Below, in pieces: positions 1 through 33,048 of a DNA stretch of 33,048 bases. The position numbers and the translations under genes were made by a program. The notes beneath the pieces are model-generated. The model saw nothing but the letters and a program-made list of their open reading frames with translations, did not search any database and was not told the DNA's origin. The stretch is from Chthoniobacterales bacterium (GTDB lineage Bacteria; Verrucomicrobiota; Verrucomicrobiia; Chthoniobacterales; UBA10450): the NCBI GenBank assembly GCA_013695925.1, contig JACCZO010000303.1, positions 1 through 33,048 of the forward strand. Reading direction: 5' to 3'. Position 1 is the first letter of the stretch; each line of letters starts with the position of its first letter.

Positions 1-52
1 AGCGCAAGCTTCCAGCTTGCCCGGCGGAAAATGCAAGCTGGAAGCTTGCGCT
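1..52. repeat. REP-like palindromic intergenic repeat
   Basis: The first 20 bases (starting AGCGCAAGCTTCCAGC) reappear in inverted orientation at 33-52, separated by about 12 bases, so the segment can fold into a long hairpin. The core (CTTCCAG/CTGGAAG) resembles arms inside the element at 12995-13158. It lies just downstream of the minus-strand lipoprotein gene, where it could also act as a transcript-end hairpin. It may extend beyond the window edge. The repeat class (REP-like) is inferred from form and position. Confidence 0.75.
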
Positions 53-67
53 ACCCTACGGTTGCTT

Positions 68-376
68 CTACGGCTCGCGTCCCAGGTTCGTGTCCTTGCT
101 GTCCACTTCGTCGTTCTTGAAAGTGATCATGGCGAACTTGGCGCCGTCCTCGTAGCGGTAGGTCGTTTTCTTGAAAATGACCATGTCCTTCGTCTCCGCA
201 GTGGTCGGAGCGCCAAGGATGGCTTCGACCTGCGCTTTCGACATCCCGAGGCTGATCTGGTCATAGTTTGCGCTGGTTAACTTGGAGCCGGATAGCGCGT
301 TGCGTTCGCACGCTCCTAAGGAAAGGAACGCGAGAGCGGAGAAGAGGATTCCGAGGAATTGAATTTTGCTTTTCAT
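68..376 (-). CDS. small BamE/DUF3862-like lipoprotein
   Basis: A 102-residue exported lipoprotein. The N-terminus MKSKIQFLGILF is a charged then hydrophobic signal, ending in a lipobox-like LGAC at about residues 19-22. The mature part reads LTSANYDQISLGMSKAQVEAILG, a SmpA/OmlA (BamE) or DUF3862-type start in which GMSKxQVExILG forms the first helix of the fold. BamE proteins belong to the outer-membrane beta-barrel assembly machine, but many short relatives have unknown roles, so no BAM function is claimed. The ORF track begins much further upstream; the start chosen here is the signal-peptide ATG, preceded by AGGTGA at good spacing. It lies 8 nt downstream of nuoD and may be cotranscribed with it. 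Confidence 0.8.
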   Translation of the reverse strand: MKSKIQFLGILFSALAFLSLGACERNALSGSKLTSANYDQISLGMSKAQVEAILGAPTTAETKDMVIFKKTTYRYEDGAKFAMITFKNDEVDSKDTNLGREP

Positions 377-384
377 AATGTTTT

Positions 385-1641
385 TCACCTGTCGCATTCT
401 CCCATCACGAAGTCCAGACTGCCGAGGATTGCGACCACGTCGCTCATCATGCTGCCCGGGAGCAGCTCGGGCAGGATGCTCAGGTTGACGAACGACGGCG
501 CGCGGATCTTGAGCCGGTGCGGGACGCCGCCGCCTTTGCTGTTGATGTAAAAGCCGAGCTCGCCCTTCGGATTTTCGGCCGCGAAATAGACTTCGCCCGG
601 GGGCGCGTCGAGGCCTTCGGTTACGACGATGAAATGGTGAATCAATTCCTCCATTTTCGTCATGACGCGCGCTTTCGGCGGGAGCATGTTTTTCCAATCG
701 ACGACATTGATCGGGCCGGGCGGGAGTTTGTCGATCACCTGTCGCAGAATCCGCACGCTTTGCCGCATCTCCTCGATCCGCACCAGGTAACGATCGTAGC
801 AATCGCCCGCGCTCCCGATCGCGACCTCGAAATCATATTGCTCGTAATCGAGATAGGGATGCGCGCGTCGCAGATCGTGTTCGACGCCACTGCCGCGCAG
901 GTTCGGCCCGGAAAGAGCGTAGGCGATGGCGCGATCCTTCGTGATCACGCCGACATCGCGGGTGCGGTCGACGAAGATGCGATTGCGGGTCAGCAGCTTG
1001 TCGATCTCGTCGAGCTGCGGGAGGAAGCCGTCGAGAAAAGCCTCCAGCTGCGGGATGAAAGTGTCCGGCAAATCGCGGATCTGTCCGCCGACCCGTGTGT
1101 AGGAAGTGGTGAAGCGCGCGCCGGTCAGGAGCTCGAACAAATTATAAAGTTTCTCGCGTTCGGTGAAGGTGTAGAGAAAGACCGTCATCGCCCCGAGATC
1201 GAGCGCCATCGCGCCCAGGCCCAGCAAATGGGCCGAAAGTCGCGCCGTTTCACAACAGATGACGCGGATCGCTTTCCCGCGCGGCGGAAGTTCCCATCCC
1301 ATCAGTTTCTCGACCGCGAGCGCGTAGGCGACGTTGTTCGCGAGCGGCGCGAGATAATCGAGCCGGTCCGTGTAGGGCACGAACTGGTTGTATTGCATGT
1401 TCTCCGCGATCTTCTCGTCGCCCCGATGCAGGTAGCCGACGTCGGGCGTCGCCTTTGTCACCAACTCGCCGTCGAGTTCGAGCACGAGCCGCAGGACGCC
1501 GTGCGTGGCCGGGTGCGACGGCCCCATATTCAGAATCATCTTCTCGCCAATCAGGTCGTCGTTAGGCGCAGCCTCCGCCGGAACCTGCAGAGTGCGGGCG
1601 AGCGGATCGGGCGCTGCGAGTTCGCGGGTGGTGTTGGGCAT
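385..1641 (-). CDS. nuoD: NADH-quinone oxidoreductase subunit D (complex I 49 kDa)
   Basis: The 418-residue protein is a full-length NuoD, the quinone-site subunit of respiratory complex I on the cytoplasmic face of the membrane. It shows MGPSHPATHGVLR near residue 40, DVGYLHRGDEKIAE near 68-81, YTDRLDY and the canonical C-terminus DFVMGECDR. The conserved SHPATHG and RGDEK loops lie around the quinone headgroup. The length matches the family. It is unusual that the gene behind it on the same strand is a TonB-like gene rather than nuoC, so this copy sits outside a normal nuo operon, at least on its 5' side. The 3' side is a lipoprotein gene and then the window edge. It contains one copy of the CGTTAGGC octamer. 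Confidence 0.97.
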   Translation of the reverse strand: MPNTTRELAAPDPLARTLQVPAEAAPNDDLIGEKMILNMGPSHPATHGVLRLVLELDGELVTKATPDVGYLHRGDEKIAENMQYNQFVPYTDRLDYLAPLANNVAYALAVEKLMGWELPPRGKAIRVICCETARLSAHLLGLGAMALDLGAMTVFLYTFTEREKLYNLFELLTGARFTTSYTRVGGQIRDLPDTFIPQLEAFLDGFLPQLDEIDKLLTRNRIFVDRTRDVGVITKDRAIAYALSGPNLRGSGVEHDLRRAHPYLDYEQYDFEVAIGSAGDCYDRYLVRIEEMRQSVRILRQVIDKLPPGPINVVDWKNMLPPKARVMTKMEELIHHFIVVTEGLDAPPGEVYFAAENPKGELGFYINSKGGGVPHRLKIRAPSFVNLSILPELLPGSMMSDVVAILGSLDFVMGECDR

Positions 1642-1716
1642 GGCCGGCCGTTTATGCTCGCAACGCCGCTGGCCCGCGCAAGCGGGAAAGTTGCGCGACG
1701 AAGGCGAAGGCCGATC

Positions 1717-2349
1717 TCAGAGCACGAATGTAATCGGGACCTTGACCGTTTCGCCGACAAACTGCGGATAGGCTTTCCAGGTCTGGATGCCGTCGATCGC
1801 GGCCTGATCATAGGGCGGGTAACCGGAACTCTGCAGCACCTTCACCGCGCTGGGATGACCATCGAATCCAATCGTGAACTGGAGCAAGACCGTCCCCGGC
1901 TTGCGATGAAAATACCGGGCGGACGATGGAGTTCGAATGACGCCGCGACGTTGCCAGGCCGAGCCGCGCTGTCCGGCGTCGAGGAGGACCGCGCGCGCCA
2001 CATTCGCGTCGTTCGCGCCGCGCTTGAATTCGATCTCGATCAGGCGGCCTTTTTCCGTGTCGGGGGGTGTGAGCTTCGCCGGGTCGAGTCGCCATTGCAG
2101 TGCGGCCATGCGGGCGGCGGCGTCGAGCCGATCGCTGCCGCTCCCTTTCGCAATCTTCACTTCTTTTACCCGGCCATCTTTTTTCAGATACAGACGCAGC
2201 GTAACCGTTCCGGAATATTTATGCAGCGCGGAAACCAGTGGATAGGGCGGTTGCGGCGCCTCCAGCCAATCCGAGCTGGCAGCTTCGCCTTTCGAAAGAA
2301 GCACGAAGAACGAGATCAGCAGGAAGAGGAGGACACGGGGCAATCGCAT
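1717..2349 (-). CDS. secreted protein with two TonB-C domains
   Basis: A 210-residue protein with an N-terminal signal (MRLPRVLLFLLISFFVLL) and two tandem TonB C-terminal-like units. The first (about residues 30-110) has YSGTVTLRLYLKKDGRVKEV and LDAAARMAALQWR. The second (about 140-210) has GTVLLQFTIGFDGHPSAVKV and YDQAAIDGIQTWK. In TonB these domains contact the TonB box of outer-membrane receptors. Here the long transmembrane anchor and proline-rich spacer of true TonB are absent, so a classic energy transducer is unlikely. It is divergent from fabD with an 86-nt gap. The fold assignment is firm; the physiological role is unknown. Confidence 0.8.
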   Translation of the reverse strand: MRLPRVLLFLLISFFVLLSKGEAASSDWLEAPQPPYPLVSALHKYSGTVTLRLYLKKDGRVKEVKIAKGSGSDRLDAAARMAALQWRLDPAKLTPPDTEKGRLIEIEFKRGANDANVARAVLLDAGQRGSAWQRRGVIRTPSSARYFHRKPGTVLLQFTIGFDGHPSAVKVLQSSGYPPYDQAAIDGIQTWKAYPQFVGETVKVPITFVL

Positions 2350-2435
2350 CGGGCGGAGCGTAGGAAGTCACCACCGATCGGGCAAGAAGAACCTTCGGGG
2401 TTGAATGCGCTCATCTTCCAGGCATCATCGCCAGC

Positions 2436-3389
2436 ATGAGCAGAAAAATCGCACTTCTTTTTGCCGGGCAGGGCGCGCAAACCGTCGGGATGGGGCATGA
2501 CTTGGCGAAGGAATTCACCGAGGCGGCCGATCTGTTCCAGCGCGCGGACGAGGTCCTCGGCCGCAACCTGCGCGAGATCGCGTGGTCGGGTCCGATCGAG
2601 GAACTGACCCGCACCTCGAATTGTCAGCCCGCGCTCTACGTGCACGGGCTGGCCTGCCTGAGCGTGCTGCGCGAAATCGCGGGGGAGCTGCCGATCACGG
2701 CCGCGGCCGGCTTGTCGTTGGGCGAGTGGACCGCGCACGCGGCGGCCGGAACCTTTTCATTCGAAGAAGGTTTGCGCCTGGTCGAACAACGCGGGTGTTT
2801 CATGGAAGCGGCCTGCGAAGCGACCTCCGGCGCAATGGCGGCTGTGATCGGCGGGGATGAAGCGGGGGTCCGCCGGCTCGCGGCGGCGGCCGATGTTGAT
2901 GTCGCAAATTTGAATTCTCCGGGGCAAATCGTGGTGTCGGGCGACCGTAGGAAAGTTGAAAATGCGGTGGGGCTGGCGAAGGAGTACGGCATTCGTCGGG
3001 CTACGCTCCTGAATGTGGCGGGGGCCTATCATTCGCGATTAATGGAATCGGCTCGCATTCAAGTCGGCGAATCACTTAAGGACGTTGTTTTGCAAAAACC
3101 GTCCTTTCCTGTGATCAGTAATGTGAACGGAAAACAGGTGGACTCTGCCGACGAAATCCGCCAGACCCTGCAAGCGCAAGTGATCGGCACCGTGCGCTGG
3201 ACCGATTGCATGGAGAGGATGCTGGAGATGGGGTGCGATCTTTTTCTCGAACTCGGGCCGGGCGGTGTTCTGGCGGGACTGCTGCAGCGGACGCAGAAAG
3301 GCGCGGAGGTGCTGAGCGTGAGCGATGTCCGGTCGTTGCAAAGCTGCGTGGAAAAGTTGCGGGAGCTGGATATTTGCAAGCCTGTTTGA
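2436..3389 (+). CDS. fabD: malonyl-CoA:ACP transacylase (FabD)
   Basis: This 317-residue protein transfers malonyl groups from CoA to acyl carrier protein at the start of fatty acid elongation in the cytosol. It carries the N-terminal FAGQGAQ motif (residues 9-15), the nucleophile elbow GLSLGEW with Ser94, and the catalytic His199 in AYHSRLM. The C-terminal ELGPGG is typical of the family. The residue before the nucleophile is Leu where many FabD proteins have His (GHSLGE). The rest of the motif is intact, so activity is expected. No other fab genes follow; the next gene is a PIG-L deacetylase 121 nt downstream. Confidence 0.95.
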   Translation: MSRKIALLFAGQGAQTVGMGHDLAKEFTEAADLFQRADEVLGRNLREIAWSGPIEELTRTSNCQPALYVHGLACLSVLREIAGELPITAAAGLSLGEWTAHAAAGTFSFEEGLRLVEQRGCFMEAACEATSGAMAAVIGGDEAGVRRLAAAADVDVANLNSPGQIVVSGDRRKVENAVGLAKEYGIRRATLLNVAGAYHSRLMESARIQVGESLKDVVLQKPSFPVISNVNGKQVDSADEIRQTLQAQVIGTVRWTDCMERMLEMGCDLFLELGPGGVLAGLLQRTQKGAEVLSVSDVRSLQSCVEKLRELDICKPV

Positions 3390-3401
3390 TTCTGTGAATC
3401 G

Positions 3402-3448
3402 TGCTCCTGACCGGAAGGAACGTGCCCGAATTATGAGCACGAGTGGGG
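3402..3448. repeat. GAGCAC-type inverted repeat
   Basis: Between fabD and the deacetylase gene, ATCGTGCTC is followed about 30 nt later by GAGCACGAG, an inverted pair able to form a hairpin. The same GAGCAC wording occurs at 30618-30683 and 31400-31447, so this is one member of a dispersed short-repeat family. It may also act as the 3' end structure of fabD. Confidence 0.55.
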
Positions 3449-3510
3449 GGAGCACGGCCTTTTTCCCGGCTTGCACGAACGATTAATCCTGCTAAGACCG
3501 GGATTCCCAA

Positions 3511-4623
3511 ATGAACTTGCCGCTCCTCACTTCACGTTCCCGCGTGATGCTATTCGCCCCCCATCCGGACGACGAATCCCTCGCCACCGGCGTTTTCCTG
3601 CAGCGCGCGGTCGCGGCGGGCGCGGCGGTCCGGGTCGTTTATGCGACGGATGGCGAACGCAATGGCTGGCCGCAACGGGTGCTCGAAGGCAAGGTGCGCA
3701 TCGGCGAGAGCGACCGTCGCCGCTGGGGCGCGCGACGCCAGGCGGAAGCGCTGGCCGCCCTCCAAACTCTTGGGGTGGCAAGGGAATGTGTCGAGTTTCT
3801 CTCCTTGCCGGACCAGGGCGTGACCGATCTTTTGCTCGCCGGCTGCGACGAAACCGTGCGGCGTCTGGCGGACGTGATTCGTTTCTGGGAGCCGACGCAT
3901 CTGCTCATCCCCTCCGCGGCCGATACGCATCCCGATCACAGCGGTCTCGCCGTCCTCCTCGGGGTCGCGATTGATGATCATTTACCCCCACAACATGAGA
4001 TGACCCAACTCCATTATCTCGTGCACGGAGCCAGCCAATCATTTGCCCGCGAGGCCCACGAACTTTTCAGCAGCCCGCTGGAGAAAAAATTGAAGCGGCG
4101 CGCGATTGTCAGTCATGTCACGCAGGTCGCGCTCTCGCGGCGTCGGTTTCTGGCCTACGCCAAACGTCCCGAGCGTTTCATGATCGGCGGTCGAGAAGCC
4201 ATGCGCGCGTGTGACGGGCCGATCCATTCCTTCCTCCGTGAACGCAATGAACTCCATCTCCACGTCGCTTTTACCCTCAAGCCCCTGCGGGCGGAAGGAG
4301 CTTCACTTTACCTCCTCGGCCATGATGGGAATGGCGATCTTCGCCGACTGCGCACAACGCTGCCGGGCCGGAGCGTGAAGATCGACCTGATCGATTGCGC
4401 GACCGGCGCGATCGCCTGCATCGGCCGTTATCAGGGCGATGCTTTTAGCGGGGAGATTTTGCTGCCGCTCCACGGTTTTGTCACGAGCCGCGCGATCTTT
4501 GTGAAACTCGATCGGCGTGTCTGGTTCTTTGATGAAGCCGGCTGGATCGAGATTGCCGCGCCCGTCGCGCAGGTGACGGCCTTTCGCCCGCCCCTTGCGC
4601 GCCGCGAGCTGGCTGTTGCCTGA
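3511..4623 (+). CDS. PIG-L/LmbE family deacetylase
   Basis: The first roughly 240 residues form a PIG-L/LmbE domain, a zinc-dependent N-acetylglucosaminide deacetylase fold. The zinc site is visible as APHPDDE (residues 16-22) and HPDH (residues 140-143). The C-terminal 120 residues look like a separate beta-rich region of unknown role. No signal peptide is seen, so it probably acts in the cytoplasm on a small sugar conjugate or a glycolipid precursor; the substrate cannot be read from sequence. It ends 10 nt before the YqeY gene and is probably in one transcript with it and ispD. Confidence 0.88.
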   Translation: MNLPLLTSRSRVMLFAPHPDDESLATGVFLQRAVAAGAAVRVVYATDGERNGWPQRVLEGKVRIGESDRRRWGARRQAEALAALQTLGVARECVEFLSLPDQGVTDLLLAGCDETVRRLADVIRFWEPTHLLIPSAADTHPDHSGLAVLLGVAIDDHLPPQHEMTQLHYLVHGASQSFAREAHELFSSPLEKKLKRRAIVSHVTQVALSRRRFLAYAKRPERFMIGGREAMRACDGPIHSFLRERNELHLHVAFTLKPLRAEGASLYLLGHDGNGDLRRLRTTLPGRSVKIDLIDCATGAIACIGRYQGDAFSGEILLPLHGFVTSRAIFVKLDRRVWFFDEAGWIEIAAPVAQVTAFRPPLARRELAVA

Positions 4624-4633
4624 CGAGTTTTTT

Positions 4634-5086
4634 ATGAGCCTCGCCCAGCAAATCGATTCCGACCTGAAGGACGCGATGCGCGCCAAAGACGCGAGCAGGC
4701 TCGGCGTCCTGCGGATGTTAAAATCGGCCCTCAAATACGCCGCGATCGAAAAATCGGGCGCGGAAGGCGAGCTGGATGAGGCGGAAGCGACCGCGGTCAT
4801 CCGCAAACAGGTCAAACAACGCCAGGATTCGATCGAGAGCTTCGAGAAAGGCGGGCGGGCCGAGCTGGCAGAGAAGGAAAAGAGCGAGCTCGCAATTTTG
4901 CAGGGTTATCTCCCGGCCGCGATGGACGCGGACGAAATTGCCCGGCTCGTGAGGGAGGCGATCGCGGAAGTCGGCGCCACCTCGCGCGCGCAGATGGGCG
5001 CGGTCATGAAAGCGCTCGGCCCGAAAGTCGCGGGGCGGGCCGACGGCAGGACGCTCAGCCAGGAAGTGCAGCGACAGCTCGCCTAA
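4634..5086 (+). CDS. YqeY/GatB-like domain protein
   Basis: A 150-residue YqeY-family protein, related to the C-terminal tail domain of the amidotransferase subunit GatB. It starts MSLAQQIDSDLKDAMRAKD and contains RLGVLRMLKSALK, then ILQGYLPAAMD and MGAVMKALGPKVAGRADG, which are the usual YqeY landmarks. The biochemical role of stand-alone YqeY proteins is not settled; tRNA-linked binding is assumed from the GatB relation. The ORF track starts earlier at 4595, overlapping the deacetylase; the ATG at 4634 matches the family start. The stop codon lies inside the octamer GCCTAACG. Confidence 0.88.
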   Translation: MSLAQQIDSDLKDAMRAKDASRLGVLRMLKSALKYAAIEKSGAEGELDEAEATAVIRKQVKQRQDSIESFEKGGRAELAEKEKSELAILQGYLPAAMDADEIARLVREAIAEVGATSRAQMGAVMKALGPKVAGRADGRTLSQEVQRQLA

Positions 5087-5096
5087 CGAGCTCCTT

Positions 5097-5777
5097 ATGC
5101 TGAGCGCGATCATCGTCGCTGGCGGCCGCAGCCAGCGGATGGGCTTCGACAAGCTCCTCGCGTCCCTCGCCGGCAGATCGGTCGTGGCCCATTCCATCGC
5201 CGCTTTCGAGCAAACCAAGTCCGTCACCGACATCATCCTCGTCGGCCGGGCGGAGCGCCTCTCTGCCTACGAAAAGATCGTCGCGCTCCAGGGCTTCGGA
5301 AAAGTTTCGGCGATCATTCCCGGGGGCGCACGCCGCCAGGATTCGGTCCGCTGCGGCCTGCAGAAACTGCCGGCGGAAAATGACTTTGTCGCCGTTCACG
5401 ACGCCGCCCGCCCGCTCGTTCGTCCGGAAATGATCGAGCAGATATTCCAGCTCGCCCGCCGGCACGGCGGAGCGGCCAGCGCCGCCCCGGTCAGCGACAC
5501 GCTGAAACGCGTCGATCGGGAGCTGGCAGTGATCGGCGGCGTGGAGCGAGCCGATCTCTTCGCGGTTCAGACTCCGCAGATTTTCCAGCGCGAGCTTTTG
5601 GAAAAGGCGTATGCCGCGATCTTCGAGGCGGGCCTCGATGTGACGGACGAGATTTCCGCCGTGGAACGCGCCGGCGGCCGGGTCGTCCTCTTGCCTAACG
5701 AAGAGCCGAACTTCAAGATCACCTGGCCGGCCGACCTCCCGCTGGCCGAATTTGTCCTTCGCCAGCGAGCCGTCTAA
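5097..5777 (+). CDS. ispD: 2-C-methyl-D-erythritol 4-phosphate cytidylyltransferase
   Basis: A 226-residue IspD, which couples CTP to methylerythritol phosphate in the MEP isoprenoid pathway. The nucleotide loop AGGRSQRMGFDK (residues 8-19), VHDAARPLV (about 100), TDEISAVE and the C-terminal NFKIT motif are all present. The full length and motifs argue for an active enzyme. It follows the YqeY gene by 10 nt and is convergent with the GT9 gene, 33 nt away. ispF is not adjacent in this window. One CGTTAGGC octamer lies in the LPNE codons near the 3' end. Confidence 0.95.
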   Translation: MLSAIIVAGGRSQRMGFDKLLASLAGRSVVAHSIAAFEQTKSVTDIILVGRAERLSAYEKIVALQGFGKVSAIIPGGARRQDSVRCGLQKLPAENDFVAVHDAARPLVRPEMIEQIFQLARRHGGAASAAPVSDTLKRVDRELAVIGGVERADLFAVQTPQIFQRELLEKAYAAIFEAGLDVTDEISAVERAGGRVVLLPNEEPNFKITWPADLPLAEFVLRQRAV

Positions 5778-5810
5778 AACGCGCGCTCGTCGTTCGCGCG
5801 AGGGTCGGCC

Positions 5811-6809
5811 TCAGCCGAGATCCTCCTGGAGGAGCGGGAGGAGCGTCTTGACGTCCGCCGACTGGAAGGCGCGACCTTTCTCGCGCCTGGCCGGCAGAGG
5901 AAGGTCGCGCACCCGGCGGAGGTCGCCATTTTTCCAGACCCAGGCGTCCTGATTGTAAGGTCCTACTTTCCTCGGATCACTCCAAGTGTGGATGGAGATG
6001 AGCCGATCGGAGAGCGCGGCCGCGATGTGCATCGGGCCGCTGTCGACGCTGACAGTGAACCGCGCCCGGCGGATCAGCCAGACGAGTTGCAGGATAGTGG
6101 TGTGATTGAGGAGATTGACGCAATTGTCCGGGACGGGCAGATCGCGTTTGGTGCGACCGACGATGACGACGCGCCGCGGCGCCAGCGCACGGCAGAACTC
6201 TTCGACCGCCAGGTCGCTGAGCGATTTGTTCCGGCCGCGCGCGAAGGGATGGAAAAGGACGAATGGCTCGTCTTCGTCGAAAGGCTGCACCCGGTCGCCG
6301 GTCGGGAGGGGGAATCGCAAAGGGCGCTGGATCGGCACCCCGAAAGTTGCGATGAGCGAGAGATAACGTTCGACGGCATGCGCGTTGCGATCGACCGGCG
6401 CGGTCTGCTGGTAAAAAAGATGGGCGCCCTCACGCGCGTCGTTCATTCCGTAGAACGAGCGGGGATGACTCATCTTTCCGATCAGCGCGCTCCGGAGAAG
6501 GCCCTGGAAATCGAAGGCGACATCCGGCCGCAACCGGCCGACCTCGCGCAGCCATGGGAGGAGATGCTTCGACATGCCAAAACTGCCGAGGCCGCCGCGC
6601 GGAAAAATGTGGACGTGGTCGACGCTTTTGTTGCCGCGCAGGAGCGGGGCCCACTCCGGGTTGATCACCCAGGTGATGTCGGCCTCAGGGTAGGCATCGC
6701 GCAGCAGAGCCGCCGCCGGCAGGGTATGGACAACGTCGCCTAACGAACTCGGCTTGATAATGAGGATGGAACGGATTGCTAATTGCTGACTGCTGATTGC
6801 TGATTTCAT
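5811..6809 (-). CDS. glycosyltransferase family 9 (heptosyltransferase-like)
   Basis: A 332-residue GT9 protein of the WaaC/WaaF type, which adds heptose or a similar sugar to the inner core of lipopolysaccharide at the cytoplasmic face of the inner membrane. The signature ILIIKPSSLGDVVHTLPA is at residues 15-32, and the donor-site region SVDSGPMHIAAAL lies about 255-267. The annotated N-terminus MKSAISSQQLAI is encoded by a 7-bp tandem repeat, so those dozen residues may be recruited junk. No better start codon is seen before the conserved ILIIKP. It is last in the minus-strand operon, 60 nt after the metallophosphoesterase. The sugar specificity cannot be told. Confidence 0.88.
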   Translation of the reverse strand: MKSAISSQQLAIRSILIIKPSSLGDVVHTLPAAALLRDAYPEADITWVINPEWAPLLRGNKSVDHVHIFPRGGLGSFGMSKHLLPWLREVGRLRPDVAFDFQGLLRSALIGKMSHPRSFYGMNDAREGAHLFYQQTAPVDRNAHAVERYLSLIATFGVPIQRPLRFPLPTGDRVQPFDEDEPFVLFHPFARGRNKSLSDLAVEEFCRALAPRRVVIVGRTKRDLPVPDNCVNLLNHTTILQLVWLIRRARFTVSVDSGPMHIAAALSDRLISIHTWSDPRKVGPYNQDAWVWKNGDLRRVRDLPLPARREKGRAFQSADVKTLLPLLQEDLG

Positions 6810-6865
6810 CGCCGCAAGTCGCCGGGGGGATTTGCAATCAGCAGTCGGAAATCATCAATCAGTAA
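6775..6865. repeat. inverted pair of heptameric AATCAGC repeats
   Basis: At 6775-6802 four 7-bp units (ATTGCTA, ATTGCTG, ACTGCTG, ATTGCTG) run in tandem. At 6836-6865 similar units run in the opposite sense (AATCAGC, AGTCGGA, AATCATC, AATCAGT). GACTGCTGATT and AATCAGCAGTC are exact complements, so the pair can form a hairpin. The left tract encodes the first residues of the GT9 protein. A related heptamer (GATCACC) sits in der at 21043. The arrangement recalls the heptanucleotide repeats known from cyanobacteria. Confidence 0.75.
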
Positions 6866-6869
6866 TTTT

Positions 6870-7592
6870 TCAGCGCCCGACCGCGAGCCGGTCGGCAAGG
6901 CGGTCGGGCAGGCCGGCGGCGCGGATTTTGCGCTGGGCGGTCTCGAGATCATACTTCACCCGGCGTTCCTCGACCACCAGGCGGTCGGTGTGCAAAATGC
7001 AGTAGGCGGCGCGCCAATCGCGGTCGCGCGGCTGGCCGATGCTGCCGGGGTTGATGAAATATCTTTTCCCAGGGGAGAGAATGATCTGCCCGACGGCGAT
7101 GCGGCGCACATTGTCCTCGCGCACGAAAGCCGTCGGCCAATGGGTGTGGCCGAAAAAGCAGAGCGAGGTGTGCTGGTAGGTGAAGCTCGCGATGGCGTCG
7201 AGATCATTGAAGACGTAACCCCACTGGCCAGGGGTATCGAGGGTGGCATGGACGATGGTGAAGTCGCGCACCTGCCGGGTGAGGCGGAGATCGGCCAGCC
7301 AGGCTTTTTCGTCGGCGGAGAGCTGGGCCCGGGTCCAGTCTATCGCCTCCTCGGCCAATTCATTGAAACCCTCGGTCGAGCGGACAATCGAGACCTGCTC
7401 GTCATGATTTCCTTTCACGACCGGGCATTCGAGGTCCTGGATAATTTTCAGGCACTCTTTCGGATTGGCGTTGTAGCCGACAACGTCGCCGAGGCAAACG
7501 AAGTTGGTGCAGCCCTGCGCCCTGGCATCAGCCAGCACGGCCTCGAGGGCTTCGAGGTTGGAATGGATGTCGCTGAGAATGGCAAAACGCAT
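6870..7592 (-). CDS. calcineurin-like metallophosphoesterase
   Basis: A 240-residue phosphoesterase with the complete dimetal site: DIH (Asp8, His10), GDVVG (Asp36), GNHD (62-64), a later VHAT and GHTH. The overall pattern, including INPGSIGQPRD, is that of the YfcE/diadenosine tetraphosphatase-like branch of small bacterial phosphodiesterases. No signal peptide is present, so it acts in the cytosol. The substrate is unknown. It follows the TPR-like gene by only 6 nt and is part of the same operon as the ABC transporter. Its start ATG begins MRFAILSDIHSN, exactly at the family N-terminus. Confidence 0.9.
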   Translation of the reverse strand: MRFAILSDIHSNLEALEAVLADARAQGCTNFVCLGDVVGYNANPKECLKIIQDLECPVVKGNHDEQVSIVRSTEGFNELAEEAIDWTRAQLSADEKAWLADLRLTRQVRDFTIVHATLDTPGQWGYVFNDLDAIASFTYQHTSLCFFGHTHWPTAFVREDNVRRIAVGQIILSPGKRYFINPGSIGQPRDRDWRAAYCILHTDRLVVEERRVKYDLETAQRKIRAAGLPDRLADRLAVGR

Positions 7593-7598
7593 CGGAGG

Positions 7599-8357
7599 TT
7601 ACTTTTCTTTATCGGGGATGCGCTCATACAACGGAATTCCGAGTTTTTCTTCGAGAAATTTCAGGCGAGTGAGCAGGGTGGGCAAACGTTCGTGCTCGCC
7701 CAGGTCGTAAAGGCGGCGGAGCGCCTCGTAGGCTTCGCGTTCGTGGCCGGGCGCGAAAGAGAGCTCGTAAGCGGCGAAACGGTTGTCGTATTCGGCCGCT
7801 CCCGGAAGAGCCGCAGCACGCGCGTAACAGGTGGCGGCGGCGGCGTGATTCTGCAGTTTTTCTTTGTAAAGTCGGGCGAGCGACTCATAGAGCTGCGGCC
7901 GGTCCGGATTGTTCTTGATCCCGCGCTCCAGAAAATCTTTTCCCAGATCGATGTATTCGCGCTGCGCCTTGCGCCGCACCAAGTCGTTAGGCAAGGCTTC
8001 GTCGTGGAGCGCGGCGACGCTCGCGTTCCAGGCCATGTGCCAGGCGGCCATGTCCCAGAAAAGAACCGAGCGCGGCTGGAGCGTGGTCGCTTGCCGAAAG
8101 AGAAGCAGGACCCGGCCCCACTCCGTTCGTTCCCAGGCGACGTGCGCCTGGATGAAAACAACGTCGGCGACGAGCGAACGAAATCCGCTCAAGGCAGCGA
8201 GAAATCCGAGCTGCCCAATCTGTTCGCGCAGATCGAGCCCGAGCCTGGCCTGGTGGAAATAGGCGCTCCGGTGCTGTTCCGTGAGGCTGCTCTCGATCGG
8301 CAGGCGAAGCCCGCCGAAAAGAAGCAAGAGCGCGCCGATGATGACTCCGCGAATCAT
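7599..8357 (-). CDS. membrane-anchored TPR-like protein
   Basis: A 252-residue protein without a named family that I recognise. The N-terminus MIRGVIIGALLLLFGGLRLP is one membrane segment. The rest is helical, with TPR-like spacing: ERTEWGRVLLLFRQATTLQP, then LGKDFLERGIKNNPDRPQLYESLARLYKEKLQNHAAAATCYARAA. The start ATG overlaps the stop of the ABC permease as ATGA, which implies translational coupling and a shared task with the transporter, perhaps as an accessory scaffold on the periplasmic side. The ORF track start 60 nt upstream would remove that overlap logic and adds no conserved sequence. Confidence 0.7.
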   Translation of the reverse strand: MIRGVIIGALLLLFGGLRLPIESSLTEQHRSAYFHQARLGLDLREQIGQLGFLAALSGFRSLVADVVFIQAHVAWERTEWGRVLLLFRQATTLQPRSVLFWDMAAWHMAWNASVAALHDEALPNDLVRRKAQREYIDLGKDFLERGIKNNPDRPQLYESLARLYKEKLQNHAAAATCYARAAALPGAAEYDNRFAAYELSFAPGHEREAYEALRRLYDLGEHERLPTLLTRLKFLEEKLGIPLYERIPDKEK

Positions 8358-9241
8358 AACGCTTTCCCGTGAAACGAAACCCAGGCGAAGAAGAGGTAGA
8401 CCGAGGTGTAGACGCAACCGAGAACCGCCGTCTGGGCAAAGAGGCCAGGCGGAATGGCAGTGCCGGCGACGATGTCGTCGACCAAATTAAAAAGCTGGAG
8501 ATCGGGAAAGGCGAGGGCGACGAGGGCGAGGAAGGTTTTGGCCAGCCAGCCGCCGCCATGTTCCTGCAGCCAGTATTCGCGGGCCGTCGCCTGAAGGTGG
8601 CCGATGAAATAAATGAAAACCATCACCACGATCGTAAAGATATTCGAGGAGGCGAAGGTGGAAATGAAGAGGGTGAGGGCCGCGAGGAGGGCGGCCTTGA
8701 GATAAATAATGACGATGCCGGGGAGAAGGTTGGCGTTGAAGGCCGACTCCTCCAGGCTGCGAATCGCGGCCTGCACCTGCTCGGGGCGGAGCCCCGCCGT
8801 CTCGCGCAGGGTTTCGCTCATCAGCATCTGCTCCCTAACGAAAAGGAGGGCGAGGAAAAGGGCGCTCATCGCCAGGATACTGAGACCAAGCAGGAGAAGA
8901 ACGCCGGCCAATTTGCCGATCAGGTATTCGTAACGAGGCACCGGTTTGGCCAGGATGGTGTAGATGGTGCGATCCTCGAGATCGCGCGGGAGGAGCTGGG
9001 CGGTGGCGACGATCGCGAGGAGCGAGGTGAAGATGCTCATCGCCCCTAACGAGACATCTTTCAGGACCTGGAATTCCTGCTGGAAGCTAAGCCGCGCCAT
9101 GAAGAGCGAGTTGCCGATCAGGAGCAGGGCGAAGATGAGCAGAAAATAAAAAACCTTCAGCCTGACGAGTTCGGTGAAAGTGTTGCCGGTGAGGGCGGCA
9201 ATCCGGCCGAGCGAAAACGAACGATGTTGGAGTTCGGCCAT
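8354..9241 (-). CDS. ABC-2 type transporter permease
   Basis: A 295-residue membrane protein with about six transmembrane stretches, such as VFYFLLIFALLLIGNSLFMA, LAGVLLLLGLSILAMSALFLALL and LKAALLAALTLFISTF. Between the second and third segments it has the RDLEDRTIYTILAKPVPRYEYLIGK pattern typical of ABC-2 permeases of the NosY/GldF kind. It starts at MAELQHRSF, 4 nt after the ATPase gene; the much longer track ORF reads into the ATPase in another frame. With the ATPase it would form a homodimeric exporter in the inner membrane. The cargo is unknown. Confidence 0.85.
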   Translation of the reverse strand: MAELQHRSFSLGRIAALTGNTFTELVRLKVFYFLLIFALLLIGNSLFMARLSFQQEFQVLKDVSLGAMSIFTSLLAIVATAQLLPRDLEDRTIYTILAKPVPRYEYLIGKLAGVLLLLGLSILAMSALFLALLFVREQMLMSETLRETAGLRPEQVQAAIRSLEESAFNANLLPGIVIIYLKAALLAALTLFISTFASSNIFTIVVMVFIYFIGHLQATAREYWLQEHGGGWLAKTFLALVALAFPDLQLFNLVDDIVAGTAIPPGLFAQTAVLGCVYTSVYLFFAWVSFHGKAL

Positions 9242-9245
9242 CGCG

Positions 9246-10109
9246 CTAGGAATCTCGCGGCGCGGGGGAGGTTTTCGTTGCCTCCAGGAACAAGCCCTCG
9301 AGCGTGGTCTGCGGCCGGCGCTGTTCGACGAGGCGCGTCTTGGTTTGGTCGAGAAGGGCTGAGATCTGCCCGAGAACCTCGGGAGTGGCGTTTTCCAGGA
9401 TGAGCTCGGTTTGATTTTCGATCGCGAGCAAATCCTCGACCCGGCCTTCCCGCACCAGGACACCGTTCGCCAGGATTCCGACCCGGTCGCAGATTTCCTG
9501 GACCTGCGCGAGCAGGTGGGAGGAAAGCAGCACGGTAATGCCCCGCCGTTTCAGATCGAGAATCAGGTCGCGAATCTCACGCGACCCGGCCGGATCGACT
9601 CCGGCGGTCGGTTCGTCCAGCACGACGAGTTTTGGCTCCTGGATGAGTGCCTGGGCCAGCCCGATGCGCTGCAGCATGCCTTTGGAGTAACCGCCGAGCC
9701 GGCGGTCGCTCGCCTCCTCCAGACTAACGAGAGCGAGCAATTCGTCCGTTCGCGCCTGCAGCTTCTTTCCGCGCAGACCGCAGAGCTTCCCGTAGAAACG
9801 GAGCGTCTCCGCGCCGGTCAAGTATTTGTAAAAGTATGGATTTTCCGGTAGGAACCCGACCGCTTCCCGGCTCCCGACCTCGCGGCTGTCGCGGCCGAAA
9901 ATTTTGGTCGTGCCAGCGCTGGCGGTGACAAGGCCAAGAATGATCTTCAAGGTCGTGCTTTTGCCCGATCCGTTAGGCCCGAGCAGGCCGTAAACCTGGC
10001 CGGGTGCGACCTCCAGGTTTAGCCCTCGGACCGCGACCAATTTCGTGCGGCGAAAGGGAATCGGGAAAACCTTTGTCAGGTTTTGCACCGTGACGGCCGG
10101 CTCAGTCAT
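9246..10109 (-). CDS. ABC transporter ATP-binding protein
   Basis: A 287-residue ATPase of the ABC-2 export (CcmA/NatA) class. Walker A GPNGSGKST is at residues 44-52, the signature is YSKGMLQR (an LSGGQ variant common in this class), Walker B is LVVLDEPTAGVD and the H-loop is LSSH. The C-terminal 60 residues form the extra domain common in NatA-like ATPases. It overlaps the acylphosphatase gene by 4 nt (ATGA) and precedes the permease by 4 nt, so the three are probably made from one mRNA. One GCCTAACG octamer falls exactly on the Walker A Pro-Asn codons. Confidence 0.93.
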   Translation of the reverse strand: MTEPAVTVQNLTKVFPIPFRRTKLVAVRGLNLEVAPGQVYGLLGPNGSGKSTTLKIILGLVTASAGTTKIFGRDSREVGSREAVGFLPENPYFYKYLTGAETLRFYGKLCGLRGKKLQARTDELLALVSLEEASDRRLGGYSKGMLQRIGLAQALIQEPKLVVLDEPTAGVDPAGSREIRDLILDLKRRGITVLLSSHLLAQVQEICDRVGILANGVLVREGRVEDLLAIENQTELILENATPEVLGQISALLDQTKTRLVEQRRPQTTLEGLFLEATKTSPAPRDS

Positions 10110-10378
10110 TGATGAATTTCGAAGCCGCGCGCCGCGACGACCTCCGGCAGGATGGATTCCGTTTGTTGGCGAATGTGCGCGCGCAATTCACTCTGCACGA
10201 TCGCCTCGAGGAAAGCGCGCACTTCCGTTTCCTCCCCGCTCGCCCGCAACTCGACGCGGCCATCGGGCAGATTGCGCACCCAGCCGACGACATCGAAACC
10301 CTTGGCCGTTTGTTTAACCGACCAGCGAAAGCCAACGCCGTGGACGTTGCCCTCGTAGAAAATCTGCAATGAAATCAT
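10106..10378 (-). CDS. acyP: acylphosphatase
   Basis: A 90-residue acylphosphatase, which hydrolyses the carboxyl-phosphate bond of acyl phosphates. The family signature is present as YEGNVHGVGFRWSV with catalytic Arg18, and VGWVRNLPDGRVEL with catalytic Asn36. The second residue of the usual VQGVGFR is His here (VHGVGFR), a tolerated variation. The length is standard. It is the first gene of the minus-strand operon that continues into the ABC transporter, with a 4-nt stop/start overlap. Why an acylphosphatase heads a transport operon is not clear; coupling may be only for expression. Confidence 0.93.
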   Translation of the reverse strand: MISLQIFYEGNVHGVGFRWSVKQTAKGFDVVGWVRNLPDGRVELRASGEETEVRAFLEAIVQSELRAHIRQQTESILPEVVAARGFEIHQ

Positions 10379-10514
10379 GGCGCGGTGGCGGCGAAAGGCA
10401 GCAGCTTGCGCGAGAGATGACTCGACGCACGAGCGGTATTTATCTCAAAGCCGCGTGCGGGCGCAAGCTTATCGCCGCAAGGATGGGACCTGACCGACGA
10501 GCGCAAGAAAACGG

Positions 10515-11000
10515 CTAATTATCAGGCAGCGGCGCCGGCTCGTAGCGGAAATCCGTGGCAGGGGTCATTTCCGGGAGCGGCTCGGGCGGCGCGATCAAGC
10601 GCGGATCATTGGAGTCGAGCCCGAATTGTTCGCCTTCTTCGCTGTGGCTGGCGACGATTGGGGTCGTCAGGTCGGGCGGCGGGGCCAGCTTTTCCGCCAC
10701 GAGAGTCGGCGGGGCGGGACGGATGTCTTCGCTCGCGACGTAGCCGCTTTCGCCATCCTGCAATTTTACTTTCACGTAACCAAACGAGGGCTGGATGACT
10801 TGCATGATCGAGTCGTGCGGCAATTGCATATCGGGTCCGTAACCCTGCTGCGGTCCGTAGCGATAGAAGGGCGTCTGGATGGCCGCGACCGCATACCAGT
10901 TATCGGTCCCGCCCGAAGAAACTTTCGGCTTGCCGGAAGAGGCGCAACCGACCGCGAGCAGGGCCGCCGCGGCGCATGGGAGGAGGTGACGCGTTTTCAT
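10515..11000 (-). CDS. SH3-like lipoprotein of unknown function
   Basis: A 161-residue predicted lipoprotein. The signal MKTRHLLPCAAAALLAVGC ends in the lipobox AVGC. Then comes a low-complexity linker and a short beta-rich stretch (NWYAVAAIQTPFYR to SIMQVIQPSFGYVKVKLQDGESGYVASEDIR) that reads like a bacterial SH3 domain. The tail is proline- and acid-rich. Bacterial SH3 domains often bind cell-wall peptides, but that is only analogy here. The ATG overlaps the stop of the gene before it as ATGA. It is last in a three-gene set of exported proteins. Confidence 0.75.
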   Translation of the reverse strand: MKTRHLLPCAAAALLAVGCASSGKPKVSSGGTDNWYAVAAIQTPFYRYGPQQGYGPDMQLPHDSIMQVIQPSFGYVKVKLQDGESGYVASEDIRPAPPTLVAEKLAPPPDLTTPIVASHSEEGEQFGLDSNDPRLIAPPEPLPEMTPATDFRYEPAPLPDN

Positions 11001-11434
11001 TTGTAGCTGTAAACGAAACAAACGCCCGCCGGCTCGCCCTCGTCCAGCGTGACTCTCACAAAATATTCGCCGCTATTGCCCACGGCTACTCCGGTAGCCG
11101 CTTTCGTGCCGGAGTTGAATTTTTCTCCAGCGACCGGGGCGCCTTTTTCATCGAACAGCTCGACTGCTAGCTTTTTCGCCTTGTCGGTCGCCCCGGCGGA
11201 AAACCAATACTCGTTTCCGGCATAAAGATTGACTGCGATCACCTTGCTCTCGCCGCGGGCGAGGGTGCCGGTCCAATGTCCATCCCGAAGTTTAAAGCCG
11301 TCGTTCGCAAAAGCGCCGGCCAGTTCCAAGGCCACCGCGCGGGCGGACACTTCCTGGTCAGTCTCGGCCAGAGCGCGACCGCCAAGCGCGATCCCGAGCA
11401 ACATCGTTAAGCAAAAAGAAGCGAGGCGGCGCAT
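10997..11434 (-). CDS. exported beta-sandwich protein, unknown function
   Basis: A 145-residue protein with a cleavable signal (MRRLASFCLTMLLGIALGGRALA). The mature part alternates short beta strands (KVIAVNLYAGNEYWFSAG, KLAVELFDEKGAPV, GEYFVRVTLDEGEPAGVCFVYSY), similar in feel to the pre-peptidase C-terminal (PPC) type of jelly-roll domain. That fold suggestion is weak. The ORF track begins two codons earlier at a TTG; the ATG at 11434 is preferred and lies 2 nt after the stop of the upstream gene. It is coupled at its 3' end to the lipoprotein gene by ATGA. Confidence 0.7.
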   Translation of the reverse strand: MRRLASFCLTMLLGIALGGRALAETDQEVSARAVALELAGAFANDGFKLRDGHWTGTLARGESKVIAVNLYAGNEYWFSAGATDKAKKLAVELFDEKGAPVAGEKFNSGTKAATGVAVGNSGEYFVRVTLDEGEPAGVCFVYSYK

Positions 11435-11436
11435 GG

Positions 11437-12285
11437 TCAATCCTTTTTCTGAATCTCGCCCATGAGGTGGTCGACCCGCTCGCTCAGCTGCCCGACCTCG
11501 GCGGCCGAAAGCGGCTGCCCAAAGGGTTTCGCGACGATTTGTTCGATCGATTGCAGCTGTTTGTTGACGCTGCTAACCAGCAGATCCTTCTGCATTTCAG
11601 GCGAGGTCTGACCGATCTTCGAGCGAATGAAACGAAGCAGCTCGGGCTGGCGCAGGATCTGGCCGAGCCGTTCATCGTAGCTTTTTGCCACTACGCCGCT
11701 CACCACCTGGGTGCCGCGGATCCAGCCACCCAGACTAACGAGGATAACCAGGTCCTGATCGCGATGCGATTGCATGGAAGCTTTCACTTCGTTTTGGGTC
11801 GCCTCCAGCTCCTCCTGGAGTGTGCTCCACTCATCGTTCTCGGCGAATTGGTTGATGCTGTTGCCGCGGGCCAGGATGTTTTCGCTCACCCCGAGCGCCT
11901 TGGCCAGCTTCACGACATCGCCGCCGATGTTCTTCACCTGCTGCGTATCTTGGGCTTCGATCGCGATGAACCCGTCGGCGATGAGACCGCCGAGGTTGAG
12001 CGCGATCTGGGCGCGAGTCTTGTAATTCATCGCGATCGGACCACGGTAGCGCGACGCCCAATCGGGTTTAGCTGGCTTGCCCAGGGCGGTAAAAAGTTCG
12101 CCCGGCGTGGGGATGGTGACGGAGTCGGTCTTGATTGCCTGGCTCATTTCCGCCGCGGAGAGCGCGGCGCCCGTCGTGCTCGGGGCGACCGTCGTGTTGG
12201 CGGGTGACGACGCCGGCTTGGGCGTGGCCAAGCCTTGGCTGACCAGCAGGCAGAAAATCAGGGCGCTCCCGGTTTGAAAAAACAC
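11437..12285 (-). CDS. exported helical protein, unknown function
   Basis: A 282-residue protein beginning at a GTG codon with a signal peptide (MFFQTGSALIFCLLVSQGLA). A Ser/Thr/Pro/Ala-rich spacer leads to a mostly helical body. Readable stretches include RAQIALNLGGLIADGFIAIEAQD, VKLAKALGVSENI and DLVILVSLGGWIRGTQ. I do not recognise a characterised family. It is first in a three-gene cluster with a 2-nt gap to the next gene, so the three exported proteins are probably made together. The upstream region is the decayed repeat-protein gene, so any promoter must lie within or just before that relic. Confidence 0.65.
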   Translation of the reverse strand: MFFQTGSALIFCLLVSQGLATPKPASSPANTTVAPSTTGAALSAAEMSQAIKTDSVTIPTPGELFTALGKPAKPDWASRYRGPIAMNYKTRAQIALNLGGLIADGFIAIEAQDTQQVKNIGGDVVKLAKALGVSENILARGNSINQFAENDEWSTLQEELEATQNEVKASMQSHRDQDLVILVSLGGWIRGTQVVSGVVAKSYDERLGQILRQPELLRFIRSKIGQTSPEMQKDLLVSSVNKQLQSIEQIVAKPFGQPLSAAEVGQLSERVDHLMGEIQKKD

Positions 12286-12352
12286 GACGCCAGATTAGCC
12301 AGCCCCGTCGGCAATGCCAACGCGAAATCTTTCGCGGTTTCGATGGAGCGCA

Positions 12353-12872
12353 TCACCGTTCTTGTCTTCGCCGCCCATTTCGGGGAAGAGGGCCGGCGCG
12401 AATCTGCACGGCGCCACTGCCGGTGCCTGAGCCAGTCCTGTTATTAACCATAAGCGCGCCCCCCTCCACTTGGGTGCCCCCGGTGTAGAGGTTGCCGTCG
12501 TCAGGATCAGCTTGCCGTCCCGGTTTTAGTCAGTGAGCCAGCGCCATCAATTGTACCGGAAAACGTTGGGCTTAGGTTGGTGATACCCGCGGTCAAGTTG
12601 TTAGCCCCAAGCTGTACAAGGCCGTTTCCTTCAATCGAGCCAACTGTCACGCCCGGAGCGTTGTCAGCGGTAATGTCCAGGCTGCCACTGCCGAAGACCT
12701 CGATCCGTGCAGAGTCGCCCATCGGATCATCAAAGAACTTGATCAATCCGAACGGATCGGCGATCAGCGTCGCATTACCAGCGGTCGTCAGCAGCGGGAG
12801 CGTGAGCCACTGCGCAACAATTGAATGAGCCGGCCGAAGACCGGTAATTAGTGGATGGAATGTTTCCATCAT
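12353..12872 (-). pseudogene. decayed autotransporter-repeat (PATR) protein
   Basis: An open frame from 12872 to 12507 begins with a signal-like segment (METFHPLITGLRPAHSIVAQ) resembling that of the kelch genes. It then changes into sequence typical of passenger-associated autotransporter repeat proteins: TAGNATLI, VGSIEGNGLVQLGANNLTAG and GSLTKTGT. The frame stops there, but the expected continuation is readable in other frames: KLIL, then NLYTGGTQVEGGALMVNN and TGSGTGSGAV, ending near 12353. Two single-base losses close together near 12500-12520 explain the break. Such proteins are normally far longer, so this is a truncated and frameshifted relic. The 120 nt upstream hold one octamer and then a 164-bp inserted element. 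Confidence 0.75.
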
Positions 12873-12994
12873 TCTGGTTCGTAATTTTCTCCTGCTCCAG
12901 ATGCTTGTTCTTAATGATTGTTTTGTTCGTTAGGCATCGGTGTGGGAATTTTGATCGTAAAGTTCTCGCCGTCCGTCTCTCGAAGGGACCTAAG

Positions 12995-13158
12995 AGGGCG
13001 TCTAAAAAGTCGGGCTCCGGACGGAAGTCAGGCTTCCAGCCTGACTTGGCAGGCGGGCATCTTGCCTGCCTAATGCGATGCGACGGGCTGGAAGCCCGTG
13101 GGCCGAGTCAGGCAAGATGCCCGACTTCCGCTGCCGCTCCGCCTTTTTTAGACGCCCT
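12995..13158. mobile_element. MITE-like element with terminal inverted repeats
   Basis: A 164-bp segment bounded by the 14-bp inverted repeats AGGGCGTCTAAAAA and TTTTTAGACGCCCT, flanked on both sides by CTAAG, a likely 5-bp target duplication. It has no coding capacity. Inside are two interleaved inverted pairs: GGCTTCCAGCC with GGCTGGAAGCC, and GGGCATCTTGCC with GGCAAGATGCCC. It lies between the leader ORF at 13175-13303 and the broken gene at 12872. Removing it and one CTAAG restores a leader-to-gene spacing close to that of the intact units. The transposase family that moved it is unknown. Confidence 0.75.
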
Positions 13159-13174
13159 CTAAGACATTTTCTTT

Positions 13175-13303
13175 TCATTTCCATCCAAAAGGAAAAGGCG
13201 GCCGGAATTGCAAAAAAAGTACGAAAAGCCCAAACAAGTTAGCGTGCGGCGCGCGAAAAGGCGGCAGAATTCCGGCCATAAACGCGACCAGAAACCTTTT
13301 CAT
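13175..13303 (-). CDS. short leader ORF of the decayed unit
   Basis: A 42-codon ORF, too short for the track, starting MKRFLVAFMAGILPPF, like the leaders at 14983-15165, 16798-17019 and the in-frame extension before the kelch gene at 17232-18644. The start has a GGGGG Shine-Dalgarno sequence placed in the 3' arm of a hairpin. The peptide looks like a signal or leader peptide. The 5' end is conserved among the four copies, while the lengths and C-termini differ, so a function for the peptide itself is uncertain; translation of the ORF may matter more than its product. Confidence 0.45.
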   Translation of the reverse strand: MKRFLVAFMAGILPPFRAPHANLFGLFVLFLQFRPPFPFGWK

Positions 13304-13436
13304 ATTTTGGACCCCCGATTAACCGGAGCCTCTCTCGACAAGGCCGGCGCGATCCACCATCTGAAGCGGGTCGGGAATATCTAGCGAAGCTGGGGTAAAC
13401 CCCGATTAAGCCCGCTCGCCCGGGATGGTGTCGAGC
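13304..13436 (-). promoter_or_regulatory. candidate structured leader RNA, copy A
   Basis: Copy A of the conserved leader (compare 17020-17152). The closing stem CTCGACA/TGTCGAG is kept. The inner hairpin reads GGGG-TTTA-CCCC where copy C has GCGG-CTTA-CCGC, a compensatory base-pair change. The Shine-Dalgarno hairpin is CTCCG/CGGGG with a G-U pair. The gene downstream is broken, so this copy is probably no longer useful. Confidence 0.55.
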
Positions 13437-13462
13437 AATTATTTTAGAAATTTTCTTAGGCT

Positions 13463-13492
13463 GCCAGGAGGTCGGATGGACGACCTGCTGGC
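13463..13492 (-). terminator. conserved hairpin after kelch gene 1
   Basis: An inverted repeat, GCCAGCAGGTCG with CGACCTCCTGGC, starts 17 nt after the stop codon and recurs after the other two kelch genes. There is no clear run of T after it, only an AT-rich stretch, so termination or 3' end protection is an inference. Confidence 0.5.
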
Positions 13493-13508
13493 GAAGATAG
13501 CCTATCTC

Positions 13509-14930
13509 TTATTGACCACTGCCGGGGACTTTGACCTTCACTTCGTTCGAGCAGGTGCCCGTGTCTGTCTCGCAGACTTGATAGGTGTGGACTTCCCTGG
13601 GCCCGGTGCCGAGGTGGTCCTGAGCGCGGCCGTCGTCAGAGGGCGTATGGATTACCACACCGTCACGCAGGACGTTTATGCTGCCGCCATCCGCCGGGGA
13701 CCACTCAAGGGCGACGAAACGTTTGCCATGTTCCCGACGGACCTTTGCGGAGAGCGTGAGTTCGCCACCCCCGTTGCTTGTGTAGAGTTCCGCGCTCGCG
13801 AGATGGCCGGTGTCGTTATATCCTCCAGCGACGAGCACCTGGCCGTTTGGCAGCAGCGTCGCGGGTCCACCGCGCGCGCGCGCGGCGGCCATGCTGCCCG
13901 TCGCGGTCCACAGTCCGGTCGCCGGATCATAGAGTTCCGCGCTCGCGAGATAGCCGCCGTCCCATCCCCCAGCGACAAGCACCTGGCCGTTGGGCAGGAG
14001 CGTCGCGGTATGGAGTTCTCGCGCGGTAGTCATGCTGCCCGTCGCGGTCCACAGCCCGGTCGCCGGATCGTAGAGTTCCGCGCTCGCGAGAACGAATGGG
14101 CTGGTGCTAGTCCCCCCGCCTGTGACCAGCACCTGACCGTTGGGCAGGAGCGTCTCGGTATGCCACTCTCGCGCGGTGGCCATGCTGCCCGTCGCGGTCC
14201 ACAGCCCGGTCGCCGGATCATAGAGTTCCGCGCTCGCGAGATAGCCGCTGCCGTATCCCCCAGCGACGAGCACCTGCCCGTTGGGCAGAAGCGTCGCGGT
14301 ATGCGCCTCTCGCACGGTGGCCATGCTGCCCGTCGCGGTCCACAGCCCGGTCGCCGGATCATAGAGTTCCGCGCTCGCGAAGTTGCCGTTGCCGTTATTT
14401 CCCCCAGCGACGAGCACCTGGCCGTTGGACAGGAGCGTCGCGGTATGGAAGTATCGCGCGGTGGCCATGCTGCCCGTCGCGGTCCACAGCCCGGTCGCCG
14501 GATCATAGAGTTCCGCGCTCGCGAGATAGGCGTCGCCAACTCCCCCAGCGACGAGCACCTGGCCGTTGGACAGGAGCGTCGCGGTATGGAGGTATCGCGT
14601 GTTGGCCATGCTGCCCGTCGCGGTCCACAGCCCGGTCGCCGGATCATAGAGTTCCGCGCTCGCGAGAGTGCCGCTGAGGCCATATCCCCCAGCGACGAGC
14701 ACCTGGCCGTTGGACAGGAGCGTCGCGGTATGGCGGTTTCGCGCGGTGGCGAGGCTGCCCGTCGCCTCCCACGTGCCAGGTGTTTGCGCTGGCGCCTTCG
14801 TAACGATCGTTCCAGTTACAGATTGACTCAACCCAGCCAAAGCCGGGAGGAGGCCGACGGAGCAAAGAGCAAAACCGATTAAGAGGCGTGAATCGAAGAA
14901 GGCCGATCGAGAAGTGGCGTATGTTTTCAT
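13509..14930 (-). CDS. secreted seven-repeat kelch-type propeller protein 1
   Basis: A 473-residue exported protein. After a signal region ([19 protein letters not shown]) come seven repeats of 46-50 residues built on [16 protein letters not shown], [19 protein letters not shown] and MATAR. That number suits a closed seven-bladed beta-propeller of the kelch/galactose-oxidase type. The C-terminal 85 residues ([27 protein letters not shown] to [10 protein letters not shown]) form a fibronectin-III-like domain with two cysteines. Repeats are almost identical in DNA except in the loop after VAGG and at the two residues before the conserved His. The catalytic residues of galactose oxidase were not identified, so a binding role is more likely. 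The ATG at 14930 follows AAAGGA; the track start upstream is rejected. Confidence 0.85.
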
Positions 14931-14982
14931 AGAGGTTGTTTCCTTTGTGTTTGGATGTTCATGGCAGAGGCCGAAATCAGAG

Positions 14983-15165
14983 CTAAGGGTTGCGCGGCGG
15001 CGCATGTTGCCGCGTCACTTTCTTCCTACGGAGAAAGGTGCCCGAAGTTGCAAAAAAAGTGCGCGAAGTTGAGGAAAGACGACCTGGGTGAAGGCCAGAG
15101 GTTGCGCCCGGCACGCGCCAAGCGGCTAAAATTCCGGCGCTGGATGCGACCAAGAACCTTTTCAT
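14983..15165 (-). CDS. leader ORF upstream of kelch gene 1
   Basis: A 60-codon ORF starting [13 protein letters not shown], headed by a well-placed GGAGG 8 nt before the ATG, in contrast to the weaker signal at the kelch gene itself. The GGAGG lies in the 3' arm of a hairpin. It ends 52 nt before the kelch start. The N-terminus is shared with the other leaders; the rest (arginine- and threonine-rich) is not. It could be a regulatory upstream ORF or a duplicated remnant of a signal-peptide exon-like segment. Confidence 0.4.
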
Positions 15166-15300
15166 ATTTAAGACCTCCGATTAACCGGAGCCTCTCTCGA
15201 CAAGGCCGGCGCGATCCACCCTTCTGAAGCGGGTCGGGAATATCTAGTGAAGCTGGGGTAAGCCGCGATTAAGCCGTCGCGTCTGGAACTGCGTCAAGCT
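15166..15300 (-). promoter_or_regulatory. candidate structured leader RNA, copy B
   Basis: Copy B of the conserved leader. The closing stem is CTTGAC/GTCGAG, where a C-to-T change keeps a G-U pair. The inner hairpin has one mismatch (GCGG-CTTA-CCCC). The third hairpin ACCC/GGGT and the Shine-Dalgarno hairpin CTCCG-GTTAAT-CGGAG are intact. A TTGACG followed 18 nt later by CTTAAT could alternatively be read as a promoter within it. Confidence 0.55.
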
Positions 15301-15324
15301 TTATTTCAGATATTTTCTTAGGCT

Positions 15325-15355
15325 GCCAGGAGGTCGGATCGCACGACCTGCTGGC
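15325..15355 (-). terminator. conserved hairpin after kelch gene 2
   Basis: This is the same GCCAG-AGGTCG/CGACCT-CTGGC inverted repeat as after the other two kelch genes, 16 nt past the stop codon. Its loop differs by a few bases while the stems are unchanged. No T-run follows. Confidence 0.5.
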
Positions 15356-15371
15356 GAAGATGGCCTATCTC

Positions 15372-16778
15372 TTATTGGCCACTGCCGGGAACTTTGACCT
15401 CCACTTCGTTCGAGCAGGTGCCCGTGTCTGTCTCGCAGACTTGATAGGTGTGGACTTCCCTGGGCCCGGCGCCGAGGTGGTCCTGAGCGCGGCCGTCGTC
15501 AAACGGCGTATGGATTACCACACCGTCACGCGCGATGTTGATGAGGCCGCCATCCGCCGGGGACCACTCAAGGGCGACGAAACGTTTGCCATGTTCGCGG
15601 CGGACCTTCGCGGAGAGCGTGAGTTCGCCGCCCCCGTCGCTTGTGTAGAGTTCCGCGCTCGTGAGAAGGTTGAAACCAGCGTCCTCTCCGCCTGCGACGA
15701 GCACCTTGCCGTTGGGCAGTAAGGTCGCTGTGTGGCCAAAGGCGCGTTCGGTGGCCAGGCTGCCGGTCGCCATCCAAGCGCCGCTCACCGGATCATAGAG
15801 TTCCGCGCTCGCGATAACACCGCCGCTGTCGAAACTGAAACCAGCTGCGACGAGCACTTTTCCGTTAAAGAGTAACGTCGCCGTATGGTCAACGCGGTCG
15901 GTGGCAAGGCTGCCGGTCGCCATCCAAGCGCCGCTCGCCGGATCGTAGAGTTCCGCGCTCGCGAGAGAGTTGGAGCCGTTGTTGAAACCGCCTGCGACGA
16001 GCACCTTGCCGTTAGGCAGCAACGTCGCCGTATGCTCAAAGCGTGCGGTGGCGAGGCTGCCGGTGGCCGTCCAAGTCCCGCTCGCCGGATCGTAGAGTTC
16101 CGCGCTCGCGCCAGCAAAGCCTTCGCCGCCTGCGACAAGCACCTTGCCGTTTGGCAGCAACGTCGCCGTGTGTAACTTGCGTGCGGTGGTGAGGCTCCCG
16201 GTGGCGGTCCAATTCCCGCTTGCTGGGTCGTAGAGTTCCGCGCTCGCGAGATCGCTGTTGAAGATGCCGCCATAGCCGCCTGCGACAAGCACCTTGCCGT
16301 TTGGCAGCAACGTCGCCGTGTGCCTAAAGCGTGCGTCTGCGAGGCTGCCGGTGGACGCCCAGGTCCCGCTTGCTGGATCGTAGAGTTCCGCGCTCGCGAG
16401 AAGATCGAAGTTGCTGTCCTGTCCTCCTACCACGAGCACCTTACCATTGGGCAGCAGTGTCGCCGTGTGTTCATGGCGTCCGGTTGGGAGGCTGCCGGTG
16501 GCCGCCCAAGTCCCACTCGCCGGATCGTAGACTTCCGCGTTCGCGACCCCGAAGTAGCCGCCTGCGACGAGCACCTTGCCGTTGGGCAGCAGCGTCGCCG
16601 TGTGAAGTTCGCGTGCGGTGGCGAGGCTGCCGGTCTCCGTCCAAGTCCCGCTCTGACCCGCGCACGGCTGCACGAGTAATAGCCCAACACTGAGGAGAAG
16701 CAGCGGAAACGCGATCCGCCGCGCAAGAATCGAGCTAACCGGCCGAAGACCGGCAATCAGGGAAGGCAATGTTTTCAT
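15372..16778 (-). CDS. secreted seven-repeat kelch-type propeller protein 2
   Basis: A 468-residue paralogue of the protein at 13509-14930 with the same plan. The signal region is [20 protein letters not shown] then [16 protein letters not shown]. Seven repeats follow ([34 protein letters not shown]) and then the near-identical fibronectin-III-like C-terminus. The repeat wording (NGKVL, PASGTW) differs consistently from protein 1 (NGQVL, PATGLW), so repeats within a gene are more alike than between genes, a sign of homogenisation. The track start at 16832 is replaced by the ATG at 16778 at the signal peptide. One repeat carries a CGTTAGGC octamer where sister repeats have CGTTGGGC, a silent Pro codon change. 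Confidence 0.85.
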
Positions 16779-16797
16779 AGTTCTAATTGGGTTGTGT

Positions 16798-17019
16798 TCA
16801 TCTGTTTTGTTGCTGATCGGTTTTCTCGACAACGAGATACTTCGCTTTACTTGGAATGCCGGTGGTAAAGAGAGTCGCCAGCGCCGGGCCCGAAGGAGCC
16901 TCGCACCGGAAGAGAGTTAAAGCTGATGTCCGACCAGCCGCGGTGGGTTGTTTGCTTCCCTGAACAGCGGAGAAATGCCAGAGCGTTCCAGCGATTGATG
17001 CGACCAGAAACCTTTTCAT
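16798..17019 (-). CDS. leader ORF upstream of kelch gene 2
   Basis: A 73-codon ORF starting [21 protein letters not shown], which would pass as a signal peptide, followed by an unremarkable sequence ending 19 nt before the kelch ATG. Its GGAGG is 8-9 nt from the ATG and paired in a hairpin. The kelch start itself has no visible Shine-Dalgarno, so re-initiation after this ORF is one way the kelch gene could be translated. The ORF track begins 13 codons earlier, inside the hairpin; the ATG at 17019 is conserved in all copies. Confidence 0.42.
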
Positions 17020-17152
17020 AATTTGAGACCTCCGATTAACCGGAGCCTCTCTCGACAAGGCCGGCGCGATCCACCCAGAAACGGGTCGGGAATGATCTAG
17101 TGGGGCTGCGGTAAGCCGCGATTAAGGCGTCCCGCCGGGGATAGTGTCGAGC
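17020..17152 (-). promoter_or_regulatory. candidate structured leader RNA, copy C
   Basis: This is the best-paired copy of a roughly 130-nt leader found between the units of the kelch array. On the minus-strand RNA, CTCGACA (5') pairs with TGTCGAG about 90 nt later and closes a region with two hairpins: GGCT-TAATC-GCGG-CTTA-CCGC-AGCC, and ACCC-GTTTCT-GGGT. Just after the closing stem, CTCCG-GTTAAT-CGGAG pairs, and its 3' arm is part of the Shine-Dalgarno of the leader ORF. A multibranch domain plus a movable Shine-Dalgarno hairpin is typical of translational riboswitches or protein-bound leaders. It matches no class I know. The folding was done by eye. Confidence 0.6.
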
Positions 17153-17184
17153 TTTATTTTCAGATATATTCTTAAACTTAGGCT

Positions 17185-17215
17185 GCCAGGAGGTCGGATC
17201 GGACGACCTGCTGGC
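17185..17215 (-). terminator. conserved hairpin after kelch gene 3
   Basis: This is the third copy of the GCCAG-AGGTCG/CGACCT-CTGGC hairpin, about 16 nt past the stop codon of the third kelch gene. It is followed by an AT-rich stretch and then leader copy C. It may be a terminator, or a 3' end that separates units. Confidence 0.5.
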
Positions 17216-17231
17216 GAAGATGGCCTATTGC

Positions 17232-18644
17232 TTATTGGCCACTGCCGGGAACTTTGACCCTCACTTCGTTCGAGCAGGTGCCCGTGTCTGTCTCGCAGAC
17301 TTGATAGGTGTGGACTTCCCTACGGCCGGTGCCGAGGTGGTCCTGAGCGCGGCCGTCGTCATCCACCGTCCGGAATGTCACACCGTCACGCAGGACGTTT
17401 ATACTGCCGCCATCCGCCGGGGACCACTCAAGGGCGACAAAACGTTTGCCATGTTCCCCACGGAGCTTTGCGGAGAGCGTGAGTTCGCCGCCCCCGTCGC
17501 TTGTGTAGAGTTCCGCGCTCGCGAGACTGCCGGAATTAGGATTAAAACCACCTGCGGCGAGCACCGCGCCATCGGGTAGCAACGTTGCCGTGTGAGCAAC
17601 CCGTGCAGTGTTGAGACTGCCGGTCGCAGTCCACAGCCCGGTCGCCGGATCATAGAGTTCCGCGCTCGCGACATAGGCGAAGTTACTGTCAAGTCCCCCA
17701 GCGACGAGCACCTGGCCGTTGGGCAGGAGAGTCGCGGTATCCCAATATCGCGCGGTGGCCATGCTGCCCGTCCCGGTCCACAGCCCGGTCGCCGGATCAT
17801 AGAGTTCCGAGCTCGCGAGGAGGTCGTTGCCGTCATATCCCCCCGCAACAAGGACCATGCCGTTTTGTAGCAACGTCGCCGTGGGACCAGACCGTGCAGG
17901 GTTGAGATTGCCCGTGACAATCCAAGTTCCGCTCGCCGGGTCGTACAGTTCGGCGCTCGCGGAAGCAAAGAAGTTGCTGTCAAATCCCCCCGCAACAAGG
18001 ACCATGCCGTTTTGTAGCAACGTCGCCGTGTGTTCAGCCCGTGCAGTGTTGAGACTGCCCGTGACAATCCAAGTTCCGCTCGCCGGGTCGTACAGTTCGG
18101 CGCTCGCGAGGACGTCGTCGCCGTCATATCCCCCCGCAACAAGGACCATGCCGTTTTGTAGCAACGTCGCCGTGTGAAAAACGCGTGGGTTGTTGAGACT
18201 GCCTGTGGCAGTCCAGGTCCCGCTCGCCGGGTCATACAGTTCGGCGCTCGCGGAAGCTAAGTCGTTGCTGTCATATCCCCCTGCAACAAGGACGATGCCG
18301 TTTTGTAGCAACGTCGCTGTGTGAATAACCCGTGCAGTGTTGAGACTGCCCGTGACAATCCAGGTACGGCTCGGCTGGTCGTACAGTTCGGCGCTCGTGA
18401 GAGCAATGATATTGCTGTCATATCCTCCTGCAACAAGGACCATGCCGTTTTGTAGCAACGTCGCCGTGTGAAAGTGGTGTGCAGTGTTGAGATTGCCCGT
18501 GACAGTCCAAGTCCCGCTCTGACCGGTGCACGGTTGCACGAGTAATAGCCCGGCACCGAGAAAAAGTAGCGGGAACGCGATTTGCCGCGCAAGAATTGAA
18601 GTGGCCGATCGAAGCCCGGCAATCAAGGAATGGAATGTTTTCAT
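17232..18644 (-). CDS. secreted seven-repeat kelch-type propeller protein 3 (mosaic)
   Basis: A 470-residue paralogue with signal MKTFHSLIAGLRSATSILAR then [16 protein letters not shown], seven kelch-type repeats and the same C-terminal domain. Repeats 1-5 have their own wording (HTATLLQNGMVLVAGG, PASGTWIVTGS, with Asp-Ser-Asn or Asp-Gly-Asn loops). The DNA at about 17617-17812, covering the ends of blades 5-7, is nearly identical to protein 1 ([25 protein letters not shown]), so the gene is a hybrid. The Asp/Asn-rich loops could bind metal or sugar, which is conjecture. The track ORF extends upstream in frame through a leader-like peptide (MNRFLVAFIAGILPAF) to 18842; 18644 is preferred by comparison with the paralogues. 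Confidence 0.82.
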   Translation of the reverse strand: MKTFHSLIAGLRSATSILARQIAFPLLFLGAGLLLVQPCTGQSGTWTVTGNLNTAHHFHTATLLQNGMVLVAGGYDSNIIALTSAELYDQPSRTWIVTGSLNTARVIHTATLLQNGIVLVAGGYDSNDLASASAELYDPASGTWTATGSLNNPRVFHTATLLQNGMVLVAGGYDGDDVLASAELYDPASGTWIVTGSLNTARAEHTATLLQNGMVLVAGGFDSNFFASASAELYDPASGTWIVTGNLNPARSGPTATLLQNGMVLVAGGYDGNDLLASSELYDPATGLWTGTGSMATARYWDTATLLPNGQVLVAGGLDSNFAYVASAELYDPATGLWTATGSLNTARVAHTATLLPDGAVLAAGGFNPNSGSLASAELYTSDGGGELTLSAKLRGEHGKRFVALEWSPADGGSINVLRDGVTFRTVDDDGRAQDHLGTGRREVHTYQVCETDTGTCSNEVRVKVPGSGQ

Positions 18645-18842
18645 AGTTTTTGTCTGTATGTGTTTCTGCTTTGTGTCGGCGTCCTGCTGCCGATTCGAGT
18701 TCGTGTGTTTGTCTTCATTCTTGCTAAAAGAAAAGAGCGCGCGGAATTGCAAAAAAGTGCAAGGAGCCCAAAAAGTTTCGCGCGTGGATGGGCGAAAAGC
18801 CGGCAGAATCCCGGCGATAAATGCGACCAAAAATCTGTTCAT
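18645..18842 (-). other. in-frame leader-like extension of kelch gene 3
   Basis: This 66-codon stretch begins MNRFLVAFIAGILPAF, like the separate leader ORFs of the other units, but here no stop codon separates it from the kelch gene. If used, it would put two hydrophobic segments in series. It is more likely the same leader with its stop lost. The structured RNA found before the other leaders is absent here. Confidence 0.5.
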
Positions 18843-19140
18843 ATTCGAGGCTTCACTAGTTCTCTACGGATTCCAGAAACCGAAGTTTCAAGAAAAGGGA
18901 AAGTTTCGGCCCGCGGCCAGATGTCTGTTGCCTCAACGGCCCGTGGACCCACCGCTCAAAGCAGCCGACGACCGGCGGTTCAAGGACGAGTTTAAGCGGG
19001 AACCGACGGAGCGGCGCAAAGAAATTTCTCCTGCAAAACAGGAGCGCGGTTTGTTGCATCCGACGGCGTTTCGACGATCGAACCCTTAGCGAACGGCGCC
19101 CAATTGAGAGGCGTGCAAGGAGTTTAACCCGGAGATTTCT
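18843..19140. other. intergenic region between divergent genes
   Basis: About 300 nt between the kelch array (minus) and the pfpI-like gene (plus). It must hold the promoters of both directions, but no convincing sigma-70 boxes were picked out. A GGAGA Shine-Dalgarno precedes the plus gene. A local inverted repeat (GAAATTTCTCCTG near GCAAAACAGGAG) lies at about 19021-19047. The plus-strand ORF 18526-19089 in the track has no recognisable protein features. Confidence 0.5.
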
Positions 19141-19740
19141 ATGGCAACAAAGCTGGACGGAAAAAAAGTGGCGATCCTGGTCGCCGATGGATTTGAACAG
19201 GTCGAGATGACCAAGCCGCGTGAAGCCCTTAATCAGGCGGGTGCGGAGACGCGGATCGTCTCGATCAAATCCGGCAAAATTCAGGGCATGAACCACGATG
19301 AGAAAGGCGACAAGTTCGAGGTCGATCTCACCCTCTACTCCGCACAAGCCGAGGATTTCGATGCGCTCCTCATCCCGGGCGGTTTGCTGAATCCCGATGC
19401 GATGCGGCAGGAGGAGAGCGCTCTCGAGTTCGTGCGCCATTTCTTTGAGGTCGGCAAACCGGTCGCGGTCATTTGTCACGGGCCGCAGGTACTCATCAAC
19501 GCCGACCTGGTGCGAGGCCGAACGATGACCTCCTGGCCCGCCATTCAGGTGGATATGCGCAACGCCGGGGCCACCTGGGTGGACGAAGAGGTGGTGGTGG
19601 ACAACGGCCTCGTCTCGAGTCGCAAGCCGGACGATATCCCGGCATTTAACCGCATGATGATCAAGGAATTTGCGCAAGGGAAACACGCCGAGTTGCACCA
19701 GACGGAGAAGCAAACTCCTCCGGTCACGCTGGAAACCTGA
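19141..19740 (+). CDS. DJ-1/PfpI family protein
   Basis: A 199-residue member of the DJ-1/PfpI superfamily, closest in wording to the PfpI/YhbO branch (general stress proteins or deglycase-like). It opens with KKVAILVADGFEQVEMTKP, where the Glu of the active-site trio is expected, and has the nucleophile elbow AVICHGPQVL with the catalytic Cys. The family includes proteases, chaperones and glyoxalase-type enzymes, so the exact reaction is not assigned. No signal peptide is present. It has a strong Shine-Dalgarno (GGAGA). It is followed by 175 nt without a gene, containing one octamer directly after the stop. Confidence 0.9.
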   Translation: MATKLDGKKVAILVADGFEQVEMTKPREALNQAGAETRIVSIKSGKIQGMNHDEKGDKFEVDLTLYSAQAEDFDALLIPGGLLNPDAMRQEESALEFVRHFFEVGKPVAVICHGPQVLINADLVRGRTMTSWPAIQVDMRNAGATWVDEEVVVDNGLVSSRKPDDIPAFNRMMIKEFAQGKHAELHQTEKQTPPVTLET

Positions 19741-19915
19741 TCGTTAGGCGTGCCCTCCCGGGGGGCAGAGACTACGTCGAGGTCGGAACACAATTGCAGT
19801 TGCGTGGCGCGCTCCCGTCCGGCTCGACAGAGTCTCGCTCCACCGCTCCTGCAGGCGCACTTGCACTGCTCCCTTTCCTTTTAGGCGAAGGCGTGGGCAT
19901 ATTGCGAGGCGCGCG

Positions 19916-20533
19916 ATGACTACGGCTAACAAGATCACCCTTATCCGCATCCTGATGATCCCGGCCTTCGTCCTGATGGCGATCTATTATGGCGAGAGCG
20001 TCAAACGCGGCGCGCCGGTGGAATGGCAACGCTACATTGCCATCGTTATTTTCCTGGTGGCCGCGGCGAGCGATGGGCTCGATGGCTATATCGCGCGCCG
20101 CTACAACCAGAAGAGCGCGCTCGGGGTCGTCCTCGATCCCATCGCGGACAAGGGTCTGCTGCTCAGCGCCATTATCACCCTCAGCATCAGCAACTGGAGC
20201 CATATCGACCCGCAATACGGACAATTTCCGACCTGGTTTCCGGTGCTGGTGATCAGTCGCGACGCAGTCATCCTGATTGGGAGCGCGGTCCTGCATCTCT
20301 TGAACGGGAAGGTGACGGTCCGGCCCGCCTGGACCGGAAAGGTCGCGACTTTCCTGCAGATGGCGGCGATCGCCTGGGTGATGCTGCAGCTCATGTTCAT
20401 TCCGCTCATCTACATTGTGGCGGCGGCGGGCTTCTTCACTTTTGTCTCGGGCGTCATCTATGTGAGGGATGGCTTTCGCCAGCTCGGCGCGCAGGGACAC
20501 GCAAACGCGAACGGCGCGCCGGAGAAGCGTTAG
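19916..20533 (+). CDS. pgsA: CDP-diacylglycerol-glycerol-3-phosphate phosphatidyltransferase
   Basis: A 205-residue membrane enzyme of the CDP-alcohol phosphatidyltransferase family, here the PgsA type that makes phosphatidylglycerophosphate. The full motif is visible: D53xxDG57xxAR61, G70, D74, D78 (SDGLDGYIARR to LDPIADK). The N-terminus ANKITLIRILMIPAF is the usual start of PgsA and separates it from PssA. About five membrane segments are seen. The stop codon TAG sits inside the octamer CGTTAGGC, 3 nt before der. It contributes acidic phospholipid, while psd and pssA later in the window make phosphatidylethanolamine. Confidence 0.9.
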   Translation: MTTANKITLIRILMIPAFVLMAIYYGESVKRGAPVEWQRYIAIVIFLVAAASDGLDGYIARRYNQKSALGVVLDPIADKGLLLSAIITLSISNWSHIDPQYGQFPTWFPVLVISRDAVILIGSAVLHLLNGKVTVRPAWTGKVATFLQMAAIAWVMLQLMFIPLIYIVAAAGFFTFVSGVIYVRDGFRQLGAQGHANANGAPEKR

Positions 20534-20536
20534 GCA

Positions 20537-21895
20537 ATGGAAACAGGAAGCAGCCGCCAGGTCGCAATTGTCGGCCGGCCTAACGTCGGTAAGTCTGCGC
20601 TTTTTAACCGGCTGGTCGGGCGCGACATTGCCATCGTCCATGATCAACCCGGGATTACTCGCGATCGGATTTCCGCCCCGAGCAAACGCGGCGACTCGCC
20701 CTTCACCATCTGGGATACCGGCGGCATTGGCGGCCATGGCGAAACCGAGTTGCTCACCGATGTGCGGACCGCGGCTGACGCTGCCATGCGCGAGGCCGAC
20801 GTGATCGTTTTCGTGGTGGACGCTCAGCAAGGCCTTACGCCGGTCGATCAGGAACTGGCTCAACTTTTACGAAGGTCCAAGCGACCGGTCATTCTTGCGG
20901 TGAACAAGATCGATCATCCCAAACATGAGAACCTGGATGTGGAATTCCAGCGGCTCGGTTTTCCCGACCTGCTCTCGATCAGCGCGGCGCACGGGCTTGG
21001 CATCGATTCGTTAGTCGAAGCAATCGAAGAGCGCCTCCCGCCGATCACCGATCACCAATCACCGATCACCGCTCTTTCCCTCGCCATCATCGGGCGGCCA
21101 AATGTCGGCAAGTCTTCACTCGTTAACGCCATCCTGAGCGATCGCCGCACGATCGTGAGCAACATCCCCGGCACGACCCGGGACGCGGTCGACATCGCCT
21201 ATCGGCATGGCAAGGATGATTTCCTGCTCATCGACACGGCCGGCATTCGCCCGCGGGGAAAACATTCGAGTTCGGTGGAAGTTTTCAGCGTGATGCGCTC
21301 GGAGCGCACAATCCGGCGGGCCGACCTTTGCGTGCTGGTGGTCGATGCTACCAGTGGGGCCACTTTACAGGACAAGAAAATCGCCGCCTTGATGCTGAAA
21401 TCGCAAAAGCCGTCCCTCATCCTGGTCAACAAGTGGGATCTCGTGAAACCGGAGCGCGGGGCGAAGGAGGCGCTCGCCAGGTTGATCAAGGAAACACGCG
21501 AGCGGCTCTTCTTTCTGCCCTACGCGCCGATCCTCGTCGCGTCCGCACTCACCGGCGAAAACGTCGATCGACTTTTCAGCGCGATCCGCAAGATTCGCCG
21601 CGGAGCACAGGCGCGCCTCAGCACCGGAGTGCTCAACCGATTGATGCGCGAAGCATTCGTGGTCAGCCCGCCGCCGATGTCGGCCAACAAGCGGATGAAG
21701 TTGTTTTATGCCACCCAAACGCGCGGAGAAAATCGCCCACTCCCCACTCCCGAGTTTGTTCTCTTCGTGAACGATCCGAAATTGTTGGTCGACACCTACG
21801 CGCGTTATCTTGAGGCGCAAATCCGCAAGGCGGAACCGTTCCCCGGGCTGCCGCTGATGTTGAACTTCCGCTCGCGCTCCGAGAGCAAGTTGTAG
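20537..21895 (+). CDS. der: ribosome assembly GTPase Der (EngA)
   Basis: A 452-residue double-GTPase needed for 50S ribosomal subunit maturation. The first G domain has GRPNVGKS (residues 13-20), DTGG and NKID (123-126). The second has GRPNVGKS (186-193), DTAG and NKWD. A C-terminal KH-like domain ends the protein (TPEFVLFVNDP, YLEAQIR). The linker between the G domains (about residues 169-178, PITDHQSPIT) is encoded by a 7-bp tandem repeat of four units, an insertion tolerated in a flexible region. An octamer lies on the first P-loop Pro-Asn codons. It starts 3 nt after pgsA. Confidence 0.97.
   Translation: METGSSRQVAIVGRPNVGKSALFNRLVGRDIAIVHDQPGITRDRISAPSKRGDSPFTIWDTGGIGGHGETELLTDVRTAADAAMREADVIVFVVDAQQGLTPVDQELAQLLRRSKRPVILAVNKIDHPKHENLDVEFQRLGFPDLLSISAAHGLGIDSLVEAIEERLPPITDHQSPITALSLAIIGRPNVGKSSLVNAILSDRRTIVSNIPGTTRDAVDIAYRHGKDDFLLIDTAGIRPRGKHSSSVEVFSVMRSERTIRRADLCVLVVDATSGATLQDKKIAALMLKSQKPSLILVNKWDLVKPERGAKEALARLIKETRERLFFLPYAPILVASALTGENVDRLFSAIRKIRRGAQARLSTGVLNRLMREAFVVSPPPMSANKRMKLFYATQTRGENRPLPTPEFVLFVNDPKLLVDTYARYLEAQIRKAEPFPGLPLMLNFRSRSESKL
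21043..21071 (+). repeat. heptameric repeat inside der
   Basis: Four 7-bp units (GATCACC, GATCACC, AATCACC, GATCACC) encode part of the linker between the two G domains of Der. The unit is close to the AATCAGC heptamer at 6775-6865. Four units of 7 bp are 28 nt, not a multiple of three, so the linker frame on both sides must have adapted to it. Confidence 0.75.
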
Positions 21896-21968
21896 CCGGG
21901 GTCGCTGACCCCGGTGGCGCGTTCTGGCGGCCACGCTTTTCCAAGCCTAGGTCACCGGCCCCGGCTAC
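21892..21968. repeat. imperfect palindromic repeat between convergent genes
   Basis: GTAGCCGGGGTCGCTGACC at the left matches, inverted, AGGTCACCGGCCCCGGCTAC at the right, with a 35-40 nt loop. The left arm starts inside the stop codon of der, and holB ends 12 nt beyond the right arm. It is a REP-like element well placed to end transcripts from both sides. No T-run is seen. Confidence 0.7.
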
Positions 21969-21979
21969 AGGCGGGCTGT

Positions 21980-22951
21980 CTAAAAGCGGAAGATATTCAG
22001 AAACGCGACCTCGATCGCGAGGGCTTCCTGGATGTTGCGGCCGAGGTGGTCGCGCAATTCTTCCAGTCGCCGGATGCGGCGCAGAATTTCTGGAGTCGTT
22101 AGGCGAGCGGCCATCGCTTCCGTGCTCACGCGCGCCTGCGGCAATTCCCGCGTCGCAACGCCGGTGCTGGCGCGCAGAGCATCCGCCCACCAGAGGAAGA
22201 GGGTTTCGATCAACTGCGCGCGCTGTTGCAGGTAAAGACTTTCCGTCAGCGCCTTGTAATGGTCTTCGCGATTGTCCAGCCAGGCGCCCTCGGTTGTCTT
22301 TTTGTAATGCGCTTCCTCGCGCTTCAGCGCCGCGGTGCTTTCGTTCTGGATGCTCTCGCGCATTTGCCCGAGCAGGCTGTGCACGCCCTGCGCGAGCTGG
22401 TACGATTCGTGCACGCTGCCGGCCGATGTGGTCGTTAGGCGATTGAGCAGGTCGAGCAATTGATTCTGTTCGTTCGAGAGCGGAACGTCCGCCGGAGAAG
22501 CGAGTGGAATCTCGATGCAGCGCGAGAGAATGGTTGCTGGCAACACTTCCGGAATGGAACTGAGGAGAAGAAGAAGCGAATTGTTAGGCGGTTCCTCCAG
22601 CGTTTTCAGAAAGGCGTTGGCCGCCTGCGTCATCATCCGGTCGGCCTCGGAAATGACCGCCACCTTGCGCCGGCCGTCGCTCGCCCGCATCTGGAGCGCG
22701 TGCTCGAGGCTGCGGATTTGTTCGATCACGATGCGCCGCGATTTCGATTCCGGGCTCGCGAGATGCACGTCGGGCGCGCTGCCGGCAAAGATTTCTTCGG
22801 CCGGGGCGCCATTCACCCGGTGAGCCAGCTCCGCGGCCAGCTCGCGTTTTCCGCTCCCGGGCGCGCCGGTGATGAGGTAGGCGTGAGCAAGACGGCTGCG
22901 TTTCTGTGCGCTCGCCAGGTATTCGAGCGCGACCTGCGGGGTGAAAGCCAC
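21980..22951 (-). CDS. holB: DNA polymerase III subunit delta-prime
   Basis: A 323-residue clamp-loader ATPase-fold protein. It has HAYLITGAPGSGKRELA (P-loop at 29-36), MMTQAANAFLKTLEEPPNN, the family hallmark near residue 120, and LSSIPEVLPATILSRC. The cysteine cluster that binds zinc in many clamp-loader subunits is not present after the P-loop, where the sequence reads APAEEIFAGSAPDVHL. The C-terminal third is the less conserved collar region. It lies 3 nt after tmk, a common bacterial gene pair. Two octamers occur in its Arg-Leu-Thr-Thr codons. Confidence 0.9.
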   Translation of the reverse strand: MAFTPQVALEYLASAQKRSRLAHAYLITGAPGSGKRELAAELAHRVNGAPAEEIFAGSAPDVHLASPESKSRRIVIEQIRSLEHALQMRASDGRRKVAVISEADRMMTQAANAFLKTLEEPPNNSLLLLLSSIPEVLPATILSRCIEIPLASPADVPLSNEQNQLLDLLNRLTTTSAGSVHESYQLAQGVHSLLGQMRESIQNESTAALKREEAHYKKTTEGAWLDNREDHYKALTESLYLQQRAQLIETLFLWWADALRASTGVATRELPQARVSTEAMAARLTTPEILRRIRRLEELRDHLGRNIQEALAIEVAFLNIFRF

Positions 22952-22954
22952 GGT

Positions 22955-23638
22955 TCAGGAATGCCGTGAGTGGCGCCGCGCCGGAATCATCCGAGCCAGG
23001 TGCCCGAAGCGCGTCGAAATGATTTCCCAGATTTCCTGTTCGATCTCCTCGATCGGGCGGGTTGCATCGATCACGCGAATCCGATACGGCTCGCGCGCCG
23101 CCAACTCGCGGTAGGCGAGGCAGACCGCTTCGTAGAACTTAAGCGGTTCCTGTTCCATGCGATCGATCCCGGCGGCGGGACGAACCCGGCGCATCATGCG
23201 GGCGCGGGCAGTCTCGACATCGATGTCGAGCAGGAAGGTGAGATCGGGCCAGCATTTGCCGACCGCGAAGGTATTGAGGTGGCCCACCATTTCCTGGTCG
23301 AGACGGCGCGCGACCCCCTGGTAAACCGTGGTCGAATCGGCGAAGCGATCGGAGATGACTACCGTCCCGCGATCGAGCGCGGGCTGGATTACTTCCCTAA
23401 CGAGCTGGCTGCGGCTCGCCTCGAAAAGGAGCAGCTCGGTTTCGGGCGTCATCGCCACACTCTCCGGAGCAAATTGCAAAAGGTGCCGAATCTTTTCGCC
23501 AATCGCGGTCCCGCCCGGCTCACGAGTCACGAGGAGCGGGACACCGGCATTCGTTAGGCGAGAGGCGAGCAGACTGACCTGAGTGGATTTGCCGCAGCCC
23601 TCCGAACCCTCAAAAGTGATGAATGGCAGGCGCGGCAT
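22955..23638 (-). CDS. tmk: thymidylate kinase
   Basis: A 227-residue dTMP kinase, making dTDP for DNA synthesis. The P-loop is FEGSEGCGKSTQ (residues 9-20), the DR(F)xDS motif is SDRFADSTTVYQG, and the lid region RMMRRVRPAAGIDRMEQ is present. The last roughly 15 residues are basic and beyond the usual end of the family. It is followed after 3 nt by holB, so precursor supply and clamp-loader genes are in one transcript. The start MPRLPFITFEG fits the family. Confidence 0.95.
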   Translation of the reverse strand: MPRLPFITFEGSEGCGKSTQVSLLASRLTNAGVPLLVTREPGGTAIGEKIRHLLQFAPESVAMTPETELLLFEASRSQLVREVIQPALDRGTVVISDRFADSTTVYQGVARRLDQEMVGHLNTFAVGKCWPDLTFLLDIDVETARARMMRRVRPAAGIDRMEQEPLKFYEAVCLAYRELAAREPYRIRVIDATRPIEEIEQEIWEIISTRFGHLARMIPARRHSRHS

Positions 23639-23713
23639 GCGGTCGATTTTGAATCAGATCGCGGCGCTTGTCGAATCTTCTCGCGCGGCGGTCAAAGAGC
23701 GGCGCGGTCGTTC

Positions 23714-24790
23714 CTAATGGGCGGAGCGTTGCAGCAGCTCGACCAACTGATCTTTCCACAATTCAGCGATGGTATGGCTACCGTGTCCGCGCGTCTTCTC
23801 GCTCCGCGGGATGACGAGAGGGCGGCCTTTCGGCACGCGCCTGGTCTCACGCTCGAGAATGCCGAGCTCGGGCGGGTTGATCAGGTCATCGGCGAAATTG
23901 ATCGCGAGCAGGGGAGCACGGATTTTTTCCAGTGCCGGGCCCGGATCGTAATCGTGCGAGGCCTCGACTGCGTAGAGCACGTCGTTGGCGTCGCCCGTCT
24001 TCATGTAGTCGTTGACAAACTTGTCCAGCACCTCGTCCGATTTCGTTAGGCTGGGCGCCTCCTGTTGCCGAACGATCGGATTACTGCTCATAAGCCAGAG
24101 CATCTCGGCCGCGGTGCGCAGGCTGGGCGGCTGGTTCTTGTAGTCGCCCTTCTCCCATGCCGGATCGTTGCGGATGGCGTCGGTGATGATTCGGCGCCAG
24201 GCGCGGTTCCGCCCGGAGATCTGCGTCGGCAGACTCGCCAGGGGCAGGAGCGCGTCCATGAATTCGGGATGGATCTCGCCCCAGAGCCAGGTGTGCATGC
24301 CGCCCATCGAGGTGCCCATGATGAGCCGCGCGTGATTCACGCCCAGCCCGTCGGTCAGGAGCCGGTACTCGGCCTCGACCATGTCGCGATAACCGTAGCG
24401 CGGGAATTTCGCGTGCAGCCCGTCGCTCGGCTTACTCGATTTACCGTGGCCGACGTCGTCCGGCAGGATGATGAAATATTTCGACGCATCGAGCGGCTGG
24501 CCGGGACCGAAAAGCTCGCCGGCAAACTCCGGCCGGATGAACTGCGCGCCGCTCCCAGTCGTGCCATGCATGATGAGGACGGCATTCTGGGTCACGCCCT
24601 GCGCATCTTTCACGGCCTGTCCAAGCGTGCGGTAATGGATGCGCATTTCGGGCAATGTCTCGCCCGAGGTAAAATGGAAATCGCGCAGGACAAAATCGCC
24701 TTCTTTGGGCGCGGGATACTCGGCTGCCCGAAGTGCCATCGGCAGGACGAGCGCAACGAAGAAGAGGATCACGCCACGGCGAAGATTCAT
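23714..24790 (-). CDS. exported MetX-like alpha/beta hydrolase
   Basis: A 358-residue alpha/beta-hydrolase of the homoserine O-acetyltransferase-like group. It has the oxyanion region MHGTTGSG, the nucleophile GTSMGG (Ser161), an acid in NFADDLINP (about 301) and a His in RGHGSH (about 336-339). Unlike cytosolic MetX it has an N-terminal signal (MNLRRGVILFFVALVLPMALRA), so it is probably periplasmic and unlikely to acetylate homoserine with acetyl-CoA; ester hydrolysis is more plausible. The ATG at 24790 is preferred over the track start, which adds six residues. The gene is convergent with none and divergent from the EVE gene by 55 nt. Confidence 0.85.
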   Translation of the reverse strand: MNLRRGVILFFVALVLPMALRAAEYPAPKEGDFVLRDFHFTSGETLPEMRIHYRTLGQAVKDAQGVTQNAVLIMHGTTGSGAQFIRPEFAGELFGPGQPLDASKYFIILPDDVGHGKSSKPSDGLHAKFPRYGYRDMVEAEYRLLTDGLGVNHARLIMGTSMGGMHTWLWGEIHPEFMDALLPLASLPTQISGRNRAWRRIITDAIRNDPAWEKGDYKNQPPSLRTAAEMLWLMSSNPIVRQQEAPSLTKSDEVLDKFVNDYMKTGDANDVLYAVEASHDYDPGPALEKIRAPLLAINFADDLINPPELGILERETRRVPKGRPLVIPRSEKTRGHGSHTIAELWKDQLVELLQRSAH

Positions 24791-24845
24791 CGCCGAAACA
24801 TATCGCAACTTTTGCCGGCGTCGCCTCTGTGTTATCGAACGAACG

Positions 24846-25247
24846 ATGAAAAATCACTGGCTGGTGAAACAAGAGCCGGAAGCCTACTCCTGGGATGATT
24901 TCGTGCGCGACGGCCTAACGACATGGAGCGGGGTGCGCAATTTCCAGGCGCGGAACAACCTCCGCGCGATGCGCAAAGGCGACGCGGTGTTGTTTTATCA
25001 CAGCGTAAGCGAGAAGGCGGTCGTCGGAATCGCCCGGGTCACGCGCGAGGCCTTTGCCGACCCGACCGCGAAAGAAGGCGATTGGAGCGCGGTCGAGCTG
25101 AAACCGGTCAAACCTTTGAAGCGGCCGGTTACCCTCGAGCAGATCAAAGCGGAGCCGAAATTGCGTGAGATCGCGCTCCTGCGGAATTCGCGGCTGTCCG
25201 TCCAGCCGCTGGGCAAAGCGGAGTTCGAGTTGATCTGCCGTTTGTAA
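24846..25247 (+). CDS. EVE domain protein
   Basis: A 133-residue stand-alone EVE protein. The start HWLVKQEPEAYSWDDF and then TTWSGVRNFQARNNLRAMRKGDAVLFYHS is the classic EVE pattern. The fold is related to PUA and YTH domains, which bind modified bases in RNA or DNA; stand-alone bacterial forms are often conserved housekeeping proteins of unknown ligand. The ORF track begins 69 codons upstream, over the divergent hydrolase gene; the ATG at 24846 matches the family start. No restriction enzyme is adjacent, which argues against a role in restriction here. Confidence 0.9.
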   Translation: MKNHWLVKQEPEAYSWDDFVRDGLTTWSGVRNFQARNNLRAMRKGDAVLFYHSVSEKAVVGIARVTREAFADPTAKEGDWSAVELKPVKPLKRPVTLEQIKAEPKLREIALLRNSRLSVQPLGKAEFELICRL

Positions 25248-25300
25248 TCGCGCGGCCGTTTCAAGCTTGTCCGCTCGTCGAGTCCAGCGAGGATAGCGGC

Positions 25301-26053
25301 GTGCAACGCGCTTTGGTGGTTTCCATTCACGATGTCGCGCCCTCCACGCGCGAGAAAACAGAGCGCATCCTCACGCACCTCGCGCGGCATGGGGTTGACA
25401 CCACTTCGCTCCTGGTCGTGCCCGATTACCATCGGCAGGGCCGCTCCATGGCTGATCCCGATTTCCGCGCCTGGTTGCGGGAACAAGAGGCGAGGGGACA
25501 CGAGATCGTGATCCACGGCTTCTTCCACCAGCGCGCCCGGCGCACGAAGGAAGAGGCGCGCGCCAAGGTCGTGACTCGCTTTTATACGGCGGACGAAGGC
25601 GAGTTCTTCGATCTCGGATATGACGAAGCGCGGTGCCTGATCACCGAGGCGCGCGAAGACCTCGAAAGTCATGGATTTCATCCGCACGGATTCATCGCGC
25701 CCGCCTGGCTCCTCGGGGCGGAAGCGGCGCGAGCGGCGATCGACGCTGGCATGAGCTACTCCACTACCCTGCGCACGGTGCGGGATTTCGCCCGCGACCG
25801 CACCGTCCACTCTCAATCGCTCGTTTACAGCGTGCGCAGCGCCTGGCGCCGAACCATGAGCCTGGCCTGGAATCGCTCCCTCTTTCGGCGGCTCGCCGGA
25901 AACCCGCTCCTCCGCCTTGGGATTCACCCGCCCGATCTCGCGCACTCGGCGATTTGGGAGCAAATCACGATGCTAGTTGATGAGGCCTTGCTCGATCGCC
26001 AGCCGATGACCTATCACGGTTGGCTCGCCTCCGAACCGGTCCTGACGACATGA
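25301..26053 (+). CDS. DUF2334 polysaccharide-deacetylase-like protein
   Basis: A 250-residue protein starting at GTG with ALVVSIHDVAPST, the DUF2334 signature in which Asp replaces the first part of a polysaccharide-deacetylase metal site. HEIVIHGFFHQR holds the paired histidines, and GFIAPAWLLG is the matching later motif. The domain probably hydrolyses an N-acetyl group of a sugar, but its substrate is not established. No signal peptide is seen. Its stop overlaps the next start as ATGA, so it is translated together with the PHP-glycosyltransferase fusion, which suggests one glycan or glycolipid pathway. Confidence 0.88.
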   Translation: MQRALVVSIHDVAPSTREKTERILTHLARHGVDTTSLLVVPDYHRQGRSMADPDFRAWLREQEARGHEIVIHGFFHQRARRTKEEARAKVVTRFYTADEGEFFDLGYDEARCLITEAREDLESHGFHPHGFIAPAWLLGAEAARAAIDAGMSYSTTLRTVRDFARDRTVHSQSLVYSVRSAWRRTMSLAWNRSLFRRLAGNPLLRLGIHPPDLAHSAIWEQITMLVDEALLDRQPMTYHGWLASEPVLTT

Positions 26054-28455
26054 GCCGTTGCGATCTGCATCTGCATTCGAAATACAGCGATCGATCTGAG
26101 GATTGGATCTTTCGCCGGTTCGATTTCCCCGATAGCTACACCGATCCGCAGGAGCTTTATGCGCAGGCCAAGAAAGCCGGGATGGATTTTGTCACCATCA
26201 CCGACCACGACACGATCGAGGGCTGTCTCGCGATAGCGGCGCAGCGCGATACTTTTATTAGCGAACAGATTACGACTTATTTTCCGCAGGATCCATGCAA
26301 AATAAATCTGCTCGCCTGGGGGCTCACGGAGGCTCAACACGCCGAAATTGTCCGGGTGCGGGAGAACATTTTCGACCTCCAGCCCTACCTTCAAAAAGAG
26401 TCGATCGCCCACGCCGTCGCGCACCCGCTCTACAGCATCAACGGGAAACTTTCCACCTCACATCTCGAGCGGCTCATCCTGCTGTTTCGGCACTTTGAGG
26501 GCATCAACGGCCTGCGCGATGCGCTCCTGAGCCAGCTCACCCGCCATATTCTAGGGCAGCTCACCCCCGCGAAAGTGGAGGAATTCGCCAACCGCCACAA
26601 TCTCGCACCCACCCATCCGGAGCCGTGGAAAAAAGTCCTCGTCGGCGGCTCCGACGACCACGGCGGTATCTTCGTCGGCACCGTTTTCACAGAAACGCCG
26701 CCCGCCAAAACTCCGGCAAAGTTTCTCGAGTACCTCCGCGCGGGCAACTGCACCGCGCACGGGGAAGGCGGCACCCCGCTCGCCCTTTCACACGGCTTTT
26801 ACAATACCCTCGCCAGTTTCATTCAGGACCGCTTCACCGCCAAGCTCGGCCCGAGCGCCGGGCTCGTGGAGAAAATGTTCTCGCGCTTCATGGAAGGGCG
26901 CGACCCAACCGAGTTCACGCTCAAGGAAAAAGCCGGATTCGTTACTCAGGGCCTTCTTTCCGGGAAAATCTTCGACTTGGCGAAACCGGCTAACATCTCC
27001 CTCTGGCGAGAGCTCTCCGGCTATTTCGCGCAACCGGAAGTAAAAGCCCAACTCGCGCGCGAGATCGCCGATGTCACCGAGCCCGAGCGCCGCACCTTCA
27101 TCATGGCGAATGCCGCCTGCGAGCAGCTCGCCTTTCGGTTCTTCGAGAAATTCGTCCAGCAAATCCGCGCCGGGAATGTGATCGAAAGCATTCAGGCGCT
27201 TTCCAGCGTCGCGCCGATATTGGTCGTCCTCGCGCCCTACATCTACGCCTTCCACAGTCAGGCACCCTCCCGCCGCTGGCTGCGCGAGATTTGCCGTGAC
27301 TTTACCGGCGCCATCCCGCCCGTCTTGCAGAATAACAAGCGCGCCTGGTTCACCGACACGCTGGAAGACGTCAACGGCGTCTCCACTACCATACGCAAAA
27401 TGGCCGCGGAGGCGCGCCACGCCGGGAAAGACCTGGTCGTCATCACCTCGCGCGGCGAGCTCACGCTCGATGGTCTCCCGATCAAGAACTTCAAGCCGAT
27501 CGGCGAGTTCGAGCTGCCCGAATATGAGTTACAAAAGCTCAGCTTCCCGCCTATCCTCCAAATGCTCGACTACATCCAGCGCGAAAACTTTTCCGAGATC
27601 ATTATCAGCACCCCCGGCCCGATCGGTCTCACCGCCCTCCTCGCCGGCAAGATGCTCAACCTCGAGACGAGCGGCATCTACCACACCGATTTCCCGCAAT
27701 ACATCCGTATCCTCACCGAGGATAGCTTCCTCGAGAGTCTGACCTGGAAATTCATGCACTGGTTCTACGGTCAGCTCGACACCATCTTTGTAAACTCCGA
27801 GCAGTACCGCCAGAGCTGGATCGATCGCGGGATCGACCCCGTGAAACTCAAGATCCTGCCACGCGGATTGGATACCAAGCTCTTCACCCCCTCCCGGAGC
27901 GAGCCCGATTTTTGGAAACAATTCGGCAGCGACAGTGCCGGGGTACGTCTTTTGTTCGTTGGGCGCGTCTCGAAGGAGAAAGACCTCGACATCCTCGTTC
28001 AGGCTTTTCGCAAGCTACGGGCGGAGAAGTTGCCGGTACAGTTATCGATCGTCGGCCACGGACCTTACTCCGACACCCTCGCCCGGATCATGCCCGAAGC
28101 CTGCTACACCGGCTACCTCAACGGCACCGAGCTGGCCAGAGCCTATGCCTCCTCCGATATCTTCGTTTTCCCCAGCACCACCGACACCTTTGGCAATGTC
28201 ATTATCGAAGCTCAGGCCGCTGGGTTACCCGTCATCGTCTCTGACATGGGTGGCCCGCGTGAGCTCGTAACCGATGGCGTGAATGGACTTATCACCCGGG
28301 CTCTCGATGTGCTGGCTTTTACCGCCGCGATTCGTCGCCTCGTTGAGGACGAACCACTCCGCAAGGAAATGAGCACCGCCGCCCGCTGCAGCGTGGAAGA
28401 CCGGAGCTGGCCTAGCGCTTTTCGGAAGTTCTGGGCTGCCACCGAGCTCGCCTAG
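26050..28455 (+). CDS. PHP phosphoesterase-glycosyltransferase (GT4) fusion
   Basis: An 801-residue two-part protein. Residues 1-250 form a PHP domain: CDLHLHSKYSD (His7, His9), TITDHDTIEG (Asp52-Asp54), AHAVAHP and GGSDDHGG, the expected metal-site motifs. Residues about 450-801 form a GT-B glycosyltransferase of family 4: GIYHTDFPQY acceptor side, LLFVGRVSKEKDLDIL, and donor-site FPSTTDTFGNVIIEAQAAGLPVI. A helical linker of roughly 200 residues joins them. Similar GT4 enzymes make glycolipids. The PHP part could remove a phosphate before or after transfer; this is inferred. It is coupled by ATGA to the DUF2334 gene. The track start at 26020 is replaced by the ATG in that overlap. Confidence 0.88.
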   Translation: MSRCDLHLHSKYSDRSEDWIFRRFDFPDSYTDPQELYAQAKKAGMDFVTITDHDTIEGCLAIAAQRDTFISEQITTYFPQDPCKINLLAWGLTEAQHAEIVRVRENIFDLQPYLQKESIAHAVAHPLYSINGKLSTSHLERLILLFRHFEGINGLRDALLSQLTRHILGQLTPAKVEEFANRHNLAPTHPEPWKKVLVGGSDDHGGIFVGTVFTETPPAKTPAKFLEYLRAGNCTAHGEGGTPLALSHGFYNTLASFIQDRFTAKLGPSAGLVEKMFSRFMEGRDPTEFTLKEKAGFVTQGLLSGKIFDLAKPANISLWRELSGYFAQPEVKAQLAREIADVTEPERRTFIMANAACEQLAFRFFEKFVQQIRAGNVIESIQALSSVAPILVVLAPYIYAFHSQAPSRRWLREICRDFTGAIPPVLQNNKRAWFTDTLEDVNGVSTTIRKMAAEARHAGKDLVVITSRGELTLDGLPIKNFKPIGEFELPEYELQKLSFPPILQMLDYIQRENFSEIIISTPGPIGLTALLAGKMLNLETSGIYHTDFPQYIRILTEDSFLESLTWKFMHWFYGQLDTIFVNSEQYRQSWIDRGIDPVKLKILPRGLDTKLFTPSRSEPDFWKQFGSDSAGVRLLFVGRVSKEKDLDILVQAFRKLRAEKLPVQLSIVGHGPYSDTLARIMPEACYTGYLNGTELARAYASSDIFVFPSTTDTFGNVIIEAQAAGLPVIVSDMGGPRELVTDGVNGLITRALDVLAFTAAIRRLVEDEPLRKEMSTAARCSVEDRSWPSAFRKFWAATELA

Positions 28456-28572
28456 CACTTGCCAAACTGTCCCTCGAGCTCGTTTCCGAGTTGCCTTCTC
28501 GTCCCGCCCCGGGTAAGAAAAGACAGGCAGGTGAGCATCAGGCCGCTGCCACAACTGAACAATCCAACAACA

Positions 28573-28755
28573 ATGAAAAGAGCCTTTTATCTTTGCGCGG
28601 TGATCGGTGCGGCAGTTATCCTGGCCAATTGCACAAATCGACCCACAACCACGACGACGACAACCTCCACCCAGCACGGCCTCGTTGGTCCTGGCTCCGT
28701 AGCGCCGGTTAGCGGTGGTCCGGCACGCCTTCCGAAGCAGAAGTATCAGCCCTAG
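28573..28755 (+). CDS. small lipoprotein
   Basis: A 60-residue protein: signal MKRAFYLCAVIGAAVILA, then NC, a lipobox-like site with unusual Asn before the Cys. A run of seven threonines and a Pro/Gly-rich tail (GPGSVAPVSGG) follow. It has no domain. Short lipoproteins like this are common in the phylum and could be structural in the outer membrane. The start ATG follows AACAACA, without a clear Shine-Dalgarno. The track ORF beginning at 28459 overextends upstream. Confidence 0.65.
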   Translation: MKRAFYLCAVIGAAVILANCTNRPTTTTTTTSTQHGLVGPGSVAPVSGGPARLPKQKYQP

Positions 28756-28789
28756 TTTGCAGCAGTCATCGCCGACGCGGCTGCGTGAC

Positions 28790-28940
28790 GACATGCGGTT
28801 CGTCGTGGAGCCGAAGCTTGCCGCGAACTCCCTGCCGGAACCGTTCCACGACGATCCCGCCGACCGGCTGATCGTAGCGACAGCACGCCGGCGCGGGCTG
28901 ACCCTCGTGACGAGCGACGGCAACATACGACGAAAGTGCG
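28790..28940 (+). pseudogene. remnant of a VapC-type PIN toxin gene
   Basis: The frame 28715-29005 contains SLPEPFHDDPADRLIVATAR followed by GLTLVTSDGNI, the unmistakable C-terminal part of a VapC-like PIN-domain ribonuclease. It includes the Asp of DPADR and the last acidic residue (TSD). The N-terminal half with the first catalytic Asp is missing, and no VapB antitoxin gene is found. A palindromic repeat follows at once. It is a relic of a toxin-antitoxin module. Confidence 0.75.
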
Positions 28941-28942
28941 AC

Positions 28943-28990
28943 GACGCAAGATGCGTCGTCCGGCGGGCAGGATGCCCACCCTACCCGGGC
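28943..28990. repeat. REP-like palindromic repeat after the VapC relic
   Basis: GACGACGCAAGATGCGTCGTC is a hairpin by itself, followed by GGCGGGCAGGATGCCCACCCTACCCG. The GCAAGATGC core resembles the arm GGCAAGATGCCC of the element at 12995-13158, so they share a repeat family. Confidence 0.65.
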
Positions 28991-29070
28991 GGCAATCGCG
29001 CCTAACGGGAATGGCAATGGCAGTTATGTTAGCAGCCGTCTAAGCTAACTCTAAACGAAGGATCAAACGG

Positions 29071-29110
29071 AGCCCGCGTCGCCGAGAGGTGGCGCGGGCT
29101 TTCTCTTTCT
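29071..29110 (+). terminator. rho-independent-like terminator
   Basis: AGCCCGCG and CGCGGGCT pair around a GCC-GAGA-GGT inner stem, followed by TTCTCTTTCT, an uneven T-rich tail. It ends plus-strand transcripts from the lipoprotein region and abuts the 3' end of the convergent DUF2752 gene, which it may also serve. An octamer lies about 65 nt upstream. Confidence 0.75.
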
Positions 29111-29597
29111 AGTGCACGACTAACGAGTAAAGCGGCCCGCGCGGGTTGAGCAGCCCGGTTTTGTGCTGGGAGACGGCGAGGTAAACCTGCAAGCACCAGA
29201 GGAGAAGCAAGCCGGCGGCGAAGGCGCCAAGGGACCGCGCGCTCAGGCGAGGGCAGGGGATCGCGGCAAGAAGGTTGCGGCGGAAGCAAAGCTCGAGGGC
29301 GCTGCAAAGATAAAAGGCGCAGGCGGCGGCGAGGAGGGGATAAGAGAGCCAGTTGTAGTAAAGGGCGCGGGCAAACTCGCCGTGCAGTAAGTGTTGGAGA
29401 GCGCGGGTGGTGCCGCAAAAGATGCAGGGCAATCCGGTCACGGCACCGCAGGAAGTGGCAAAGGGAAACCAGGACGGGGCTGCTCCTCCCGGCGGGACAA
29501 GGGCGAGCACGAGCAAGGCCGCGGGCAGGACGAGGAGGTAGAGCGCGCGCCAGCGGCGGGCGGACGGGAGGAGGGGAGTCGGAGAAGGAATGTTCAT
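29109..29597 (-). CDS. DUF2752 membrane protein
   Basis: A 162-residue membrane protein of the DUF2752 family. The hallmark is a Cys-rich loop, CGAVTGLPCIFCGTTRAL (residues 50-67), where the family consensus is CPxCGxTRA. About four hydrophobic segments are seen, starting LYLLVLPAALLVLALVPPGG. The function of DUF2752 is unknown. The long track ORF up to 30323 overlaps the upstream gene in another frame and is rejected; the ATG at 29597 overlaps the stop of that gene as ATGA, so the two are translated together. Confidence 0.85.
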   Translation of the reverse strand: MNIPSPTPLLPSARRWRALYLLVLPAALLVLALVPPGGAAPSWFPFATSCGAVTGLPCIFCGTTRALQHLLHGEFARALYYNWLSYPLLAAACAFYLCSALELCFRRNLLAAIPCPRLSARSLGAFAAGLLLLWCLQVYLAVSQHKTGLLNPRGPLYSLVVH

Positions 29598-30565
29598 AGG
29601 GCGGGCGGCGGCGGAGGCGGTTCCTGGACGGGCGGAATCGAAAGGCTCGGTGGGACGGACGGGTCGGCGGCCGGGAGCGTGGCCGGGCGAGCGACGGCCC
29701 AGACGTCGTAGGGATCGCCGAATTGGCGAATGAAACAGAGCGGGTAGGTGAAGAGGAACATGACTAACGGGAGAAGGATGACGGTGCCGATGTAGGGCAC
29801 GGCGGCGACGCAGCAGGTAACGCAGGCGGCAATGCAGCCGATCATGGTGCCGGCGATGTAGAGGAGAATGTAAAAGAGGCCGAAAAGGACGAAGACCCCT
29901 GGATGAGCGACAACGAGTTGCCAGACGGTGCGGAAGGCGTCCGTCGCCGGGCAGCGCTGGCGATACATCACCGGGACGATGAATTTCATAATGAGCCCGA
30001 CGACGATGGCGACGAGAAAGAAGGTGACTCCGAGAAGGATGATGATGGGCAGGGGGAGCAGGGGATTTTTCCAATGCCAGCCGAGGACGAAGATGAGGAC
30101 GAGCCCGCCGAAGATGATCATGCTCAGGATGGTGATGACGACCTGAAGGAGGAAGTAGCGGTTGCCTTCGGTGTGGTATTCGCGCCAAGGCTCGGCGATG
30201 GCGCCGCGGTTGCGTACGATGCAATCGGTGAACATGAAACGGCCGCGCGAATTGAGCCAGAGAAGGAGGACAACGATCGCCAGGACGAGCAGGCCGCCGC
30301 CGATGATGAGAGGGAGAACCCAAGGAGGCGCATCGTGGAGCGAGAAGTGGTCGCCGGCGGTCTGGGCTTTCCAGTTCCAGTCGCCGGGGTTATAGCTGCG
30401 CCGGTAGTTGAAGACGCTGCCGCTAAACATGGTCGCGAGCCAGGCCGCGAAGCCGATCACGAACCACTTTCCGAGGTCGAAGGGCTGGAAGAGGATTTTT
30501 TTGGTGGTTTCAAATGCTTCGCCGAAAGGCGCGAAGATTTCGATGCGCGGTTCGCTGGGCTCCAT
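29594..30565 (-). CDS. multi-pass membrane protein (DUF4013/DUF7544-like)
   Basis: A 323-residue integral membrane protein with about six hydrophobic segments, for example PLIIGGGLLVLAIVVLLLWL, FLLQVVITILSMIIFGGLVL and IMKFIVPVMYRQRCPATDAF. It resembles uncharacterised proteins with a PFDLGKWFVIGFAAWL start, which in other phyla are grouped in DUF4013/DUF7544-type families. The C-terminal 40 residues are Pro-rich (PPVQEPPPPPPAL). No enzyme motif is seen. It is coupled to the DUF2752 gene by ATGA and separated from upp by a hexameric repeat hairpin. Confidence 0.7.
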   Translation of the reverse strand: MEPSEPRIEIFAPFGEAFETTKKILFQPFDLGKWFVIGFAAWLATMFSGSVFNYRRSYNPGDWNWKAQTAGDHFSLHDAPPWVLPLIIGGGLLVLAIVVLLLWLNSRGRFMFTDCIVRNRGAIAEPWREYHTEGNRYFLLQVVITILSMIIFGGLVLIFVLGWHWKNPLLPLPIIILLGVTFFLVAIVVGLIMKFIVPVMYRQRCPATDAFRTVWQLVVAHPGVFVLFGLFYILLYIAGTMIGCIAACVTCCVAAVPYIGTVILLPLVMFLFTYPLCFIRQFGDPYDVWAVARPATLPAADPSVPPSLSIPPVQEPPPPPPAL

Positions 30566-30617
30566 GGAAAATCTTGATCAGGTTTGTGGGGGCGAGGCAA
30601 GTCCAAGATGAGACGCG

Positions 30618-30683
30618 CTCCTAATCGTGCTCGTGCTCGTAGTCGAAGCGGGTTCGAGCATGAGCACGATCACGATTACGATG
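30618..30683. repeat. inverted GAGCAC hexamer repeats
   Basis: Hexamers of the form ATCGTG/CTCGTG on the left and GAGCAC/GATCAC/GATTAC on the right face each other around a short GCGGG loop and can fold into an imperfect hairpin of about 25 pairs. The segment lies just downstream of upp, on the minus strand, and may end its transcript. Related hexamers occur at 31400-31447 and near 3402. Confidence 0.7.
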
Positions 30684-30689
30684 ATGCGG

Positions 30690-31340
30690 CTAGCCCGTCC
30701 CGAAATAGCGGTCGCCGGCGTCGCCCAAGCCGGGGACGATGTAGCCGACATCGTTCAATTCCGGATCAAGCGCGGCAGCGATGATGGGGACATCGGGATG
30801 CGCGCCCTGCAGGGTCTCAATCCCCGGCGGGCAGGCGAGGACGCAAACGAATTGCAGGCGGGTCGCGCCGCCCGCTTTCACGATCGAGACGGCCTCGACC
30901 GCACTGTGACCGGTTGCCAGCATCGGATCGAGGACGAGCACTTCTGACTCGGCGAGTTTTTCCGGGAGGCGGCAATAGTATTTTACCGGCCGGAGAGTTT
31001 TGGGATCGCGATAGAGCCCGACATGACCTGTGCTGGCCTCCGGGATTAACTGCATCATGCCCTCTTGCAGGCCGAGCCCGGCGCGCAAGATCGGGACGAG
31101 CGCGATGGGCCGCGGCAGGATCTGGCCGGTGAAGGAGCGGAGCGGGCTTTCCATCGCCACGCTATTTATTTCCCAGCGGCGGGCGGCCTCGACCAAGAGG
31201 AGGAGGGCGAGTTTCTGCATGGCGCGGCGGAATTCGTTAGGCGCGGTGCTCTGCGCGCGCAGGATGGAAAGCTGAGCCGCGCCGAGGGGATGATCGAGGA
31301 CGTGCAGCTCGGAAGCGTTGGCCGTGGTGGTGGCGCTCAT
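30690..31340 (-). CDS. upp: uracil phosphoribosyltransferase
   Basis: A 216-residue Upp, which salvages uracil by joining it to PRPP to give UMP in the cytosol. The PRPP loop is VLVLDPMLATGHSAVEAV and the uracil-binding C-terminal region is GYIVPGLGDAGDRYFGT. ILRAGLGLQEGM and LYRDPKTLRPVKYY are also family landmarks. The track ORF starts 63 codons earlier, in repeat DNA; MSATTTANASELHV at 31340 gives a length close to the usual 208. A start at 31376 (MTKPATT) is possible. It is divergent from psd, with a hexamer repeat in the gap. Confidence 0.92.
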   Translation of the reverse strand: MSATTTANASELHVLDHPLGAAQLSILRAQSTAPNEFRRAMQKLALLLLVEAARRWEINSVAMESPLRSFTGQILPRPIALVPILRAGLGLQEGMMQLIPEASTGHVGLYRDPKTLRPVKYYCRLPEKLAESEVLVLDPMLATGHSAVEAVSIVKAGGATRLQFVCVLACPPGIETLQGAHPDVPIIAAALDPELNDVGYIVPGLGDAGDRYFGTG

Positions 31341-31399
31341 CTTTCGGGATGATGGCGTGGTGGCGGGCTTTGTCATTATGAAAATCGCGGGCGGGCGTC

Positions 31400-31447
31400 G
31401 ATTACGATCACGAGCAGGAGCACGAGCACGAGTAGGAGCAGGATACG
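31400..31447 (+). repeat. tandem GAGCAC hexamer tract
   Basis: Eight hexamers in a row: GATTAC, GATCAC, GAGCAG, GAGCAC, GAGCAC, GAGTAG, GAGCAG, GATACG. They lie in the divergent space between upp and psd, about 55 nt before the psd start, so their number could affect promoter spacing. Confidence 0.75.
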
Positions 31448-31501
31448 GAAAGGACCGGGAGCTTGACCGGTCTGGCGGGGAACCCGACACTCCTACCTCG
31501 C

Positions 31502-32131
31502 ATGCGTTTCCAAACCCTTTTCGAAGCACGCTGGATCTTTGCCGTGCTTTTATTGCTGGCGGTGCTGAGTCTTCTCATCACGCCGTGGCTGGCGCTGCTC
31601 TTTGTCGCTTTGATCGGTTACACCTTTGCTTTCTTTCGTGATCCGGAGCGGACCTCGCCGGACGATCCCGAGGTGGTGGTGGCGGCGGCCGACGGAGTGG
31701 TGGTGGAAATCGCGGAGCTTGATGAAACCGAAATCGTTAGGGGACCGATGCGCCGCGTGGCGATTTTTCTCTCGGTCTTTGACGTGCACACGAACCGCGC
31801 CCCGATCGATGGACGGGTGATTTATCGCGAGCATCACCAGGGGCTGTGTCTCGATGCGCGCAACCCGGAGTGCTCGGAGAAAAACGAGGCCATGACCTGG
31901 GCCTTCGAGAATCCGCGCGTTACCCTGGTCGTTAGGCAAATCACCGGCGCGATCGCGCGGCGCATTGTCGGCTGGTCGCGGGTGGGCGATACTTTGGCGA
32001 AAGGCGAGCGCTTTGGGATGATCCGTTTCGGCTCGCGGACGGAGGTTTACCTGCCGCTGAACGCGACCCTGCTAGTGAAGGTGGGCGACCGCGTCGCCGG
32101 CGGCTCGAGCCCGATTGCGCGGCTTTCCTAG
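31502..32131 (+). CDS. psd: phosphatidylserine decarboxylase proenzyme
   Basis: A 209-residue short-form Psd, which turns phosphatidylserine into phosphatidylethanolamine at the inner membrane. It begins with one hydrophobic hairpin (IFAVLLLLAVLSLLITPWLALLF), then FFRDPER, FLSVFDVHTNRAP with the conserved His, and the self-cleavage site RFGS, where Ser178 becomes the pyruvoyl group. The length is that of the small, archaeal-type class. The ATG at 31502 is chosen over a TTG 39 nt earlier. pssA begins 3 nt after it, so substrate-making and substrate-using enzymes are cotranscribed. Confidence 0.93.
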   Translation: MRFQTLFEARWIFAVLLLLAVLSLLITPWLALLFVALIGYTFAFFRDPERTSPDDPEVVVAAADGVVVEIAELDETEIVRGPMRRVAIFLSVFDVHTNRAPIDGRVIYREHHQGLCLDARNPECSEKNEAMTWAFENPRVTLVVRQITGAIARRIVGWSRVGDTLAKGERFGMIRFGSRTEVYLPLNATLLVKVGDRVAGGSSPIARLS

Positions 32132-32134
32132 ATC

Positions 32135-32962
32135 ATGTCCGACATACGCCAGCCGAAAATTTATCTGCTGCCGAACCTGATGACGGCCGGCAACCTCTTT
32201 TGCGGGTTTGCCGCCGTCCTGCGGATTTACGATGGCGCGCAGGAGAACGATTTCCTTAAGGCGGCGGCCTACTTTCACGATGCGATCTGGTTCATTCTCG
32301 CGGCCTGCATTTTCGATCTGCTTGACGGGCGGCTGGCCCGGCTCGGCGGGCACGAGAGTCCTTTCGGGATAGAGTTTGATTCGTTAGCCGACATCGTTTC
32401 CTTCGGGATGGCGCCAGCGCTGCTCGTTTACCAGATCGTGCTCGGCGAATTCCGGAATCTCGGCTGGATGATCGCTTTTGTTTACCTGGCCTGCGGCGCG
32501 CTTCGTCTCGCGCGCTTCAATTGCGTCGCGGCGGCCGGCCCGCCGAATAGCCCGGATAAAAACTTTACCGGATTTCCCATCCCCGCCGCGGCCGGGGTGA
32601 TTGCCTCACTCACGTTGTTCATGCTCTGGCTGGATGAAGGCCAGCGCACGATCGGCCGCTGGAAGTACGCGCTGCCGGTCCTGATGATTTTCCTGTCCTT
32701 CATGATGTTCAGCAAGTTCCGCTACCCGAGTTTTAAGGCGGTGAACTGGCGGACGACGCAATCGATCCCGCGCTTCCTTTTCGTCATCGCGCTCCTCGCC
32801 TTGACGGTGAAGTTCTATCACTGGATGGCGGCGGTAATTTTCCTGAGCTACCTGCTCTATGGATTCCTTCGCCCGTTCCTCTCGCCCAAACGCCGGCGGG
32901 TGATCGAGGAGGAAATCGGAGAGGAAGCGCCCGAGGACGAGACGGCCGACGAGATTACCTAA
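32135..32962 (+). CDS. pssA: CDP-diacylglycerol-serine O-phosphatidyltransferase
   Basis: A 275-residue membrane enzyme that joins serine to CDP-diacylglycerol, the step before Psd. The CDP-alcohol motif is complete: D61xxDG65xxAR69, G78, D82, D86 (DLLDGRLARL to FDSLADIVSFG). The start YLLPNLMTAGNLFCGF is diagnostic for PssA rather than PgsA. About seven membrane segments are seen, and the C-terminus is acidic (EEEIGEEAPEDE). The stop codon TAA lies in CCTAACG, overlapping the TAG stop of the converging gene. Confidence 0.94.
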   Translation: MSDIRQPKIYLLPNLMTAGNLFCGFAAVLRIYDGAQENDFLKAAAYFHDAIWFILAACIFDLLDGRLARLGGHESPFGIEFDSLADIVSFGMAPALLVYQIVLGEFRNLGWMIAFVYLACGALRLARFNCVAAAGPPNSPDKNFTGFPIPAAAGVIASLTLFMLWLDEGQRTIGRWKYALPVLMIFLSFMMFSKFRYPSFKAVNWRTTQSIPRFLFVIALLALTVKFYHWMAAVIFLSYLLYGFLRPFLSPKRRRVIEEEIGEEAPEDETADEIT

Positions 32963-33048
32963 CGATTCAGCTGGGCGAGAATCTCCGGGTCGCGCACGTC
33001 GGCCCAATCGCCGCTGAGCTCGAGCGCCTGCACTTTTTTGCCCGATTG
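32959..33048 (-). CDS. 3' end of a nucleotidyltransferase-like gene (partial)
   Basis: Only the last 29 codons are in the window; the start lies beyond 33048. The translated end, GKKVQALELSGDWADVRDPEILAQLN, resembles the C-terminus of sugar-phosphate nucleotidyltransferases (MurU or mannose-1-phosphate guanylyltransferase type), which finish with a WxDVGTPExLxxxN pattern. Here Arg-Asp replaces Gly-Thr. It converges on pssA with the two stop codons overlapping. Confidence 0.55.
   Translation of the reverse strand, partial: QSGKKVQALELSGDWADVRDPEILAQLNR

Follow-up and report, generated by a model that had tools for sequence, protein, structure and literature searches.

Several kinds of bacterial 5′ leader, including RNA thermometers, translational riboswitches and repressor-bound leaders, sequester the Shine-Dalgarno site of the first open reading frame (ORF) in a hairpin a few bases before its AUG. 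The leader described here is built in the same way. Unlike those leaders, it has no conserved aptamer upstream, and its hairpin differs in having a stem of 5 + 4 pairs, with a predicted energy near -13 kcal/mol in the copy termed C. The riboswitch families of Rfam, including the cyclic di-GMP classes, resemble it only in leader position and in the Shine-Dalgarno hairpin, and none matches it at gathering score. Its upstream end is comparable to sigma-70-type promoters, with which it shares TTGACA, a fixed spacer and a hexamer ending in T; it departs from them in its 18-nt spacer and in a -10 box, CTTAAT, whose second position is not the usual A.

A preliminary description of this locus proposed a new cis-regulatory RNA with the layout of a translational riboswitch. 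We instead favor, with a probability of about 0.74, a putative promoter followed by a leader with a Shine-Dalgarno-masking hairpin, the two forming a lineage-specific cassette that has been duplicated together with its genes. A sigma-70-type RNA polymerase would recognize TTGACA, the 18-nt spacer and the -10 box CTTAAT or its variants, and transcription would begin ~7 nt past the -10 box, within what had been taken for an aptamer. The resulting mRNA leader of ~95 nt would end in a hairpin in which the GGAGG Shine-Dalgarno site is paired with an upstream CTCCG, thereby lowering or conditioning translation of the first ORF. In relatives this ORF would be the secreted protein, and in the window it would be a short, signal-peptide-like leader ORF (42–73 aa) that precedes a kelch gene.

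The window, meaning the whole stretch of 33,048 nt that was analyzed, is one contig of a genome with 495 contigs. Genes for secreted kelch proteins are arranged in tandem on the minus strand between 12.5 and 18.9 kb. Three leaders of ~135 nt each, A (~13436–13303), B (~15299–15165) and C (~17152–17019), precede homologous starts (MKRFLVA...) at 13303, 15165 and 17019, and a fourth homologous start, copy D at 18842, has no leader upstream. Successive leaders are 1863 and ~1855 bp apart. As the repeat period is ~1.86 kb, it is the entire gene unit that was duplicated, and the leader copies sit inside this tandem duplication of a complete kelch-gene unit. The three copies noted in the preliminary description are thus present ahead of tandem kelch units, on the minus strand, which it had left unstated. 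The genes concerned are as follows.

12507..12872, minus strand: fragment of a PATR-type secreted protein 3′ of leader A, with 54% identity to the protein behind leader L036
13175..13303, minus strand: leader ORF A, 42 aa, from ORF reading
13509..14930, minus strand: kelch gene 3′ of leader B, an ORF
14983..15165, minus strand: leader ORF B, 60 aa, from ORF reading
15372..16778, minus strand: kelch gene 3′ of leader C, from the ORF list, termed kelch by homology to a Pfam-tested neighbor; it has a second signal-peptide start
16798..17019, minus strand: leader ORF C, 73 aa, from ORF reading
17232..18842, minus strand: third kelch gene, copy D, with the homologous start MNRFLVAF and no leader upstream

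The PATR fragment appears to be decayed, its frame stopping at 12507 while similar sequence continues beyond. Between this fragment and leader ORF A lies a 174-bp insert (12990–13163). Its 19-nt terminal inverted repeats (CTAAGAGGGCGTCTAAAAA) are 95% complementary and enclose a further inverted repeat, and the insert resembles a small mobile element or a REP-like one.

Roughly 13 further copies of the leader were found in a single Chthoniobacterales family, namely in the same genome, in the same genus and in three other genera. A DNA search yielded L004 and L005 in the genome itself (a contig end truncates one of the two), L009 from the same genus and L010 from a different genus, and a search for the hairpin pattern added L015 and L016. 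The first covariance model encoded the Shine-Dalgarno hairpin as its only structure and was therefore neutral toward the closing stem discussed below; run over 213 genomes of the order, it added L023, L024, L036, L026 and L037. L054 came from a second model, which also raised L027. The covariance-model search of related genomes that had been suggested for this leader gave additional family members; 384 genomes sampled from the class contributed nothing convincing. Given these yields, the element is rare and, as far as seen, confined to one family. The weak covariance-model matches L028–L034, L051 and L055–L060, outside the family (E ~1e-4 to 0.04), were judged by inspection to be noise, most of them lying within reading frames. 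A DNA-pattern search of named genomes returned the same Verrucomicrobia only, plus scattered single matches in unrelated phyla, and a search of the literature found nothing on the leader element. In L004 (1488–1634) the leader copy is followed by a short ORF whose terminal ATGA overlaps the start of the next gene, which is itself truncated to 54 aa.

Comparison of these copies points to a promoter at the upstream end. Among the members in which this end is present, 14 of 15 match TTGACA at five or six of the six positions. An 18-base, little-conserved spacer follows, and then a hexamer, usually CTTAAT or CCTAAT, whose final base is T in 14/15 members and whose second position is A in 6/15. Mean information per column is 1.6 bits in the -35-like hexamer, 0.48 in the spacer, 0.91 in the -10-like hexamer, 0.52 in the following 15 bases and 1.2–1.5 in the leader core. 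The corresponding boxes in the window are listed here.

13429..13434, minus strand: copy A, -35-like box TCGACA, from hexamer comparison across members
13405..13410, minus strand: copy A, -10-like box CTTAAT, from hexamer comparison across members
15292..15297, minus strand: copy B, -35-like box TTGACG, from hexamer comparison across members
15268..15273, minus strand: copy B, -10-like box CTTAAT, from hexamer comparison across members
17145..17150, minus strand: copy C, -35-like box TCGACA, part of the 5′ closing arm of the preliminary description (TTGACA at 5 or 6/6 in 14/15 members)
17121..17126, minus strand: copy C, -10-like box CTTAAT after a spacer of 18 (last base T in 14/15 members)

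The constancy of TTGACA, the 18 unconserved bases and the hexamer ending in T together read as a promoter, and the 5′ arm of the proposed closing stem reads as the -35 box of a sigma-70-type promoter. Two further observations concern the arm itself. L009 and L026 keep TTGACA-18-CTGAAT/CTTAAT, despite the deletion of the 3′ arm of the stem in the former and its truncation in the latter, and the base preceding the hexamer is C, A or G among members, whereas the closing stem needs C. Full sigma-70 promoters (TTGACA-16-TATAAT) were found in 4/4 other genomes of the genus. A strict promoter scan called none of the leader sites, since most of their -10 boxes have no A at position 2. A promoter in this position would leave most of the 5′ half of the proposed aptamer outside the transcript. 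The conservation pattern makes a transcription start within the proposed aptamer most likely, and from such a start the closing stem could not form. Elsewhere in the genus, L063 carries TTGACA-18-CTTAATCGTG at 1500–1535 without the leader core, possibly a promoter of the same type.

Beyond the predicted start, the leader of ~95 nt has a core conserved in primary sequence (1.2–1.5 bits per column) up to GAGAGGCTCCGG...CGGAGG and the ATG. Its principal features in the window are given below.

17020..17115, minus strand: copy C, predicted 5′ untranslated leader, its putative start placed by conservation; core conserved in relatives
17025..17049, minus strand: copy C, Shine-Dalgarno hairpin GAGGCTCCG-GTTAAT-CGGAG(G)TCTC, with GGAGG at 17033–17029, from pairing in relatives and a folding z of -3.66
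15170..15194, minus strand: copy B, Shine-Dalgarno hairpin, from pairing and local folding
13309..13332, minus strand: copy A, Shine-Dalgarno hairpin with one G-U pair and a weakened outer stem, from pairing and local folding

The hairpin CTCCG-GTTAAT-CGGAG of the original proposal is confirmed: it directly precedes the ATG, its GGAGG is well spaced, and copy A keeps the pairing through G-U, as had been reported. Across 12 members, 91.7% of cells in this hairpin are paired, compared with at most 67% when it is slid, and its local folding has a mean z of -1.87. Divergent copies retain the pairing through G-U (L023 and L024, as in A) or through a change of C-G to U-A (L036), while L037 has CTCGG/CCGAG, a C-G to G-C swap with a one-base shift. 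Under local folding the hairpin is weak in L023, L024 and L054. Covariation is slight, with 306 of 500 shuffles reaching the observed score and two double changes each confined to a single sequence; it fails to exceed shuffles because there is little variation. Moreover, the purine-rich character of a Shine-Dalgarno site may force part of the complementarity. That the pairing is under selection is moderately supported by these comparisons, and a regulatory role for the hairpin is plausible.

Wherever the downstream gene is clear, its product is a secreted or surface-type protein. Pfam identifies kelch (the window and L010), PATR passenger repeats (L024 and L036), a YNCE-like beta-propeller (L037), FG-GAP repeats (L026) and a phosphoesterase (L016), and by eye the proteins behind L023 and L054 resemble PATR proteins. 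A signal-peptide start, MKTxSTSRSxFFNxRxLIG, is common to L005, L004, L009 and L026, in which it stands ahead of different secreted proteins, shortly after the leader. Several relatives use the ATG that follows the hairpin as the first codon of the secreted protein. In the window this ATG opens the short ORF, and next comes the kelch gene, which has a signal peptide of its own. From this distribution we infer that promoter, leader and start have been joined to new genes as a cassette.

It could be argued that duplication is all there is to explain, with promoter, leader and signal-peptide start being shuffled to new genes as one cassette and the hairpin having no regulatory role. The tandem kelch units of ~1.86 kb, the truncated copies L009 and L026, and the leaders that stand ahead of unrelated passengers and decayed genes (L004 and L016) are all in keeping with this possibility. 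We nevertheless consider it doubtful, as divergent copies keep the hairpin pairing through G-U, U-A and G-C replacements.

Another possibility adds to the promoter-plus-leader reading rather than replacing it. A trans-acting factor, either a protein or a small RNA, might open or hold the Shine-Dalgarno hairpin and so co-regulate surface proteins. The element would then be a previously undescribed leader RNA from one Chthoniobacterales family, whose core is read by the factor that opens the hairpin and switches secreted surface proteins together. Conservation of the ~95-nt leader beyond the hairpin, ahead of unrelated passenger genes, is what such a factor would predict, but recent cassette copying may by itself account for the common sequence. 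Control by CsrA or Hfq was considered and rejected, neither gene having been found in a genome that is ~85% complete. On balance, a factor of this kind seems unlikely, and we put it forward only tentatively.

The riboswitch itself, in which a ligand-binding aptamer closed by CTCGACA/TGTCGAG would control the Shine-Dalgarno hairpin, fares much worse and is now very improbable. Its appeal comes from the window. The closing stem pairs 7/7 there (in B by way of G-U pairs) and is contained in the minimum-energy folds of copies A and C, and the primary sequence of the leader core is conserved. Rfam has 0 matches in the window at gathering score, and at E ≤ 10 none inside the leaders, the weak matches at that level being to unrelated families outside them; the statement that the leader matches no known class, cyclic di-GMP classes included, is upheld. 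The change in the second hairpin from GGGG/CCCC (A) to GCGG/CCGC (C), described as a compensatory pair, is real, but copy B has GCGG/CCCC, in which the same pair is broken, so the compensation has two sequences behind it and a third that breaks the pair. In addition, leaders A, B and C show no folding advantage over dinucleotide shuffles (z of -0.58, +0.91 and -0.94, respectively), and the plus-strand RNA shows none either.

Among the relatives the fold falls apart. The closing stem is broken in most of them with no compensatory change, as in L010, L015, L016 and L037, where the 3′ arm has changed. The 5′ arm stays TTGACA opposite the altered 3′ arms TGTCCAG (L015), CTTCGAG (L016) and TATCGAG (L037), as it does in L009, from which the 3′ arm is deleted. 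Outside the window the inner hairpin is missing, with 38.6% of its cells paired. In the 11 aligned sequences that have letters in both arms, the closing stem, the inner stem and the inner hairpins were also compared with shuffles. These helices show one double-change pair versus 2.8 in shuffles, and 66.2% of cells paired versus 67.1%, which is no excess. The larger alignment therefore gives no covariation above shuffles for the closing and inner helices and no conserved aptamer fold, and the translational-riboswitch layout was rejected on these grounds. The downstream genes, which encode varied surface proteins rather than a metabolic pathway, likewise do not suit a riboswitch, and ligand sensing by the leader is unsupported.

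Least probable of all is control by translation of an upstream frame, GTG GAT CGC GCC GGC CTT GTC GAG AGA GGC TCC GGT TAA, which can be read directly from copies A, B and C, ends in the hairpin loop (so that its translation would open the Shine-Dalgarno site) and has a stop overlapping the next ATG in L023 and L024, but whose start codon is lost in L004 and L036, whose stop is not conserved in L005, L010 and L015, and whose GTG has no well-spaced Shine-Dalgarno site before it.

The leader element is thus new in the sense of being absent from Rfam and, on this evidence, is not a riboswitch. The case corrects a plausible riboswitch call, since three near-identical copies can give a convincing fold from a promoter box that matches a segment of the leader by chance. 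The comparison leaves a small, lineage-specific promoter-plus-leader cassette that, in soil Verrucomicrobia, recurs before different secreted proteins. Should the hairpin regulate, it would offer a handle on the control of surface proteins in these little-studied bacteria.
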